Shown here piece after piece: positions 1-64,000 of a DNA stretch of 64,000 nucleotides. How positions within the stretch are numbered: position 1 is the stretch's first letter; each line of letters begins with the position of its first letter. The position numbers and the translations under genes are program-made. This stretch comes from Chloroflexota bacterium (lineage in GTDB: Bacteria; Chloroflexota; Dehalococcoidia; Lucifugimonadales; UBA3495): NCBI GenBank assembly GCA_028873965.1, contig JAPPMU010000062.1, forward strand, positions 62,001 through 126,000. The letters are read 5' to 3'. The notes beneath the pieces are model-generated. The model had not been told where the DNA came from and searched no databases. It saw only the letters and a list, made by a program, of their open reading frames with translations.

Positions 1-58
1 AGGACCACCCGCCGTGCCAGGCCCCGTGGATCAGAACGAAGGTTGCCACTACCCGGGC

Positions 59-1147
59 CTACATGACCACCACGGAGCGCAGGACCTCACCACGCTCCAT
101 GCTGGCGAAGGCGGCCTCCACGTCGCCGATGCCAATGCGTTCGCTGACGAAGGCATCCAAGTCGAGCCGGCCCTGGAGATACAGGTCGATGAGCATCGGG
201 AAATCGCGCGTGGGCAGGCAATCGCCGTACCACGAGGACTTCAACGAGCCGCCGCGACCGAACACCTCGATGAGGGGCAGTTCGATTCTCATGGTGGGGT
301 CGGGCACCCCGACGAGAACGACGGTGCCGGCGAGGTCTCGGGCGTAGAAGGCCTGCTCGTAGGTGGCGGGGTTGCCCACGGCCTCGATGACGACGTTGGC
401 GCCGTTGCCGTCGGTGAGCCCCCGGATCGCCTCGACCGGATCCGTGTCGGTTGAGTTGACGGTGTGAGTAGCGCCCAGTTGGCGGGCCCACTCCAGCTTG
501 CACTCGTCGATGTCGACGCCAATGATGGTGTGGGCGCCGGCCAGGCGGGAGCCGGCGATGGCCGCGTTGCCCACCCCGCCGCAACCGATGACGGCTACCG
601 AGTCGCCGCGACCGACGCCGCCGGTGTTCATGGCCGCACCCAGGCCGGCCATGACGCCACAGCCGATGAGTCCGGCGGCCAGCGGGCTTGCGGACGGGTC
701 CACCTTGACGGCCTGCAGCGCGTCAACCAGGGTCAACTCGCAGAACGCGCCGATGCCGAGCGCCGGGGACAAGGGGGAGCCATCGGTGAGGGTCATCTTC
801 TGCTGGGCGTTGCGGCTGGCGAAGCAATACCACGGCCGGCCGCGCAGGCAGGATCGGCAGTTGCCGCAAGGAGCGCGCCAGGCGAGGATCACGAAGTCGC
901 CGGGCGCGACGTTGGTCACGTCCGGGCCGACCCTTTCAACCACTCCGGCCGCCTCGTGCCCCAGCAGGAAGGGAAACTCGTCGTTGATGGCTCCCTCCCG
1001 GTAGTGCAGGTCGGTGTGGCAGACGCCGCAAGCCTGGACGCGCACCAGCGCCTCACCCTCTCCCGGGTCCGGCACCAGGATCGGAACCAGTTCGACCGGA
1101 GCGCCCCTGGACCGCGAGACCACACCCTGAACTTCGTTGACCGGCAT
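59..1147 (-). CDS. Zn-dependent medium-chain alcohol dehydrogenase
   Basis: 362 aa MDR-family dehydrogenase. The N-terminal GroES-like half has catalytic-zinc ligands C40 and H64-E65 and a structural-zinc quartet C94, C97, C100, C108. The Rossmann half has the GCGGVG NAD(P)-binding motif. The order and the NRSC-like loop resemble S-(hydroxymethyl)mycothiol/NDMA-type alcohol dehydrogenases, so an alcohol or aldehyde-adduct oxidation is likely; the substrate is not deducible. The ATG lies 7 nt after a GGAGG. It is divergent from the nucleoside hydrolase gene. The 58 bases to its left hold nothing recognisable. Confidence 0.9.
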
Positions 1148-1213
1148 TGCTCGTCCCTCCGAGTGGGCCGGCTCCCCGCACTGTCCGCAGGGGGCGGCCC
1201 GCCTAGCGGCAGG

Positions 1214-1219
1214 TATAAT
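1214..1219 (+). promoter_or_regulatory. candidate -10 box for nucleoside hydrolase gene
   Basis: TATAAT lies about 95 nt upstream of the nucleoside hydrolase ATG. I see no convincing -35 at the expected distance, so the assignment rests on the perfect -10 only. Confidence 0.35.
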
Positions 1220-1313
1220 GCCTCAACCGAGTGCAGGCGTCAAAGCGGCGCGGCGAGTAGAAGGGCTGGATTCCAACCCAACTGATGACGCCGGCGAGCC
1301 CCGGAGGAAAACG

Positions 1314-2282
1314 ATGCCGAAACGGGTGATCATTGACACCGACCCGGGTGTTGACGACTGCGCGGCCATCCTGCTGGCGCTGGCGAGCCCGGAGTTGCAG
1401 GTTGACGCACTGACCATCAGTTACGGAAACGGGTCGATGGCACGGTGCGCGGAGAATGCCCGCAGGATACTGGCGGCGGCGGGACGCGGCGACATCCCGA
1501 TTTACCCGGGAGCCGAGGGACCTCTGATCCGGCCACCGACTGCGGGCTGGGCGTCGCACATCCACGGCGGCGACGCGCTGGGCGAGGTTACCGACAGCGC
1601 CCCACCGCCGCCGGCTGACAACGGCCCGGCGCGAAGGGCGGCGGTGGAGATTGCCACCAGAGCGCTGGAGGCGCCGGGGGAGATAACAATCCTGGCGTTG
1701 GGACGCATGACCAACGTGGCGCTGGCCCTGAGGTTGGCGCCGGAAATCGCCGGCTCGCTGGCCGGCGTGGTGGTCATGGGCGGCGCAGTGAGGGTTCCCG
1801 GCAACGTGTCGCCGGTGGCGACGGCAAACATCTACGAAGACCCGGAAGCAGCGGAGATCCTGTACGACTCCGGCGTGCCGATCACCCAGGTGGGACTGGA
1901 CGTGTGCGACCGGTGCGGTTTTGCGGACGAACAGTTCGAGCGACTACGCGCCAGTTCCGCGCCGGCGTTGCGGCTGCTGGTGTCGGCCTCGGCGTACACG
2001 CAGGCAGCGTACCGCCGGCTGGGTCGGCTGGCGGACGGGGAAGCAGTGCGCTACAACGACGTGCCGGCCGTTGCTGCGGCGGTTGATCCTGCCCTGATGG
2101 TCATGCAGCAGCTGCCTGTGGCCGTGGACGCGGGCAGCGACCTGACTCGAGGGCAGACGGTGGTGGACTGGTACGGGCTGACTGGCCGGGAGGCCAACGC
2201 CGGCGTGTGCCTGGAGGTAGACGCCGAGCGCCTCACGGATATGGTCGTGCGGCGACTGGTCGACCACCCCTGGCCGGCATAG
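1314..2282 (+). CDS. inosine/uridine-preferring nucleoside hydrolase
   Basis: 322 aa. The hallmark DTDPGVDD calcium-binding motif sits at residues 8-15, followed by the IUNH-type core with the VVMGGA strand and the Asn/Glu ribose-contact region (NIYEDPEA). The family hydrolyses the N-glycosidic bond of ribonucleosides for base/ribose salvage. An upstream in-frame start exists, but the ATG at 1314 follows GGAGG (1303-1307) at good spacing and begins exactly at the conserved fold. Exact base preference cannot be told. Confidence 0.92.
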   Translation: MPKRVIIDTDPGVDDCAAILLALASPELQVDALTISYGNGSMARCAENARRILAAAGRGDIPIYPGAEGPLIRPPTAGWASHIHGGDALGEVTDSAPPPPADNGPARRAAVEIATRALEAPGEITILALGRMTNVALALRLAPEIAGSLAGVVVMGGAVRVPGNVSPVATANIYEDPEAAEILYDSGVPITQVGLDVCDRCGFADEQFERLRASSAPALRLLVSASAYTQAAYRRLGRLADGEAVRYNDVPAVAAAVDPALMVMQQLPVAVDAGSDLTRGQTVVDWYGLTGREANAGVCLEVDAERLTDMVVRRLVDHPWPA

Positions 2283-2312
2283 CAGCCAAGCAGCGAACGA
2301 TTGGCAACGAGA

Positions 2313-2337
2313 AGGGGCGGCCTTGGTGGCCGCCCCT
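2313..2337. terminator. hairpin between convergent genes
   Basis: A perfect 10-bp stem (AGGGGCGGCC / GGCCGCCCCT, 5-nt loop) lies between the nucleoside hydrolase and peroxiredoxin stops. The T-tracts are weak on both sides, so it may be a bidirectional terminator or a REP-like palindrome. Confidence 0.5.
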
Positions 2338-2361
2338 GGGTTTCGTGAGAGTGGCTGCGGA

Positions 2362-2835
2362 TCAGCCCAACGCGGCGACGGCGGCCTTGACCTCGTCATA
2401 GTTGGGCTCGTTGACCGGCGCATCGGCGACCCAGTGGTAGCGGACGATGCCCTCGCCGTCGACGATGGTGACGGCGCGCTTGGCGGCCACGTAGCCTTCC
2501 ATGCCGGCAAGACCGGGCAGGGCGACGTCGTAAGCGTTTACTACCTCACGGTTGTAGTCGCTCAGGAACGTATAGTTGACGTCGTTGGCGGCTTTCCAGG
2601 CGGCCTGGGCAAAGGGAGGATCGACGGTGATACCGATAACCTCGGCGTTCATGTTTTGGAACTCGCCGATGCTGTCGCGCAACGTGCACATCTCGGTGGT
2701 GCAGACGCCGGTGAACGCGCCGGGGAAGAAGGCGAGCACAACGTTCTTGCCGCGATAGTCGCTGAGGCTGTGGCGCGTGGCGGGGTTTTCGTGCAGGGTG
2801 AAATCGGGTGCGGGCTGACCGACGGTGATGGCCAT
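2362..2835 (-). CDS. peroxiredoxin (AhpE/BCP-type)
   Basis: 157 aa thioredoxin-fold thiol peroxidase. The motif PGAFTGVCTTEMC contains the peroxidatic Cys and a second Cys five residues later. The family reduces hydroperoxides through a Cys sulfenate intermediate in the cytosol. ATG at 2835 is preferred because AGGAGG ends 7 nt upstream; a TTG immediately upstream (2838) would add one residue. Convergent with the nucleoside hydrolase and divergent from the gamma-glutamyltransferase gene. Confidence 0.93.
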   Translation of the reverse strand: MAITVGQPAPDFTLHENPATRHSLSDYRGKNVVLAFFPGAFTGVCTTEMCTLRDSIGEFQNMNAEVIGITVDPPFAQAAWKAANDVNYTFLSDYNREVVNAYDVALPGLAGMEGYVAAKRAVTIVDGEGIVRYHWVADAPVNEPNYDEVKAAVAALG

Positions 2836-3001
2836 CAAGGAACCTCCTGGCTGGTGACAATTAATGGGCTGGCCGGGGTGTCGAAGGACGCCGGAACACG
2901 GGTCCGGGAAAACAACGGAAGCATCTTATCATAACGGCCTGTGCGCCCCGGCAGCCGGGGCCGTGCTAAACTGGCGGGCACCTCAAACCGGAGCCATTGC
3001 C

Positions 3002-4603
3002 ATGTTCTTCAACTCGCGCCGTTCCACAATCCACGCCACCCACGGGATGGTCGCCACCAGCCAACCCCTAGCGGCGATGGCCGGCCTCCGGGTCCTCATG
3101 GACGGTGGCAACGCCGTCGATGCGGCCGTGGCGACGGCGGCCACGCTGAACGTGGTCGAGCCGATGTCAACCGGAGTCGGCGGCGACGTGTTCGCGCTCA
3201 TTTGGAAGGCGGCGGACAGGAAGGTGGCGGCGCTGAACGGCAGCGGCCGGGCTCCCATGGCCGCGTCCATTGACGACCTGCACGCCAAAGGGCACAGCCG
3301 GATGCCGGCCTTCGGCCCGCTGTCGATTTCGGTGCCAGGGACGGTTCACGGCTGGGAGGTGCTGCTGGAGAGCGAGGGAACGTTGAGCCTCGGCGAGGCA
3401 CTGGCGCCGGCCATCGATTACGCGGAAAACGGGTTTCCCGTGAGCGACATCATCGGGTTCCAGTGGCGGCAACAGGAGGACAAGCTGGCGGTGCTGCCCT
3501 CGGGTCAGGAGATGCTGGTGAACGGACGCGCCCCGCGAGAAGGAGAGGTGATGCGTCTGCCAACGCTGGCGCGGACGCTGCGCGCGGTGGCCGAGGGCGG
3601 AAGCGAGGCCTTTTACACCGGGCCCATCGCGTCCGTCATGGCGCAATTCGTCCAGGAGCAGGGCGGCTGGCTGGCGGAGAGTGACCTGGAGTCGCACCAC
3701 TCGGACTGGGACGAGCCCATCAAGACGGACTACCGTGGGATCACCTGCTGGGAATGTCCACCCAACGGCCAGGGCATCATCGCGCTGGAGGCGCTGAACA
3801 TTGTCGAGGGGTTCGACATCGCCGGCATGGGGCCACAGAGCGCGGAACGATACCACCACCTGGTAGAGGCGACCCGGCTGGGCTTCGCGGACGCGTTCGA
3901 ATACCTGGCCGACCCGCGCTGCGCTGAAGTGCCCACAGAAATGTGGACATCCAAGGAATACGCAAAGGGCCGGCGGGGCCTGATCAACCCGGATCGCGCC
4001 CTGGACTCGGCACCCTACGGGAAGATGGTGCCGGGGAGCGATACGGTGTACATCAGCGTGGTCGATGGCGCGGGAAACGCCTGCTCGCTGATCAACAGCG
4101 TTTTCGCCAATTTCGGGTCTGGCCTGGTGGTGCCCGGAACGGGGATCGTCATGCACAACCGGGCTTCGCTTTTCAACGTGCGGCCGGGCCATCCCAACTC
4201 GCTGGAAGGCGGGAAGCGGCCGTTCCACACCATCATTCCGGCGATGGCGACGCGAGATGACGAACTCTGGTTGAGCTACGGCGTCATGGGCGGGTTCATG
4301 CAGCCGCAGGGGCACTTGCAAGTGATTTCCAACATGGTGGATTTCGGCATGGACGCCCAGGGAGCCCTGGACGCCTTGCGGTTCCAGGTGGCCGGCGACT
4401 CCGTGTGGCTGGAAGGCGACGTGGACGAAGCGGTGGTCATGGGGCTGCACGAGCGCGGCCACCGGGTCAACGTGATGCACGGCCCCCAACGAGGCGGAGC
4501 CGGCGGCATGGGCGGAGGTCAGGTGATCAGCCGGGACCCCGATTCCGGCGTGCTGAGCGGCGGCAGCGAACCCCGAAAGGACGGAGCGGCCGTCGGCTGG
4601 TAG
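3002..4603 (+). CDS. gamma-glutamyltransferase family protein
   Basis: 533 aa, the usual GGT proenzyme length. An N-terminal ATSQPLAA...GGNAVDAAVA segment matches the large subunit. The autoprocessing site has Thr348 in TVYISVVDGAGNACS, matching the Ntn-hydrolase nucleophile Thr of GGT although the second Thr and His of the E. coli TTH triplet are Val and Tyr. No signal peptide is obvious, so it may be cytoplasmic, like many divergent GGT/acylase-type members. The start was placed at 3002 where the conserved region begins. Substrate (glutathione or another gamma-glutamyl or acyl amide) is not certain. Confidence 0.9.
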   Translation: MFFNSRRSTIHATHGMVATSQPLAAMAGLRVLMDGGNAVDAAVATAATLNVVEPMSTGVGGDVFALIWKAADRKVAALNGSGRAPMAASIDDLHAKGHSRMPAFGPLSISVPGTVHGWEVLLESEGTLSLGEALAPAIDYAENGFPVSDIIGFQWRQQEDKLAVLPSGQEMLVNGRAPREGEVMRLPTLARTLRAVAEGGSEAFYTGPIASVMAQFVQEQGGWLAESDLESHHSDWDEPIKTDYRGITCWECPPNGQGIIALEALNIVEGFDIAGMGPQSAERYHHLVEATRLGFADAFEYLADPRCAEVPTEMWTSKEYAKGRRGLINPDRALDSAPYGKMVPGSDTVYISVVDGAGNACSLINSVFANFGSGLVVPGTGIVMHNRASLFNVRPGHPNSLEGGKRPFHTIIPAMATRDDELWLSYGVMGGFMQPQGHLQVISNMVDFGMDAQGALDALRFQVAGDSVWLEGDVDEAVVMGLHERGHRVNVMHGPQRGGAGGMGGGQVISRDPDSGVLSGGSEPRKDGAAVGW

Positions 4604-4987
4604 TTACCGCGAGAGCCAGCGGCGGAACCGCGGCCAAAGCCCCCGGGGCTCGGGTTCGATGGAGCGGCCCCGCCAATACTGTTGACTGGGCTGACCCATA
4701 CGGCGGACGAACATCCAGGCCACAGCCACCGCCATCACAACCAGGCCGGCCAGCGACAACCACATCAGCTTGGCCAGGAACAGTCCAATGAGGGCCAGGA
4801 TCCCGCCGGCGATGGCGAGCTTCGTCGGAGAAATGAAAACCTTGCGTTGGCGCGGCCGCGGCGCGAACGGTGACGGCTGGTCATCCAGGGGCGGCGGCGC
4901 ATCGGCCGGCGCGGGAGTGGGTTCCGGGGCGTCGGTTTCCAGTTCGTTGAGCAACTGCTCGATTTCCTGTTCGTAACGGTCTTTCAT
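4604..4987 (-). CDS. small two-helix membrane protein, unknown function
   Basis: 127 aa. It has an acidic, Pro/Ala-rich N-terminal half (residues 1-50), then two hydrophobic helices (about 54-73 and 76-94), then a basic C-terminus rich in Arg/Trp, suggesting cytoplasmic tails. I do not recognise a family. The stop codon abuts the convergent gamma-glutamyltransferase stop directly. It is divergent from the dehalogenase gene. Confidence 0.65.
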   Translation of the reverse strand: MKDRYEQEIEQLLNELETDAPEPTPAPADAPPPLDDQPSPFAPRPRQRKVFISPTKLAIAGGILALIGLFLAKLMWLSLAGLVVMAVAVAWMFVRRMGQPSQQYWRGRSIEPEPRGLWPRFRRWLSR

Positions 4988-5192
4988 CTTCGCACCTACC
5001 CCTGACTGCGTCGGAACCGGGCATCTGGTTCGGATTATAGCGTTTACCGGGCGCGGGCGTAAGCAAGCGAGCGTCTCGTCGCCTGTCTGCCTGGCACCGC
5101 CAGCGGCGCACGCCGGGAGCGCGTCCGGTGGGATATGCTAGGATATCGGCGGCTACGGCAGGGCGGAACTGCCAGCAAAGGAGACACACATC

Positions 5193-5918
5193 ATGGCGAA
5201 TACCCCGTTGGGGCTGGACATCAGAGCCTGCATTTTTGACGTTTTCGGCACGGTGGTCGACTGGCGATCCAGCATCACCGAGCAGTGCGCGAACATGGGC
5301 CGGATCAAGGGGATCGATCGGGACTGGGGCGCGTTCGCGGATACGTGGCGCAGCAAGTACGGCCCTTACATGAGCAAGGTGCGCACGGGCGAACTGCCCT
5401 GGACCAACCTCGACGCACTGCACCGGATGTCCCTGGACGAGGTGCTGGAGGAATTCGAGATCAGCGGGCTGAACGACGACGAGAAGATGGAGGTGACCTA
5501 TTTCTGGCACAACCTCCGCCCCTGGTCCGACAGCGTGCCCGGACTTTACCGGCTCAAGAACAGGTTTGTCATCGCGCCCATGTCCAACGGCAACATCGCG
5601 CTGATGACCAACATGGCCAAGAACGGCGGGATGCCCTGGGACTGCATCCTGGGCGCCGAGGTGGCGCAGCATTACAAGCCGGACCCGGAAAGCTACGGAA
5701 CGGCGGTCAAGCTGCTGGGTCTGAAACCCGAGCAGGTGATGATGGTGGCGGCGCACCAGGGCGATCTCCTGGCGTCGGCCAAGGTGGGCCTGCGCACCGG
5801 TTTCGTCCCGCGTCCGCGGGAGCACGGACCGGACCGCACGCCGGACCCGACTCCTGACCCGTCGTTCAACGTGGTGGCAGACAGTTTCGTGGACCTGGCG
5901 GCCAAGCTGGGCGCGTGA
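5193..5918 (+). CDS. (S)-2-haloacid dehalogenase-like HAD hydrolase
   Basis: 241 aa, HAD superfamily type II. Motif I FDVFGTVVDW places the nucleophile at D16. Motif II is the SNGN tetrad, and the HYKPDPE lysine/acidic region follows, a pattern typical of L-2-haloacid dehalogenases. Such enzymes hydrolyse short 2-haloalkanoates to 2-hydroxy acids. Strong RBS AAGGAG before the ATG. Substrate assignment is by family only; phosphatase activity cannot be excluded. Confidence 0.85.
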   Translation: MANTPLGLDIRACIFDVFGTVVDWRSSITEQCANMGRIKGIDRDWGAFADTWRSKYGPYMSKVRTGELPWTNLDALHRMSLDEVLEEFEISGLNDDEKMEVTYFWHNLRPWSDSVPGLYRLKNRFVIAPMSNGNIALMTNMAKNGGMPWDCILGAEVAQHYKPDPESYGTAVKLLGLKPEQVMMVAAHQGDLLASAKVGLRTGFVPRPREHGPDRTPDPTPDPSFNVVADSFVDLAAKLGA

Positions 5919-5942
5919 GGCTCAGGCGCACTCACTCTCGCA

Positions 5943-6052
5943 AATCGTCAGAATCAGGATTGACCGGATTTCAGGATTTACGGGATTGGGTGCGCTTTTC
6001 AGGTGACGATTCCAATCCCGATAATCCTCAAATCTTGAACATCCCGATGCTG
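5943..6052. repeat. dispersed CAGGAT-type palindromic repeat
   Basis: Gene-free stretch with an inverted pair CGGGATTGG (5981-5989) / CCAATCCCG (6012-6020) flanked by CAGGAT/ATCCT words. Similar CAGGAT...GGGAT words recur at about 20422-20452 and 45492-45533, pointing to a dispersed non-coding repeat family. Confidence 0.55.
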
Positions 6053-6093
6053 ACGCTCCCCGGCCGGAAACCGGGTACGCGAGAGGGTGCGCT

Positions 6094-6930
6094 ATGACCA
6101 CGCCCACGTCCGACGCCATCGCCGAAGCCGCCCCGGCCCCGGGCCGGTTCCGGTTGCCCGACATTCCAGAGCGAGACCCCGACGAAGTGTCCCAGTTCGA
6201 CAGCCTGTTCAAGCACGGCAAGTCCCGCGATCTGGCCATCCACCTGGGCGACCCCGAAACCACCCTGGTGGAAGCCGACCGCTGGATTGTGCCCGACGCC
6301 AGTTTCGACAAGCGCCGGGCCCGGTACCCCGACCTGCTGGTGGCCTTTGACGTATCGCCGGCCGAATACGAGGCCAGCAACGGGTACATCGTGTCGGAGC
6401 AGGGCAAGGCGCCGGACTTTGTGCTGGAAGTGGCGTCACCGAGCACGGCGCACCGGGATCTGAATGAGAAGCGGGACTTCTACGCCAGCATCGGCGTGCG
6501 GGAGTACTGGCGGTTTGACCGGACCGGGGAGCATTACGGGACGCGGCTGTACGGTGAGCGGCTGGAGGGCGGAGTGTACGGTCCCATACCCCGAGACGAG
6601 TTGCCCGGCGGCGACTTGCAGAGCTACAGCCCGGCGCTGGGGCTGAACCTGCGGACTGAGGGTGAAGAGTTGCGGTTTTGCGACCCGGCCACCGGCCAGC
6701 CCGTAGCCTCGTTCGAGTCGGAGCGGGCCCGGGCTGACGCCGCAGAGGCGGAGCGCAACGCCGAGCGGGCTCAGGTCAACGCGGAACGGGCCCGGGCCAA
6801 CGCCGCAGAGGCGGAGCGCGACGCCGAGCGGATGCGAGCCGATATGGAGCGGGCCCGGGCCGACACCGCCGAAACCCGCCTTCATGAGCTGGAAGAACAA
6901 CTGCGCCGTCAACAACAATCCAGCCCGTAG
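6094..6930 (+). CDS. Uma2 family PD-(D/E)XK nuclease-like protein with coiled-coil tail
   Basis: 278 aa. The first about 200 residues match the Uma2 (DUF820) restriction-endonuclease fold: VSEQGKAPDFVLEVASPST carries the PD...E-x core, with REYWRFD downstream. The C-terminal about 70 residues are repeats built on ERARADAAEAERNAER words, predicted to form a long charged helix/coiled coil. Uma2 proteins are abundant in Cyanobacteria and Chloroflexota and their role is unknown. A second, shorter Uma2 protein is encoded at 56944. RBS GAGAGGG. Confidence 0.85.
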   Translation: MTTPTSDAIAEAAPAPGRFRLPDIPERDPDEVSQFDSLFKHGKSRDLAIHLGDPETTLVEADRWIVPDASFDKRRARYPDLLVAFDVSPAEYEASNGYIVSEQGKAPDFVLEVASPSTAHRDLNEKRDFYASIGVREYWRFDRTGEHYGTRLYGERLEGGVYGPIPRDELPGGDLQSYSPALGLNLRTEGEELRFCDPATGQPVASFESERARADAAEAERNAERAQVNAERARANAAEAERDAERMRADMERARADTAETRLHELEEQLRRQQQSSP

Positions 6931-6966
6931 CAGAAGGCTGACCGAATAAAGACTCCGCCTTCGCCC

Positions 6967-8001
6967 CTAATCAGTTAACGGTTCCAGGCCGCAAGCCTCG
7001 GCGACCAACTCGTAGGAGCGAACGCGGTCGGCGTAGTGGTAGCAGATGGTGACGACGCTGAGGTCGGGGGTCTGGTAGTCCTCGGCGACCTGTTCCAGCC
7101 CGGCCTTGACCTGCTCGGGATCGCCATCGACACAATTGCGACTGTACTGCTGGATGAACTGCCACTCGTTGGCAAGGTATTTGTAGCTGGCGGCCACGTC
7201 GGGGTGCGGAACACCCTTGGCACGGCCGGTGACCGAGCGGAGGCGGCCCAAGTTCCGGCTGGCTGCGACGCGGCGAGCCTCTTCCTCCGTGTCGGCGCAC
7301 AGCACCTGGACGCCGACGTTGACCAGGGGTTCCGACAGGTATTCCGACGCCTCAAAATTCTGCCGGTAGGACTCGACGATCTGCGGGCCGTCGGTGGCGC
7401 CCATGCCGAAGAAATGGGCGTAGGCGAAGGGCAGGCCCATCTTGGCGGCCATAAACGCCGATTCGTACCGGGAACCGAGGAGCCAGACCTGGGGAACGGT
7501 CTCCGATTCCTCCGGCGCCGCCAGCACCTCGTTGAAGGGATGATCCTCGGGTTGGGTGTCGTTCAGGTAGTTGATGACGTCGCGGACCTGCTGGGGGAAG
7601 TGGCGGACGTCCTTGGGCATGCTGGGGTAGGCCAGGGCGGCGGCGGTGATCTGGTCACTTCCCGGAGCGCGGCCGATGCCCAGGTCTATGCGGTCGGGAT
7701 AGAGGGAATCGAGGATGCGAAAAGTCTCGGCCACCTTGAGCGCGCTGTAGTGGGGCAGCATCACGCCGCCGGAGCCAACGCGGATGCTCTTGGTGTGGGC
7801 GGCGATCTGGCCTACCATCACCTCGGGAGCGGTGCCGGCGAAATTGGGCAGATTGTGGTGCTCCGCGACCCAGTAACGCTGGTAACCCATCTGCTCGGAG
7901 GCGACGGCAAGCTGTATCGTTTCCCGGAGCGCGACGCCGGCGTTGCTGCCCTCGCGCATGGGCGACTGGTCAACCACGCTCAGTTGCAGTTGTTGGCTCA
8001 A
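6967..8001 (-). CDS. LLM class flavin-dependent oxidoreductase (luciferase-like, group 1)
   Basis: 344 aa bacterial-luciferase-like TIM barrel. The pattern LSVVDQSPMREG, RYWVAEHHN and GSGGVMLPHYSALKVAE is typical of the group-1 luciferase-family oxidoreductases (FMN/F420-type monooxygenases of unknown substrate). Starts at TTG preceded by a purine-rich AGGGGGA. Stands alone, divergent from the pst operon. One of three LLM proteins in the window. Confidence 0.88.
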   Translation of the reverse strand: MSQQLQLSVVDQSPMREGSNAGVALRETIQLAVASEQMGYQRYWVAEHHNLPNFAGTAPEVMVGQIAAHTKSIRVGSGGVMLPHYSALKVAETFRILDSLYPDRIDLGIGRAPGSDQITAAALAYPSMPKDVRHFPQQVRDVINYLNDTQPEDHPFNEVLAAPEESETVPQVWLLGSRYESAFMAAKMGLPFAYAHFFGMGATDGPQIVESYRQNFEASEYLSEPLVNVGVQVLCADTEEEARRVAASRNLGRLRSVTGRAKGVPHPDVAASYKYLANEWQFIQQYSRNCVDGDPEQVKAGLEQVAEDYQTPDLSVVTICYHYADRVRSYELVAEACGLEPLTD

Positions 8002-8085
8002 GTGGTCCCCCTGGCTGTGAGTGTTTTGCGTAGCGGCTACGCGCGGTATCCGGCGCCGGCATGGTTTGTATCACGACAAATCGGG

Positions 8086-8114
8086 TTGTCGGCAAAAGCC
8101 GGCTGGAATATTAT
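8086..8114 (+). promoter_or_regulatory. putative sigma70 promoter of the pst operon
   Basis: TTGTCG (8086-8091), 17-nt spacer, TATTAT (8109-8114), with an overlapping perfect TATAAT at 8112-8117 (20-nt spacing). It lies about 95 nt before the pstC start. Confidence 0.5.
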
Positions 8115-8207
8115 AATAGCGTCCGACGGAGAAAGTAGCGGGCAAATACTCGAGGCGAACCGCGCTCCCATAGGACGCGATCAAGCCGTCCAAACAGGTG
8201 AACCGCT

Positions 8208-9539
8208 TTGCTTTTCGGCAAGACAACTGGAGCTAAACCGGCGGTTGGAGATCCCCCGACGGCCGGGCTACCGCTCAAAGGCAGCGGCAAAAAGTACCTA
8301 CTTGAACGTATTGTCAAGTGGGTACTTTTTCTTTTGGCGTCCGTCTCGGTGCTGACAACCGTGGCCATCGTGTCGGTGCTGCTGTTCGAGGGGGTGCGAT
8401 TCTTCACGTCGGACTTCTACGAAAACCGACCGACGGAGCGCGTGGCGACCAGCGAAGCGGAAGGGCTGGCGGGGGCCGCGCCGAGCACCCTATCGCCGGG
8501 CAGCATCCCGAAGGTGCAGGTGCGGGCAACCACCGACTCGCTGATTTACGTGAACTGGGAACCACCGACCGTGGGGCAGGCAGTGACCGGATATGAAGTC
8601 TCGGTTCTGCCCGTCCTGAATGCGGACATCTCGGACTGCACGAACCTGCCGCCGGACCGGATCTCCTGCGTAATCGCGAATGCCGCGCCGGGTCGCTCCC
8701 ACAAGGTCACGGTGGCCGCTGTGGCCGGGCAGGGCAAGGGTGTGGGCCTGGAGACCGACTCCTTCAGCGTGCCGGAAAAGGTGAAGTGGCACCGGTTCCT
8801 CACTGACACCAAGTGGCGCACGCTGCTGGTTCCCAGGTCCTACGGCATCTGGCCCCTCCTGGTGGGCACCACGATGATCGCGGTGCTGGCGATGGTGGTA
8901 GCGGTGCCGTTCGGCCTGCTGAGCGCGATCTTCCTGAGCGAATACGCGCACCCGCGGCTCCGGGCGATTACCAAGCCGATCCTCGAGGTGCTGGCCGGGA
9001 TCCCCACGGTGGTGTACGGATTCTTCGCGCTGTTCTTCATCACCCCGATCCTGCGCTCCTTCAGCGACGACGTGGGCATCTTCAACGCGCTGTCCGCCGC
9101 CATCGTGATGGGCGTTATGATCATCCCCATGGTCTCCAGCCTGAGCGAGGACGCGATGCGCGCAGTGCCCAACGCGCTGCGTGAGGGGGCCTACGCACTG
9201 GGAGCGACCAAGGTTGAAGTGGCCATCAGGGTGGTTTTGCCCGCGGCGCTGTCGGGGATCGTCGCCGCAATCATCCTGGCGATGTCACGGGCGATCGGCG
9301 AAACGATGATCGTGTTCATCGCCGCCGGCCAAAACGATAAGCTGACTTTCAATCCTCTGGATCCAGTGAACACCATGACGGGGTTCATGGCTACGACCAA
9401 CTTCAGTGACAACGCGATACCGGGAACGGCTCAATTCCAGGCGCTGTTCGCGGTGGGGATCACGCTGTTCATCATCACGCTGTGCATGAACCTGCTGAGC
9501 CAGTTCGTCGTGGCGAAGTTCCGTGAGGTGTACGAATAA
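8208..9539 (+). CDS. pstC: phosphate ABC transporter permease PstC with inserted FN3-like domain
   Basis: 443 aa, about 120 longer than usual PstC. TM1 is at about 33-60; a normal PstC would then reach the FLTDTKW...YGIWPLLVGT segment within a few residues, but here about 125 residues intervene. Residues about 100-190 read as a fibronectin type III module: VNWEPP with W117, GYEVSV around Y130, PGRSHKVTVAAVAG, plus Cys144/Cys154. The membrane core after residue 210 carries the BPD permease EGAYALGATK loop. The only in-frame start before TM1 is TTG 8208. Overlaps pstA by 1 nt. Confidence 0.92.
   Translation: MLFGKTTGAKPAVGDPPTAGLPLKGSGKKYLLERIVKWVLFLLASVSVLTTVAIVSVLLFEGVRFFTSDFYENRPTERVATSEAEGLAGAAPSTLSPGSIPKVQVRATTDSLIYVNWEPPTVGQAVTGYEVSVLPVLNADISDCTNLPPDRISCVIANAAPGRSHKVTVAAVAGQGKGVGLETDSFSVPEKVKWHRFLTDTKWRTLLVPRSYGIWPLLVGTTMIAVLAMVVAVPFGLLSAIFLSEYAHPRLRAITKPILEVLAGIPTVVYGFFALFFITPILRSFSDDVGIFNALSAAIVMGVMIIPMVSSLSEDAMRAVPNALREGAYALGATKVEVAIRVVLPAALSGIVAAIILAMSRAIGETMIVFIAAGQNDKLTFNPLDPVNTMTGFMATTNFSDNAIPGTAQFQALFAVGITLFIITLCMNLLSQFVVAKFREVYE
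8289..8330 (+). promoter_or_regulatory. 17-bp hairpin with T-rich tail inside the 5' end of pstC
   Basis: AAAAAGTACCTACTTGA (8289-8305) and TCAAGTGGGTACTTTTT (8314-8330) form a 17-bp stem with one G-U pair and an 8-nt loop, followed by CTTTT. It has the look of an intrinsic terminator but lies within the codons for the start of TM1. It could be an attenuator or a structure that limits PstC translation. Confidence 0.5.
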
Positions 9540-10459
9540 TGGCAGCCGAAATCGAGCGCAGTTACAGCCAGCGGCTGTCCAGACGCAAGCGGAACGCCTC
9601 CATTTTCTACGCGGTGTGCGTTGCGGCGGTGCTCCTCGCGCTGGTGATGCTGCTGGCGCTGCTGTACAGCGTTTTGTCGGAGGCCGCAGCCTGGTTGAAC
9701 CTGGACGGAACTTCGATCAAAACGCTGCTGACGGACATCCCATCCAGCAAAGCGGTGAATTCCGGCCTGTTCCCGGCGATCGTGGGCACCTTGTGGGTGA
9801 TGGCGATATGCGTCTTCGTGTCCTTCACCGTTGGAGTGTCGGCAGCGATTTACCTGGAGGAGTACTCCGGCGGCAGCCGGTTCGCCCAGCTAATCCAGAC
9901 GAACATACAGAACCTGGCCGCGGTACCGTCCATCGTGTACGGCATCCTGGGCCTGTCCATTTTCGTGGCTTTCTTCGTGATCGTGGCCCCGGGCTCGGAC
10001 GGCAAGAACGTGTCCGCGGCGGGACTGACCCTGGCGCTGCTGATCATGCCGGTGGTGATCGTGTCCTCGCAAGAGGCGATCCGCGCCGTTCCATCATCGA
10101 TACGGGAGGGCGGTTACGCGCTGGGAGGCACCAAGTGGCAGGTGATCGCGCGGCTGGTGTTGCCGCAAGCCATGCCGGGGATCCTGACCGGGATCATCCT
10201 GGCGGTGAGCCGGGCCATGGGAGAGGCGGCGCCGCTGGTCATCATGGGCGCGCTGTCCTTCGTGCCTTTCGCTCCGTCCAGCCCGCTGGACCGGTTCACC
10301 GTGTTGCCGATCCAAATCTACGTGTGGATTTCCAAGCCGCAGGAGGAGTTCCACCAACTGGCCGCAGCCGGCATCATCGTGCTGTTGATCATGCTGTTGG
10401 GCATGAACGCATTCGCCATTTTCCTGCGCAACCGGCTACAGAAGAATCTACGGGGGTAA
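9539..10459 (+). CDS. pstA: phosphate ABC transporter permease PstA
   Basis: 306 aa inner-membrane permease with six predicted helices and the cytoplasmic EGGYALGGTKWQ coupling loop that docks on PstB. Its ATG overlaps the pstC stop (TAATG), indicating translational coupling. Together with PstC it forms the phosphate channel. No insertion comparable to that in PstC is present. Confidence 0.95.
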   Translation: MAAEIERSYSQRLSRRKRNASIFYAVCVAAVLLALVMLLALLYSVLSEAAAWLNLDGTSIKTLLTDIPSSKAVNSGLFPAIVGTLWVMAICVFVSFTVGVSAAIYLEEYSGGSRFAQLIQTNIQNLAAVPSIVYGILGLSIFVAFFVIVAPGSDGKNVSAAGLTLALLIMPVVIVSSQEAIRAVPSSIREGGYALGGTKWQVIARLVLPQAMPGILTGIILAVSRAMGEAAPLVIMGALSFVPFAPSSPLDRFTVLPIQIYVWISKPQEEFHQLAAAGIIVLLIMLLGMNAFAIFLRNRLQKNLRG

Positions 10460-10465
10460 ACGAGA

Positions 10466-11251
10466 ATGGCTGCAACCTCAGCGGCGACCCGTCCCGCCGT
10501 CCGCGCCGTCGACGTGGGGGTTTATTACGGTTCCAACAAGGTGATCGAGGGCGTGAGCATGGACATGCCGGAGAACGAGATCACGGCCATCATCGGGCCA
10601 AGCGGCGCCGGCAAGAGCACGCTGTTGCGCTGCATCAACAGGTTGAACGACCTGATCGAAATCTTCCGCATGGAAGGCGAGATGTGGTTTGGCGATTTCA
10701 ACCTGTATGCTCCGGGATCAGACCCGACGCAGATCCGATACGAGATCGGGATGGTCTTCCAGCGGCCTAATCCCTTCCCCAAGTCGATTTACGACAACAT
10801 CGCCTTCGGGCCTCGGATCAACGGGTTCAAGGGCAGCATGGACGACGTGGTAGAGCAGTCGCTGAGGGGCGCCGCGCTGTGGGACGAGGTGAAAGACCGG
10901 TTGAAGGAATCGGCGCTTTCGCTCTCCGGCGGGCAACAGCAGAGATTGTGCATTGCCCGCGCGCTGGCGGTGGAGCCCAGCGTGATCTTGATGGACGAGC
11001 CCTGCTCCTCCCTGGACCCCATCGCCACCCTGGCCATCGAAGAGTTGATGCAAGAGCTCAAGAAGACCTACAGCATCGTGATTGTGACGCACAACATGCA
11101 ACAGGCGGGCCGGGTGTCCGACAAGACGGCTTTCCTGCTGCCGGACGAAAACCGCGTGGCGCATCTCATCGAATTCGGCGACACCCGGACGCTGTTCACC
11201 AACCCCAGCGACGAACGCACAGAGGCGTACATCACCGGCCGTTTCGGATAG
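10466..11251 (+). CDS. pstB: phosphate ABC transporter ATP-binding protein PstB
   Basis: 261 aa ATPase. Walker A is GPSGAGKST, the signature motif is [15 protein letters not shown], and Walker B ILMDEP is followed by the PstB-typical CSSLDP (here PCSSLDP). Six nt after pstA. It energises phosphate import by the PstCA channel. Confidence 0.96.
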
Positions 11252-11303
11252 CCGGTCGGTTTACAACCAGGCGGATTGAGGTCCACCCAAAGGGGGGCGT
11301 CGA

Positions 11304-11984
11304 ATGCTGAGATCAGATTACGAGCGCGATCTGTCGAGCCTGCAAGCCGACCTGGCGGAAATGGCGGCGCACGTCGAACAGGCGACCCTGCGCGCGCTGA
11401 AGGCCCTGGAAACCCAGGATCTGGAGCTGGCGCAAAGGATCATCGACGAAGACGACCACATCGACCGCCTGCAGGACAGCCTGGAAAACAAGTGCGTGGG
11501 GATGCTGGCCACCCAGCAACCCACGGCTATTGATCTCCGCCAGGTGATGTCGGCGGTGCATATCGCGGTGGAACTGGAGCGCATGGGAGACTATGCCGAA
11601 GGCATCGCCAAGATCTGCCTGCGCATCGGTGACCAGCCCCTGCTCAAGCCGTTGATCGACATTCCCCGCATGGCGGACCTGGCGCTGACCATGCTGCGGG
11701 AGAGCCTGGAGGCATATTCGGCGCGGGACGAATGGCAGGCGCGCAAGATCTGCCAGGACGACGACGCGGTGGACGACCTGTACAACCAGATTTACCGGGA
11801 ATTGCTGACCTACATGCTGCAAGACCCCCGCAACATCGAGCGGGCGACGTACCTGCTGTGGGTAGCGCATGACCTGGAGAGGATCGCCGACCGGGCCACC
11901 AACATCGCGGAACGGGTGATGTGGCTGGTTTCGGGGCATACCGTGGGTACCGGGAACGTAAAATCCGACCGGTCGCTGCGCTGA
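11304..11984 (+). CDS. phoU: phosphate signalling regulator PhoU
   Basis: 226 aa, two tandem three-helix bundles with the metal-binding E/DxxxD patterns (ELERMGDYAEGIAK in the first, DLERIADRATNIAE in the second). PhoU links PstSCAB to phosphate-regulon control and limits Pi uptake. Last gene of the pst operon; preceded by AAAGGGGGG. No phoB/phoR or pstS is present in the window. Confidence 0.95.
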   Translation: MLRSDYERDLSSLQADLAEMAAHVEQATLRALKALETQDLELAQRIIDEDDHIDRLQDSLENKCVGMLATQQPTAIDLRQVMSAVHIAVELERMGDYAEGIAKICLRIGDQPLLKPLIDIPRMADLALTMLRESLEAYSARDEWQARKICQDDDAVDDLYNQIYRELLTYMLQDPRNIERATYLLWVAHDLERIADRATNIAERVMWLVSGHTVGTGNVKSDRSLR

Positions 11985-12038
11985 TCCTCGCGAATCCGCA
12001 CCGGTAAAAATCCTCCGAATTTCGGTCCAAATCGGTCG

Positions 12039-12067
12039 TTGACAATTCCCGACCTCGGCAGTATAGT
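12039..12067 (+). promoter_or_regulatory. consensus sigma70 promoter of the sulfite reductase leader
   Basis: TTGACA (12039-12044), 17-nt spacer, TATAGT (12062-12067). This is the most canonical promoter in the window. The predicted start near 12074 is only a few bases before the leader-peptide ATG at 12076. Confidence 0.8.
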
Positions 12068-12075
12068 TTTCGCAA

Positions 12076-12144
12076 ATGCAGAGTAATTGCAAAAGGATTC
12101 GCATCTGCACATGTACCTGTCCCCCGACAGCGGGGGCAGGATAG
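12076..12144 (+). CDS. Cys-rich leader peptide (putative attenuator uORF)
   Basis: 22-codon ORF beginning ATG at 12076 and ending TAG 12142-12144. It reads MQSNCKRIRICTCTC followed by a Pro/Ala/Gly tail; four Cys codons are at 12088, 12106, 12112 and 12118, the last three clustered. It starts about 2 nt from the predicted transcription start, so it would be translated almost leaderless. It lies directly before two competing RNA structures and a terminator. Clustered codons of the amino acid made by the downstream pathway are the hallmark of ribosome-mediated attenuation; here they suggest sensing of Cys-tRNA. Too short to be certain as a gene. Confidence 0.65.
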   Translation: MQSNCKRIRICTCTCPPTAGAG

Positions 12145-12213
12145 ACCTGACTGAAAACTTCGGGTTCGCGCCTGCGCCCACCGGATTTGCCGTATGGCAA
12201 CGGTGGGTTTTTT
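12116..12213 (+). terminator. attenuator: pause hairpin, antiterminator and Rho-independent terminator
   Basis: Segment 1 CCTGTCCCCC (12116-12125) pairs with segment 2 GGGGGCAGG (12132-12140). Segment 3 CCTGCGCCC (12171-12179) can instead pair with segment 2 (GCAGG/CCTGC plus GGG/CCC). Segment 3 also overlaps the terminator's left arm CCCACCG (12177-12183), which pairs perfectly with CGGTGGG (12201-12207). An inner TTGCC/GGCAA stem and six Ts (12208-12213) complete the terminator. Pairing 2:3 excludes the terminator, as in classical amino-acid attenuators. Confidence 0.75.
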
Positions 12214-12239
12214 ATTGCCAGAAATCGGAGGAGGACACC

Positions 12240-14075
12240 TTGACCAGCCAAGCACAAATCCCCAGCCAGGAAGACATCCACGATTCCAGTATGCGGCTGG
12301 CGGCCGACGCGCCCGCGATCATTCCGTTCATGGAGGACGAGATACAGCGCTTCGACGCGGAGGTTGACCGGTTCCGCACCGGAGAACTGGACAACACCGT
12401 GTTCACGCCCTTCCGCTTGCGCCAGGGAGTGTACGGTCAGCGGCAGGCCGACGTGCAGATGATCCGGGTCAAGCTGCCGGGCGGCATCATCTCGGCGGAC
12501 ATGCTGGACTGCTTTGGCGACGTGACCGAAAAGTACGCCCCGCTGAAAAAGGGCCACATCACCACCCGGGAAAACATCCAGATACACCACATCCCGCTGG
12601 AGCAGACGTCCGAGGTGCTGCGCATCCTGGGCAGTGTGGGCCTGTCCAGCCGTGAGGCGTGCGGCAACACCGTCCGCAACGTGGTTGGACCTCCGACGGC
12701 TGGCGTGAGTCCGGAAGAAGTTTTCGACCCGACACCGTACCTGACGGCCTACGTGCGGTTCGGCGTGCGCCACCCCATCACGCAGAGCTTCCCGCGCAAG
12801 TTCAAGTCGGCGTTCACCGGCAACGACCAGCGCGACGAAGTGGCGGCGGCGATCCAGGACCTCACGTTCGTATCCCAGTACCAGGAAGTTGACGGGGAGC
12901 AGCGCAAGGGGTTCAAGGTGTACTGCGGCGGCGGCACGTCGATCATGCCGCGGCTGGCCAAACCGCTGTACGAGTGGGTGTCAGAGGATGACTACCTGCG
13001 CGTGGCCCTGGCCGTGTGGACGGTTTTCAACAACGCCGACATGCTGCGGAAAAACCGCATGATGGCGCGCCTCAAGGTGCTGATCGACCGCATCGGCCTG
13101 GACGAGTTCCGGGACATGGTGGACGCCGAGCTGGCGAACATCGAACCGATCGACTTCCGGCCGCTGATGACGGCCGAAGAGATCCAGCGCGAAGACCCAC
13201 CGGCGCAGCCGCCGGCCGGGAATGGCGATCACAGCGACTCCGAGTACCAGGCTTGGCTGGACGCGAACGTGGAAGCCCAGCGTCAGGACGGTTACCATGT
13301 CGTCTACATCAAGATAGTGCGCGGCGACCTCAGCCCGGAGCAATTCCGCGGGCTGGCCGACATCGTGCGGAAGTACACCGGCGGCAAGGCGCGGACCACG
13401 CAGGAACAGAACCTGGTGCTGCGTTGGGTCCCGACGGGCCACCTGTACAACGTCTGGGACGCGCTGAAGGCGCTGGAGTTGGCGGAAGCCGGACACAGCC
13501 ACATCAGCAACGTGGTGTCCTGCCCGGGCACGGACAGCTGCAAACTGGGAATCACCTCGTCCATGGGCCTGGCCCAGGCGCTGCGGACCGAGATGGCGGA
13601 TTGGAACGGCCTGTCCGAGGACAAGGGTGTGGGCGACATCCGCATCAAGATGAGCGGCTGCCCCAACGGCTGCGGCCTGCATCACATCGCCAACATCGGG
13701 TTCCACGGCGCGGCGGTCAAGGGCGTGGACGGACAGCAGATACCGTCCTACGAGCTGTTCCTGGGCGGAAACTACGGCGACAACCAGGTGGAAGACTCCC
13801 GCATCGGCACGCGGGTGCCCAAGGTGAAGGTGCCGGCCAAGCTGGTGCCGTCGGTCCTGAAAGACATCGTCACGTACTACAAGGACCACCGCGCCGACGA
13901 GTCCGAGCGTTTCAACGACTTCCTGGACCGGGTGGGCCTGGAAGAGATGACGTCGGTTGCAGCCCGCGCCCAGGAAGTCGGGCACGAAGCCGAGGGCGGC
14001 GGCGAGATGTACTTCGACTGGGAGCGGACCAACCAGTACGTGCTGGAGCGCGGCGAAGGCGAGTGCGCCGTCTAG
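12240..14075 (+). CDS. siroheme-dependent sulfite/nitrite reductase
   Basis: 611 aa with two ferredoxin-like/reductase repeats. The 4Fe-4S/siroheme ligands are C428 and C434 (SCPGTDSCKLG) and C474 and C478 (SGCPNGCG). It catalyses the six-electron reduction of sulfite to sulfide or nitrite to ammonium. Sequence alone does not separate the two, but the Cys-rich leader upstream favours sulfite reduction for cysteine synthesis. The TTG start at 12240 directly follows GGAGGAGG; a longer reading frame upstream runs through the terminator and is not believed. hemD follows 18 nt later. Confidence 0.9.
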   Translation: MTSQAQIPSQEDIHDSSMRLAADAPAIIPFMEDEIQRFDAEVDRFRTGELDNTVFTPFRLRQGVYGQRQADVQMIRVKLPGGIISADMLDCFGDVTEKYAPLKKGHITTRENIQIHHIPLEQTSEVLRILGSVGLSSREACGNTVRNVVGPPTAGVSPEEVFDPTPYLTAYVRFGVRHPITQSFPRKFKSAFTGNDQRDEVAAAIQDLTFVSQYQEVDGEQRKGFKVYCGGGTSIMPRLAKPLYEWVSEDDYLRVALAVWTVFNNADMLRKNRMMARLKVLIDRIGLDEFRDMVDAELANIEPIDFRPLMTAEEIQREDPPAQPPAGNGDHSDSEYQAWLDANVEAQRQDGYHVVYIKIVRGDLSPEQFRGLADIVRKYTGGKARTTQEQNLVLRWVPTGHLYNVWDALKALELAEAGHSHISNVVSCPGTDSCKLGITSSMGLAQALRTEMADWNGLSEDKGVGDIRIKMSGCPNGCGLHHIANIGFHGAAVKGVDGQQIPSYELFLGGNYGDNQVEDSRIGTRVPKVKVPAKLVPSVLKDIVTYYKDHRADESERFNDFLDRVGLEEMTSVAARAQEVGHEAEGGGEMYFDWERTNQYVLERGEGECAV

Positions 14076-14093
14076 CGGCGTCGCCACATCGCC

Positions 14094-14918
14094 ATGGCCA
14101 GGGCATCGCTTAACGGTAGAGTGCTGGCCTTCGTCGAGGCGCGGATGCCCGACGAAATGGCCAGCCTCATTCGCCGGCACGGCGGCGTCCCAATCGGGGC
14201 GCCGGTCATGCAGGAGCACTACCTGCAGGACAGCCCGCAAGTGCAGCGGGCCATTCTCGATGTTTGCGCAGGGCGCGTCGATGCCGCCATCTTCCTGACC
14301 GGGGTGGGTGCGAACGCGATGATGGGCATCGCCGAGGGCATGGGCCGGCTGGCGGAGTTTGAAGAGGCTTTGCGCGGGATCACGGTGGTGGCGCGCAGCC
14401 CGAAACCGGGGCGGATCCTGCGGCGCCACAAGATCCCCATCGACATCATGCCGCCGGAGCCGTACACCTCAAGCGACCTGATCGCGGCGATGCGTGATCT
14501 GGAGTTCGAACGCAAACGGGTGATTTTCCAGCGCTACGGCGGCCCGGACTCCGAGTTGCCCACGTATCTGCGGGAGCAACGAGCGGACTACGAAGAGCTG
14601 ACGTTATACGACTGGGGTTTGCCCAATGACCCTGCGCCGGTGGTTGATCTGATCGACCGGATGGAGCGAGGCGATATCGACGCCCTGGCGTTCACCAGCC
14701 GGCCACAGGTGCCAAACCTGATTGGCATCGCCGCCGACGCCGGGCGCGAAGATTCACTGCGACAGAGCCTTGAGGGAACGGTGGTCGTGGCCTCAGTGGG
14801 CCCGGTGTGCACCCGGAAATTGCAGGAGTTCGGCATCGGAGTGGACGTGGAACCGGACCACCCGCACATGGGTAACCTGGTAATGGCGGTGGCGGAGTAC
14901 TTCGGAGACTCCGCCTAG
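14094..14918 (+). CDS. hemD: uroporphyrinogen-III synthase
   Basis: 274 aa, the two-lobed HemD fold with the FLTGVGAN and AFTSRPQV strands and the typical SVGPVCTRKLQEFGI near-C-terminal motif. It closes the tetrapyrrole ring to uroporphyrinogen III, the branch point to siroheme. Located 18 nt after the siroheme-dependent reductase and so probably co-transcribed, supplying its cofactor. Convergent with, and overlapping by 4 nt, the cupin gene. Confidence 0.9.
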   Translation: MARASLNGRVLAFVEARMPDEMASLIRRHGGVPIGAPVMQEHYLQDSPQVQRAILDVCAGRVDAAIFLTGVGANAMMGIAEGMGRLAEFEEALRGITVVARSPKPGRILRRHKIPIDIMPPEPYTSSDLIAAMRDLEFERKRVIFQRYGGPDSELPTYLREQRADYEELTLYDWGLPNDPAPVVDLIDRMERGDIDALAFTSRPQVPNLIGIAADAGREDSLRQSLEGTVVVASVGPVCTRKLQEFGIGVDVEPDHPHMGNLVMAVAEYFGDSA

Positions 14919-15247
14919 TATTTGAACTCCTCGCGCACCGGGCTGAATATGTCCAGCGCGACGGCTTTAGTTCCCTGGCCCTGGGCGTAGTGCTCGACGT
15001 CGCCGGGGATGATGTACATATCGCCGGGCTTGAGGACGCGGACCTCGCCGCCGATGCCCATTTCGAGCTCGCCTTCGACGATGATGCCGCCCTGCTCATG
15101 GGGATGCGTGTGCAGGGGCACCAGGGCCCCGGCTTCGACCTCCACCAGGGAGAAGAGCATCTGGGCTCCCCAGAAGGTGCGGGTGCGGGCGCCTTCGGCG
15201 AGTTCTTTGTAGCCACGGCTCTCGGGGCTGAGGAAATAGTCACTCAT
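14915..15247 (-). CDS. cupin domain protein
   Basis: 110 aa single-domain cupin. Motif 1 LHTHPHEQGGIIVEGE supplies H46, H48 and a Gln/Glu; motif 2 PGDMYIIPGDVEHYA supplies H86. A metal-binding beta barrel is expected; the ligand or reaction is unknown. Overlaps the hemD stop on the opposite strand, and 25 nt separate it from radC upstream. Confidence 0.85.
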   Translation of the reverse strand: MSDYFLSPESRGYKELAEGARTRTFWGAQMLFSLVEVEAGALVPLHTHPHEQGGIIVEGELEMGIGGEVRVLKPGDMYIIPGDVEHYAQGQGTKAVALDIFSPVREEFKY

Positions 15248-15272
15248 CGGGTAATCTCCTTGTGGCGTCCGG

Positions 15273-16154
15273 TTAATCGAACCCCAGTCGTTTTTCCTTC
15301 AAGCTGGTGAACCGTCCACCGCGTCCGATGATCAGGTGATCCAGCAGTTCGATGTCCATCAGTTTGCCGGCGCTGGCCAGGTCGCGGGTTACGGAAATGT
15401 CCTCCGGGCTGGGCGTCGGGTCGCCGGACGGGTGATTGTGGGCAACGATGATGGAAGGGGCGTTCTCCCGTATGGCGGGACGCAGGACCTCGGCGGGGCG
15501 CACCGCACTGCTGTTCACCGTGCCGATATAGATTGTACGGCGAGCCACAACCTGGTTCCGGGTGTTGAGCAGCAGGACGACCAGGTTCTCCTGCACCAAA
15601 GGCTCCATTTCGGCGATCAGCAGGCTGGCAGCGTCCTGCGGACAGGATATCTGGGCACGCTCTTCGGGGGCAAGCGATGCGATGCGCCGGCCGAGCTCCA
15701 GCGCAGCCATGATTTCGCTGGACTTGGCGTGGTTGAGGCCGCGCTGTTCGCACAACTCCGCGTACCCGGCGCGGGCCAGGCCGGCGAGGCCGTCGAACTC
15801 GGCGAGAATGCGCATGGCGACGTTGATGGCGTTTTCGCCGGCCACGCCGGATCGCAAGAGTATGGCGACCAACTCGGCGTTGTTCAGGTAGCGCGGGCCG
15901 TGCTCGCGGAGGCGTTCCCGGGGGCGTTCGCACGGCGGCAGGTCCAGGATGGTTGGCTGGTAAGCGGTCCGGCCGACGCTCCCGGGTGACTCTTGCTCAG
16001 CCGGTTGTTCCGCATCCGGCATCGCTGAAACGCTGTCCGTATCCAAGGCCAGCGCATCGAGCGCAACGGGCGCGCCGGCGATGATTTGCTCGAGCTCGGC
16101 GCGGAACGCCTCGATGTCGGCAGGTTCAACCGGTGGTCCGGCAACAGTCATCAT
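15273..16154 (-). CDS. radC: RadC family JAB-domain protein
   Basis: About 293 aa. The RadC helix-hairpin region (ERPRERLREHGPRYLNNAEL) is followed by a JAMM domain with HNHPSGDPTPSPED, the metalloprotease-like signature. The first about 70 residues are an extra acidic, Ala/Pro-rich extension not usual in RadC (about 225 aa). The ATG pair at 16154/16151 follows GGAG; a further upstream ATG (16214) is in frame but less likely. RadC's true role is unsettled despite its DNA-repair name. Confidence 0.85.
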   Translation of the reverse strand: MMTVAGPPVEPADIEAFRAELEQIIAGAPVALDALALDTDSVSAMPDAEQPAEQESPGSVGRTAYQPTILDLPPCERPRERLREHGPRYLNNAELVAILLRSGVAGENAINVAMRILAEFDGLAGLARAGYAELCEQRGLNHAKSSEIMAALELGRRIASLAPEERAQISCPQDAASLLIAEMEPLVQENLVVLLLNTRNQVVARRTIYIGTVNSSAVRPAEVLRPAIRENAPSIIVAHNHPSGDPTPSPEDISVTRDLASAGKLMDIELLDHLIIGRGGRFTSLKEKRLGFD

Positions 16155-16270
16155 GGACTCCGTCGTCGAGATTGGACGCGGCCAGTCTAAACACCAGCCG
16201 ACCGATTGCGCCATCAGTTTGTGTCAGTAAATTGCCGGGATGCAACATCACGACATTCAGGATTTAGGTC

Positions 16271-17464
16271 CTAACCCCGGCGCAGGTTTCCAATCCGGCG
16301 GTATGCTCGCACTGCCCCTGCCGAAAGCGCAGGTACCACCCTGCCCAGGCTGAACGTGCGCGCCCGGCCGGGGAGGAACTCTTCGGCGTGCAAGTCGTCG
16401 ATTGCCGCCAGGGTGCGGCCCAGACCGATTTCCATGGTGCGATGGCTGGCTTCGTCGTTGAGGTCCAGGCTGCCGCAGGTGAAGACCGCGCCGATCAGGC
16501 AGCTCAGCATCACCTGTCGATAGCTGCGCCAACACTCATCAACGGAGTAACCGCCGACGCCGGCGCCGACCAGGGCATCGTGGTATTCGCCTACGACATC
16601 CTGCTCAATCGCGCGACGGGTTTCGGGTGTTACGCTGGTGGATAGCAGGTAAGTTATGTCACGCAATCCGGAGTGAATGCCGCCGTTTTGCCAATCGATC
16701 GCCACCACGTCATCGATGCCCGGTCCGTCAAAAAAGAGGTTGTCCACCCTGAAATCCCCGTGGGTGAAGGTCTTGGGCCCCCTGGATATGTCGGACAGGT
16801 GATCGGCGATCCGGGCGCCATAGGTCTCGACGACACTACGCGTTTCGGGATTGAACAGGCTGCCGAAACGGTCAAGGGTGCGCGGCAGATTGAGCGCGTA
16901 GCCAAGTTGGGTCAGCCGGCGATATTTCCTGGAGTAGTCCGGCGCATTCGACAACACGGTGTGGTCAAGGTTGTTCCAGTAGCGGGCGTGCATCCTGGCG
17001 ACCGCGCGGACAGCGGACTTTGCCTGGACAGGGCTGGCTCCATTTACCTGGCTAACCGTTTCCAAATCGGCCAAATCTTCCAGGACCATCACGAACCGGT
17101 GGCTGACGGGAGCGAAATCGCCATAGAGCAACGCCGGGGCGCGGATGACGGCAAACGGCCGGATACGACGGTAAAATTCGTACTCCTGCCGATACAGCGT
17201 CAGGATACGGGCGAGCCGGAACGTTTTGCGATCAGCACTGTGGCATTTGACGATCACGCTGGCAGGCTGCTGCGGAGCATCGACCGACCACACCAAATGG
17301 CAACGAATAACCGTGCTGAGCAGTCCTCGACCGGGACCCACAGGTTCGGCGCGAATAGCCCGCAACTGCGAAGGTTCGAAGCCGGACGAGGAGGCCAACG
17401 CCTGCCAGAGCCAGTCATGATTTACGTCATGTGGGCCCGCGGGGATGGCAGGACGCCTGGCCAT
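16271..17464 (-). CDS. phosphotransferase (aminoglycoside/ecdysteroid kinase-like)
   Basis: 397 aa protein-kinase-fold small-molecule phosphotransferase. It has a putative ATP-lysine at VIVKCH (K73), a hinge around VLEDL, the Brenner motif HGDFRVDN (H235, D237, N242) and the metal Asp in AIDWQ (D257). Substrate unknown. A clear paralogue (same ALLYGDF, ARMHxRYWN, HGDFRxDN and DDLxAEEFLP words) lies next to it on the same strand, so a tandem duplication is likely. Confidence 0.82.
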   Translation of the reverse strand: MARRPAIPAGPHDVNHDWLWQALASSSGFEPSQLRAIRAEPVGPGRGLLSTVIRCHLVWSVDAPQQPASVIVKCHSADRKTFRLARILTLYRQEYEFYRRIRPFAVIRAPALLYGDFAPVSHRFVMVLEDLADLETVSQVNGASPVQAKSAVRAVARMHARYWNNLDHTVLSNAPDYSRKYRRLTQLGYALNLPRTLDRFGSLFNPETRSVVETYGARIADHLSDISRGPKTFTHGDFRVDNLFFDGPGIDDVVAIDWQNGGIHSGLRDITYLLSTSVTPETRRAIEQDVVGEYHDALVGAGVGGYSVDECWRSYRQVMLSCLIGAVFTCGSLDLNDEASHRTMEIGLGRTLAAIDDLHAEEFLPGRARTFSLGRVVPALSAGAVRAYRRIGNLRRG

Positions 17465-17492
17465 TTTGTCCGCACCCGGCCCTCACAATCGC

Positions 17493-18608
17493 TCAAGGAA
17501 TAGCGCTAGCGGGCAGGAACTCCTCGGCATCCAGGTCGTCGATGGCGGTGAGGGTGCGAGTGACGAATGCTTCGGCCAGTTGGCGGCTTCGCTGGCTGCT
17601 GAGATCCAGCTGCCCGCTGGCTATGATCAGAGTCTGGAAGCAACCGAGCATATTCTGCCGGTAGCTGCGCCAGCACGCCTCGTGCGTGAAGTCCGTGACT
17701 TCCGTGCTCACGAGGACGCGGTGATACTCCTCCACGGCGTCAGCCTCGATCTGACGACGGATTTCGACCGGGACGCTGGAGGAGAGGAAATAGGCGACGT
17801 CGTAAAGCCCGCTGCGCACGCCGCACACCTGCCAGTCCACGACGGCAAATTCATCGCTTCCGTCGGCGCCGAAGAACATATTATCCAGACGGAAATCGCC
17901 GTGGCTGAAGGTCAGCGGGCCGGCAGCGACCGCGTCCGTATGCTCCACCAGCCCGCGTCCGTATGCTTCGGCCAACCGTCGCATCCGGTCTGGGAACAGG
18001 CTGCCCATGCGTTCAAACGCGGCCGGCAGGCTGGCCTGATAAACGTGCTGTACCAAGCGCCGGCGCTCGGGACTGGCAGATTCGTGGAATCCGGAAACGG
18101 GCGGCCGGTCCACCCGATTCCAGTAGCGGCCGTGCATACGGGCGATCGCCCGTACCGCGGTTTTCGCCGGCGCGGCGCCCGCCCCATCGATCTGATCCAC
18201 CCTGGTCATTCCGCGAAGGTCTTCCAGCACCAGAACGAAACGGTGGTCATGGTCGTCGAAGTCGCCGTAGAGCAGAGCCGGCGAACGCAGGGGAACATGC
18301 GGCGCCATCTCACGATAGAAGGCGTATTCGCGGGCGTACAGGCGCAGCCTCCGCGCGGTCTGAACCGTCTCCGGGTGCGAACTGTGCAGCTTGACGATGA
18401 CCGAGCCCGGCATGGCGAGGGCATCGTCCTCGTAGGACAGATGGCAGCGCAGGATGGTTCCCACCATTCCGACGCCGGCGCCGATGTTTTCAACGTCCAC
18501 TGCGGCGATGGCGGAACCGACGATAGAGCCGCCGGCGGTCAATGCTTGCTGCATCCAGCCGGCGGTTATGTCCGTTGCCGTCGTGGGTATTTGAGGGACG
18601 GTTGCCAT
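17493..18608 (-). CDS. phosphotransferase paralogue (aminoglycoside/ecdysteroid kinase-like)
   Basis: 371 aa, tandem paralogue of the preceding phosphotransferase. Motifs are VIVKLH (K73), HGDFRLDN (H236, D238, N243) and VVDWQ (D258). The start was set at ATG 18608, where homology with the paralogue begins. There is no clear RBS, and a TACAAT -10-like box sits 7 nt upstream, so the mRNA might be leaderless. First of the pair in transcription order, with 28 nt between the two genes. Confidence 0.82.
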   Translation of the reverse strand: MATVPQIPTTATDITAGWMQQALTAGGSIVGSAIAAVDVENIGAGVGMVGTILRCHLSYEDDALAMPGSVIVKLHSSHPETVQTARRLRLYAREYAFYREMAPHVPLRSPALLYGDFDDHDHRFVLVLEDLRGMTRVDQIDGAGAAPAKTAVRAIARMHGRYWNRVDRPPVSGFHESASPERRRLVQHVYQASLPAAFERMGSLFPDRMRRLAEAYGRGLVEHTDAVAAGPLTFSHGDFRLDNMFFGADGSDEFAVVDWQVCGVRSGLYDVAYFLSSSVPVEIRRQIEADAVEEYHRVLVSTEVTDFTHEACWRSYRQNMLGCFQTLIIASGQLDLSSQRSRQLAEAFVTRTLTAIDDLDAEEFLPASAIP

Positions 18609-18685
18609 GGTTCTATTGTAAGGGGTGAGAAGGAAGCGGAGAAATTGGCGGCACTGATGCGGGCACCCCGCTCTGGGCAAAATGA

Positions 18686-18709
18686 AGGGGCGAATGATCA
18701 TTCGCCCCT
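18686..18709. repeat. 24-bp perfect palindrome, copy 1
   Basis: Half-site AGGGGCGAATGA followed by its exact reverse complement. The identical 24 bp recur at 34912-34935. It lies in the gap between the ThDP enzyme stop and the phosphotransferase start. REP-like dispersed palindrome. Confidence 0.85.
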
Positions 18710-18745
18710 ACGGACAGCAACGGTGGGAGACCGGTCGCCTGCGAT

Positions 18746-20392
18746 CTAGTCAAAGCGGAACTTGGAGAAGGTGCCTTCTTCCTTGGTGATGAACTCCAGC
18801 AGGGCCGGGCGGCCGTCGGCATTGGCCTGCATGGCGCGCTGCATGGCCGGCTTGATCTCGTCCGGGGTGGTGATCTGCTCGGCGTAGGCGCCCAGGGCGA
18901 GGGCAACCTGGTAGAAGTCGCCGCTGAGGTCCTTCAGGCCGTAGCGCTCCACGGCGGTAGGGATGCGGCTGTCCGGGTAGATAGCCATGGTGTAGTTGTT
19001 CATCACCACGGTGGTGATGGGGATGTTGGCGCGCACGGCGGTTTCAACGTCCAGGCCCACCATGCCGAACGCGGCATCGCCCATGAAATTGATCACCATC
19101 TTCTCCGGGGCGGCCATCTTGGCGCCCATGGCCAGGCCCAGGCTGTAGCCCAACTGCGTGGACTTGCCCCAGCCGATGAAGCTGCGGGGAGCGCGGGCTT
19201 CCCAGAAGGGCGACACCTGCTCGCGGGGACTGCCCGACTCGTGGGTGACGATGGTGTTGTCCAGGTCGACGGTGTGCATGATGTCCCACACGACGCGGTA
19301 GGGGTTCAATGGGACCTCATCGCTGGTGAGCCGGGGCATCCACTCGGCCATCCAGGCATCGCGGCTGGCGGTGATCTCGGCGGCCAACTCCTGGTTCGGC
19401 GCGCGTTGCTGGGCACCCTGGGCCTTCAACTCGTCGATGAACTGTCGCAGAGCGAGCTTGGCGTCGCCCAGGATGGGGTAGTCGGTGCGGTAGTCCTTGT
19501 TGATGTCGCCGTCGCCGTTGGTGAGATGGATCAGGGTCTTGCCCGGCGGCATGGGTACCGTGAAGCCACTCTTGGTGAAGCTGACGCCCGCGCCAAAAAC
19601 CACGTCGGCGTTGGTGAGGAAACGGTGAACGGGCCCGGTCTGGCTGGAGCCGCCGACGCCCAGGGACAGCGGATGGTTCTCCGGGAACGCGCTCTTGCCC
19701 TCCAGGGTGGTCATCACCGGGATTTGCAGGAATTCCGCCAGCTCGAGCAGCTCGTCGGTAGCCTCGGCGTAGAGGACACCCTGGCCGGCGTGGATCACCG
19801 GACGATGGGCGGACATGAGGGCGCGGACGCCTCGGGTAATGGTCGCCGGGTCGGCGGCGACGCGCATCTTCGCCGGCGGCACGTAATCGAAGTCTTCCTC
19901 GCTGATCTGGTCGGACACCAGGTCAGAGGGGATCTCCAGCAGGACGGGGCCGGGTTTACCGGAGCGCAGCTTGGTGTACGCCTGCCGGAAGAGTTCCGGC
20001 ACGCGGTCGGCGAAATTGACGTGGGCGGCCCACTTGGTGATGGTCGAGTAAGCCTGGACGGGATGGAAGTTCGGTTCCACGCCGAGGCGATTGCGCGCGA
20101 CGCCGGCCGGCAGCACGAGGATGGGCACCGAGTCGGCGTAGGCCTGCGCGACGCCGCCGAAGGAGTTTTCGGCGCCGGGGCCATTCTGGGCGAGGAAGAT
20201 GCCGATCTTGTTGCCGTTGGTGATGCGGGAAAAGCCGTCAGCCATGTGCACGCCGGTGCGTTCCTGGCGACAGACGACGGGGCGGATGCCGGCGATGGCC
20301 GCGGCCTCAATCAGCGGGTTGGAAGGCATGACGGCGATCCAGTCCACGCCCTCCATTTTCAACACGTTGGCTACTGCGGTGACTCCGTCCAC
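18746..20392 (-). CDS. thiamine diphosphate-dependent enzyme (acetolactate synthase-like)
   Basis: 548 aa, the three-domain ThDP decarboxylase/carboligase fold. The N-terminal Pyr domain has the cofactor-activating E44 in CRQERTGVHMADGFSR; a central TH3 domain follows; the C-terminal PP domain has the GDAAFGM...MNNYTM ThDP-Mg motif. The family includes acetolactate synthase, benzoylformate decarboxylase and oxalyl-CoA decarboxylase; I cannot assign the substrate. GTG start with AAGGAG 7 nt upstream. Confidence 0.85.
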   Translation of the reverse strand: MDGVTAVANVLKMEGVDWIAVMPSNPLIEAAAIAGIRPVVCRQERTGVHMADGFSRITNGNKIGIFLAQNGPGAENSFGGVAQAYADSVPILVLPAGVARNRLGVEPNFHPVQAYSTITKWAAHVNFADRVPELFRQAYTKLRSGKPGPVLLEIPSDLVSDQISEEDFDYVPPAKMRVAADPATITRGVRALMSAHRPVIHAGQGVLYAEATDELLELAEFLQIPVMTTLEGKSAFPENHPLSLGVGGSSQTGPVHRFLTNADVVFGAGVSFTKSGFTVPMPPGKTLIHLTNGDGDINKDYRTDYPILGDAKLALRQFIDELKAQGAQQRAPNQELAAEITASRDAWMAEWMPRLTSDEVPLNPYRVVWDIMHTVDLDNTIVTHESGSPREQVSPFWEARAPRSFIGWGKSTQLGYSLGLAMGAKMAAPEKMVINFMGDAAFGMVGLDVETAVRANIPITTVVMNNYTMAIYPDSRIPTAVERYGLKDLSGDFYQVALALGAYAEQITTPDEIKPAMQRAMQANADGRPALLEFITKEEGTFSKFRFD

Positions 20393-20475
20393 GGTGGAAC
20401 TCCTTCACTATTGGGGTTGGCATGGATGTACGGGATGCACGGGATTGGGATGACGGAGGTTCACCCTCACCCCAA

Positions 20476-20498
20476 CCCTCTCCCATCAAGGGAGAGGG
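20476..20498. repeat. dispersed CCCTCTCCC palindrome overlapping a gene end
   Basis: CCCTCTCCC (20476-20484), loop ATCAA, GGGAGAGGG (20490-20498), preceded by CCCTCACCCCAA. This word is a familiar dispersed repeat in high-GC genomes. On the minus strand it encodes the last residues and TGA stop of the alpha/beta hydrolase. Confidence 0.75.
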
Positions 20499-21220
20499 GG
20501 CTTAGCATCGGGTAGTTGGGCGAGAAATGCGTCCAGGGCAGCGTTGAATTCGTCCGGCTTTTCCACCATGGGGAAATGGCCGGCGTCTTTCATCTTGATG
20601 AGCTTCGATCCGGGGACAGCCCGGTGGATCTCTTCCTCGTAGTCGCCGGTGGACAGGGGGTCGTCGACGCCCTGGATCAGGAGCAGGGGCGCTTTGAGGG
20701 TGTGGATCCGGTCGCGCACGTCGAAACGGTCGATGACCACCAGGTCCCGATGCTGGGCTACGGGGCCGACCTCACGGTGCCGCTGCAGCAGGCGGGCGCG
20801 CAGGTCGGGTTCGACGAAGTGCATGATGCCATCCATCATGCCGAGCCACTGCTCGTAGGTCTCCGGGTTCTCGGCGGCGTCCAACCGGAACTGCAAGTCC
20901 TGGGGGCGGCGCCGCTTGGGGCGCATGGCGATGGTCATGAGCGCCAGAGCCCTGACCTCGTCAGGGTAATCCAGAGCGTATTGCAGGGCGACACACGCGC
21001 CGAGGGTGAAGCCGCTCAGCACCAGGTCGTGATCGTGCCCGCGAGCGTGCAGCCAGCCGCGCAGCCACTCGGTGTAACGCTCGACGCTGCTGCACGGCGC
21101 GCCGTCGAGATGGCCGGGCAGGTTGGGCGCGAGGCTATTGGGATAGTGGTAGAGCTGGTTGATATAGGAATCTGCGCAGCCCCCGGCGCCGGGGCCGTGA
21201 ACGAACACAATCTGGGTCAT
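20486..21220 (-). CDS. alpha/beta hydrolase with Thr at the nucleophile position
   Basis: 244 aa. The oxyanion HGPGAGG loop, the elbow SGFTLGACVALQ, an acid at D186/D187 (QGVDDPLSTG) and the His at H215 (DAGHFPMVEKP) define the fold. The usual GxSxG is GFTLG, so T72 replaces the catalytic Ser (ACC codon, clear in the DNA). The enzyme may be altered or non-hydrolytic. Starts at ATG 21220; an upstream in-frame start is weaker. The final codons fall inside a dispersed repeat. Confidence 0.85.
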   Translation of the reverse strand: MTQIVFVHGPGAGGCADSYINQLYHYPNSLAPNLPGHLDGAPCSSVERYTEWLRGWLHARGHDHDLVLSGFTLGACVALQYALDYPDEVRALALMTIAMRPKRRRPQDLQFRLDAAENPETYEQWLGMMDGIMHFVEPDLRARLLQRHREVGPVAQHRDLVVIDRFDVRDRIHTLKAPLLLIQGVDDPLSTGDYEEEIHRAVPGSKLIKMKDAGHFPMVEKPDEFNAALDAFLAQLPDAKPPLP

Positions 21221-21305
21221 GGAAACCTGCAAAAGACGGCCCTGGGGGCCGGGTGCCGGCATTCTAGGGTGCGGCGGCTATGGGGTCAAGGCAACCGGCG
21301 GCGGT

Positions 21306-21731
21306 TCAACTGCCGGACCAGCCCGTGATGCGCTCGGGCGTGATCCGGATAACCGGGTTGCCTTCAAGGGGCATGTCTCGGTATTGGGGGTATTTTTCGC
21401 GTAGCCTGGCAATCGCCGCCGGCGGTTCGGGGCCGTCTTCAACCAGATCGGCGCGGCCCTGGACCAACAGGTACCAGAGCCGGGTCCAATCCTCGTCGTA
21501 GTGGTCGATGACCAGCGAAACCTGGGGGTTGGCGAGGATGTTGCGGACGCGCCGCAGTCCGGTCAGGCTCCCGCGCTTGGGCTTGGCGTCCAGCACCGAG
21601 TAGATGTGCTGGCCGTCGTAGGCGAAACAGACCGGAATCACGTGGGGCCGGCCGTTGGCGTCGGCGGTGGCCAGGTGGCCCACCGGGGTTGCGGAAAGCC
21701 GCGCCGCCTGCTGCGGCGTCAGGCTAATCAC
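21306..21731 (-). CDS. PPOX-class F420-dependent enzyme, Rv0121-like
   Basis: 141 aa split-beta-barrel flavin/F420-binding protein. The PVGHLATADANGRPHVIPVCFAYDG start and WYLLVQGRADLVEDG segment match the Rv0121-type (TIGR03668-like) subgroup. Substrate unknown. Its GTG start overlaps the nnr stop (GTGATTAG), so it is translationally coupled as the last gene of the metF-acpS-nnr run. Confidence 0.85.
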   Translation of the reverse strand: MISLTPQQAARLSATPVGHLATADANGRPHVIPVCFAYDGQHIYSVLDAKPKRGSLTGLRRVRNILANPQVSLVIDHYDEDWTRLWYLLVQGRADLVEDGPEPPAAIARLREKYPQYRDMPLEGNPVIRITPERITGWSGS

Positions 21732-23316
21732 GGGTCACCGCCAAGCCGCGAAGATTGGCCATGATTGGGGGGATGCGATCCAGCAGATCGCTGGCGACGA
21801 CACCGGCGTTGCCGTATTCGGCGCGCACCTGCTCGGCCGCCGTACCGTGGAGGAACCCGCCCAGGCGCGCGGCGTCGTAGGGAGCAAGTCCCTGGGCCAA
21901 CAATCCGCCGATGATGCCGGTGAGCACGTCGCCCGTCCCGCCGGCGGCCAGCGCCGGATTGGCGAAGGGCAGTACGCAGCGCTTTCCGTTCGGAGAGGCG
22001 ACGACGCTGTGGGCTCCCTTGAGCAGGACGGTCTGCCGCCAATCTGCGGCGGATTGGCTGGCGATGCCGATGCGATCTGCCTGCACTTGCGCAGTCGGTT
22101 GGCCGGTGAGGGTGGCCATCTCGCCGGGGTGAGGCGTCAGCACGGCTGGGGCGCGCAATCGGTCGGCCCAGCGGGAACACTGCGCAAGGTTGTTCAGCCC
22201 GTCGGCGTCAATGACGATTGGCATTGACGGGGATTCTTCGCCGGTCAACAGGAGACGATCCATCAGGGCAGTGGCGCCGCTCGACCAACCCAGGCCGCAG
22301 CCCACCGCCACGGCGGAATAGTTGTCGATGCGTTGGCGTATGACGTCAGCGGCCGACGGGTCGATGCGTCCTTCGGCGTCTTCGGGAAGGGGCAGATGGA
22401 TGGTTTCCGTGAGATGGGAGGCGGCGAGCCGGTACACCGATTCGGGAGCGGCAAGGGTCACGAGGCCGGCGCCGGCGCGATGGGCTCCCCGGGCTGCCAG
22501 GGAAGCTGCGCCGACGAAATTGCGGGAACCGGCAACAATCAACAGGTGACCGAAGGTGCCTTTGTGGGCAGTCAAAAGGCGCGGGGGAAGGAGCGAGCGA
22601 GCCGACTCCGGGGTCATCCACTCGGTGGGCAGATCCGCGTCGGCCGACGCGGATACCTCGTCCGGTAAGCCGATGCCGAGCACAGTTATGCGACCCGCGT
22701 AGCCGGCGCCGGGGAAGTTGGCGATGCCGCACTTGGGATGGCAGAGGGCGAGCGTCTCGTCGGCGTTGATTGTTCGCGGGTCCGCGTCGCCGGTGTCGGG
22801 GTTGACGCCCGTGGGCAGGTCCACGGCGATGACGGGCAGATCGTGCCGGTGTGAACGGATGCAGTTTACGAGAGTGGCCACATCGCCCACCTGACCATCC
22901 AGAGGGCGATAACGGCCGGCGCCGAGGATCGCGTCGACGACGGCATCGGAACGGCGCAGCAAGCCATCCAAATCGGACAATCCAGCATCGCCGGCGGAGT
23001 CCTTCACCGACACGCCGTATGCCAGCGCGTCGGTCATTTTCGGGTCGTAATCCGGGCGTCCGCGGACGATATAGCAGCACACGTCGGCGCCCCAGCGGGC
23101 CAGATGACGGGCCAGGACGAGGCCATCGGCGCCGTTGTTGCCGGGTCCGACCAACACGAGGACGCGGCGGCCAGCGGCTCCACCCATGCACTCGCGCACG
23201 CGCCGGGCGCAAGCCAAGCCGGCGTTTTCCATCAGGGTGTCGGTGCTGACGCCGGCAGCTTCGGATGCAGCCTCCAACGCCTGCATTTCGGCAACGGTGA
23301 CGACTTTGACAGCCAT
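21724..23316 (-). CDS. nnr: bifunctional NAD(P)H-hydrate epimerase/dehydratase
   Basis: 530 aa fusion. The N-terminal YjeF_N epimerase (about 1-215) has LVGPGNNGADGLVLARHL; the C-terminal ribokinase-like ADP-dependent dehydratase (about 230-520) has TPHPGEMATLTG and the anion-hole NPALAAGGTGDVLTGIIGGLLAQG. It repairs damaged NAD(P)H hydrates. Six nt after acpS, the arrangement common in many bacteria. Confidence 0.95.
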   Translation of the reverse strand: MAVKVVTVAEMQALEAASEAAGVSTDTLMENAGLACARRVRECMGGAAGRRVLVLVGPGNNGADGLVLARHLARWGADVCCYIVRGRPDYDPKMTDALAYGVSVKDSAGDAGLSDLDGLLRRSDAVVDAILGAGRYRPLDGQVGDVATLVNCIRSHRHDLPVIAVDLPTGVNPDTGDADPRTINADETLALCHPKCGIANFPGAGYAGRITVLGIGLPDEVSASADADLPTEWMTPESARSLLPPRLLTAHKGTFGHLLIVAGSRNFVGAASLAARGAHRAGAGLVTLAAPESVYRLAASHLTETIHLPLPEDAEGRIDPSAADVIRQRIDNYSAVAVGCGLGWSSGATALMDRLLLTGEESPSMPIVIDADGLNNLAQCSRWADRLRAPAVLTPHPGEMATLTGQPTAQVQADRIGIASQSAADWRQTVLLKGAHSVVASPNGKRCVLPFANPALAAGGTGDVLTGIIGGLLAQGLAPYDAARLGGFLHGTAAEQVRAEYGNAGVVASDLLDRIPPIMANLRGLAVTRD

Positions 23317-23322
23317 GAAGCG

Positions 23323-23757
23323 TCAACCGGACCGGGGAGCCACGTCATCACCCCAGAGCGTGGCCCCGGCTGCTTCCAGGGATTCCGGGGTATCCGGGCG
23401 CACCGCCACGGCGACGACCATGGCGAACCCCCGGGAGTGGGAGAGGCTGATGGCGATTTCAGTGACGCCCAAGCGCTCGGCGCGGCGGCGGGCCCGTCCA
23501 TGGAGGCGTGGGCTCGGCGCGCCGCTGGGGGCGCGGACGACCTCGACATCCCTCCAGCCGACGCCGCGAAACCCGGTGCCGAGAGATTTCATCACCGCCT
23601 CTTTAGCCGCGAAACGCGCCGCCAGGTTCGGCGCGCGACCGCGACAATAGGCGATTTCCCCCGGTGTGAACACGCGACGCAGGAACCGATCGCCATACCG
23701 GTCCAGCACACCGGCCACGCGATCGATCTCAATAAAATCTACGCCGGTGGAGAGCAT
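23323..23757 (-). CDS. acpS: holo-[acyl-carrier-protein] synthase
   Basis: 144 aa AcpS-type phosphopantetheinyl transferase. The Mg-binding GVDFIEIDR (D7) and FAAKEAVMKSLGTG motifs are intact. It transfers 4'-phosphopantetheine from CoA to apo-ACP. Slightly longer than the usual about 125 aa because of the C-terminal tail. 23 nt separate it from metF upstream, and nnr follows. Confidence 0.94.
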   Translation of the reverse strand: MLSTGVDFIEIDRVAGVLDRYGDRFLRRVFTPGEIAYCRGRAPNLAARFAAKEAVMKSLGTGFRGVGWRDVEVVRAPSGAPSPRLHGRARRRAERLGVTEIAISLSHSRGFAMVVAVAVRPDTPESLEAAGATLWGDDVAPRSG

Positions 23758-23780
23758 GGGCGATCAGCAACTCGGCTGGA

Positions 23781-24659
23781 TCAATCTCCGCCGTGGCCCC
23801 CGATGTGCAGGTCGGTGAGAATGTGGGAAACCGAGTAGGTGCGATTGAGAACGTAGAAATGGATGCCCGGCACGCCGTTGGCCCACAGGTCCTCGGCCTG
23901 GCGGGTGGCGTGTTCGATGCCGATTTCACGTACCGCCCGATTGTCCTCGGCGAAGCGTTCCAGGCGCGCATCCAGATGAGACGGAATGGTCGCTCCGCAT
24001 AGCGAGGTGAAGCGGCGGATTTGCGGGGTGCTCAGAATCGGCAAGACGCCGGGGATGATGGGAATGGTAATTCCGGCGGCGGCGGCGCGGTCCAGGAGAC
24101 CATAGAAATGGCTGTTGTCGTAGAAAAGCTGGGTGATGAGGAAATCCGCCCCCAAGTCCTGCTTCTGGCGAGCGTAGGCGATGTCCGTGTCCAGGCTGAT
24201 CGACTCGGTATGGCCTTCCGGATAGCAGGCGCCGGCGATGCCAAAGTCAAAATTGGCGCGGATGTGCTGGATGAGTTCGGTGGCGTGGGCAAACTCGTCC
24301 TCACCGGGAGGCTCATCCTCGGTTCCCGGAGGACGGTCGCCGCGGAGGGCGATGACATTTTCAATGCCGGCGGCCTGGAGTCGCTGGAGCACCCCATGGA
24401 CTTCCTCGCGGCTCTGGGCCACGCAGGTCAGGTGGGCCATCACTTCCATGTCGCCGCGGCGCTTGAGGCGCATGGTGATCTCTTCGGTGAAGGCCCGGGT
24501 GCCTCCGCCGGCCCCGTAGGTCACGGAGACGAAGTCGGGGGCGAATCGCTGCAGGCGGCCGGCGACGTCAACGACGGTTGGAACGCCGTCCGCCTCCCGG
24601 GGCGGGAAGAATTCGAAGGAGATGGTTCTTCGGTTGCTGAGGATGTCCTTGATTTTCAA
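23781..24659 (-). CDS. metF: 5,10-methylenetetrahydrofolate reductase
   Basis: 292 aa FAD-dependent TIM barrel. FEFFPPRE at the first strand, VTYGAGGGTR, the EDNRAVREIGIEHATRQAEDL C-terminal helix and the GVPGIHFYVLN strand are diagnostic. It makes 5-methyl-THF for methionine synthesis or one-carbon metabolism. TTG start with a weak RBS. Transcribed after the enoyl-CoA hydratase gene and before acpS-nnr. Confidence 0.95.
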   Translation of the reverse strand: MKIKDILSNRRTISFEFFPPREADGVPTVVDVAGRLQRFAPDFVSVTYGAGGGTRAFTEEITMRLKRRGDMEVMAHLTCVAQSREEVHGVLQRLQAAGIENVIALRGDRPPGTEDEPPGEDEFAHATELIQHIRANFDFGIAGACYPEGHTESISLDTDIAYARQKQDLGADFLITQLFYDNSHFYGLLDRAAAAGITIPIIPGVLPILSTPQIRRFTSLCGATIPSHLDARLERFAEDNRAVREIGIEHATRQAEDLWANGVPGIHFYVLNRTYSVSHILTDLHIGGHGGD

Positions 24660-24737
24660 ACCAGTAAATCCTAAACGGCCCTACTGGACGCAGGCCGCAA
24701 TAGTATGGTCGAGAGATAACGTGACGGCGGTAAGGTT

Positions 24738-25517
24738 TCAGAATTCGGGCTGACGCTTCTCTTTGAAAGCCTGTATCCCCTCGCGAGGATGGTTGGACGT
24801 GGCGAATACGTGGGTGAAGGTAGCCCCTTCCAGTGCGACGCCGTCTTTCAGGGGAAGATCCTGACTCCGCCGGGCCAGGCTTTTCATGAGACTCAACCCC
24901 ACCCGGCTCTTTCCGCGCAGGCCATCGAGCAGGGATTCCAGTTCGTCCTCAAGGCTTTCGAGCGGCGCGGATCGGAGGGCCAAGCCCCACTCGACGGCTT
25001 CCCTGCCGGATAGCCACCTGCCGGTGGTCAACAGCTCCATGGCCCGGGGCATGCCCACGCGGCGCGGGAGGCGCTGAGTGGAGCCGCCGCCCGGGATCAA
25101 TCCAAAGTTGGCGTGTTGGTCTCCGATACGAGCATCGTCGGCGACGAGGGCCATATCGCAGGCCATCATCAGTTCCATTCCTCCGGCCAGGGCGTAGCCG
25201 TGCACCACGGCGATGGTCGGTATGGGCATTGCCTCCAGGGCGAAGAAGGCGTCGTTGAGGTCCTTCACGTAATCGGGCAACAGCGACAGGGCGTCGAAAA
25301 CCTGGTCGAAATACAGCAGATCGGCTCCGGCGCAAAAGCCCCGGCCCTCGCCGCGCACCACCATCGCCTTGACGGAGGGATCATCGCCAACGGCGGCCAC
25401 AGCGTGGGAGAACTCGCCGAGCAAGTCGGGGTTGAGGGCGTTCAGGGCGTCCGGGCGGTTCAGACGGAGGGTAGCGATGCGGTCTCCCACCGAAAGCGTA
25501 ATGTTGCTATACTCCAT
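24738..25517 (-). CDS. enoyl-CoA hydratase/isomerase
   Basis: 259 aa crotonase-fold protein. It has oxyanion-hole segments RGEGRGFCAGADL and HGYALAGGMELMMACD, and the C-terminal region is intact. The acid pair expected around the GLIPGGGSTQRLPRRVG segment is partly retained (a Glu is missing before PGGG, where Gly/Leu stand), so activity may be isomerase or other. Start ATG 25517 follows AGGAGAT; an upstream GTG-type extension is not supported. Confidence 0.88.
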   Translation of the reverse strand: MEYSNITLSVGDRIATLRLNRPDALNALNPDLLGEFSHAVAAVGDDPSVKAMVVRGEGRGFCAGADLLYFDQVFDALSLLPDYVKDLNDAFFALEAMPIPTIAVVHGYALAGGMELMMACDMALVADDARIGDQHANFGLIPGGGSTQRLPRRVGMPRAMELLTTGRWLSGREAVEWGLALRSAPLESLEDELESLLDGLRGKSRVGLSLMKSLARRSQDLPLKDGVALEGATFTHVFATSNHPREGIQAFKEKRQPEF

Positions 25518-25594
25518 TCGATCTCCTGCCAGAGCACAACGGTTCACGCGACCGTCGGCGCCCATAACTATACCAGACCATTATCACGTGATTG

Positions 25595-25906
25595 ATGACC
25601 AAGCCGGTCACATCCCGCTTGCGGGTAAGGGTGCAACCCAACTCCACCCGGTCGGAGATTGCAGGTTGGTACGGCGGAGCGCTGAGGGTGCGAACCACCG
25701 CGCCCCCGGTTGCCGGCAGAGCCAATCGGGCGGTGGCGGAGGTGTTGGCCCACGCCCTGGACGTACCTCGCACCGACGTCAGTGTCGCGCGGGGCCACGG
25801 ATCCAGGGACAAGGTTATGGAAATAGTCGGTATCGACGAACCGGAACTGCGCCGCCGCCTGGAACGTCTGGTGGCGCCCGATACACCGGCGGCGACGACC
25901 CGCTGA
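25595..25906 (+). CDS. DUF167/YggU family protein
   Basis: 103 aa. RLRVRVQPNSTRSEI, APPVAGRANRAVAEVLA and the RGHGSRDKVMEIVG end match the DUF167 (YggU) fold, a small alpha/beta protein of unknown function. Divergent from the enoyl-CoA hydratase; no clear RBS. Followed 35 nt later by a phosphatase gene. Confidence 0.85.
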   Translation: MTKPVTSRLRVRVQPNSTRSEIAGWYGGALRVRTTAPPVAGRANRAVAEVLAHALDVPRTDVSVARGHGSRDKVMEIVGIDEPELRRRLERLVAPDTPAATTR

Positions 25907-25940
25907 GCGCGGAACGGTTTGCCGGAACACGGAGCAACCC

Positions 25941-26420
25941 ATGCAAGACAATTTTCGCAACTTCAGCTGGATTTTGCCCGGCGCGCTGGCAGGAGCCATG
26001 GGGCCGACCGAGCGCCGGCACCTCATCTACTTCGAGCTCAACGACGTCACCGCGATCGTGCGCATGGAAGAGCAAACGATCTCCGGGGAGCCGTGGGGCT
26101 TCGAGGAAATGTTCGAGCCAGTGCCGGATTTCCAAGCGCCGTCGGTGGAGCAGATTGACCGCATCGTCACCTTCACGGAGCAGCAAATCGAGACCTGGGA
26201 ACGGCCCACGGTGGTAACCTGCGCCGCCGGGATCGGCCGGACGGGGACGATATTGGCATCTTATCTCGTGAACACCGGTTGGGAGCCTGACGAGGCAATT
26301 GACTACATCCGGCAGTTGCGGCCCGGCTCGATCCAGACCGCATCCCAGGAAGAGGCGGTAAGGCAATACGCCGTGTTCGTGAAGGAACGGAACGACAATA
26401 TGCCGCGACGGTACCGGTAA
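25941..26420 (+). CDS. dual-specificity / protein-tyrosine phosphatase
   Basis: 159 aa DSP-type phosphatase. The P-loop is CAAGIGRTGT with the nucleophile C94 and R100; D63 in VPDFQAP is the plausible general acid. Proteins of this compact type act on phosphoprotein, inositol or other phosphoesters; the substrate is unknown. An N-terminal FSWILPGALAGA matches the usual start of atypical DSPs. Confidence 0.88.
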   Translation: MQDNFRNFSWILPGALAGAMGPTERRHLIYFELNDVTAIVRMEEQTISGEPWGFEEMFEPVPDFQAPSVEQIDRIVTFTEQQIETWERPTVVTCAAGIGRTGTILASYLVNTGWEPDEAIDYIRQLRPGSIQTASQEEAVRQYAVFVKERNDNMPRRYR

Positions 26421-26452
26421 GCGGCGGTACCGCTACGGGTTTGTCAAGAAAA

Positions 26453-26481
26453 CGGGGTCCGAGCTCAGAACTCGGACCCCG
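26453..26481 (-). terminator. Rho-independent terminator of the first zinc-ribbon gene
   Basis: On the minus strand an 11-bp perfect stem CGGGGTCCGAG/CTCGGACCCCG with a 7-nt loop is followed by TTTTCTT. It lies 27 nt after the stop of the 79-aa zinc-ribbon gene. Confidence 0.85.
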
Positions 26482-26507
26482 ATAAAGTCGACTGGAGCGC
26501 CGGCGAA

Positions 26508-26747
26508 TTATGCAACCAGCAATTCGTCGGATTCCGGCGTCGCGGGCATGGCAGCCGGCGCGGACCGGACCATCGGCGCCGGGTCGCTGGGGATTTCCCG
26601 GCTGCACTGCAGGCACTGGCGATAATCGCCGTAGATGTCGCGGACCTGGCGCACGTCGCCGCCGCAGTGGGGGCAGGAGCCCAGATCCACGCGCCGGCGG
26701 CGTGCGCCCCGAACAGAGCGGGTCCGATTCAGTGTGCTCTCCATCAT
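26508..26747 (-). CDS. mini zinc-ribbon protein A
   Basis: 79 aa. One zinc ribbon with C25-x2-C28 and C45-x2-C48 (CPHCGGDVRQVRDIYGDYRQC) between a basic N-terminus (RGARRRRV) and a Pro/Ala/Ser tail. I do not recognise a named family. A paralogue with the same ribbon lies 170 bp upstream on the same strand. Good RBS AAGGAG and its own terminator make it a real small gene, possibly nucleic-acid binding. Confidence 0.8.
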   Translation of the reverse strand: MMESTLNRTRSVRGARRRRVDLGSCPHCGGDVRQVRDIYGDYRQCLQCSREIPSDPAPMVRSAPAAMPATPESDELLVA

Positions 26748-26852
26748 CTCATCTCCTTGACCCGAAGGCGTGTGGGGCCTGCCGGTCGTGACTGTGCGTA
26801 CTGGTTGACGGTAATTTGATGCCGGTTGTCGCTACGGTCGAGATGCGGTGTT

Positions 26853-26888
26853 AAAAATTTGCGGCCTCGGAGCCAAGTCCGAGGCCGC
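26853..26888 (-). terminator. Rho-independent terminator of the second zinc-ribbon gene
   Basis: Minus-strand stem GCGGCCTCGGA/TCCGAGGCCGC (11 bp, 6-nt loop) followed by AAATTTTTAA, 31 nt after the stop of the 72-aa zinc-ribbon gene. Confidence 0.85.
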
Positions 26889-26919
26889 TGCCTGCGGTTG
26901 CTTGTGCTCGGTATCTGGA

Positions 26920-27138
26920 TCAGGCCGTGACCTTCTCGCGATGGTTGGTCGGATTCGATGGCATGTTCATGGCGGCAATGGTCGTGGTTGGCACTGGGCT
27001 GGAAGCCACGCGTCGAATTTCGCGGCCGCATTGGGCGCACTGGTGGTACACTCCGAAGGTGTCCCTCATGCGACACACGTCGCCGCCGCAGCGGGGGCAC
27101 GCCTTGAGTTTCAACGATTTCCGGGTTAGGGTCTGCAT
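26920..27138 (-). CDS. mini zinc-ribbon protein B
   Basis: 72 aa, paralogue of the neighbouring protein: C14-x2-C17 and C34-x2-C37 with the shared CGGDV...RDxxGxYxQCxQCxREI framework, a basic N-terminus and a low-complexity C-terminus. RBS GGAG before the ATG. Having its own terminator means the two ribbons are separate transcription units. Function unknown; a DNA or RNA contact is a guess based only on charge and fold. Confidence 0.8.
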   Translation of the reverse strand: MQTLTRKSLKLKACPRCGGDVCRMRDTFGVYHQCAQCGREIRRVASSPVPTTTIAAMNMPSNPTNHREKVTA

Positions 27139-27269
27139 TTCTCCATCCTGTTCGCGATTGGCGCCGTGGTGCGCGGGGCGGGCTGTCGGCTTGCGATTTC
27201 AGTTTACTGCTACCGCATTACCGGAGTATTACGGTAACCAGTCAATAAACGGCCGAATTAGAATATCAG

Positions 27270-27286
27270 GTTACGGTTTTCGTAAC
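27270..27286 (+). promoter_or_regulatory. inverted repeat upstream of the JAMM protease gene
   Basis: GTTACG, 5-nt loop, CGTAAC, ending 11 nt before the ATG. A second inverted pair TTACCG...CGGTAA occurs upstream at about 27219-27238. The short divergent intergenic region is AT-richer than its surroundings. Possible operator or 5'-UTR hairpin. Confidence 0.35.
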
Positions 27287-27297
27287 AAGGGGGTTTA

Positions 27298-27786
27298 ATG
27301 GCCAATTTTGGCGATCCGCTGGAGATTCCGGCGGAAATCCTGGCCGCCGTGTTTCGCCAGGCGCGGGCATCCTTTCCGGCGGAATGCTGTGGATGGCTCA
27401 GCGGACCGGCGGATGGCACGTCGGTGAACGGAATCCGTCCTGTGGTCAACGACCAGGCGTCGGGCAATCACCCTACGGTAGCGGAGCGCACGGCCGAGTC
27501 GGCCTACGTGTTCAGCACGCAGGACCTGCTGGAGTTGAACAACAGCCTGGATTCGGAAACCCCGGCGCGGATCATCTACCACTCCCATCCCAATGGCCGG
27601 GCTTACCTGTCCGAAACGGACCGGACTGTGGCGACCAGTCCCTGGGGAGACGGCCCGGCCTATCCCGTGCAGCAGCTGGTGGTGGGGATCGACGGCCAGC
27701 GCGTGGTGGAAGCGGCGCTGTTTGACTGGGACGACGACGCCGGCGAGTTCGTTGAGATCGCCCGGTTCGAGGGGGCGGAAATCTAG
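27298..27786 (+). CDS. JAMM/MPN+ metalloprotease (Mec-like)
   Basis: 162 aa JAB1/MPN/Mov34 domain. The full JAMM set is present: E29 in PAECCGW, H95-x-H97 in YHSHPNG, and D108 ten residues on. The PAECCG start is typical of the Mec peptidase that frees cysteine from a CysO-like sulfur carrier; no CysO/ThiS/MoaD gene is nearby, so this role is only suggested. Overlaps the exchanger gene stop by 4 nt, convergent. Confidence 0.88.
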   Translation: MANFGDPLEIPAEILAAVFRQARASFPAECCGWLSGPADGTSVNGIRPVVNDQASGNHPTVAERTAESAYVFSTQDLLELNNSLDSETPARIIYHSHPNGRAYLSETDRTVATSPWGDGPAYPVQQLVVGIDGQRVVEAALFDWDDDAGEFVEIARFEGAEI

Positions 27787-28796
27787 TGGGACGGCGCGCC
27801 GAGGAGCGCAACCCAGATCGCCCCGGCGACCGTGACCACCAGCATCAGCACCAGGGCGCTGACAATAACGGGTTGCGGCAGACGATTACGCCCCCATAAC
27901 AGCAGGCCGCCCATCACAATCAGCCCCAACGCTATCACGCCAGCGATGTAATGCTCGAGATCGGCGGTGTTGACCACGACGCCCTTGCGGTAGAAAAAGT
28001 CGGCGTAGGCAAGGATGGTGATGTTGAAAACGCAGCTGCCGTACACGCCGGCAAAGCCCAGGTCGGCGGCACCGAGGCGGGCAGCAGCGAACGTCGCCGA
28101 GATTTCCGGCATACTGGTGACCAGGGCGACCGCCAGGATGCCGAGTACACCCGAGGATATGCCGGTCTCGTGAGCGATCTGGTCCATGCTCTGGGCGAGG
28201 AGAACGCCGGAGATAATCACGCCCACGGAGACTAAGGTAAACATCACCCAAGCCCGGCGCAGTGTTATGCCAGCCTCCTCTTCTTCCTCCTGGGATCCGG
28301 CCGGCCGGCGCCGGTACACGATCCACATACCGATGAAGTAAACGACCAGGACGATAATGGACGACAGGCCAACCTGCCACACGCTCACTTCGCTCTTGAT
28401 CAGCGAGAAAATCACCGCCAGCCCAGTCAGCGCGGCGGCCAGCACAATCAAGTAGCCCTGCTCCGGGGCGACGCGCTGCACGAACCGCTTACCCCCAAAA
28501 AGCAACGCGACGACCGCCAGGATCAATATGTTGAACATATTGGAGCCGAGCACGTCCCCCAGGGCCAGCTCCGGGTTGTCGATCCGAACCGCGGTAATGT
28601 TGTTGGACACCTCGGGGAGGGACGTGGCCAACGCAACCAGGATGCTACCTACGAAAAGGCGCCCCCAGCCGGTAAGGGACGCCAGAGCATCGCCGTATTT
28701 GGCGAGATAGGTGCCAAGGAATACCACCGTAACCGCGCTGGCCAGAAAGATGACTACGGCGACGGCAAGGCCGACGCCGGAAAGAACGTTGAGCAC
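27783..28796 (-). CDS. sodium/calcium exchanger family protein (YrbG-like)
   Basis: 337 aa integral membrane protein with two inverted halves. The alpha-1 repeat is GSILVALATSLPEVSNNITA and the alpha-2 repeat is GILAVALVTSMPEISATFAA; an acidic EEEEE loop (about residue 170) separates them. Cation/Ca2+ antiport is the family function; the transported ion is uncertain. Lies 15 nt after leuB on the same strand. Confidence 0.9.
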   Translation of the reverse strand: MLNVLSGVGLAVAVVIFLASAVTVVFLGTYLAKYGDALASLTGWGRLFVGSILVALATSLPEVSNNITAVRIDNPELALGDVLGSNMFNILILAVVALLFGGKRFVQRVAPEQGYLIVLAAALTGLAVIFSLIKSEVSVWQVGLSSIIVLVVYFIGMWIVYRRRPAGSQEEEEEAGITLRRAWVMFTLVSVGVIISGVLLAQSMDQIAHETGISSGVLGILAVALVTSMPEISATFAAARLGAADLGFAGVYGSCVFNITILAYADFFYRKGVVVNTADLEHYIAGVIALGLIVMGGLLLWGRNRLPQPVIVSALVLMLVVTVAGAIWVALLGAPSH

Positions 28797-28811
28797 GGGG
28801 TTCTGTCCGAC

Positions 28812-29903
28812 CTAGCCGATTGCGTTGGCGATCAGGTCGCCCATCTGCGTGGTCGACGTCGTGGCGTGACCGGAGGCGGCAATGTCCGCGGTGCGGTAGC
28901 CCTGCTCCAGGACCGTCTGGACGGCACGCTCGATGGAGGCGGCCTCCTCCGTGAGGCCCAGGGAATAGCGCAGCATCATGGCCGCGCTGAGGATGGAGCC
29001 GCAGGGGTTGGCGATACCTTGGCCGGCGATGTCCGGAGCGGTGCCGTGGATCGGCTCGTAGAAGCCCGGAGTCCGCGCCCCGTCCTGGGGCACGCCAGAC
29101 AGGCTGGCAGAGGGCAGGAGGCCCATGGACGCGGCAAGGATGGCCGCTTCGTCGGTGAGGATGTCGCCAAAGGTGTTCTCGGCAACGATCACGTCGTAGG
29201 AAGCGGGGCGGAGGACTATCTGCATGGCGCAGGCGTCAACCAGCGCGTGCTCAAGTTCCACGTCGGGATATTCGTCGGCCAGGCGGGTGGCGGTGGCGCG
29301 CCAGAGGCGGGAGGTCTCCAGCACGTTGGCCTTGTCCACAGAGGTAAGCTTGCCGCGGCGCCCGCGGGCCAGCTCGAAACCGACGCGCAGCACGCGCTCG
29401 ATTTCCGATTCGGAGTAGCGCATGGTGTCAACGCCGACCACGCCCTGGGGAGTTTCGGTGCGGCCCTTGGGCTGGGCGTAGTAGAGACCGCCGGTGAGCT
29501 CGCGAACCACCACCATGTCCACGCCCTCCAGCACGTGGGGCTTCAGGACGCTGGACTCGGTGAGCTGGGGATAAACCTTGACCGGGCGGATGTTGGCGAA
29601 GACGTTCAGGTGGGCGCGCAGCGCGAGCAGGCCATCCTCGGGTCGGGTGGGCGCCGAAGGGTCGTCCCACTTGGGACCGCCCACCGCGCCGAACAGCACC
29701 GCGTCGGCCGAGGTGGCCAGATCCCGGACGCCGTCGGTCAGCGGGGTTCCGTGTTTGTCGATGGATATGCCGCCGACGTCACCGTACTCGAGGATGAAAT
29801 TGTGCCCAAAGGCGCGGCCCACGGCCTGCATGGCCTTGACGCCCTCGGCGGTGACCTCGGGCCCAATGCCGTCGCCACCCAGCACGGCGATGTTGAAATC
29901 CAT
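28812..29903 (-). CDS. leuB: 3-isopropylmalate dehydrogenase
   Basis: 363 aa. Substrate-binding VVRELTGGLYY with the catalytic Tyr/Lys region, the metal Asp segment around VDACAMQIV, and the NAD-specific EPIHGTAPDIAGQGIANP loop identify LeuB (leucine synthesis) rather than isocitrate dehydrogenase. It is not accompanied by leuA/C/D here. Upstream lies the 1.3-kb repeat region. Confidence 0.95.
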   Translation of the reverse strand: MDFNIAVLGGDGIGPEVTAEGVKAMQAVGRAFGHNFILEYGDVGGISIDKHGTPLTDGVRDLATSADAVLFGAVGGPKWDDPSAPTRPEDGLLALRAHLNVFANIRPVKVYPQLTESSVLKPHVLEGVDMVVVRELTGGLYYAQPKGRTETPQGVVGVDTMRYSESEIERVLRVGFELARGRRGKLTSVDKANVLETSRLWRATATRLADEYPDVELEHALVDACAMQIVLRPASYDVIVAENTFGDILTDEAAILAASMGLLPSASLSGVPQDGARTPGFYEPIHGTAPDIAGQGIANPCGSILSAAMMLRYSLGLTEEAASIERAVQTVLEQGYRTADIAASGHATTSTTQMGDLIANAIG

Positions 29904-30022
29904 TTTGCCAACGGCTCCGATTGGTAGAGCGTCCCCGGGCGCCGGCGGTGAATCTGACCAGTCACGGGGCGGCGGGTAGTATAGCCTATGGGTTGAGCGG
30001 TATCAAAGGGGCGTCCTCGCAA

Positions 30023-30187
30023 CGGTAACTGTTCAGAATCCAGGGGGCTGTCATTGCGAGGCGCTTGCGCCGTGGCAATCCCGACGCCGTTAGCTGTAAC
30101 GTCTGCCCCAAAGCGCTCCCCTACGTCAACGAGATTGCCGCGCTGCGCTCGCAATGACATTTTCCCCGCAAGTCTGAACAGTTACCG
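30023..30187. mobile_element. MITE-like element 1 with 15-bp perfect inverted ends
   Basis: 165 bp bounded by CGGTAACTGTTCAGA (30023-30037) and its exact inverse (30173-30187), with an inner pair TGTCATTGCGAG (30050-30061) / CTCGCAATGACA (30148-30159). Non-coding and able to fold into one long hairpin. Its right 41 bp (30146-30186) are repeated exactly at 31093-31133. Confidence 0.75.
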
Positions 30188-30721
30188 AGACTCCGGGCCG
30201 CGATATTGTCATCGCGAGGAGCGAAGCGACGCGGGGATCCGGTTGCGGCCAAGGCCGTGGCTGCGCCAACAGGATAGCCACCCGCGCATCAAGTGCGGAG
30301 CCGCAATGACACTCCATACGCTGTCCGGATTGCCACGCTGGGCTCGCGAGGTGATGAGCGGCGTTCCAGGGCACCGGCTCCTATGATGGTGGTTGGGTTC
30401 TTTACTGATTGATGGCTTTCTCGCTTTCTGTTCGTTACGGTTGTTGGTTGGTACAGCGCTGCCAGAGGATTTCAGGGTCGGTGTCAGCCCCACGGCCGGG
30501 GTTACGCAAGGTATTTTTGCCCACTGGAACCGTTGACGACGCTGGGGTCGTGCAGAACGCAGCGAGTGGACTGTCGCTGTGTCACCGGGATGACCACGCC
30601 GCTGAGAAACGGGCGGACGATGGTCGCTCGGGACAGGGTTTTGCGATTTTGATGCTGACGGGGTGGCCGCGAACGACCCTTTGGACCTCTGGCGATGGCT
30701 GATATTTCACGTGACGGGTAC

Positions 30722-30751
30722 AGTATAGGAACTTATGTTCGGCATTGTCAA
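30722..30751 (-). promoter_or_regulatory. near-consensus sigma70 promoter facing the repeat region
   Basis: On the minus strand TTGACA (30751-30746), 18-nt spacer, TATACT (30727-30722). The predicted start is near 30715. No convincing ORF follows; it could drive a non-coding RNA or serve as a distant leuB promoter about 800 nt away. Confidence 0.55.
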
Positions 30752-30765
30752 GGGGGTCGTGCCGC

Positions 30766-30941
30766 GTAACTGTTCAGTCTCGAAGTGACCGTCCCGAGCC
30801 AAAACCGTCATACCAGCGAAAGCCGGTATCCAGAAAATCCTTGTCGTGCTCACGATAGCCGATGCATGGGCTTCCTGGGTTCCTGCTTTCGCAGGAACGA
30901 CGTGTTTCCGACAAAGGATCCTACGGACTCTGAACAGTTGC
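30766..30941. mobile_element. MITE-like element 2
   Basis: About 176 bp between GTAACTGTTCAG (30766-30777) and CTGAACAGTTGC (30930-30941; 11 of 12 inverted match), sharing its ends with element 1. The inside holds a CGAAAGCCGG / CTTTCGCAGG palindrome of the family also seen near 48963 and 62352. Confidence 0.6.
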
Positions 30942-30951
30942 CCCGCAACGC

Positions 30952-31084
30952 CAGGGCCTGTGCAAAGTCCTTTCTCATCCGCTCGTGGTGAGCCTGTCGA
31001 ACCATCCGCCGATTGCAAAGGGCATCCTTCGACAAGCTCAGGATGAGCGGAAAAGGGTCGAGGGGTGACTTTGCACAGGCCCTG
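30952..31084. mobile_element. MITE-like element 3 with 18-bp perfect inverted ends
   Basis: 133 bp bounded by CAGGGCCTGTGCAAAGTC (30952-30969) and its exact inverse (31067-31084), with an inner CCTGTCGAA / TTCGACAAGCTCAGG-type pair. It appears inserted in, or abutting, a copy of element 1 whose right end follows at 31085-31133. Confidence 0.7.
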
Positions 31085-31180
31085 CCGCGCTTCGCTCGCA
31101 ATGACATTTTCCCCGCAAGTCTGAACAGTTACCCGCAACGATGCGGCTTGGGCTGGCCTCTGCGACTGGGTCGATCCGGT

Positions 31181-32155
31181 CTAGCTATCCGGCGCTGGAG
31201 TATTTTGCTGCACCCGAACCCAAAAAGGCAGAGTGCTCAAATCATTCGCGCCGGCGGCGATGGTGCGTTCGCAATAATCGATAAACAGGTCATCCAGGAA
31301 CGCCGCAACTTTGCGCGCGTTGCTGACGGGCTGGTTCCTGTCGAGGGCTTCCTGCACGATGGCTTCCCTAGCTTTGGCTTCGTTCAGCAAGACCATCAGC
31401 CGCATACGGGTAGCTTCATCTTGCGGCCAGGTTTCGGGGTGATGCAGGATCATGCCGCACGCTCTGGCGGACATATCCAGCAGCGCCGAGTACTCCGGGT
31501 AGAGTTTCAGGGCGCCGTCGAGCATTTCCTCTCGGGAACTATCGGCAGCCAACGAGAACGTGACCAGGTTGTGGCTGATGGAACGCACCAAATTATCCCG
31601 GGTGGTTGTCAGCGAAGTCATCAACTCTTGGTGGCATTTCCGGTAAATGGGGGAGTTCCTGACTTGCTTGATAGCTTCGGATGATGCGGCGGATTCGGTC
31701 AATATTGCTTCCCGAATTGCGCGCCTGAGTTCTTTCGCCGGCGCCACCATCCGGTCGGCCAGCTTGAAGAATTCCCTCGGAACTACCACCCGGTCCACGA
31801 CGTCCTCTATCGCCCGCGCCACCTCCGGCGGGAAACGGACTTGGCTCATCAAGTCGTCCAGGTGCTTGATCTTGCGCTCCGGCGGCTCCATACCGCCGAT
31901 TTGGGAAACTGACGTGGCAATATGGCGAACGATAGTAGGATCACCCACGACAGGGCCAATGGTCGCCATGAACTCGATGAGCTCCATCGGAGTCCGATAG
32001 CGTCGGCACCTGCTGAAGGCGTAGCGGATGATATCTTCGGTAGGCACCCACACTTGCAGAGTTCGAGACGTCACAGCAACACCGGCCAAAGAGCGAATTT
32101 TCCGCTCGATTATGGTGAACGCGGATAATATGTCAATTCCGGGGCGATGGGCCAT
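31181..32155 (-). CDS. hypothetical protein, unrecognised
   Basis: 324 aa from ATG 32155 (a GTG at 32206 would add 17 residues). Predominantly helical, soluble, with many charged residues; no signal peptide, membrane helix or known motif seen. The Arg/Glu-rich middle could form helical bundles. It is divergent from the DUF1501 gene and flanked downstream by the repeat region. I do not recognise a family. Confidence 0.6.
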   Translation of the reverse strand: MAHRPGIDILSAFTIIERKIRSLAGVAVTSRTLQVWVPTEDIIRYAFSRCRRYRTPMELIEFMATIGPVVGDPTIVRHIATSVSQIGGMEPPERKIKHLDDLMSQVRFPPEVARAIEDVVDRVVVPREFFKLADRMVAPAKELRRAIREAILTESAASSEAIKQVRNSPIYRKCHQELMTSLTTTRDNLVRSISHNLVTFSLAADSSREEMLDGALKLYPEYSALLDMSARACGMILHHPETWPQDEATRMRLMVLLNEAKAREAIVQEALDRNQPVSNARKVAAFLDDLFIDYCERTIAAGANDLSTLPFWVRVQQNTPAPDS

Positions 32156-32279
32156 CCCAACGTGAGCTGTCGCCGAGTCGATTTTCGTTGACACGCCGGG
32201 GTGCACACTTTAAACTGCCTGCATCAGCCAAACTGCGCTGGCGCTTTGCGTTGCGCCGTAACGAGGAGGCATTTTCGCA

Positions 32280-33410
32280 ATGACCACCACCAACAATGAA
32301 CGGTCTTTGGTCGTCATCCAATTGACCGGCGCGAATGATCCGCTCAATACCGTGATTCCCTATGCCGACGGGCACTATTACGATTTTCGCCCCAACGTGG
32401 GGATACCGACGGACCAAGTGATCCCGATTGACGGGCGGCTCGCCTTCAACCCCAACATGGCGCCCATCAAGGCCCTGTGGGACGAGGGCAAGGTCGCCGT
32501 CATCAACGGCATCGGCTACAACAACCCCACCCGGTCGCACTTCCGCAGCATGGACATCTGGCACACCTGTGAGCCGGAGAAGATTGCCACGGAGGGATGG
32601 CTGGGCCGCGTGATCCGCGACATGGACCCCGCCGGACAGAACGTCATCACCGGCGTCAACTTCGGACGTGGCCTGCCTCGCTCCATGGGCGCGCCCGGCG
32701 TGCCGGTCGCTTCGGTGGGCAACCTGGAAACCTACGGGCTGTTCCCGGACGTGGAAGAAGAGCGCGTGCGCGGGCTGTGCCTGGAGGCTTTCGGCTCCAT
32801 GTACGGCGGCACCATCCAGGGCGCGGTGATGGAATACCTGGGCCAGACGGGACGGGACGCCCTCAAGGGAGCGGACATCCTGCGGACGGCTCCGGAAAAG
32901 TATTCCTCCACAGTGGAGTATGCCGACAATCCCATCGCCCAGGCCCTCAAGAACGTGGCCCAGGTGATGACCGCCGACCTGGGAACCCGCATCTACTACA
33001 CCCAGCACGGCAGCTTCGACACCCACGGCGACGAGGTCAAGGTGCACGGAGGGCTGTGGACCCAGGTGTCCGGCGCGGTCAGCGACTTCCTGGCCGACCT
33101 GGAAGAGCACGGCAAGGCCGACGACGCCATCGTGCTGGTGTGGACCGAGTTCGGCCGCCGCATCCGCGACAACGGCTCCGGAACCGACCACGGCTCGGGG
33201 GGGACCGCGTTCATCATCGGCAACCCGGTGAACGGCGGCTTCTACGGCGAGTACCCATCCCTGGCCGAGCGCGACCAGCTTGACGGCGACCTGCACTGGA
33301 ACAACGATTTCCGCTCCACCTACTCGACCATTGCGGACAAGTGGCTGGGCCTGGATCCGGTGAACATCGTCAACGGGCAGTTCGAGCAGTGGGACTTCAT
33401 CCGCAGCTAA
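32280..33410 (+). CDS. DUF1501 family protein
   Basis: 376 aa. VVIQLTGANDPLNTVIPY, RSHFRSMDIWHTC, YYTQHGSFDTHGDE and VWTEFGRR...GTDHGSGG are the alkaline-phosphatase-fold (sulfatase-like) metal segments of DUF1501. Most DUF1501 proteins carry a Tat signal; this one starts directly at the fold. It is paired with DUF1800, the usual partner. RBS GAGGAGG. Role unknown; export or polymer processing is often suggested. Confidence 0.88.
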   Translation: MTTTNNERSLVVIQLTGANDPLNTVIPYADGHYYDFRPNVGIPTDQVIPIDGRLAFNPNMAPIKALWDEGKVAVINGIGYNNPTRSHFRSMDIWHTCEPEKIATEGWLGRVIRDMDPAGQNVITGVNFGRGLPRSMGAPGVPVASVGNLETYGLFPDVEEERVRGLCLEAFGSMYGGTIQGAVMEYLGQTGRDALKGADILRTAPEKYSSTVEYADNPIAQALKNVAQVMTADLGTRIYYTQHGSFDTHGDEVKVHGGLWTQVSGAVSDFLADLEEHGKADDAIVLVWTEFGRRIRDNGSGTDHGSGGTAFIIGNPVNGGFYGEYPSLAERDQLDGDLHWNNDFRSTYSTIADKWLGLDPVNIVNGQFEQWDFIRS

Positions 33411-33465
33411 CCGGCGCTTGTGGCCATAATCATTCAATCCGAAACAAGAAACTGAGGAGGCAATT

Positions 33466-34881
33466 ATGAGCAATGCCGACATTGCCTTGATGGCTCATCT
33501 GATGCGCAGGGCCGGGTTCGGCGCCAACCGGGACGAGTTGGAGCAGTTGGTGGAACGCGGCTACGAGAACGTGGTCGAAGACCTGTTGCATCCGGGCGAA
33601 GCCAACGTGATACCCGATGACGTCATCCGACGGTACCACTCCGAGATGGCCGAGATGCGCGAACTGAACAGCGCCGGCGCCTACTGGATGTACCGGATGG
33701 TCACGACCCAGAACCAGCTGGAAGAAAAGCTGGCCCTGTTCTGGCACGGACTGTTCGCCACCGGATACTCGAAGCTGAACCAGGCCAACGCCCTGGTGAA
33801 CCAGATCAGCACGTTCCGACGACACTCCCTGGGTTCGTTCCACACGATGCTGGTTGAGTTGTCCAAGGACCCGGCCATGATCATCTGGCTGGACAACCAC
33901 GACAACCACAAGGACAACATCAACGAGAACTACGGGCGGGAGTTGCTGGAGCTCTTCTCCATGGGCGTGGGCAACTACACCGAGGATGACATCAAGGAGT
34001 GCGCCCGGGCCTTCACCGGCTGGACGCTGGGCAACGCCGAGTACATGTCCACCCGCGCCAGCCGCGACTCCATCTGGCCGTACAGCCGCATCAACTGGCA
34101 CTTCAATTACCGCGACTACGACCACGATGACGGCGAGAAGACCTTCCTCGGCCATACGGGCAACTTCAACGGCGAGGACATCATCGACATCATCGTGCAG
34201 CAGGAGGCCACGGCGCGCTTCATCTGCACCCGGCTGTTCCAATACTTCGCTGCCGACGATGTGGACGAAACCGGCGAGACCGTCATCGACGACATGATGA
34301 AGTCGTTCTTCGAGTCCGACCACGAAATCCGGTCGGTGCTGCGGACGCTGTTCAACTCCGACTATTTCAAGTCCGAGGAGGCGCGGTTCGCCAGGGTCAA
34401 GGGCCCGGTGGAATTGGTGGTAGGAGCGGTTCGCATGGCTGGCACCTACCAGGGGCCAACCTTTGGAGCTGACCAGTTGGCGCGGCAGACCATGTACATG
34501 GGGCAGGGCATCTTCCAGCCGCCCAGCGTGGAAGGCTGGCACGAGGGCGCGGAGTGGATTGACAGCGGCGCTTTGGTCGAGCGGGTCAACTTCGTGGGCA
34601 AGGAACTGGGCGATCCCGGCAACCCGGGGGTCAAGGCAATCATTGATCGAATGGCCCGCGACGCCGATGGCGTGCTTTCGCCCGAGCAGCAGGTGGCCAG
34701 TTGCGCCGACCTGATCGGCCCGCTGGAATTGTCCGAGGCTACGGCCACGTCGATCCGTGAGTTTGCCAACGAGCAGGGTCCCGCCGACCTGCGGGAAAGT
34801 TCCCGCACCGAGGCCGACGAGCAGCGCATCGCAAACCTGTTGCGGTTGCTGACGGCCACGCGGGAATACCAACTGGCGTAG
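33466..34881 (+). CDS. DUF1800 family protein
   Basis: 471 aa. AHLMRRAGFGANRDEL at the start, LALFWHGLFATG, NENYGRELLELFSMGVGNYTEDDIKECARAFTGW and the SVEGWHEGAEWI segment are the family's signature blocks. Encoded 55 nt after DUF1501 with RBS GAGGAGG; the two-gene pair is widely conserved in bacteria, function unknown. No signal peptide seen. Confidence 0.9.
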   Translation: MSNADIALMAHLMRRAGFGANRDELEQLVERGYENVVEDLLHPGEANVIPDDVIRRYHSEMAEMRELNSAGAYWMYRMVTTQNQLEEKLALFWHGLFATGYSKLNQANALVNQISTFRRHSLGSFHTMLVELSKDPAMIIWLDNHDNHKDNINENYGRELLELFSMGVGNYTEDDIKECARAFTGWTLGNAEYMSTRASRDSIWPYSRINWHFNYRDYDHDDGEKTFLGHTGNFNGEDIIDIIVQQEATARFICTRLFQYFAADDVDETGETVIDDMMKSFFESDHEIRSVLRTLFNSDYFKSEEARFARVKGPVELVVGAVRMAGTYQGPTFGADQLARQTMYMGQGIFQPPSVEGWHEGAEWIDSGALVERVNFVGKELGDPGNPGVKAIIDRMARDADGVLSPEQQVASCADLIGPLELSEATATSIREFANEQGPADLRESSRTEADEQRIANLLRLLTATREYQLA

Positions 34882-34911
34882 GTCCGACCACTACGAATTT
34901 ACGACGATTGC

Positions 34912-34935
34912 AGGGGCGAATGATCATTCGCCCCT
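34912..34935. repeat. 24-bp perfect palindrome, copy 2
   Basis: Identical to the copy at 18686-18709 (half-site AGGGGCGAATGA). It lies between the DUF1800 stop and the NHL gene and could also form a hairpin in that mRNA. Confidence 0.85.
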
Positions 34936-34957
34936 ATGCAAAACAGGAGAGGCTGCA

Positions 34958-35992
34958 ATGACTACCGCAACTGCAGTCAGCGCGGGTCCGATGGAATACG
35001 TGAAAACCATCGGGATCACCACCAACCAGAGTGGTCGAGGGTTCATCAACCCGTATGACTGCGCTTTCACCAACGACGGCCGTATCCTGGTGCTGAACCA
35101 TGCCGATGCAGCCCGGATGGCCCTGATCCGCATCGGGGTGCTCAACTGGGATGAGGAATACCTGGGCGAGTTCAGCAAGGGCACCGGCCGCGGCGAGGGG
35201 CAATGGCAGCTGCCCATCGGGATGACCATCAGCGCCGATCAACGCATCCACGTGACCGACGAACACCTGCATCGCGTCACGGTCTTCGACACGGACGGGG
35301 ACTTTGTGCGGATGTGGGGAGAAAAGGGTGACGGCGCCGGCCAGTTGAATGGGCCAGCCGGCATTGCCGTGGCCGCCGACGGAACGGTGTACGTGGCCGA
35401 GCAGTACAATCACCGGGTGCAGGCGTTCACTGCTGAGGGTGAGCCGGTGACCGCCTGGGGCGAGTTCGGCGACGGGGTCGGCCAGTTCAACATGCCCTGG
35501 GGTTTGGCTTTGGACGGGGCCGGCAACGTGTACGTTGCTGACTGGCGCAACGACCGGATCCAGAAGTTCACCAGCGACGGGCAGCATCTGGCCACCTACG
35601 GCTCCTCGGGAACGGGCGACGGGGAGTTCAGCCGGCCTTCCGCGGTGGCCGTGGACTCCGACGGGTACATCTACGTGGCCGACTGGGGCAACGAACGGGT
35701 GCAGCTGCTGGATCGCAACGGGAACTTCGTACAGTCGCTGCGTGGCCAGGCCACGCTATCCAAGTGGGCGCAGGACTTCATGTCGGTGAACCCCGACGAG
35801 TACAACACCCGACAGATCGCCAACCTAGTGCCGGAGCTGCCGGATCACCTGGACACGCCCTACCTGATTTCGGCGCAGACTGAGCCGTACTTCTGGGGAC
35901 CGGTTTCGCTGCGGCTGGACTCGGAAGAAAGGCTATTCGTCGTGGAAGCCAATCGGCACCGTATCCAGGTGTACCAGCGCCGGAAGGACTGA
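34958..35992 (+). CDS. NHL-repeat beta-propeller protein
   Basis: 344 aa. At least five NHL blades are visible, marked by GxxGxGxGQFNxPxGxAxDxxGxVYVAD-type repeats (for example at QLNGPAGIAVAADGTVYVAEQYNHRVQAF and the next two). No signal peptide. It sits between DUF1800 and glcD with 7 nt to the latter, so it is probably co-transcribed; propellers often act as scaffolds or lactonase-like enzymes. Role unknown. Confidence 0.87.
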   Translation: MTTATAVSAGPMEYVKTIGITTNQSGRGFINPYDCAFTNDGRILVLNHADAARMALIRIGVLNWDEEYLGEFSKGTGRGEGQWQLPIGMTISADQRIHVTDEHLHRVTVFDTDGDFVRMWGEKGDGAGQLNGPAGIAVAADGTVYVAEQYNHRVQAFTAEGEPVTAWGEFGDGVGQFNMPWGLALDGAGNVYVADWRNDRIQKFTSDGQHLATYGSSGTGDGEFSRPSAVAVDSDGYIYVADWGNERVQLLDRNGNFVQSLRGQATLSKWAQDFMSVNPDEYNTRQIANLVPELPDHLDTPYLISAQTEPYFWGPVSLRLDSEERLFVVEANRHRIQVYQRRKD

Positions 35993-35999
35993 CCTGACG

Positions 36000-37433
36000 T
36001 TGACCGGCAACGATCTTCTTGCAAGCATTCGCGCCGTCGTTGGTGACGATTATGTAATCGCCGACCGCGAGGACCTGCTGGTTTACGAATACGACGGTTC
36101 TGTTGACCGCTCGATGCCCCGGGCGGTCGTTTTGCCGGCTGACACCGAAGAAGTCAGCCGGGTCATGGCACTGGCCTACGAAGCCGGGGTAACCGTGGTG
36201 GGTCGTGGCAGTGGAACCGGCCTCAGTGGAGGGGCGATCACCCCACCGGAAGGCTTGCAAGTCGCTTTCCCACGAATGAATCGCATCCTGGACGTGGACA
36301 CGGTGAACCGCACCGCGCTGGTGGAGCCGGGCGTGATCAACCTGGACCTGGACAACCACGTCCGAGGCTTCGGGATGCGTTACGCGCCCGACCCGTCGAG
36401 CCAGAGGGCGTGCAGCCTGGGCGGGAACATCGCCGAGAACGCGGGCGGCCCGCATTGCCTCGCCTACGGGGCGACCACCAACCACGTCATCGGCATGGAG
36501 GTGGTGCTGGAAGACGGCGAGGTGGTTCACCTGGGGAGCATGGCGCGAGAAGCCAGCGGATACGACCTGAGAGGCGCCTTCGTGGGATCCGAAGGCACTT
36601 TCGGCATTGCTACGAAGATTCTCGTGAGACTGTTGCCGCTGCCGGAGACGGTGCGCACCTTCCTGGGTATCTTTCCCGACATCGATTCGGCATGCACTGC
36701 GGTGTCGGCGGTGATCGGGCACGGTATCGTCCCCGCCGCCCTGGAGATGATCGACGCGCTGAGCATCAAGGCAGTGCAGAACGTCACCGACGCGGGGTAC
36801 CCCAACGACGCCGGTGCGGTGCTGCTGATCGAACTGGAGGGCCTGAACGAAGAGGTGGAAGAGGTCAGCGGCGAGGTGGAAGCGGCGCTCTGGGATACCG
36901 GCGCGGCCGACGTGCGAGTCGCCGAGGACGACGCGGAACGGGAACGCCTCTGGGTGGGTCGGAAGACGGCGTTCGGCGCGTTTGGAACCATCGCGCCCAA
37001 CTACTACCTGGTGGACGGCGTGGTGCCGCGAACCCGCCTCACGCAGATGTTGCGCAAGGTCACCGAGGTCAGCGAGCGCTACGGGATCACCATCGCCAAC
37101 GTGTTTCACGCCGGCGACGGCAACCTGCATCCCTGCATGTTGTTCGACGCTCGCGAGCCCGGCGTAATGGAAAGCGCCATGGCCGCGGCGGCGGAGTTGA
37201 TGGAAGAATGCGCGCTCCTGGGCGGCACCCTGAGCGGTGAGCACGGGATCGGCTTGGAAAAGAAAGAGTTCATGCCGCTGGTGTACACGGACGCGGACAT
37301 GGCCGCGATGCAGCGGGTACGAGAGGCATTCGCTCCCGAAAACCGTCTGAATCCCGGCAAGATCTTCCCCGACGGCAGTTACTGGCGGCCGTCCGCGCAC
37401 CCGGCGGCGCATACGGCCGGGATGTATGTCTAA
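36000..37433 (+). CDS. glcD: glycolate oxidase subunit GlcD (FAD-binding)
   Basis: 477 aa, VAO/PCMH-type flavoprotein. The PP-loop GRGSGTGLSGGA, the SLGGNIAENAGGPHCLAYG FAD loop and the C-terminal HAGDGNLHPCMLFD and GTLSGEHGIGLEKKEF motifs are diagnostic of GlcD. It oxidises glycolate (or D-lactate) to glyoxylate (or pyruvate). TTG start directly after the NHL gene. glcE and glcF follow after a small gene. Confidence 0.93.
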   Translation: MTGNDLLASIRAVVGDDYVIADREDLLVYEYDGSVDRSMPRAVVLPADTEEVSRVMALAYEAGVTVVGRGSGTGLSGGAITPPEGLQVAFPRMNRILDVDTVNRTALVEPGVINLDLDNHVRGFGMRYAPDPSSQRACSLGGNIAENAGGPHCLAYGATTNHVIGMEVVLEDGEVVHLGSMAREASGYDLRGAFVGSEGTFGIATKILVRLLPLPETVRTFLGIFPDIDSACTAVSAVIGHGIVPAALEMIDALSIKAVQNVTDAGYPNDAGAVLLIELEGLNEEVEEVSGEVEAALWDTGAADVRVAEDDAERERLWVGRKTAFGAFGTIAPNYYLVDGVVPRTRLTQMLRKVTEVSERYGITIANVFHAGDGNLHPCMLFDAREPGVMESAMAAAAELMEECALLGGTLSGEHGIGLEKKEFMPLVYTDADMAAMQRVREAFAPENRLNPGKIFPDGSYWRPSAHPAAHTAGMYV

Positions 37434-37437
37434 CCGA

Positions 37438-37467
37438 TTGACAACGCCTAAAGTATAGAAGTAAACT
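37438..37467 (+). promoter_or_regulatory. putative promoter inside the glc region
   Basis: TTGACA (37438-37443), 18-nt spacer, TAAACT (37462-37467), starting 5 nt after the glcD stop. The DNA here is markedly AT-rich compared with its surroundings. Confidence 0.45.
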
Positions 37468-37499
37468 GGCATTGGAGTGCTTTAATTAGGAGATATGAA

Positions 37500-37562
37500 A
37501 TGAAAGTGATTGACAGAATTATAGAAGGTAAATATTGGGTAGTATATTACTTCGTTATGTAA
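37500..37562 (+). CDS. 20-codon ORF with strong RBS before small membrane-protein gene
   Basis: ATG 37500 follows AGGAGA (37488-37493) at ideal spacing and reads MKVIDRIIEGKYWVVYYFVM then TAA. AT-rich codons. It overlaps the following membrane-protein gene in another frame. It could be a coupled leader ORF, or the true N-terminus of that protein separated by a one-base frameshift (natural or a sequencing error). Confidence 0.4.
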   Translation: MKVIDRIIEGKYWVVYYFVM

Positions 37563-37897
37563 CCTGTGTTGGGATTGGCGCTTGGCTATATTGGCCGGAA
37601 ATGTTCGGGCCCGGCGGTGACAAAGTGTTCCGTTTGTATATCATGGCGGCTGATGTAGGGCTGGCAGCCGGGTTGGCGCTTCTCACCGTAGTTATTTTGG
37701 AGGTCACAGGACGTATGGTGCTGCTCATACCTGCTGCATGGAGGAAAGCCAAAAAGGAGGGTCGTGACGCGGAACGCGAGCGAGTGCAGGGCATCATTGC
37801 CCAATATGGACAAGAGAACCCCGAGACCGGGGCAATCGTGTTAAGCCGGGAAGCTCGGGAACGGTTGCGCGACGGCTCTGAAGTGCCGGCTGACTGA
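37535..37897 (+). CDS. small membrane protein between glcD and glcE
   Basis: Up to 120 aa from TTG 37535. One short N-terminal hydrophobic stretch (about 4-20) and a main membrane segment (about 37-58), followed by a charged helix with KKEGRDAERERVQ. The RBS belongs to the overlapping 20-codon ORF rather than to this TTG, so the real start or frame is doubtful. I do not recognise it. It separates glcD from glcE, which are usually adjacent. Confidence 0.5.
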   Translation: MGSILLRYVTCVGIGAWLYWPEMFGPGGDKVFRLYIMAADVGLAAGLALLTVVILEVTGRMVLLIPAAWRKAKKEGRDAERERVQGIIAQYGQENPETGAIVLSREARERLRDGSEVPAD

Positions 37898-37903
37898 CAA
37901 GTC

Positions 37904-39241
37904 ATGGCAACAACCGGCAGCGGCATCCTTACCCAGCTGTCTAACCTTCTCAGACCCGACGTCGTTGTTGATGCGGCGCAGTTGCCCGACTATGCCGTCG
38001 GATCCTTCGTCCCATTAGCTGTCGTGCGTCCCCCCGACGCCGATGAGGTGGCCACAGTCATGGCTTGGGCACATCGTTCCGGTGTCGCTATCTACCCATT
38101 CGGTGGGCGGACGCTTTCGGAAATGGGCAATCCGCCGGCACGGCCCGGTATCGCGTTGGATCTGACCGGGTTGAACCGCGTGGTTGACTTTCAGCCGGCG
38201 GACCTGACGGTTAGCGTTCAGGCGGGCGTGACCCTGGCCCAGCTGAACGAGGTACTGGCACAGGACGGCAAGCACGTACCCATCGCGGCGCCGCTGAGCG
38301 GCCGGGCGACGGTGGGCGGCACGCTGGCCACGGGGATCAGCGGGCCGCTGCGGTCTGCCTACGGCCTGCCTCGGGACTGGCTGATCGGGATCAGCGTCGT
38401 TGGGGCGGATGGAACCCCGACCAAAGCCGGCGGCAAGGTGGTCAAAAACGTCACCGGCTACGACCTCAACCGCCTCTACACGGGCTCCCTGGGCACGCTG
38501 GCGGTGATAACCGAAGCGACTTTCAAGCTGGCTCCGGCGCCGACGGACTGGGCGGTGATCGTGGCCGCGTTCAGCGGGGTGGATGCCGCTGCCGAGGCGG
38601 CCCAAAATCTACAAGGCCAATTCTATGCTCCCCTGGGATTGCATGTCCTGACCGGCGAGGCAACGCAGCGGATCGCTCCATCAATGGCGGGGAGCGCGCT
38701 TTCCATCGCCATATCCGGAGGCAGACCCGCCTCAATGAAACGCCGTGTCGAGGAAACCACCGCACTATGGGCTCCAGTGGCAAACACGGTCCACGCCGCC
38801 ACGGGGGACGAAGCCGACGCCCTCATCCGCGCGCTCACCGATCTGCCGGCGGACGCCGACTCTCCGCCCGCGATATGCGTCCGTATCAACACCCAACCGT
38901 CGGCTCTGCGGGAGGTACTGGCGTTCGCTGACGTGCCTCTGGGTCAGGGGCCGCCGCCGTCGGTGGTTGCCGACGTGGGGTTCGGTGGTGGCCGTCTGCT
39001 GTGGTGGGATGACGCAGCGTCTGCTGACCCCGATGAGTTGGCCGCCGGGCTGCGTCGTATTCAGTCCGCAGCTGCGGATCTGGGCGGAGGAGCAATCGTC
39101 GAGAGATGTCCGGACGACGCAAAAGCACGCATAGACGTTTGGGGTGCGGAACCATCGGGTATGCAGATCATGCGCCGACTGAAGCGGCAATTTGACCCCC
39201 AGAACCTCCTGAACCCCGGCCGCTTCGTGGGAGGACTGTGA
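37904..39241 (+). CDS. glcE: glycolate oxidase subunit GlcE (FAD-binding)
   Basis: 445 aa FAD-binding PCMH domain protein. It has YPFGGRTLSEMG at the pyrophosphate loop, ATVGGTLATGISGPLRSAYG, and KVVKNVTGYDLNRLYTGSLGTLAVITEATFKL, all typical of GlcE. Longer than E. coli GlcE (350 aa). Its stop overlaps the glcF start. Confidence 0.9.
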   Translation: MATTGSGILTQLSNLLRPDVVVDAAQLPDYAVGSFVPLAVVRPPDADEVATVMAWAHRSGVAIYPFGGRTLSEMGNPPARPGIALDLTGLNRVVDFQPADLTVSVQAGVTLAQLNEVLAQDGKHVPIAAPLSGRATVGGTLATGISGPLRSAYGLPRDWLIGISVVGADGTPTKAGGKVVKNVTGYDLNRLYTGSLGTLAVITEATFKLAPAPTDWAVIVAAFSGVDAAAEAAQNLQGQFYAPLGLHVLTGEATQRIAPSMAGSALSIAISGGRPASMKRRVEETTALWAPVANTVHAATGDEADALIRALTDLPADADSPPAICVRINTQPSALREVLAFADVPLGQGPPPSVVADVGFGGGRLLWWDDAASADPDELAAGLRRIQSAAADLGGGAIVERCPDDAKARIDVWGAEPSGMQIMRRLKRQFDPQNLLNPGRFVGGL

Positions 39242-40641
39242 TGGTCAGCGCACCCGACCGGCATTCGGACGGCAGCCAGCACCTGGGCGGCGGGATCGAC
39301 GCCGGCCACGGATTTCCATACGGACTGCCCTTCGAGGGCTCGCTGAACGACGGGCCCGCGTTCGCCGGCCCGGACGCTCCCGCCGAGGCCGACCTTTACC
39401 GCTGCGTGCACTGCGGCTTGTGCCTCAGCGCGTGTCCCACCTACGTCGAGACTCGGCTGGAAACGGAGTCACCGCGCGGCCGAATCGCGCTGATGAAGGC
39501 CGTCCACGAAGGACGCGCCGGCATCAGCGAACGGCTGGTGTCGCACTGGGAGTTGTGCCTGCAGTGCCGGGCGTGCGAGGCGGTCTGTCCGTCGGGTGTC
39601 CCATACGGCCGGCTGATGGAACACACGCGGGCGCAGGTTCAGGAAAACAACCTGCAAAGCCCGGAGCTGGGGCGTCTGTCCCGGTTGTTTCTGAAGGCCG
39701 CGCTGCCGCACAACGGGAGATTGCGCCTGGCCGGACACCTGATGCGGATTTACCAACGCTCCGGAGTGCAGCGGCTGGTCCGCAAGTCTCGACTGCTTAG
39801 TCTGATGCCGGGTGACATCGCCGCCATGGAAGCGCAGATGCCGGTCATGGGCGAGCAGTTTTTTGGTTCGCGCAGCCAGGTGTTCCCGGCCCAGGGCGAC
39901 AGGCGCATGACCGCGGGCCTGCTGTCCGGATGCGTCATGCCGTTGATGCAGGGTGACGCCATGCACGCAGCGGTGCGGGTGCTGCAACGGAATGGGTGCG
40001 ACGTCGCGGTCCCGCCAGCCCAGGGGTGCTGTGGCGCGTTGAACCTGCACGCCGGTGATTTGGAATTGGGGCGCCGGATGGCACGGAGGAACATCGACGC
40101 CTTCCAGAAGGCAGGCGTTGACGTGATCGTGACGGCGTCGGCCGGGTGCGGCTCGTCGATGAAGGAGTACGGCGACCTGCTGAGTGACGATTCGGAATAC
40201 GCCGACGCGGCGCACCATTTTGCCTCCAGCACACGGGACATCACCGAGTTCCTGGCCGAGCTGCCGCTGGAGCCGCCACACGCCCAGTTGCCCTGGCGGG
40301 TCACTATGCAGGACCCGTGCCACCTGGCGCACGCCCAGCGGATTACCGAGGCGCCCCGCCAGGTTTTGCGTGCAATCCCAGGATTAGAGTTAGTGGAGAT
40401 GGCGGAGTCATCGTTGTGCTGCGGTTCAGCCGGGTTCTACTCCCTGATACAGCGGGACATGTCGAAGCGATTGCAACGGCGCAAGATCGGCAACGCGACG
40501 GCCACGGGAGCGGAGATCATCGCCTCGGCGAACCCCGGGTGCATCAGCCAGTTGGAGCAGGGCCTGCGGGATGCCGGCGCCGATGCACGGGTCATGCACG
40601 TGGTGGAGATACTGGACGCGGCGTATCAAGCGGAGCGGTGA
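39238..40641 (+). CDS. glcF: glycolate oxidase iron-sulfur subunit GlcF
   Basis: 467 aa. Two 4Fe-4S motifs (CVHCGLCLSACPTY; CLQCRACEAVCPSG) are followed by two CCG domains (GCCGALNLHAGD; LCCGSAGFYSL), the GlcF architecture that passes electrons from the GlcDE flavins to the quinone pool. GTG start overlaps the glcE stop. Its 3' end overlaps the convergent DUF2283 gene by 16 nt. Confidence 0.93.
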   Translation: MMVSAPDRHSDGSQHLGGGIDAGHGFPYGLPFEGSLNDGPAFAGPDAPAEADLYRCVHCGLCLSACPTYVETRLETESPRGRIALMKAVHEGRAGISERLVSHWELCLQCRACEAVCPSGVPYGRLMEHTRAQVQENNLQSPELGRLSRLFLKAALPHNGRLRLAGHLMRIYQRSGVQRLVRKSRLLSLMPGDIAAMEAQMPVMGEQFFGSRSQVFPAQGDRRMTAGLLSGCVMPLMQGDAMHAAVRVLQRNGCDVAVPPAQGCCGALNLHAGDLELGRRMARRNIDAFQKAGVDVIVTASAGCGSSMKEYGDLLSDDSEYADAAHHFASSTRDITEFLAELPLEPPHAQLPWRVTMQDPCHLAHAQRITEAPRQVLRAIPGLELVEMAESSLCCGSAGFYSLIQRDMSKRLQRRKIGNATATGAEIIASANPGCISQLEQGLRDAGADARVMHVVEILDAAYQAER

Positions 40642-40838
40642 GGGGCAGGTACCTGTTCGAACGAAAACGCGGGGATGTCCTTGCGTACGCTGGCGTGTTC
40701 GATGGTGATGGCGCACAGACGGCCGGCGTCATCCAGGTCCAATAGAGTGTTTTCGTCCAAGTCGCGGGTTTCGTCGACTGCTGCCTGGTAAAGTTCAATA
40801 TACAAAGTGTCTGTGTCGGAGAAATACTTGACCTTCAT
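40626..40838 (-). CDS. DUF2283 family protein
   Basis: 70 aa. MKVKYFSDTDTLYIEL and the LDLDDAGRLCAITIEHAS segment are the DUF2283 consensus. These small proteins often sit beside toxin-like genes. Here it lies 33 nt downstream of a HEPN-like ORF on the same strand, the order of a putative toxin-antitoxin pair. Confidence 0.82.
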   Translation of the reverse strand: MKVKYFSDTDTLYIELYQAAVDETRDLDENTLLDLDDAGRLCAITIEHASVRKDIPAFSFEQVPAPHRSA

Positions 40839-40871
40839 TGCCCGAACCCCCGGCGCTGTCCGAGAGCAGTA

Positions 40872-41231
40872 TCAGGCCGCCGTTGCCAGCAGTTCCAGCT
40901 TATCCACGAACTGCTCCACATCGTCCAAGCCGCTTGCCACGTTAACAGCGTTGTCCCAATCCTCATAAAAGTTGACGTGGAGGGCGCTGGCAACGTGAAA
41001 AAGCCGGCGGATTTCGGCGTCGCCGGTTTCTGAAACCAGTAGGGAGACGGCGTTGAAAAGTGCGGCGTGGCTGCGGTGTTCCCAGCCGCGATGCTCCGCC
41101 ACCGACTTGACGATTTGAGCGGCGGCGCCCCAGCCTTTTTCCGACGCCTGGCGCACATCGCCGCGAGCTAATTCTTTCCGGCTTTGCCCCAGCAAATGCC
41201 TGCTTGCGGCCAGATAGTTCTGAGCGACCAT
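40872..41231 (-). CDS. PaREP1/HEPN-like protein
   Basis: 119 aa helical protein. The RGDVRQASEKGWGAAAQIVKSVAEHRGW...H pattern resembles PaREP1/HEPN-type domains, and R48...H55 gives an Rx6H spacing compatible with the HEPN nuclease motif. It may be the toxin partner of the DUF2283 protein; this is inferred from gene order and motif only. Confidence 0.65.
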   Translation of the reverse strand: MVAQNYLAASRHLLGQSRKELARGDVRQASEKGWGAAAQIVKSVAEHRGWEHRSHAALFNAVSLLVSETGDAEIRRLFHVASALHVNFYEDWDNAVNVASGLDDVEQFVDKLELLATAA

Positions 41232-41293
41232 GTTTTCACCTGTCCTGGAATGATTCCATCATGCCAGATTGGATAAAACTGGCAGGACAGAAA

Positions 41294-42499
41294 TCAGTCC
41301 GAGTTGTCGTTGTGGGCCGCAAAGCTGCGTTGGGCCGCCGCCACGCTGGCTCCGTAGGCAACCTCGTAATCCATGTCGCCCAGGATTACTTCGAGGGCGG
41401 AGAGGAGGGACAGCACGCTGGATTCGCGAGCGCCGTTGCCCATCATGCCAACGCGCCAGACGCGGCCGCGGAACTCGCCCAAACCGCCGCTGACCTCGAT
41501 GTCGAAATCGTTCAGGAGGCGGGCGCGCACGTCGGCCTCGTTGACACCCTCGGGAGCGTTAACCACGGTGATGGGATTCAGCTGGTAGTCGGGATCGGTG
41601 GCGAGTTCCAGGCCCATGGCGGTCAGGCCGGCGCGCAAGCCGGCGGCAACCCGGGCGTGGCGATCATGCTGTTCATCGAGGCCCTCCTCCATCATCATCC
41701 GGAGGGACTCGCGCATGGCATAGATCATGGTGATGGGGCTGGTGTGATGGTAAACGCGCTGGGTCTCGTTCCAGTACTCGGCGACGCCCTGGAGGTTGAA
41801 GTAGAAGCTCTCCACGGTGGTGTCGCGCTTGTTTATCACGTCCATGGCGCGTTCGCCGAAGCTGATGGGAGCCAGACCCGGAGGCGCTCCCAGGCACTTC
41901 TGACTGGCGCTGTAGCAGACGTCGATGTCCCAGTCATCAACCTGGACGTCGTGGCTGCCCAGCGAGGTCACGGCGTCGGCGACAACCAGGGCGCCGTGCC
42001 GGTGAGCGAGGTCGATGGCGTCCGTCAAAGGGGTGATCGCGCCCGTGGAAGTTTCCGCGTGGACCAGGCCCACCATCTTGGTGCCGGGGTTCGCGTTGAG
42101 GGCATCCTCCAGGGCATTCAGGTCAGCGGGCTTGCCCCAGGGAGAATCGACCATGATCGTGTTCGCTCCGCAACGCTGAGCGATATCGGCGAGACGCACT
42201 CCGAAGTAGCCGTTCCGGCAGACAATTGCCGTGTCGCCCCGTTCAATGACGTTGACACAGGCGGTTTCCATGGCTCCGGTTCCGGTGGCGGATATGGGCA
42301 TGGTCACGGTGTTGCCGGTGTGGAACACCTGACGCAGCATCTCGCACACTTCGTCCATAACCTGGAAGAACACGGGATCCAGATGCCCGACCACGGGCTG
42401 GGTCATGGCGCGCAGGACCCGGGGATGCACGGTGCAAGGCCCCGCGCCCAGCAGGAGTCGGTTCGGCGCTTCGAATTCGTCTCGGTATGATTCGGTCAC
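41294..42499 (-). CDS. class V aminotransferase (alanine/serine-glyoxylate type)
   Basis: 401 aa PLP enzyme of the AGT/SPT family. LLLGAGPCTVHPRVLRAM at the N-terminus, D175 in VVADAVTSLG and the Schiff-base K201 in SASQKCLGAPPG are diagnostic. Such enzymes convert glyoxylate to glycine with Ala or Ser as donor, which would use the product of the nearby glycolate oxidase. GTG start with GGGGAGA upstream. It is preceded in the transcript by an SDR gene. Confidence 0.9.
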   Translation of the reverse strand: MTESYRDEFEAPNRLLLGAGPCTVHPRVLRAMTQPVVGHLDPVFFQVMDEVCEMLRQVFHTGNTVTMPISATGTGAMETACVNVIERGDTAIVCRNGYFGVRLADIAQRCGANTIMVDSPWGKPADLNALEDALNANPGTKMVGLVHAETSTGAITPLTDAIDLAHRHGALVVADAVTSLGSHDVQVDDWDIDVCYSASQKCLGAPPGLAPISFGERAMDVINKRDTTVESFYFNLQGVAEYWNETQRVYHHTSPITMIYAMRESLRMMMEEGLDEQHDRHARVAAGLRAGLTAMGLELATDPDYQLNPITVVNAPEGVNEADVRARLLNDFDIEVSGGLGEFRGRVWRVGMMGNGARESSVLSLLSALEVILGDMDYEVAYGASVAAAQRSFAAHNDNSD

Positions 42500-42545
42500 G
42501 ATGGTCTCCCCTTCGGATAACGAGCCGTAATGCGGCGGATTGCGA

Positions 42546-43343
42546 CTAGACGACCGCGGAAGCGCCGCCGTCGATGTTGATCGCGACGCCGGTGAGGTAG
42601 CTGGCACGCTCGGAAGCCAGGAACGCGATCACGTCACCAGCCTCGGAGCCCTCGCCAACACGACCCAGGGGCACCCCGCGCCCGGCGGCCAACTGCGCGT
42701 AGAAGTCGTCCATGTCCAGGTCCGGCTCATTCACGATGCGGGCATCGTAACGGCGCTGGTGCTGGCCGCTCTTGATGAGGCCGATGCACACGGTGTTGAC
42801 GAGGATGTTGTCGCTGGCCAGGTCCTTGGACAGGCCCTTGGTGATGGCGATGCCGGCTGCTCGGGAGATCGACGTGGGCATCGAGTTGGCGCCGGGGGTC
42901 CGGCCGCCCAGGTTGGTGACGTTAATGATGCGTCCGCCGCCGACCTTGCGCATCTCGGGGATGGACGCCCGGATGAGACGAACCGCGCCCCACACCTTGA
43001 GCTCGAAGTCCAGCTCCCAGTCGTCGTCGCTGACGGCCTCGAAGCCCTTGGCCATGGAGGTTCCGGCGTTGTTGACCAGGATATCGACGCGGCCATACCG
43101 TTCGACGGCGGTGTTGACCACGCGGGCCGCAGTGTCCTTATCGGTGACGTCGGCGGAAAGGGGAAGCACCTCGCCTTCGGTGAAGGTGCGGATCTCGTCG
43201 GCCGCAGCGTCCAGAACATCCTGCCGGCGGGCCACGATGATCACGTTAGCCCCTTCCCCGGCCATGCGCTGAGCCGCCGCTTTTCCGATGCCCTCGCTAC
43301 CGCCGGTGACAATGGCCACCTTGCCGTCCAGTCCCATCTCCAT
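42546..43343 (-). CDS. SDR oxidoreductase with degenerate catalytic residues
   Basis: 265 aa classical SDR length. The TGGSEGIG cofactor loop and NNAG are intact, but where YxxxK is expected the sequence is TSISR (T157, R161), and the catalytic-Ser position falls in NVTNLGG. The DNA codons are unambiguous. The protein may bind NAD(P) without classical chemistry, or belong to an atypical subfamily. Start ATG 43343 follows AAGGAGG; the aminotransferase follows 46 nt later. Confidence 0.85.
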   Translation of the reverse strand: MEMGLDGKVAIVTGGSEGIGKAAAQRMAGEGANVIIVARRQDVLDAAADEIRTFTEGEVLPLSADVTDKDTAARVVNTAVERYGRVDILVNNAGTSMAKGFEAVSDDDWELDFELKVWGAVRLIRASIPEMRKVGGGRIINVTNLGGRTPGANSMPTSISRAAGIAITKGLSKDLASDNILVNTVCIGLIKSGQHQRRYDARIVNEPDLDMDDFYAQLAAGRGVPLGRVGEGSEAGDVIAFLASERASYLTGVAINIDGGASAVV

Positions 43344-43366
43344 GGCTCGCCTCCTTAGCGCTTTCA

Positions 43367-43392
43367 GCCCGAACAATGCGAATAGTTCGGGC
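43367..43392 (-). promoter_or_regulatory. 5'-UTR hairpin of the SDR-aminotransferase operon
   Basis: GCCCGAAC / GTTCGGGC, an 8-bp perfect stem with a 10-nt loop, 23 nt before the SDR ATG and downstream of the predicted transcription start. No T-tract, so not an obvious terminator. Confidence 0.4.
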
Positions 43393-43419
43393 GGCAAATT
43401 ATGTCTACGGGCATCGGGA

Positions 43420-43428
43420 ATTATAGCA
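43420..43428 (-). promoter_or_regulatory. extended -10 promoter for the SDR gene
   Basis: Minus-strand TGCTATAAT (43428-43420), a consensus extended -10 element, about 77 nt upstream of the SDR start. No -35 is needed for this class and none is seen. Confidence 0.55.
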
Positions 43429-43443
43429 TAGCGAGGCCGAATC

Positions 43444-44232
43444 TCAGCGGCCGGGCGCGCCGGACAGTCCCCATGAGGACGCGTCGTCGCAAGTGGCGAG
43501 CATGTTTTCCAAGGCTGCGACTTCGGCTGTCGTAACGGTCAATTCCCAATTCTGCTTGACGGTGATCCAGTCGGCCGCGTACCGGCACCAGCTGGCGGAT
43601 TCGTCGGGTCTCCACCCGTCAGGCGGTTGCTTACCCTTGGAACGGTTGACGGTACGGCTGGTGGCCTGCAAGCTCACCGGATCAGCGAGGTCGTTGGCGT
43701 AGGCGCGCTTGCGTTCGGAATTCCAGCGCCAGCCGCCGGATTCGTGGGCGTGGCCCAGGGGAACGTGATGATCGATGTCCACGTCCGAAGCGTCGGTGAA
43801 CACCTCGCCGGTCCACGGACCCACCCACCGGCCGGCGATCACGCGGCACTCGTCGCCATCGTCCTCGGGTTGGAAGGCGACGGGACCGACGCTCTCGGCG
43901 ATAAGGACTTCGGCACGGGTATTCTGGCAATCCCGGTCGGCGTCGATCCAGTGACGCCAGTCGTCGCGGTCATATTCAATTCCGCTGCCGCGGGCGGCCA
44001 CGCGGAGGTCTCGCAGAGCGACGAGCAACGTGCGGACTTCCGGAGACCCCGTGGATGACTCGACCGTAACCGGCGTGGCTCTCGGCGGCTCGGCATCGCT
44101 CACGGCTTCGCCGGCCAACTGACGCGCGGCATCGATGGTATCGGCCACCCCGGACGCGCAGGCAGCCAGCAGCAGGGTTACCGCCGCCAGAGCCAGCAGC
44201 GCAGCGAGCGCACGCGGCCGCAAACGCGCCAT
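43444..44232 (-). CDS. secreted HNH-type nuclease lipoprotein (DUF1524-like)
   Basis: 262 aa. An N-terminal signal (about 1-24) ends in a lipobox-like LLAAC, suggesting a lipid-anchored exported protein. The C-terminal half has DIDHHVPLGHAHESG and the NRSKGKQPPDGWRP stretch of the GmrSD/DUF1524 HNH family. A likely extracellular or periplasm-side nuclease. It is encoded 13 nt after trpB, where trpA would often be found. Confidence 0.82.
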   Translation of the reverse strand: MARLRPRALAALLALAAVTLLLAACASGVADTIDAARQLAGEAVSDAEPPRATPVTVESSTGSPEVRTLLVALRDLRVAARGSGIEYDRDDWRHWIDADRDCQNTRAEVLIAESVGPVAFQPEDDGDECRVIAGRWVGPWTGEVFTDASDVDIDHHVPLGHAHESGGWRWNSERKRAYANDLADPVSLQATSRTVNRSKGKQPPDGWRPDESASWCRYAADWITVKQNWELTVTTAEVAALENMLATCDDASSWGLSGAPGR

Positions 44233-44245
44233 GACCTGATGACCG

Positions 44246-45454
44246 TTAGGAACCGATACCTTCCCGCTCCGCTATGGAAGGCACATCCTTGTCGCCGCGT
44301 CCGCTGAGGCAGACGACAATCACGCTGTCCGCCGGCATATCGGCGGCCATACGGCTGACGTGGTAGATGGCATGGGCGGATTCCAGGGCCGGGATGATGC
44401 CTTCCGTGCGACAGAGGAGACGGAAGCCTTCCAGCGCCTCGTCGTCAGTGACGGACAGATACTGCGCACGGCCGGTGGCTTTAAGCCAGCTGTGCTCCGG
44501 TCCCACACCGGGGTAGTCGAGACCCGCGGAGATGCTGTGCGCCTCCTGGATCTGCCCGTTTTCGTCCTGCAGGAGGTAGGAAAGCGAGCCGTGGAGCACG
44601 CCCGGACGTCCGGCGGACAGGGTCGCCGAATGCTTGCCCGTCTCCACCCCTTCCCCGGCCGCCTCCACGCCAACCAGGCGCACGTCCGCGTCGCCGATGA
44701 ACTCGTAGAAGGTGCCGATGGCGTTGCTGCCACCGCCCACGCAGGCGACCACGGCGTCGGGCAGGCGTCCCTCCGATTCGAGGATCTGCTGCCGAGCTTC
44801 GCGTCCGATAACCGACTGGAAGTCTCGGACCAGCATGGGATACGGATGCGGCCCTACGACGCTGCCGATAAGGTAATGCGTGGTCTCCACGTTGGTGACC
44901 CAGTCGCGAATGGCCTCGTTGATGGCGTCTTTCAGGGTGCGGGTGCCGGATTCGACGGCGATGACTTCGGCGCCCAGGAGGCGCATGCGATAGACGTTCA
45001 ATGCCTGGCGCACCGTGTCCTCGGACCCCATGTAAACGATGCACTGGAGGCCGAGCATGGCGCAGACGGTGGCGGTTGCCACGCCGTGCTGCCCGGCGCC
45101 GGTCTCGGCGATGATGCGCTGCTTGCCCATGCGCTGGGCCAGCAGGCACTGGCCGAGGGCGTTGTTGATCTTGTGGGCGCCGGTGTGCGCCAGGTCCTCG
45201 CGCTTCAGGTAAATGCGGGCGCCGCCGCAGTGCCGGCTCAGGTTTTCCGCGTAGTAGAGAGCGGTGGGGCGACCGGCGTAGTTGGTCATCAGGTGGTTGA
45301 GCTGCTCGGCGAACCCGGCATCATCCTGGACAGCGCGGTAGGAATCTTCGAGTTCCGTGAGGGCGGCCATAACCGTTTCGGGGACGAACTTACCGCCGAA
45401 ATCGCCGAAGCGCCCTCGTCCGTCGGGCAGGTTATGGTGAGTAGCGATCGCCAT
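44246..45454 (-). CDS. trpB: tryptophan synthase beta chain
   Basis: 402 aa PLP-dependent TrpB. The Schiff-base lysine lies in [15 protein letters not shown], the catalytic ETGAGQHG loop is intact, and the [10 protein letters not shown] phosphate loop binds PLP. It condenses indole with serine. No trpA is present beside it; trpF lies upstream after a 110-bp repeat-bearing gap. Confidence 0.96.
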
Positions 45455-45491
45455 GGTCTTATCAATCCTCTACTTGGTTGAAGCGTGGAAC

Positions 45492-45533
45492 TAATTCACA
45501 GGATAAACAGGATGAACGGGATAGTCAGGATTT
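45492..45533. repeat. CAGGAT-word repeat between trpF and trpB
   Basis: Short AT-richer segment with CACAGGATAAACAGGATG and GGGATAGTCAGGATTTT, related to the words at 5943-6052 and 20422-20452. It splits trpF from trpB. Confidence 0.5.
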
Positions 45534-45564
45534 TAGTACTACTCCGGTTGAAGCGTTTAGTGTC

Positions 45565-46221
45565 TCAGTCAAGGGAGCGGGCGTTGGCCACGAATTGTCT
45601 GATCTTGACGGCGTCTTGCACGCCATCCGTTTCCACGCCGCTGGAAACGTCCACGCCCCAGGGATGGACCGCGGACACTGCCTCGGCCACGTTGTCGGGG
45701 GTCAACCCGCCGGCGAGCAGGAAACGGCGGCCGGCGGCGGCCAGTTGAGCGGCGATGCGCCAGTCGAAGGACTGGCCGGTTCCGCCGTGCAGTCCGGCAA
45801 CCTGGCTGTCCAGTGTGACGGTGCAGCCGGCGGCGGCGAAGGCGTCGATACGGTCGGCAACGGCGTCGGGCAAGTCGTCGTTGGAAACGTGGAGCACCTT
45901 GATCACGCCGGCGTGCCCGAGCACGGCGCGGCAGTAGTCCAGGGGCTCGTCGCCGCACAGTTGGGTATAGTCCAGTCGGGCCGCGTCGATGGTGTCCAAC
46001 ACCTCGTCCAAAGGCTGGTCGCCGAAGAGCCCTACCGATTTAGGACCTTCGGGGTTACCACCCCGCAACCCATCGGTGATGAGCCGCGCGGCTTCAGGTT
46101 CGATGCGCCGCCGGCGGCCGGGGACGAAAACCATACCGAAGTAATCGGCGCCAGCCCGGGACGCGACCAGGGCATCCTCGAGCCTGCGGACGCCGCAGAT
46201 CTTGACGGTAGTGGGTTCCAC
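45565..46221 (-). CDS. trpF: phosphoribosylanthranilate isomerase
   Basis: 218 aa TIM barrel. VKICGVRRLEDAL with the catalytic Cys, VGLFGDQP, and the LAGGLTPDNVAEAV phosphate loop are the TrpF signature. Third step of Trp synthesis after TrpD. GTG start, 10 nt after trpC. Confidence 0.94.
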   Translation of the reverse strand: MEPTTVKICGVRRLEDALVASRAGADYFGMVFVPGRRRRIEPEAARLITDGLRGGNPEGPKSVGLFGDQPLDEVLDTIDAARLDYTQLCGDEPLDYCRAVLGHAGVIKVLHVSNDDLPDAVADRIDAFAAAGCTVTLDSQVAGLHGGTGQSFDWRIAAQLAAAGRRFLLAGGLTPDNVAEAVSAVHPWGVDVSSGVETDGVQDAVKIRQFVANARSLD

Positions 46222-46231
46222 TGCTGGCGCC

Positions 46232-47029
46232 CTAGGCCGGAACGGGTGAGCCGGTGAGCGACCGTACCCTGGCGGCGGTATCGGCGGCGGTCACCAGGGC
46301 CTCGCCCACCAGCACTGCGTTGATCCCAAAGGGTTCCAGACGGGCCAGGTCTGCGGGCGTGCTGATGCCGCTCTCACTGACGATGACCTTATCGGGGGGA
46401 ATTAGGGGCGCCAGGGATTCCGTGGTCGCCAGGTCAGTATTGAAGGTGTGCAGATCGCGGTTGTTGATGCCGATGACCTGAGCTCCAGCCTCCACCGCCG
46501 TCGCGATCTCGCCAGCGTCGTGGGTTTCCACCAACGGCGTCATGCCCAATTCGGAACCGAGCTGGATGAGTTCGGCCAGCTGTGCCGGGGAGAGGATGTC
46601 GACGATCAGGAGGTAGCTGTCGGCGCCGATGGCGCGGGCCTCGTAAACCTGGTAGGGGTCGAACAGGAAGTCCTTGCGCAGTACGGGCGCAGAACCCGAC
46701 GCACCGCTATCCTTGACGGCGGTCAGGTGCGCCGGTTCTCCGAGGAAATGGCCGTCGGTGATCACGGAGATAGCAGCAGCGCCGTTGCCGGAGTAGGTAG
46801 CCGCAAGTTCCGTGGGCTGGAAATCCTCACGGAGCAGGCCCTTGGACGGAGACGCCTTTTTGACCTCGGCGATCAGGCTGATGCGGTCGCCTCTCAGAGC
46901 GCCGGGGAAGTCCAGGGCAGGCGGGCGCGTGGCAATGGCATCCTGCAATGCCGAAAGCGGGGTTTCCGCCTTCGCAACAGCGAGTTCCTCACGCTTTTTG
47001 GCGACGATCCGGTCCAGGATGCTTGGCAT
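46232..47029 (-). CDS. trpC: indole-3-glycerol phosphate synthase
   Basis: 265 aa TIM barrel. It has the LIAEVKKASPSKGLL catalytic-Lys strand, VLRKDFLFDPYQV, IGINNRDLHTF and SESGIS. It forms indole-3-glycerol phosphate. Encoded 12 nt after trpD. Confidence 0.95.
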   Translation of the reverse strand: MPSILDRIVAKKREELAVAKAETPLSALQDAIATRPPALDFPGALRGDRISLIAEVKKASPSKGLLREDFQPTELAATYSGNGAAAISVITDGHFLGEPAHLTAVKDSGASGSAPVLRKDFLFDPYQVYEARAIGADSYLLIVDILSPAQLAELIQLGSELGMTPLVETHDAGEIATAVEAGAQVIGINNRDLHTFNTDLATTESLAPLIPPDKVIVSESGISTPADLARLEPFGINAVLVGEALVTAADTAARVRSLTGSPVPA

Positions 47030-47041
47030 GTGCCCTCTCCT

Positions 47042-48067
<1,026 letters not shown>

Positions 48068-48100
48068 CGCGCACCGCAGAGTGGAAGAAGTAGGTCGGCA

Positions 48101-48108
48101 ATTATAAT
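48101..48108. promoter_or_regulatory. overlapping divergent -10 boxes for trpD and the amidohydrolase
   Basis: ATTATAAT reads TATAAT on both strands (48103-48108 plus; 48106-48101 minus), in the 78-nt gap between trpD and the amidohydrolase gene. Neither strand has a good -35. Confidence 0.5.
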
Positions 48109-48145
48109 AGCACGGTCGGAGTTCACCCCTATCACGGAGGCAGCC

Positions 48146-48946
48146 ATGCGCGTTGACGTTCACACTCACATCTGGCCGGATCGGATCGCCGATGCGGTGG
48201 CGGAAAACATGGAGTCGGAACTGGGATTTGCCGCGATCTCAGCCAACACCGTGGATGGCATCAAGGCGCACATGGCAGCGTCCGGCGTGGACAAGTCCAT
48301 CGTGCTGGGCGTGGCGGCGCGCGCCGACCAGGTGCGGAGGGCCAACGACTGGCTCATCTCCATCGCGGACGAAAACCTGGTGCCTTTCGGGGCGGTACAC
48401 CCGGACCTCCCGGATAAGGCCGGCGAGATCCGGTACCTGCGGGACAACGGCGTCAAGGGCATCAAGATGCACCCGGTGATCAACGGTTTCTACCCCGATG
48501 ATCCCCAGTGGTTCCCGGTGTACGAAGAACTGGGCGAGGACATGACCTTGTCCATCCACGCCGGCCGCCTGCCGCACCAGGGAGCCGACGCGCCGCTGTA
48601 TGCCGCGCCGGAGCGGATCGCCAACATCGTGCGCCGGTTCCCCCGGCTGAAGGTAATTGCCCTGCACCTGGGCGGGTTCTACATGCTGGACGAGGCGGAG
48701 CGCGAGTTGATGGGTCACGAGAACGTGCTGGTGGACACGACCTGGCCGCCGTCCATTCGTGAACTCAACGCCGAAACCCTGACCGCCATCATCGGCAAAC
48801 ACGGCGCGCACAAGGTCTGCTTCGGGACCGATTATCCGCTGGTCGATATGGGCAGCGAATCGGACTATCTGGCTTCGCTGCCCCTTACTTCGGGTCAGGT
48901 GGAGGGCATACTGGGGGAGAACGCCCGGAGGTTCATCGGGCTCTGA
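48146..48946 (+). CDS. amidohydrolase family 2 (ACMSD-like TIM barrel)
   Basis: 266 aa. The metal site begins DVHTHIW (H6, H8), with KGIKMHP, LSIHAGR and FGTDYPL providing later His/Asp ligands. The family covers decarboxylases and hydrolases of carboxylated substrates; the actual substrate is unknown. RBS GGAGG before the ATG. Divergent from trpD. Confidence 0.87.
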   Translation: MRVDVHTHIWPDRIADAVAENMESELGFAAISANTVDGIKAHMAASGVDKSIVLGVAARADQVRRANDWLISIADENLVPFGAVHPDLPDKAGEIRYLRDNGVKGIKMHPVINGFYPDDPQWFPVYEELGEDMTLSIHAGRLPHQGADAPLYAAPERIANIVRRFPRLKVIALHLGGFYMLDEAERELMGHENVLVDTTWPPSIRELNAETLTAIIGKHGAHKVCFGTDYPLVDMGSESDYLASLPLTSGQVEGILGENARRFIGL

Positions 48947-48962
48947 CAGGGCGGCGACGCTG

Positions 48963-49012
48963 GATTCCGGCCCCGTATCAAGTACGGGGTGACGTTCTTT
49001 CGCCGGAATGAC
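48963..49012. repeat. GGATTCCGG/CGCCGGAATG palindromic repeat
   Basis: Between two convergent gene ends. Inner hairpin CCCCGTA...TACGGGG (48971-48989) inside an outer ATTCCGG/CCGGAAT pair. Related sequence occurs near 62352-62380 and inside the MITE cluster at about 30810. Confidence 0.6.
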
Positions 49013-49025
49013 GGATTGAGTGGAT

Positions 49026-51092
49026 TTACTCAGCCATGCCCAGGGCGTGCAGGACGAACGCATATTCCTCAGCGACTTCCTTGATCCGCTCGAAACGGCC
49101 GGAGGCGCCGGCGTGGCCCGAGTCCATGTGGGTCTTGAGTAGGAGGGGCCGGTCGTCGGTGCGCATGGTGCGCAGCTTGGCGACCCACTTGGCCGGCTCC
49201 CAGTAGGTCACCCGGGGATCGCTGATGCCGGCGGTTACCAGCATGGGCGGGTAGTCCTGCTCGCGCACGTTGTCGTAGGGTGAATAGGTGCGCATGTAGC
49301 GGTAGGACTCTTCGTCGTTGGGGTTGCCCCATTCGTTGTATTCCATGGTGGTCAGCGGAAGAGTGTCGTCCAGCATGGTGTTGAGGACGTCTACGAACGG
49401 AACGTGTGCCGCCACGCAGCCGAAGAGGTCGGGGCGTTCGTTGATCACCGCTCCCATCAGCATCCCGCCGGCGCTGCCCCCGGCGGCGGCGATGCGACCG
49501 GCAGAGGTGTACCCCTCGTCGACCAGGTACTCGGCGCAGTCGATGAAGTCGTTGAAGGTGTTGCGCTTGTTCAGCAGCTTGCCGTTTTCGTACCAGTCCC
49601 AGCCCATTTCCATGCCGCCCCGGATGTGAGCAATGGCGAAAATGAACCCGCGATCCACCAGGCTCAAAACGGACACGCTGAAGTTGGCGTCCATGTTCAG
49701 GCCGTAGCTGCCGTAGCCGTAGAGATAGAGCGGAGCGCTGCCGTCAACCGGGGCGTCACGGCGTCTCAACAGGCTGATGGGAACCGTCACGCCGTCACGG
49801 GCCGCAGCCCAGACGCGGCGGGTCTCGTATTGCGCGACGTCGTAGCCGGAGGGTATTTCCTGCTGCTTGCGCAGGACGCGCTCCCGAGTCGCCATGTCGT
49901 AGTCGTACACGGCCGCCGGGGTCTTCAGGGACGTGTAGCCGAACCGCAGGGTGCTGGTGTCGAATTCCCGGCCGCCACGGGCGGACATGGCGAAGTCGTC
50001 CTCGTCCACCCCGGATATGAAGTGGGCGTCCCCGTCGGAAAGACGGAGCACCATGACCTGGGGCAGACCTTCCTGCCGACAGGCGACGACCAGGTGGTCG
50101 CGGTACGCCTGGATGCCCCGGATGGGTCGCCCGGGCTCGTGCTCCATGAAATCCGACCAATGATCCCAACCGGGGTTGGCGATCGGGGCAGTGGCCAGCA
50201 TGAAGTCCTTCGCGCCCTTGCCATTGTGGCGGATGAAGAAGCGATCCCCGTGGTCAATCACGTCGTATTCGAAGTCGGTGGCCCGAGGCTCGACCAAAAC
50301 CGGCGTCGCGACCGGATCGTTGGCGTCCAGAAACCGCCACTCGGACATATTGTTGCCGCCGGCGCCGATGTATATGAACCGGCCGCTGTTGGACTTGCCA
50401 ACGCCGACGAAAAACCGCGGGTCCTCTTCCTGGTACACCAATTCGTCCGAGGCAGGATTCGCGCCCAGGGTGTGGCGATAGACCTGGACCGGCCGGTGGT
50501 GCTCGTCGAGAACCGAGTAGTAGATGGTCCGGTTGTCGTTGGCCCACTCCAGGCCGTAGTAGGTGTTGGGAATCTCGTCGGCCAGCGTTTCTCCGGTTTC
50601 CAGGTCCAGCACCCGGATGGTGAACTGCTCCGAACCGTCAAAGTCCACGCCGTATGCCGCCAGGCCATGGTCGGGGCTGTTTTCGAAATCCGAGACCCGG
50701 GTGTAATCGCGACCTTCCGCAAGCAGGTTGACGTCCAGCAGCACTTCTTCCGGGCCATCGGGGCTGCCAACGCGACGGCAGTAGATGGGGTACTGACCGC
50801 CCTCCTCGTAACGGACGTAGTAGTAGAAGTCGCCTTCCTTTTCGGGAACGGTGTTGTCGTCCTCCTTGATACGGCCGCGGATCTCTTCGTAGATCCGCTC
50901 CTGCAAGGCGGCCAGAGGGGCCAGAAACGCCTCGGTGTATTCATTCTCGGCGCGCAGGTACAGCATGGTCTCCGGGTCGTCCTGATCCCGGAGCCAGTGC
51001 CAGGGGTCGACGCGGGCGTCGCCATGTATGGTGTCGGTGTGGGCGCGCCGGGGCGCGGAAGGCGGGTCGGGCATCCCGTTGCCGTTGGTCAT
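49026..51092 (-). CDS. oligopeptidase B (S9 prolyl oligopeptidase family)
   Basis: 688 aa. An N-terminal seven-bladed propeller (about 75-410) gates the C-terminal alpha/beta hydrolase. The catalytic Ser is in AAAGGSAGGML, the Asp in AGISDPRVTYWEP and the His in MDSGHAGASG. The DPWHWLRDQDDPE start is typical of PtrB-like enzymes, which cleave short peptides after basic residues. No signal peptide. 36 nt downstream of a SRPBCC-like gene. Confidence 0.93.
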   Translation of the reverse strand: MTNGNGMPDPPSAPRRAHTDTIHGDARVDPWHWLRDQDDPETMLYLRAENEYTEAFLAPLAALQERIYEEIRGRIKEDDNTVPEKEGDFYYYVRYEEGGQYPIYCRRVGSPDGPEEVLLDVNLLAEGRDYTRVSDFENSPDHGLAAYGVDFDGSEQFTIRVLDLETGETLADEIPNTYYGLEWANDNRTIYYSVLDEHHRPVQVYRHTLGANPASDELVYQEEDPRFFVGVGKSNSGRFIYIGAGGNNMSEWRFLDANDPVATPVLVEPRATDFEYDVIDHGDRFFIRHNGKGAKDFMLATAPIANPGWDHWSDFMEHEPGRPIRGIQAYRDHLVVACRQEGLPQVMVLRLSDGDAHFISGVDEDDFAMSARGGREFDTSTLRFGYTSLKTPAAVYDYDMATRERVLRKQQEIPSGYDVAQYETRRVWAAARDGVTVPISLLRRRDAPVDGSAPLYLYGYGSYGLNMDANFSVSVLSLVDRGFIFAIAHIRGGMEMGWDWYENGKLLNKRNTFNDFIDCAEYLVDEGYTSAGRIAAAGGSAGGMLMGAVINERPDLFGCVAAHVPFVDVLNTMLDDTLPLTTMEYNEWGNPNDEESYRYMRTYSPYDNVREQDYPPMLVTAGISDPRVTYWEPAKWVAKLRTMRTDDRPLLLKTHMDSGHAGASGRFERIKEVAEEYAFVLHALGMAE

Positions 51093-51128
51093 TTATTCAC
51101 TCCGGTGGAAGATGCCGGCGGACCGGCA

Positions 51129-51602
51129 TCAGTCGACTACAGGTTCCGCAGACACGGACTTGGCGCCAGAATCAATCGCAGCCAACTCGCCGGCCACGTA
51201 ACGGCGGCAGGCGCCGGGCCGCAACCGGGCGATCAGCGATCCCAGCCAACCGCCGTATTCGGCCTGCACGGTGAGATAGGCGTTGCCATCGTCGTCCGAG
51301 GTGTACCCCGGATCGGCGTCCGAACAGGGGCGGACCCAATAGGAAAACTCCACGGAAAAGCCGGGACCGATGGTGCGGTGGCTGAGCATCTCGGGTTCCT
51401 GGACAAGGATCATCAGGCTGGTGAACTTGTCCCGTCCAATTTGCAACTCGATGCGATTTCCCGGCCTGGGTTCCTTGCCATCGGGCAAATCGGAGCGGCG
51501 GTAGGCCCGTCCATGAATGGTGCGGGAAGGAAAGTCGATCACCGCGTGCCACGCTTCATCAGGCGGGCAGGGGAGGATCTTGCCGAGTTCAAAAGTCCGC
51601 AT
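51129..51602 (-). CDS. SRPBCC-like (polyketide cyclase/START) protein
   Basis: 157 aa. The first line (ELGKILPCPPDEAWHAVIDF) and alternating strand pattern fit the SRPBCC ligand-binding fold. No catalytic residues can be assigned. Co-directional with, and upstream of, the oligopeptidase; divergent from the CoA-transferase cluster. Confidence 0.6.
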   Translation of the reverse strand: MRTFELGKILPCPPDEAWHAVIDFPSRTIHGRAYRRSDLPDGKEPRPGNRIELQIGRDKFTSLMILVQEPEMLSHRTIGPGFSVEFSYWVRPCSDADPGYTSDDDGNAYLTVQAEYGGWLGSLIARLRPGACRRYVAGELAAIDSGAKSVSAEPVVD

Positions 51603-51772
51603 TTGTTTCCTTGCTACGGGGCGCCAATGGCCCGCAACGCTGGCCGGAGCCGGGCTGCCGCATTCTTCGCAGGCTCAAGTTTACACAACGCGCGCCGACC
51701 CGGACTAGTTTCCAAGTTGACCAGTACCACGAATTGTGCAATGGTAGCGCATCCGGCGCGACGGACCCACAG

Positions 51773-53041
51773 ATGACGAGTATGCCTGAAGGCGCCCTGA
51801 CCGGCCTCAAAGTACTGGACTTCACCCACTACGTGGCGGGGCCGTACTGCACCAAGTTGCTGGCCGACTATGGCGCAGACGTGATCAAGGTGGAACGCCT
51901 GCCCGACGGCGACGGTTCTCGCCGCATGGGCCCGTACCCGGGCGACGAGCCGCATCCGGAAAAGAGCGCCCAGTTCCTGCACCTCAATACCAACAAGCGC
52001 GGCATCGTCGTGGACTTGAAGCGACGCGAAGCCGCCGGCATCGTGGACCGGCTGGCCTTGTGGGCCGATATTGTCGTGGAAAGCTACCGGCCCGGAGTGG
52101 CAGACAGGCTGGGGATCGGCTACGAACGCCTGAGCGGCATCAACCCGGCCATTATTTACACCAGCATTTCGAACTTCGGCCAGACGGGGCCATATCGGGA
52201 CTATCACGGTTCTGAAATCGTCTTCTACGGCATGGGCGGCGAGATGCACTCCACCGGCCTGGCGGACCGGGAGCCGCTGAAGCTGGGCGGAAACGTGGGG
52301 CTGTACCAGGCCGGTGCGGTGGCTGCGGTAGCCACCATGGGCGCGGCGCTGGCCGGATCCTTCTGGCCCGGTGCAGACGCGGACGAGGCCATCGGACAGC
52401 ACATCGACGTGTCCATCCTGGAAACACAGCTGGGGTCGGTTGACCGCCGGCAAAGCGCGTTGCTGGCGTACCAATATACCGGAGAGCTCAGCCACCGGCC
52501 GGCTTCGGGCGGCTCCGGCGGCTATCCCAACGCGGTGTATCCGTGTTCGGACGGGTATCTCCAGATCAACGGCAGCCGGATGTACTTCCCCCGGGCAGTG
52601 GCGATGTTGGGCAACCCGCCGGAGTTGAGCACCGATCGCTGGAAGGATCCATCCTCGCAAGGCAACGCGGAAATGCAGGAGGAATTCGAGGCGGAGCATT
52701 TCTTGCCGTGGATACTGGAGAGAACCAAGGCTGAGGCCTGGAGCGCCGCCCAGGAGAACCGGGTGCTGTCGGGGCCGATCAACACCATGGCGGATCTGGA
52801 CGTGGACCCGTCGTTCAACGCCCGGGGGGTGTTTGCCGAGGGCGACCACCCAATGGCGGGCAAGATGAGATATCCGGGCCGGCCCTTCATCATGAACGGC
52901 TCACCGTGGCGGCTGCGTAGGACGGCGCCATTGCTGGGGCAGCACACGGTTGAAGTGCTGCACGAGCTTGGCTTCTCGGACACGGAAATCGGCGGTTTCC
53001 GAAATGCCGGGGCGATACTGGACAACATAGAGGGGGATTAG
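51773..53041 (+). CDS. CaiB/BaiF CoA-transferase 1
   Basis: 422 aa class III CoA-transferase. LKVLDFTHYVAGPYCTKLLADYGADVIKVER and NTNKRGIVVDLKRREA are the family's N-terminal blocks. The start was set at ATG 51773, where the fold begins; the upstream frame is not conserved-looking. It moves CoA between acyl-CoAs and free acids. First of a run of seven plus-strand genes. Confidence 0.92.
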   Translation: MTSMPEGALTGLKVLDFTHYVAGPYCTKLLADYGADVIKVERLPDGDGSRRMGPYPGDEPHPEKSAQFLHLNTNKRGIVVDLKRREAAGIVDRLALWADIVVESYRPGVADRLGIGYERLSGINPAIIYTSISNFGQTGPYRDYHGSEIVFYGMGGEMHSTGLADREPLKLGGNVGLYQAGAVAAVATMGAALAGSFWPGADADEAIGQHIDVSILETQLGSVDRRQSALLAYQYTGELSHRPASGGSGGYPNAVYPCSDGYLQINGSRMYFPRAVAMLGNPPELSTDRWKDPSSQGNAEMQEEFEAEHFLPWILERTKAEAWSAAQENRVLSGPINTMADLDVDPSFNARGVFAEGDHPMAGKMRYPGRPFIMNGSPWRLRRTAPLLGQHTVEVLHELGFSDTEIGGFRNAGAILDNIEGD

Positions 53042-53042
53042 G

Positions 53043-54353
53043 GTGCCTCGCTTGCCGCTGGAAGGGCTGCGCGTCCTGGAGATCACCGTGGTTTGGGCGG
53101 GTCCCTACTGCGGTTCCTTCCTGGCCGACCTGGGGGCGGAGGTAATCCGCGTCGAGTCGACCAAAACTTTCGTGCCGCTGACGCGGGGGGCCGCGCCCCA
53201 CCTGAGCCAGGCGGAGATCGACAACCTGCCCTTGTACTCGGGAGGGACGCCCGGACGGGTGCCTGGCGAACGGCCGTTCAACCGCTCGCCCATGTTCAAC
53301 TCCCACGCCCGCAACAAGAAGAGCATGACCGTGAACCTGCTGGATCCCGGCGGACGCGAGATTTTCGACCGGCTGGTGGCCATCAGCGACGTGCTGATAG
53401 AGAACAACCCCACAGAGACCATGGACAAGCTGGGCATCTCCTACGAGTCGCTGCGCGCGGTCAAGGACGACATCATCATGCTCCGGATGCCGGCGTATGG
53501 AAGCAATGGACCCTATCGGGATTACCGGGCACACGGCGTGCACATCGAGGGCGTAGTGGGACACACCATGCTCCGGGGCTACGAGGACACCGACCCGTCC
53601 TACAACACCACCGTCCTGATGTCCGACGCGGCCGGCGGAGCGCAGGGGGCATTTGCGGTGTTGGCCGCGCTCCGGCATCGGAAAAAGACCGGCAAGGGTC
53701 AGCTGGTGGAATTGGGTCAGGCGGAGAACGTGTTCCCGTTCCTGGGTGAGTATTACCTGGACTATGCGATGAACGGGCGCGCCCATGGAACACTGGGCAA
53801 CCGCCATCCCCGGGCTCTGCAAAATTGCTACCCGTGCGCCCCTTCCCCTGACAATCCAGACCGGTGGGTGGTCATTACGGTTTACGACAACGACCAGTGG
53901 CAAGCGCTGTGCAACTTGATCGGTGCAACGGATCTCAAGGACGACCCTGAGTTGGGCAGCGCGGAGGGTCGGCGCGCCCGACAGGCGGACATCGATCCGG
54001 TGATTGAGCATTGGACACTATCCCGCTCACCGGACGCGGCCATGAACGCGCTGCAGGAGCGTGGCATCCCTTCGGGAATGGTGATGAACCAGGCCGACGC
54101 TTTTGCCGACCCGCACATCCAGTCCCGCGAGTTCTTCCGCGAGGCGTACCAGGAGGACTGCGGGACGCACCTGTACCCCGGCCCGCTGTACAAGATGTCG
54201 GAAACGCCTTTGGGCATCCGACGCGGGCCGGTTATGTTCGGGCAGGACAACGAGTACGTGTACCGGGAACTGCTGGGATACTCAGAGGAGGAGTACGCGG
54301 GTTTCCTTGCGGCGGGGCACGTCGGCACGGACTACGCGCCCGGGGTGGGCTGA
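53043..54353 (+). CDS. CaiB/BaiF CoA-transferase 2
   Basis: 436 aa, same family as the preceding gene, 1 nt after its stop, suggesting a hetero-oligomer or duplicated function. LRVLEITVVWAGPYCGSFLADLGAEVIRVES and the HARNKKSMTVNLLDPGGRE block are present. GTG start. Substrate unknown. Confidence 0.92.
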   Translation: MPRLPLEGLRVLEITVVWAGPYCGSFLADLGAEVIRVESTKTFVPLTRGAAPHLSQAEIDNLPLYSGGTPGRVPGERPFNRSPMFNSHARNKKSMTVNLLDPGGREIFDRLVAISDVLIENNPTETMDKLGISYESLRAVKDDIIMLRMPAYGSNGPYRDYRAHGVHIEGVVGHTMLRGYEDTDPSYNTTVLMSDAAGGAQGAFAVLAALRHRKKTGKGQLVELGQAENVFPFLGEYYLDYAMNGRAHGTLGNRHPRALQNCYPCAPSPDNPDRWVVITVYDNDQWQALCNLIGATDLKDDPELGSAEGRRARQADIDPVIEHWTLSRSPDAAMNALQERGIPSGMVMNQADAFADPHIQSREFFREAYQEDCGTHLYPGPLYKMSETPLGIRRGPVMFGQDNEYVYRELLGYSEEEYAGFLAAGHVGTDYAPGVG

Positions 54354-54381
54354 TTCCGCCAGGCCATGCCCACTGATCGCG

Positions 54382-54407
54382 GAGGACGGGAAAGCAAACC
54401 CGTCCTC
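54382..54407. repeat. GAGGACGGG hairpin repeat
   Basis: GAGGACGGG (54382-54390), 8-nt loop, CCCGTCCTC (54399-54407). It lies between CoA-transferase 2 and the luciferase-like gene and has the same style as the other dispersed palindromes. It could also end the upstream transcript. Confidence 0.6.
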
Positions 54408-54471
54408 TACAAATTCCATGGCCGGTGTTAGGATAATGCGAAACCCGGAAACTCTGGAACGAGGTATCGCC

Positions 54472-55422
54472 ATGCCCACCAAACGGATCGGCATCCACGC
54501 GGGAGCGCCGAACGCCGAAGCTTCTTTGGATCTCATGCGCCGCGCGGAGGCGGCCGGCGTACACGCCGCCTGGCTCACCACCGGCGGAACCGGTCTCGAC
54601 GCCCTGACCCTTTTCGCGGCGGCGGCCGTGCAGACGGACAACATCGTATTCGGCACGTCCATTGTCCCGACGTACCCCAGGCATCCCATCGTGGCGGCCC
54701 AACAGGTGCAGGTTCTGGACCAACTGGCGCCCGGACGGCTGCGCCTGGGAGTGGGCCCGAGCCACCGGCCGACCATGCGCTCGATGTTCGGCTTCAACCT
54801 GAGCGCGCCGCTGACCAACCTTCGCGAGTATTTGCAGATCCTGCGGGCCCTGCTGCACGAGGGCTCAGTGGATTTCGACGGCCGGGAATACACGGCTCAC
54901 GCCAGCATTCCGCGGCCGGTGGACGTGCCGGTGATGGCCTCCGCTTTGCAGGAAGGCTCGTACGAGTTGTGCGGAGAGCTGGCCGACGGCGCCATCAGCT
55001 GGGTCAGCCCGGCGGTGTACCTGCGGGACAAGGCGCTACCAGCGATGCGCCGGGGCTCCGACCAGGCCGGGCGAGAAACTCCGCCGCTGATCGCGCACGC
55101 GCCGGTGTGCATCAGCGACAACGCCGACGCAACCCGGCTGGCGGTGCAGCAGCAACTGTCCAACTACCCGCGCCTGCCTTTCTACCAACGCATGTGGGCG
55201 GCCGCCGGCTACCCCGAAGCGGCGGAAGAGACCTGGAGCGACGCCATGATCGAGGCCACGGTGCTCACCGGCGATGCCGACACCGTGGGGGAGCGCATGG
55301 TAGCCATGCTGGACATGGGAATCTCCGAATTGCTGATCACACCAGTGACGGCCGGCGACGATCCGGCGGCGGACATGGAGCAGACCATCGGCCTGCTGGG
55401 CAAAGTCGCGCAAGCGCTGTAG
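54472..55422 (+). CDS. LLM class F420/FMN-dependent oxidoreductase
   Basis: 316 aa luciferase-like barrel. IGIHAGAPNAEASLDLMRRAEAAGVHAAW, VFGTSIVPTYPRHP and RLRLGVGPSHRPTM fit F420-type LLM proteins. The start was set at ATG 54472 with GAGG upstream. Substrate unknown. Followed 14 nt later by another LLM gene. Confidence 0.88.
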   Translation: MPTKRIGIHAGAPNAEASLDLMRRAEAAGVHAAWLTTGGTGLDALTLFAAAAVQTDNIVFGTSIVPTYPRHPIVAAQQVQVLDQLAPGRLRLGVGPSHRPTMRSMFGFNLSAPLTNLREYLQILRALLHEGSVDFDGREYTAHASIPRPVDVPVMASALQEGSYELCGELADGAISWVSPAVYLRDKALPAMRRGSDQAGRETPPLIAHAPVCISDNADATRLAVQQQLSNYPRLPFYQRMWAAAGYPEAAEETWSDAMIEATVLTGDADTVGERMVAMLDMGISELLITPVTAGDDPAADMEQTIGLLGKVAQAL

Positions 55423-55436
55423 CGGGGTACGTAAGC

Positions 55437-56540
55437 ATGAAACTCGGGCTGTTCAACATGCCGCTGCACCCACCGGGTCGTTTGCACGCGGATACCTACG
55501 ACGAGGACTTGGAGTTAATGGCCCACGCCGACGAGTTGGGTTATGCCGAGGCGTGGATCGGCGAGCACTTCACCACCGAGTGGGAGAACATGCCGGCTCC
55601 GGACCTGTTCATCGCCCGGGCGCTGGGGGTGACCAGGAACCTGGTTATGGGCACCGGCGTGTCGTTGCTGGCGTTTCACGACCCGATCATGATCGCGCAC
55701 CGCATGGCGATGCTCGACCACCTGGCGCGGGGCCGGTTCTTCTTCGGAATTGGATCAGGCGGCGTACCCACCGACTCCGAGATGTTCGGCATGGACCGGC
55801 AGTCGGGACAGCAGCGGGACCGGATGCGCGAGGCGGCAAGCGTCATTCTCAAGATGTGGACCACGGAAGACCCGAAAGGGTTCGTCCACGAGGGCGAGTA
55901 TTACAACGTCAGGGTGCCGGAAGCCCGACCGGAAATGGGGCTGGCCTACCACATGCGGCCCTATCAGAAGCCGCACCCGCCCATCGCGGTGGCCGGGAGC
56001 AGTCCGTCGTCGCCGACGCTGGAGGTGGCCGGGGAGATGGGATGGTGGCCCATGAGCACGCTGTTCCTGCACACTTCGCATCTGCCCCAGCACTGGAACG
56101 CCTACTCCAAGGGGGCGCAAGCGGCGGGTCGGCAAGTGTCCCGGAACCAGTGGCGCATCGCCCGGGAGGTCTACGTCGGCGAGACCACCGAGCAGGCAGT
56201 GTCGGATGTCATGAACGGCCCGCCGGCGCAAACGTTCGACAAGTATTTCGTGCCGTTGCTGGGACACGGGCAGCGGGGCTTGGATGGCATCAAGACCGAC
56301 CCGGACCTGCCCAACTCCGCGTTGACGCCGGAGTACATGCTGGAGAATTTCTGGATCGTGGGCGACCCGGACGAATGCGCCCGGAAGATCCGCGATCTGT
56401 ACGATGACACCGGCGGGTTCGGTACGCTGCTGGTGCTCTGCCACGATTGGGGCAACGACCGGGCCAAGGGGCTGCGTTCCCTGGAGCGCCTGGCAACCGA
56501 GACGCTGCCGCAGTTGGCGGACCTCAATCCCGACGATTAG
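55437..56540 (+). CDS. LLM class flavin-dependent monooxygenase
   Basis: 367 aa. AWIGEHFTTEWENMPAPDLFIARAL, VSLLAFHDPIMIAHRMAMLDHLARGRFFFGIGSGG and the ENFWIVGDPDECARKIRDLYDDTGGFG end match alkanal/limonene-monooxygenase-like members. It probably uses reduced FMN and O2. Part of the CoA-transferase/LLM run. Confidence 0.9.
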   Translation: MKLGLFNMPLHPPGRLHADTYDEDLELMAHADELGYAEAWIGEHFTTEWENMPAPDLFIARALGVTRNLVMGTGVSLLAFHDPIMIAHRMAMLDHLARGRFFFGIGSGGVPTDSEMFGMDRQSGQQRDRMREAASVILKMWTTEDPKGFVHEGEYYNVRVPEARPEMGLAYHMRPYQKPHPPIAVAGSSPSSPTLEVAGEMGWWPMSTLFLHTSHLPQHWNAYSKGAQAAGRQVSRNQWRIAREVYVGETTEQAVSDVMNGPPAQTFDKYFVPLLGHGQRGLDGIKTDPDLPNSALTPEYMLENFWIVGDPDECARKIRDLYDDTGGFGTLLVLCHDWGNDRAKGLRSLERLATETLPQLADLNPDD

Positions 56541-56577
56541 CCCGACGCTAGCAACTCGGCCACCATAAGGAGGCAAC

Positions 56578-56907
56578 ATGTTCATCGCCACCAACCGCAT
56601 CAAGGTCAAGACCGGCTACGGCGACACCCTGGAAGGGATGTTCAAGGCCCGCGGCTCCGTGCAGGACCATTCCGGCTTCATCAGCTTCGAGCTGTGGAAG
56701 ATGCACAAGACGCCCGACCACGAGGAATTCCTGGTGGTTACCCACTGGGAGACGGAAGAGGACCACCACACCTGGACCAGGAGCGACGCGTTCCGCTCCG
56801 CACACGCCGGCGGACCGCCGGATTTCCTGCTGGGCCCGGGCGAGTTCCACACCTACGAGGTGGTGCACCGCCTGGAAGCATCGGGCGCTGCGGCGGCAGC
56901 GGACTGA
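56578..56907 (+). CDS. IsdG/MhuD-type heme-degrading monooxygenase
   Basis: 109 aa ABM-fold protein. The triad typical of IsdG/MhuD heme oxygenases is conserved at N6, W66 and H76. These small dimers open the heme macrocycle and free iron. It sits directly after the luciferase-like gene (37 nt) with RBS AAGGAGG, so an oxygenase role on another substrate in the same pathway is also possible. Confidence 0.82.
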   Translation: MFIATNRIKVKTGYGDTLEGMFKARGSVQDHSGFISFELWKMHKTPDHEEFLVVTHWETEEDHHTWTRSDAFRSAHAGGPPDFLLGPGEFHTYEVVHRLEASGAAAAAD

Positions 56908-56943
56908 CGCGCGGTCGATCCGAGCAGGGAATGGAGCACGGAT

Positions 56944-57585
56944 ATGACCACCGTTGAGATAGGCACTATCGCCCCGGACAGCGCGCTGGTTATCAACCCC
57001 GGCGACCTGGGCAGTTCCGCAACCGGGGTCGAGTTGGAAAAGCTATTCGTGGCCTTCACCAAACGGCACAGCCAAAGCCCGTGGCAATTCGAGCTCAGCC
57101 CCGAAGGCAAGATCATAATAATGGCGCCCACCTACTACCCCGGCAGTATGCACGAAAACGCAGCCAGCAGCGCCTTGTTCCTTTGGGCTATGGATTTCGG
57201 CGGAGTGGCGACCGGTCCCACTGCGGCTTATCGACTGCCGAGAAGCGGGGGTGTTGTTGCTCCCGATGCCGCTTGGACATCGGCGGACCGCTGGGAAAGC
57301 CACACTCACGTGGCCGGAGAACCCATTGCGGTCTGCCCAGATTTCGTCATCGAGATCCGTTCCAGTTCCGACAACCTGGCGCCGCTGCACGCCAAGATGC
57401 GGCTCTACAACGCAAACGGTACTCTGCTGGGCTGGCTTATCGACGCTCGAAACCGCCGGGTCTATATCTACCGCGCCGGACAGCCTGAGCCGGAACTGCT
57501 GGAAAACCCGGCTACTCTCGCCGGGGAGGACGTGTTGCCGGGCTTCACATTTGAGGTAGCGCGGTGGATTTTTGACCGGTCTTAG
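56944..57585 (+). CDS. Uma2 family PD-(D/E)XK nuclease-like protein
   Basis: 213 aa. LSPEGKIIIMAPTYYPGSMHENAASSALFLWA and VVAPDAAW...CPDFVIEIRSSSDNL carry the Uma2 E/PD...ExR core; WLIDARNRRVYIYR follows. Unlike the copy at 6094 it lacks the coiled-coil tail. Role unknown; its place inside an apparent catabolic operon is odd. Confidence 0.87.
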   Translation: MTTVEIGTIAPDSALVINPGDLGSSATGVELEKLFVAFTKRHSQSPWQFELSPEGKIIIMAPTYYPGSMHENAASSALFLWAMDFGGVATGPTAAYRLPRSGGVVAPDAAWTSADRWESHTHVAGEPIAVCPDFVIEIRSSSDNLAPLHAKMRLYNANGTLLGWLIDARNRRVYIYRAGQPEPELLENPATLAGEDVLPGFTFEVARWIFDRS

Positions 57586-57658
57586 CCGGCATTGACCTTG
57601 CGGGCGACAGCGCCCACGTCCTTCGCTTGGGGCCTTCATTTCGCAAAGGAGGCTGTGA

Positions 57659-58906
57659 ATGGGGCCACCGGAACCCACACTGGTGCCTGAACAGTTCGGC
57701 GCGCTGCAGGGCGTGCGCATCCTGTCCACCGGAACTATCGTCGCCGAGCCGTCCGCTGCGGGGATGGCGGCCGACATGGGCGCCGAGGTGATCCACATTG
57801 AACGACCCGGCGGTGGCGAAGACTGGAGGCATGCGGAGTTCCCCATTGAATCTCCGAACGGGGTTCAGGTGGCCAGTTCCTGGATCCAGGACCACCGCAA
57901 CATGTTCCATACGACGCTGGACTTCAGCACAGCAGAGGGGCGCGAGATTTTCCTGAAGCTGCTGCAGCGGGCCGACATCTGGATGGAAAGCTCCAAGGCC
58001 CGCACCTACGACAAGTGGGGTCTGGACGATGCCGCCGTGTTGGAGGTCAACCCGAGCATCGTCATCTGCCATGTGTCCGGCTACGGGCAGGACGGCGACC
58101 CGGAATACGTGGACCGGGCTTCCTACGATTTCACGGCGCAGGCATTCGGCGGCATGATGAACCTGATCGGCAACCCGGAGCCGGAACCACCGACGCGAGC
58201 CGTGCCCTGGACGGCCGACTACATCACCGCCCTGTTCTGCCTGTGGTCGTCATTGGCGGCGTATATCCATGCGCAGCGCACCGGACAGGGCCAGGTTATC
58301 GACCTCGCCCAGTTCGAGGCGGTGCACCGGATCCTGTCGGGCACCATAGTGGCTTACCACGAGCTGGGATTGGTTCGGGAACGAGCGGGCAATAAGGCAG
58401 GCAACGCCCAGCCCTGGGACACCTTCCAGGCGAAGGACGGTTGGGTCGTAGTAGCCGCGGTGGGACCGGCGGTTTACGCCCGGGTATGCCGCGTACTGGA
58501 ACTGGACCCTGATGAGGAGAAATGGATCAAAGCCCGCCGTGAGATCCATTCGCCCGAAGGGATCGAGTTCGACGCCATCCTGCGCGGGTGGGTTGAAGAC
58601 CGGACGGTGGACGATGTGGTCCGCATCTTCAACGCAGCGCAGGTCGGGTGTAGCCGGATCATGAACGCCCAGGAGATGGCAAAGAACCCCCACTACCGCA
58701 GCCGAAACGTCCACGTCGAATGGCACGACGACCAACTGGAGAAGACGGTGCGAGGCGTAGGCGTAATCCCCAAGCTGTCCCAGACGCCGGGCAAAATCTG
58801 GCGCGGCTCGGTGCCGGTGGGTTATGACAACGATCTGGTGTATGGTGACCTGCTGGGGATGACGCGGGAGACGCTGCGCGAGCTGGAGGGCAAGGGCGTC
58901 ATCTGA
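57659..58906 (+). CDS. CaiB/BaiF CoA-transferase 3
   Basis: 415 aa. VRILSTGTIVAEPSAAGMAADMGAEVIHIERP and the MFHTTLDFSTAEGREIFLKLLQRADIWMESSKA block mark the family; it is more diverged from the other two than they are from each other by eye. RBS AAAGGAGG. It ends the plus-strand cluster at a clear terminator. Confidence 0.91.
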   Translation: MGPPEPTLVPEQFGALQGVRILSTGTIVAEPSAAGMAADMGAEVIHIERPGGGEDWRHAEFPIESPNGVQVASSWIQDHRNMFHTTLDFSTAEGREIFLKLLQRADIWMESSKARTYDKWGLDDAAVLEVNPSIVICHVSGYGQDGDPEYVDRASYDFTAQAFGGMMNLIGNPEPEPPTRAVPWTADYITALFCLWSSLAAYIHAQRTGQGQVIDLAQFEAVHRILSGTIVAYHELGLVRERAGNKAGNAQPWDTFQAKDGWVVVAAVGPAVYARVCRVLELDPDEEKWIKARREIHSPEGIEFDAILRGWVEDRTVDDVVRIFNAAQVGCSRIMNAQEMAKNPHYRSRNVHVEWHDDQLEKTVRGVGVIPKLSQTPGKIWRGSVPVGYDNDLVYGDLLGMTRETLRELEGKGVI

Positions 58907-58934
58907 GGAGCGGGTCGTTCAGTGCTAAAGCAAA

Positions 58935-58965
58935 AACCCCCGGGTCTTCCGGGGGTTCGTTTTTT
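58935..58965. terminator. bidirectional Rho-independent terminator
   Basis: AACCCCCGG/CCGGGGGTT 9-bp stem with a 5-nt loop; plus-strand tail CGTTTTTT, minus-strand tail TTTTG. It closes CoA-transferase 3 on one strand and the 23S-tRNA transcript on the other. Confidence 0.88.
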
Positions 58966-58971
58966 GCGAAT

Positions 58972-59046
58972 TGGTAGCGGGGGTTGGACTCGAACCAACG
59001 ACCTTCGGGTTATGAGCCCGACGAGCTGCCACTGCTCCACCCCGCG
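58972..59046 (-). tRNA. initiator tRNA-fMet (CAU)
   Basis: Cloverleaf reads on the minus strand with CCA encoded (58974-58972). The anticodon is CAU. It has the two initiator marks: an unpaired 1-72 position (C against U) and three G-C pairs (GGG/CCC) at the base of the anticodon stem. The T-arm GTTGG-TTCGAGT-CCAAC is intact. It lies about 105 nt after the 23S 3' end and was probably co-transcribed with it. Confidence 0.93.
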
Positions 59047-59151
59047 ATGTGGCGCCGAAGCGCCTGGCAACTGAACAGGAAATCTGAACTTAGCGATCGA
59101 TTTTGATGATGAGCGCCGAACCGAGCCAAGAGAAATTAGAAGCTCTTAGCG

Positions 59152-62138
<2,987 letters not shown>

Positions 62139-62293
62139 CGCTAGGAACTTCAAATTCCTAAGACTCGGTTCTTACAGTTCAAATTTCCTATTCAGTTGTT
62201 AAGGTCACCGACCGGATGCTGCCTCGACGGCGGTTTCGCCGGTGGCCGAGAACCCTCGCTAGAGGGCACCCGCGTCTCGGTCAGTGGGAAGAC

Positions 62294-62322
62294 ACTATAT
62301 CCCCTGAAGCCCCTGACGTCAA
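62294..62322 (-). promoter_or_regulatory. rRNA promoter for the lone 23S gene
   Basis: Minus strand TTGACG (62322-62317), 17-nt spacer, TATAGT (62299-62294). Predicted start near 62287, about 150 nt ahead of the mature 23S 5' end. Confidence 0.75.
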
Positions 62323-62371
62323 GGGCAAAGTGACGATTTTTCGTGGAGGACTCTGGATTCCGGCTTCCGCC

Positions 62372-62443
62372 GGAATGACGGAAAAGGGCGGAATGACGGA
62401 AAAGGGCAGAATGACGGAACCAGGTGGAATGATGGACAAGGGA
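62372..62443. repeat. four 18-bp tandem repeats
   Basis: Units at 62372, 62390, 62408 and 62426; the first two are identical (GGAATGACGGAAAAGGGC) and the last two diverge. The array grows out of an ATTCCGGC/GCCGGAAT palindrome at 62358-62377 and ends 2 nt before the enoyl-CoA hydratase stop. Confidence 0.8.
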
Positions 62444-62445
62444 GA

Positions 62446-63297
62446 TCAGCGGCCCACGAAGGGAGGCATGCCGCGGTTCTTGTCCAGGAACCATTGCACG
62501 GCGATCTTGTGGTCCTCGGTGCGGCGGACGTGCTCCTGGGCCGCCGAAGCCAACTCCAGCGCCTCCTGGAAGTTGAGGTCCATGCTCTCGTGCACCAGGT
62601 ACTTGGTCAGCGAATGGGCGACGGTAGGCCCCTTGGCGATGCGGGTAGCCAGCTCCATGGCGCCTTCCATCAGCTGGTCGTCGGGGAAGCACTTGCTGGC
62701 CAGGCCGATGCGCACCGCGTCCTCACCGCCCATCCAGTCCCCGGTGTACTGGAGGAGCAGGGTGTTGCTGACGCCGATCAATTTGGGCAACTGCCAGCAG
62801 CTGCCGTCGCCGGGTATCAGGCCGTTGAGCACAAAACGCTCCGACAGTCGTCCGCTGTCGCCGACCACCCGGATGTCGCAGGACAGGGCGAGACCGCAGC
62901 CGACCCCGGCCGCCGGGCCGTTGACCACCGCGATGGACGGTTTCTGCAAATCGTGGATGCGCAGCGGCACGAAGTTGACACGGGGCCCGCCCTCGGGATT
63001 ACTGCGGCGACCCTTCATGTACTCCATCTTGCCCCAGGTCAGAGGCTCCGGCTCCGCCTGCCCCTCGCGCTCTTCGATGCGCTGGCGGAAACCGCGCACG
63101 TTGGCGCCGGAGCAGAAGGACGGCTCCGTGCCGGTGAGCAGCAGCACACGCTCCTCCGGGTTGTTTTCGAACTCGTCCAGCCGCTCGAACATCTCGGCGG
63201 CCATGTCGGGACCCAGCGCGTTGCGCGTGGGCGGGTCGTGCATGGTCATTACCAACACACCGTCCACGACTTCGGTCTTGATGAACTCGTAAGCCAT
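62446..63297 (-). CDS. enoyl-CoA hydratase/isomerase family protein
   Basis: 283 aa crotonase fold. Oxyanion loops are LTGTEPSFCSGANVRGF and VNGPAAGVGCGLALSCDIRV. A Glu is present near the expected acid site in the LSERFVLNGLIPGDG segment. The start was set at ATG 63297 (GAGGCG upstream); the longer frame is not supported. Its 3' end abuts the tandem repeat. Substrate unknown. Confidence 0.88.
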   Translation of the reverse strand: MAYEFIKTEVVDGVLVMTMHDPPTRNALGPDMAAEMFERLDEFENNPEERVLLLTGTEPSFCSGANVRGFRQRIEEREGQAEPEPLTWGKMEYMKGRRSNPEGGPRVNFVPLRIHDLQKPSIAVVNGPAAGVGCGLALSCDIRVVGDSGRLSERFVLNGLIPGDGSCWQLPKLIGVSNTLLLQYTGDWMGGEDAVRIGLASKCFPDDQLMEGAMELATRIAKGPTVAHSLTKYLVHESMDLNFQEALELASAAQEHVRRTEDHKIAVQWFLDKNRGMPPFVGR

Positions 63298-63480
63298 TTC
63301 AAACGCCTCACTGCGCCCCGGAAAACTTCGGGGCGATCGGATTGGAGTGCATTCTACCCAATGGTTCGGACAAGTCGCAAAACCGCCGTTTGCCAACGGC
63401 CCGGCCATATCCTAAAATCCGGTTGGTTCACCATCCGCTTATACGAGGCCGGGCCCGGCCTGATACCGAGGAGCCATGCC

Positions 63481-63918
63481 ATGCAATCCGGCACCATAGT
63501 CAACCTGCACATCGCCCGCGTGAAGGGCACCCCGTCGGACCCGGTGCAAGAGGCCCGGGCAATTTCAGCGGAAGGAATCGAGGGAGACCGCAGCCGCAAC
63601 CCGCGCAATCTCCGGCAAGTCCTGGTTATGGATAAAGAAACACTCGACCACTACGGACTGGAGCCGGGGCAGATAAAGGAAAACATCACCGTCACCGGGA
63701 TGGACCTCTCGGTAGCCCGCCAGGGCCACGTCTTTTTCATCGGCGACCCGGATAACCACGTCACCCTGGAGGTGACGGGCGACTGCGAGCCTTGCCAGAA
63801 GATGGATGCGCTGATACCGGGATTGCAGAAGGAGATCTTCGGCAAGCGCGGCATATTGACCGTCGTATTGCAAGGCGGGGATATCAAGATCGGGGATTCC
63901 ATTCGATTGGAACCGTAA
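63481..63918 (+). CDS. MOSC domain protein
   Basis: 145 aa, a stand-alone MOSC (molybdenum cofactor sulfurase C-terminal) domain. SAEGIEGDRSRNPRNLRQVLVMDKE and the conserved Cys in VTGDCEPCQKMDAL are present. Such proteins bind or use molybdenum cofactor for sulfur transfer or N-hydroxylated substrate reduction. RBS GAGGAG. The last 82 bases of the window hold only a TCTCCCGA/TCGGGAGA hairpin near 63965-63981. Confidence 0.88.
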   Translation: MQSGTIVNLHIARVKGTPSDPVQEARAISAEGIEGDRSRNPRNLRQVLVMDKETLDHYGLEPGQIKENITVTGMDLSVARQGHVFFIGDPDNHVTLEVTGDCEPCQKMDALIPGLQKEIFGKRGILTVVLQGGDIKIGDSIRLEP

Positions 63919-64000
63919 GCTGCGTTCCCAGCCGGGGGACGCGGCGCTCATAACCAGGATTTTTCTCCCGACATCGGGAGAGCGGGTTACCTATGCCATT

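Follow-up and report, generated by a model that had tools for sequence, protein, structure and literature searches.

In the trp, his and leu attenuators of Proteobacteria, the leader ORF is preceded by a 5' UTR and translated from a Shine-Dalgarno site. In mycobacteria, leaderless polycysteine sORFs mediate a cysteine-responsive attenuation of translation (Canestrari et al. 2020, as presented in excerpts of PMC13236596, PMC9094748 and PMC9031893), and small upstream Cys-rich ORFs of these organisms are the subject of forerunner work excerpted from PMC4633059. For actinobacterial cys operons, the excerpted part of PMC1262725 predicts Cys-rich leader peptides and reports no conserved terminator hairpin in mycobacterial cys leaders. 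An element found before cysS in Rhodobacterales, uORFC-8-2, has the Cys codons of a uORF in its first stem, followed by an intrinsic terminator, and ribosome-mediated attenuation has been proposed for it (PMC8632094, in excerpt). A uORF-driven terminator/antiterminator switch is described for the ilvB1 attenuator of Mycobacterium tuberculosis in the portion of PMC13236596 that deals with it. No cysteine attenuator in Chloroflexi/Chloroflexota or SAR202 was among the matches listed in the open-licence literature.

The locus considered here lies in a window of 64,000 nucleotides, by which we mean the whole stretch of DNA that was analysed; it comes from an uncultured member of the Chloroflexota of the Dehalococcoidia type. 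All of its features are on the forward strand. The upstream neighbour phoU ends at 11984, and the gap between this gene and a reductase gene starting at 12240 is filled by a promoter, a leader, a terminator and a ribosome binding site (RBS). The promoter is of the sigma-70 type (12039..12067; TTGACA at 12039-12044, a 17-nt spacer and TATAGT at 12062-12067) and has 11 of 12 consensus matches, where 0.3 such promoters would be expected by chance in the region. After a further 8 nt follows a leader peptide ORF (12076..12144, MQSNCKRIRICTCTCPPTAGAG) with an ATG at 12076, 22 codons and a TAG at 12142-12144, the Cys codons of which are located at 12088, 12106, 12112 and 12118. Segment 1 (CCTGTCCCCC, 12116..12125) lies within this ORF and has segment 2 (GGGGGCAGG, 12132..12140) as its partner; segment 2, which starts 14 nt past the first base of the last Cys codon, can alternatively pair with segment 3 (CCTGCGCCC, 12171..12179) in an antiterminator. 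An intrinsic terminator (12177..12213) is formed by the arms 12177-12183 and 12201-12207 and six T at 12208-12213, and the RBS of the reductase gene (GGAGGAGG, 12227..12234) was located by eye and graded strong. A preliminary description of this DNA had reported the promoter, the 22-codon ORF with its clustered Cys codons, and three alternating RNA segments with a terminator ending in six T, and each of these was recovered in its place. Two of its details had to be corrected. The T run had been put 26 nt before the RBS, but this is the distance to the start codon, the RBS being 13 nt away; and segment 3 had been said to contain the left arm of the terminator, whereas the overlap comprises only its last three bases (12177-12179).

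The gene behind the leader (12240..14075) has a TTG start and encodes a siroheme sulfite/nitrite reductase family protein with the domains PF01077 and PF03460. It is followed by a gene of the uroporphyrinogen-III synthase (HemD) family (14094..14918, PF02602). The best solved relative of the reductase is NirA of M. tuberculosis (1zj8). Cys141 of the reductase belongs to an EACG motif that matches the EACG of NirA in the alignment, and 13 of 13 aligned relatives have this Cys; the plant nitrite reductase used for comparison lacks a Cys at that position. NirA of M. tuberculosis is itself a sulfite reductase, one that carries a Tyr-Cys cross-link. None of the NCBIfam models compared with the reductase attained its cut-off. 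Since NirA is the best relative, the EACG Cys is shared, the NIR_SIR domains are present and a hemD-type gene comes next, the product of 12240..14075 is likely, albeit not proven, to be a sulfite reductase. The hemD gene is likely to be co-transcribed with it and to act at the siroheme precursor step. Among the best 80 matches listed, the nearest named relatives of the reductase (84-93% identity) come from Dehalococcoidia, including uncultured ones, and the other family members are labelled SAR202 cluster or Chloroflexi.

A search of 50 genomes of the family yielded 47 orthologous reductase loci, 45 of which have readable upstream DNA; L015 and L022, which lie at a contig edge, were left out. 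A Cys-rich leader ORF is present in all 45 by a fixed rule, the start codons of L013, L042, L044 and L045 having been set by hand instead. An overlapping hairpin with an antiterminator segment is likewise found in 45 of 45, as is a U-tailed terminator, with alignment doubts in two; for the alignment of the 45 leaders several T runs were re-placed by hand in the references. The retention of the ORF and its Cys codons in orthologous leaders, which the preliminary description had put forward as a check on its own reading, thus holds in every readable case. TTGACA occurs in 43 of the 45 leaders and the 17-nt spacer in 42, the -10 box being variable. For L042 and L044 the promoter search gave no convincing candidate, and their segments could not be aligned, the terminator region included. 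The start codon lies 6-9 nt past the -10 box in 43 of 45 leaders (L013 and L045 being read as their copies), and exactly 8 nt past it in 35 of those 43. At this distance the transcript would begin approximately at the start codon and leave no room for a Shine-Dalgarno site, so that the leader ORF, as judged from its sequence-based start, is probably leaderless.

The leader peptide varies freely between genera in its first half, and its end mostly reads CxCxCPPT or similar. Its conserved part is the Cys cluster together with the codons that overlap segment 1. The leaders carry two to six Cys codons, with CxC spacing prevailing. The stop codon is found 2 nt before segment 2, in the hairpin loop, in 19 of 43 leaders, and just past segment 2 in the other 24, among them that of the window; segment 3 is outside the ORF in all 43 leaders measured.

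Helix statistics were taken on the alignment of the 45 reductase leaders, with slid registers as controls. In the terminator, 97.6% of cells are paired, compared with 32-53% in the slid controls, and five of its seven pairs have changed on both sides. Helix 1:2, which overlaps the Cys codons, is paired in 85.4% of cells (slid controls at most 66%) and helix 2:3 in 85.7% (slid controls at most 58%). Two-sided changes are absent from helix 1:2 in this alignment, where variation is by wobble alone, and helix 2:3 has one pair with such changes, in six rows. Because some slid registers of both helices exceed the true register in two-sided changes, the support for 1:2 and 2:3 comes from conservation and percentage of pairing and not from covariation. 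Of the covarying stems that the preliminary description had looked to, the terminator is therefore borne out, whereas 1:2 and 2:3 are conserved with weak covariation or none. In a permutation swap test the cognate segments were favoured for each of the three helices, with 1, 1 and 0 of 5000 permutations doing as well; the test ignores relatedness and was given little weight.

We then considered the geometry of the leader in the presence of a ribosome, represented by a masked footprint that covers 17 nt on the 5' side and 12 nt on the 3' side, counted from the first base of the A-site codon. Masked folding was carried out on RNA ending just past segment 3, which corresponds to the state before segment 4 exists, for 43 of the 45 leaders (L042 and L044 were left out of the folding tests). 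Placing the last Cys codon in the A site gave at least three expected 2:3 pairs in 35 of 43 leaders; this number was 0 of 43 when the stop codon occupied that site, and 11 of 43 with no ribosome. The mean numbers of expected 2:3 pairs were 5.9, 0.0 and 1.5, respectively. When the stall was moved codon by codon, 2:3 pairing climbed over the Cys cluster and was nil within three codons past the last Cys. Counted from the first base of the last Cys codon, segment 2 starts after exactly 14 nt in 34 of 43 leaders; in the remaining nine the distance is 9 nt. In eight of the 43 leaders, six of them from genus g16, masked folding predicted no antiterminator at the last Cys. With the full RNA at equilibrium, mean basal terminator pairing decreased from 0.94 with the ribosome at the stop codon to 0.75 with the ribosome at the last Cys (from 0.97 to 0.61 for the window leader), and pairing with the stalled ribosome was below 0.5 in 10 of 43 leaders. 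As the terminator mostly wins at equilibrium in these models, the switch would have to be kinetic, with 2:3 forming first.

A covariance model (R1) built from the reductase leaders alone was run over 49 family genomes. Its E-values are rough owing to a short calibration, and stricter filters applied in runs over more than 40 genomes. At E ≤0.5, R1 matched the 45 reductase leaders, one reductase-type leader fragment at a contig end with no gene visible (L236), and 38 places elsewhere. These places represent a second leader in 38 of the 49 genomes, and all 38 precede a MoeB/ThiF-like gene and a cysteine synthase (tblastn); in the window's genome the synthase scores above the cysKM cut-off and nusA comes next. 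The cysM leaders, as we call them, carry two to four Cys codons, and their start codons lie mostly 9-11 nt past the -10 box (by eye), a longer distance that makes them near-leaderless. Of the 38 leaders, 36 were submitted to folding, L227 dropped out and 35 were judged. In these 35, the stop codon lies 12 nt past the first base of the last Cys codon, and at least four expected 2:3 pairs were predicted in 33 with the ribosome at the last Cys, in none with the ribosome at the stop codon and in seven with no ribosome. In the full RNA, the mean number of 3:4 pairs fell from 6.3 (ribosome at stop) to 3.7 (last Cys). Most bases of segment 3 are common to terminator and antiterminator in this class. 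The cysM terminator is 97.5% paired and has two pairs with changes on both sides; covariation in helices 2:3 and 1:2 of the cysM leaders was not above that in shuffles. A further model, R2, added two places: one (L277) is cut by the contig end before the same moeB-like/cysteine synthase genes, and the other (L276, in G017) precedes these genes with a leader reduced to a single Cys. Over the 49 family genomes R2 revealed no strong third leader type, its weak matches (E 0.03-0.8) falling at six other places. The leaderless look of the leader ORF and the second operon with a like leader are both observations that go beyond the preliminary description.

As controls, R1 gave 0 matches at 11 distant reductase paralogues (27-31% identity), and among the trpE upstream regions of 24 family genomes a Trp rule was passed by 0 and a Cys rule by 1. 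A simple Cys pattern was discarded as too unspecific, since it produced 59 matches in the window's own genome and 27 in the reversed control.

The whole analysis consists of sequence comparison and folding. From the parts, their conservation, the geometry, the Cys specificity and the second operon, all established by sequence comparison, we infer the transcription start, translation, stalling, termination and cysteine response as follows. The 5' end of the mRNA would lie at the leader ATG, or one or two bases from it, so that a ribosome would load straight onto the 5' end. If cysteine is plentiful, this ribosome would reach the stop codon and mask segment 2, which leaves segment 3 free; the terminator would then form and transcription would stop at about 12213. 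If cysteine is short, the ribosome would stall on the Cys cluster and mask segment 1 alone, 2:3 would pair ahead of the synthesis of segment 4, and RNA polymerase would continue into the sulfite reductase and hemD genes. In the absence of a ribosome the 1:2 hairpin would mostly form and the terminator would again be favoured. A second copy of this device lies ahead of the moeB-like and cysteine synthase genes in the window's genome. We consider it highly probable, on comparative and modelling grounds, that the leader is a ribosome-mediated transcription attenuator which senses charged tRNA-Cys. The preliminary description had already read it as a cysteine attenuator, and this reading is now supported by the 45 of 45 leaders, the covarying terminator and the second copy before cysteine synthase in 38 of 49 genomes. 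Uncultured SAR202-type Dehalococcoidia would very probably make sulfite reductase only in cysteine shortage.

The first alternative to be weighed is an attenuation of translation as in mycobacteria, in which stalling would free the downstream RBS or couple its use to the leader, the hairpin and T run being incidental. The nearest known leaderless polycysteine leaders do work on translation, as far as the excerpts cited above describe them, and a stalled ribosome does not abolish the terminator at equilibrium. Moreover, RBS accessibility, as a mean over the 45 leaders, was 0.39 with the ribosome at the last Cys versus 0.33 with the ribosome at the stop codon, rising by more than 0.1 in 14 leaders and going down in three. 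However, the change was no larger than 0.1 in the remaining 28 of 45 leaders, and in leaders with a properly placed T run this run lies anywhere from about 22 to 76 nt ahead of the start codon. In both leader classes no element covaries as strongly as the terminator, U run included, and we regard control by translation in place of termination as unlikely. Since the RBS is slightly more open with a stalled ribosome, a transcription attenuator leaves room for an added effect on translation.

To see how far such leaders extend beyond the family, we drew on reductase relatives in the order, where 170 of 250 genomes have one at E ≤1e-100. The upstream sample consisted of 60 further places in the order and the best 80 named loci listed; L107 was dropped and L114, L184 and L186 were too short. 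The leader rule, which demands three Cys in 10 codons behind a promoter, was passed by 46 of the 136 upstream regions scanned. Subtraction of 16 family duplicates and 13 other duplicates left 107 unique non-family regions, of which 26 pass the rule, 18 of the 107 with a strong promoter, and 81 fail. Dinucleotide shuffles pass at 0.75%, or at 0.05% in the strong-promoter version, and the same rule for other amino acids at the strong setting gave none above 6 of 107. The requirement for three Cys codons makes these counts too low, because L048 and L052, which are among the failures, are two-Cys leaders at R1 matches. The rule found 0 passes among the few loci labelled Actinobacteria, Thermoleophilia, Solirubrobacterales, Binatia and Nitrospinota.

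R1 itself was run over 247 genomes of the order; 59 gave a match at E ≤0.05, and 10 of these, with 11 places, lie outside the family. Two of these places are the known reductase leaders L048 and L052, and the other nine (L237-L245) are distributed over eight genomes. The genes past the leader are cysH and cysD for L237 and cysH for L241. At L239 they encode a YeeE/YedE-type sulfur transporter, TusA and a rhodanese, a layout that is shared, by translation, by L240 and L243 and of which L238 is a fragment. TusA follows L242; a TauE-type permease, cysH and cysC follow L244; and the reductase itself follows L245. In G130, G132 and G134 the leader is present though these are not among the genomes with a reductase match (E ≤1e-100). 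A scan of the class at E ≤0.01 gave R1 matches in five of 393 genomes drawn evenly (with only two of the family among them), one of which is outside the order; this last match precedes a YeeE-rhodanese-TusA cluster (by translation) and has no visible leaderless promoter.

This recurrence bears on the possibility that the ORF encodes a functional small Cys-rich peptide for metal or thiol binding, with the hairpins serving as the ordinary terminator of a short transcription unit. The preservation of CxCxCPPT in many members would fit such a peptide, but its N-terminal half is free to differ between genera and conservation is confined to the Cys cluster and the segment 1 codons. Segments 2 and 3 are conserved even though segment 3 is past the ORF in 43 of 43 leaders and segment 2 past the stop codon in 19 of 43, and the design recurs ahead of several different Cys-pathway operons, which together render a functional peptide very improbable. 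Least credible is a metabolite-binding riboswitch or T-box with a coincidental ORF, because the position before a biosynthetic gene and the presence of a terminator, which would suit it, are set against a fixed spacing from the Cys codons to segment 2 and against an Rfam search of the region in which no family reached the gathering threshold and the sole match with E up to 1 was a sub-threshold U8 on the other strand.

A wider reading of the transcription attenuator seems to us about evenly poised. On this reading, (near-)leaderless Cys leaders with terminators would constitute an order-wide, RNA-only cysteine regulon that spans sulfite reductase, cysteine synthase, APS/PAPS reductase, sulfate activation and sulfur uptake and does not require a common transcription factor; leaderless initiation would itself belong to the switch, since ribosome loading would follow at once on the emergence of the 5' end. 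If the attenuator reading is true, it provides a testable account of the control of sulfur assimilation in the mostly uncultured SAR202-type bacteria, predicts that in the majority of family genomes two operons respond to cysteine, and implies that co-transcriptional attenuation can operate from a leaderless start. The leaders also point to small genes that annotation may have missed.

In its design the locus resembles the trp/his/leu type, with a leader peptide rich in the regulated amino acid and the predicted segment pairings 1:2, 2:3 and 3:4. A leader ORF with clustered end-product codons is found in 45 of 45 leaders, and an intrinsic terminator stands between this ORF and the gene. It differs from that type in that the ORF is predicted to lie at or near the 5' end and in that the amino acid is cysteine. 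With ilvB1 it would share, judging by the excerpt that describes it, a uORF-driven terminator/antiterminator switch outside Proteobacteria, but the ilvB1 codons are those of branched-chain amino acids, and the pathway and phylum are different. As in the mycobacterial sORFs, to the extent that the excerpts portray them, a short ORF predicted to be leaderless carries clustered Cys codons ahead of sulfur or cysteine genes. In contrast to those sORFs, the Chloroflexota leader has a covarying intrinsic terminator and a predicted antiterminator, and it belongs to another phylum; because of the conserved covarying terminator we do not file it among the mycobacterial polycysteine sORFs. With uORFC-8-2 it has in common that the Cys codons of the uORF are at the first stem and that an intrinsic terminator comes after. 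In its excerpted description, however, uORFC-8-2 has two tandem Cys codons, usually at positions 14-15, and occurs only before cysS in Alphaproteobacteria, no leaderless start being mentioned for it. Here, two to six Cys codons, mostly CxC, precede biosynthetic operons behind a start predicted to be leaderless, and the genes are those for sulfite reductase and moeB-like/cysteine synthase and not cysS. A Cys leader with an intrinsic terminator and a leaderless polycysteine leader have thus been known apart from each other, and it is their combination, the lineage and the use at multiple operons that appear to be new. We conclude that the leader would work as a trp-type attenuator and start like the mycobacterial leaders, and that it is a member of neither named Cys family.

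The reading frame of the siroheme sulfite/nitrite reductase gene stays open upstream of its start, across the terminator and the leader, as far as position 12087 (12087-12239, + strand). Because of this, gene callers may set the start of the reductase too early, and the leader may consequently be masked in annotation.

Near-identical Cys leaders (NCCCCTPLNGVI or NCCCCTPLDGVI) were observed at loci L239, L240 and L243 of genomes G134, G130 and G132, respectively, where the genes behind the leader encode a sulfur transporter of the YeeE/YedE type, TusA and a rhodanese. These three genomes are small, belong to a single genus and have no reductase match listed. Outside the order, a weak leader match containing two Cys codons lies upstream of a YeeE-rhodanese-TusA cluster (L275, genome G285); a leaderless promoter was not visible at this match. 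Among the leaders of the cysM operons, that of genome G017 (L276) is down to one Cys codon, with the promoter and the genes still present. At L198, L199, L205 and L210, nusA follows the moeB-like/cysteine synthase pair within the same locus. If the pair and nusA are co-transcribed, nusA expression could be affected by the cysteine supply.

Elsewhere in the window, the stretch 58975-62136 (- strand) carries a gene for 23S rRNA together with a tRNA. Neither 16S nor 5S rRNA gave a match at the gathering threshold anywhere in the 64 kb, and the rRNA genes may therefore be unlinked. Two adjoining ORFs on the minus strand (16271-17464 and 17493-18701) have similar HGDFR.DN motifs in their translations, and their products probably resemble aminoglycoside-phosphotransferase-fold proteins.
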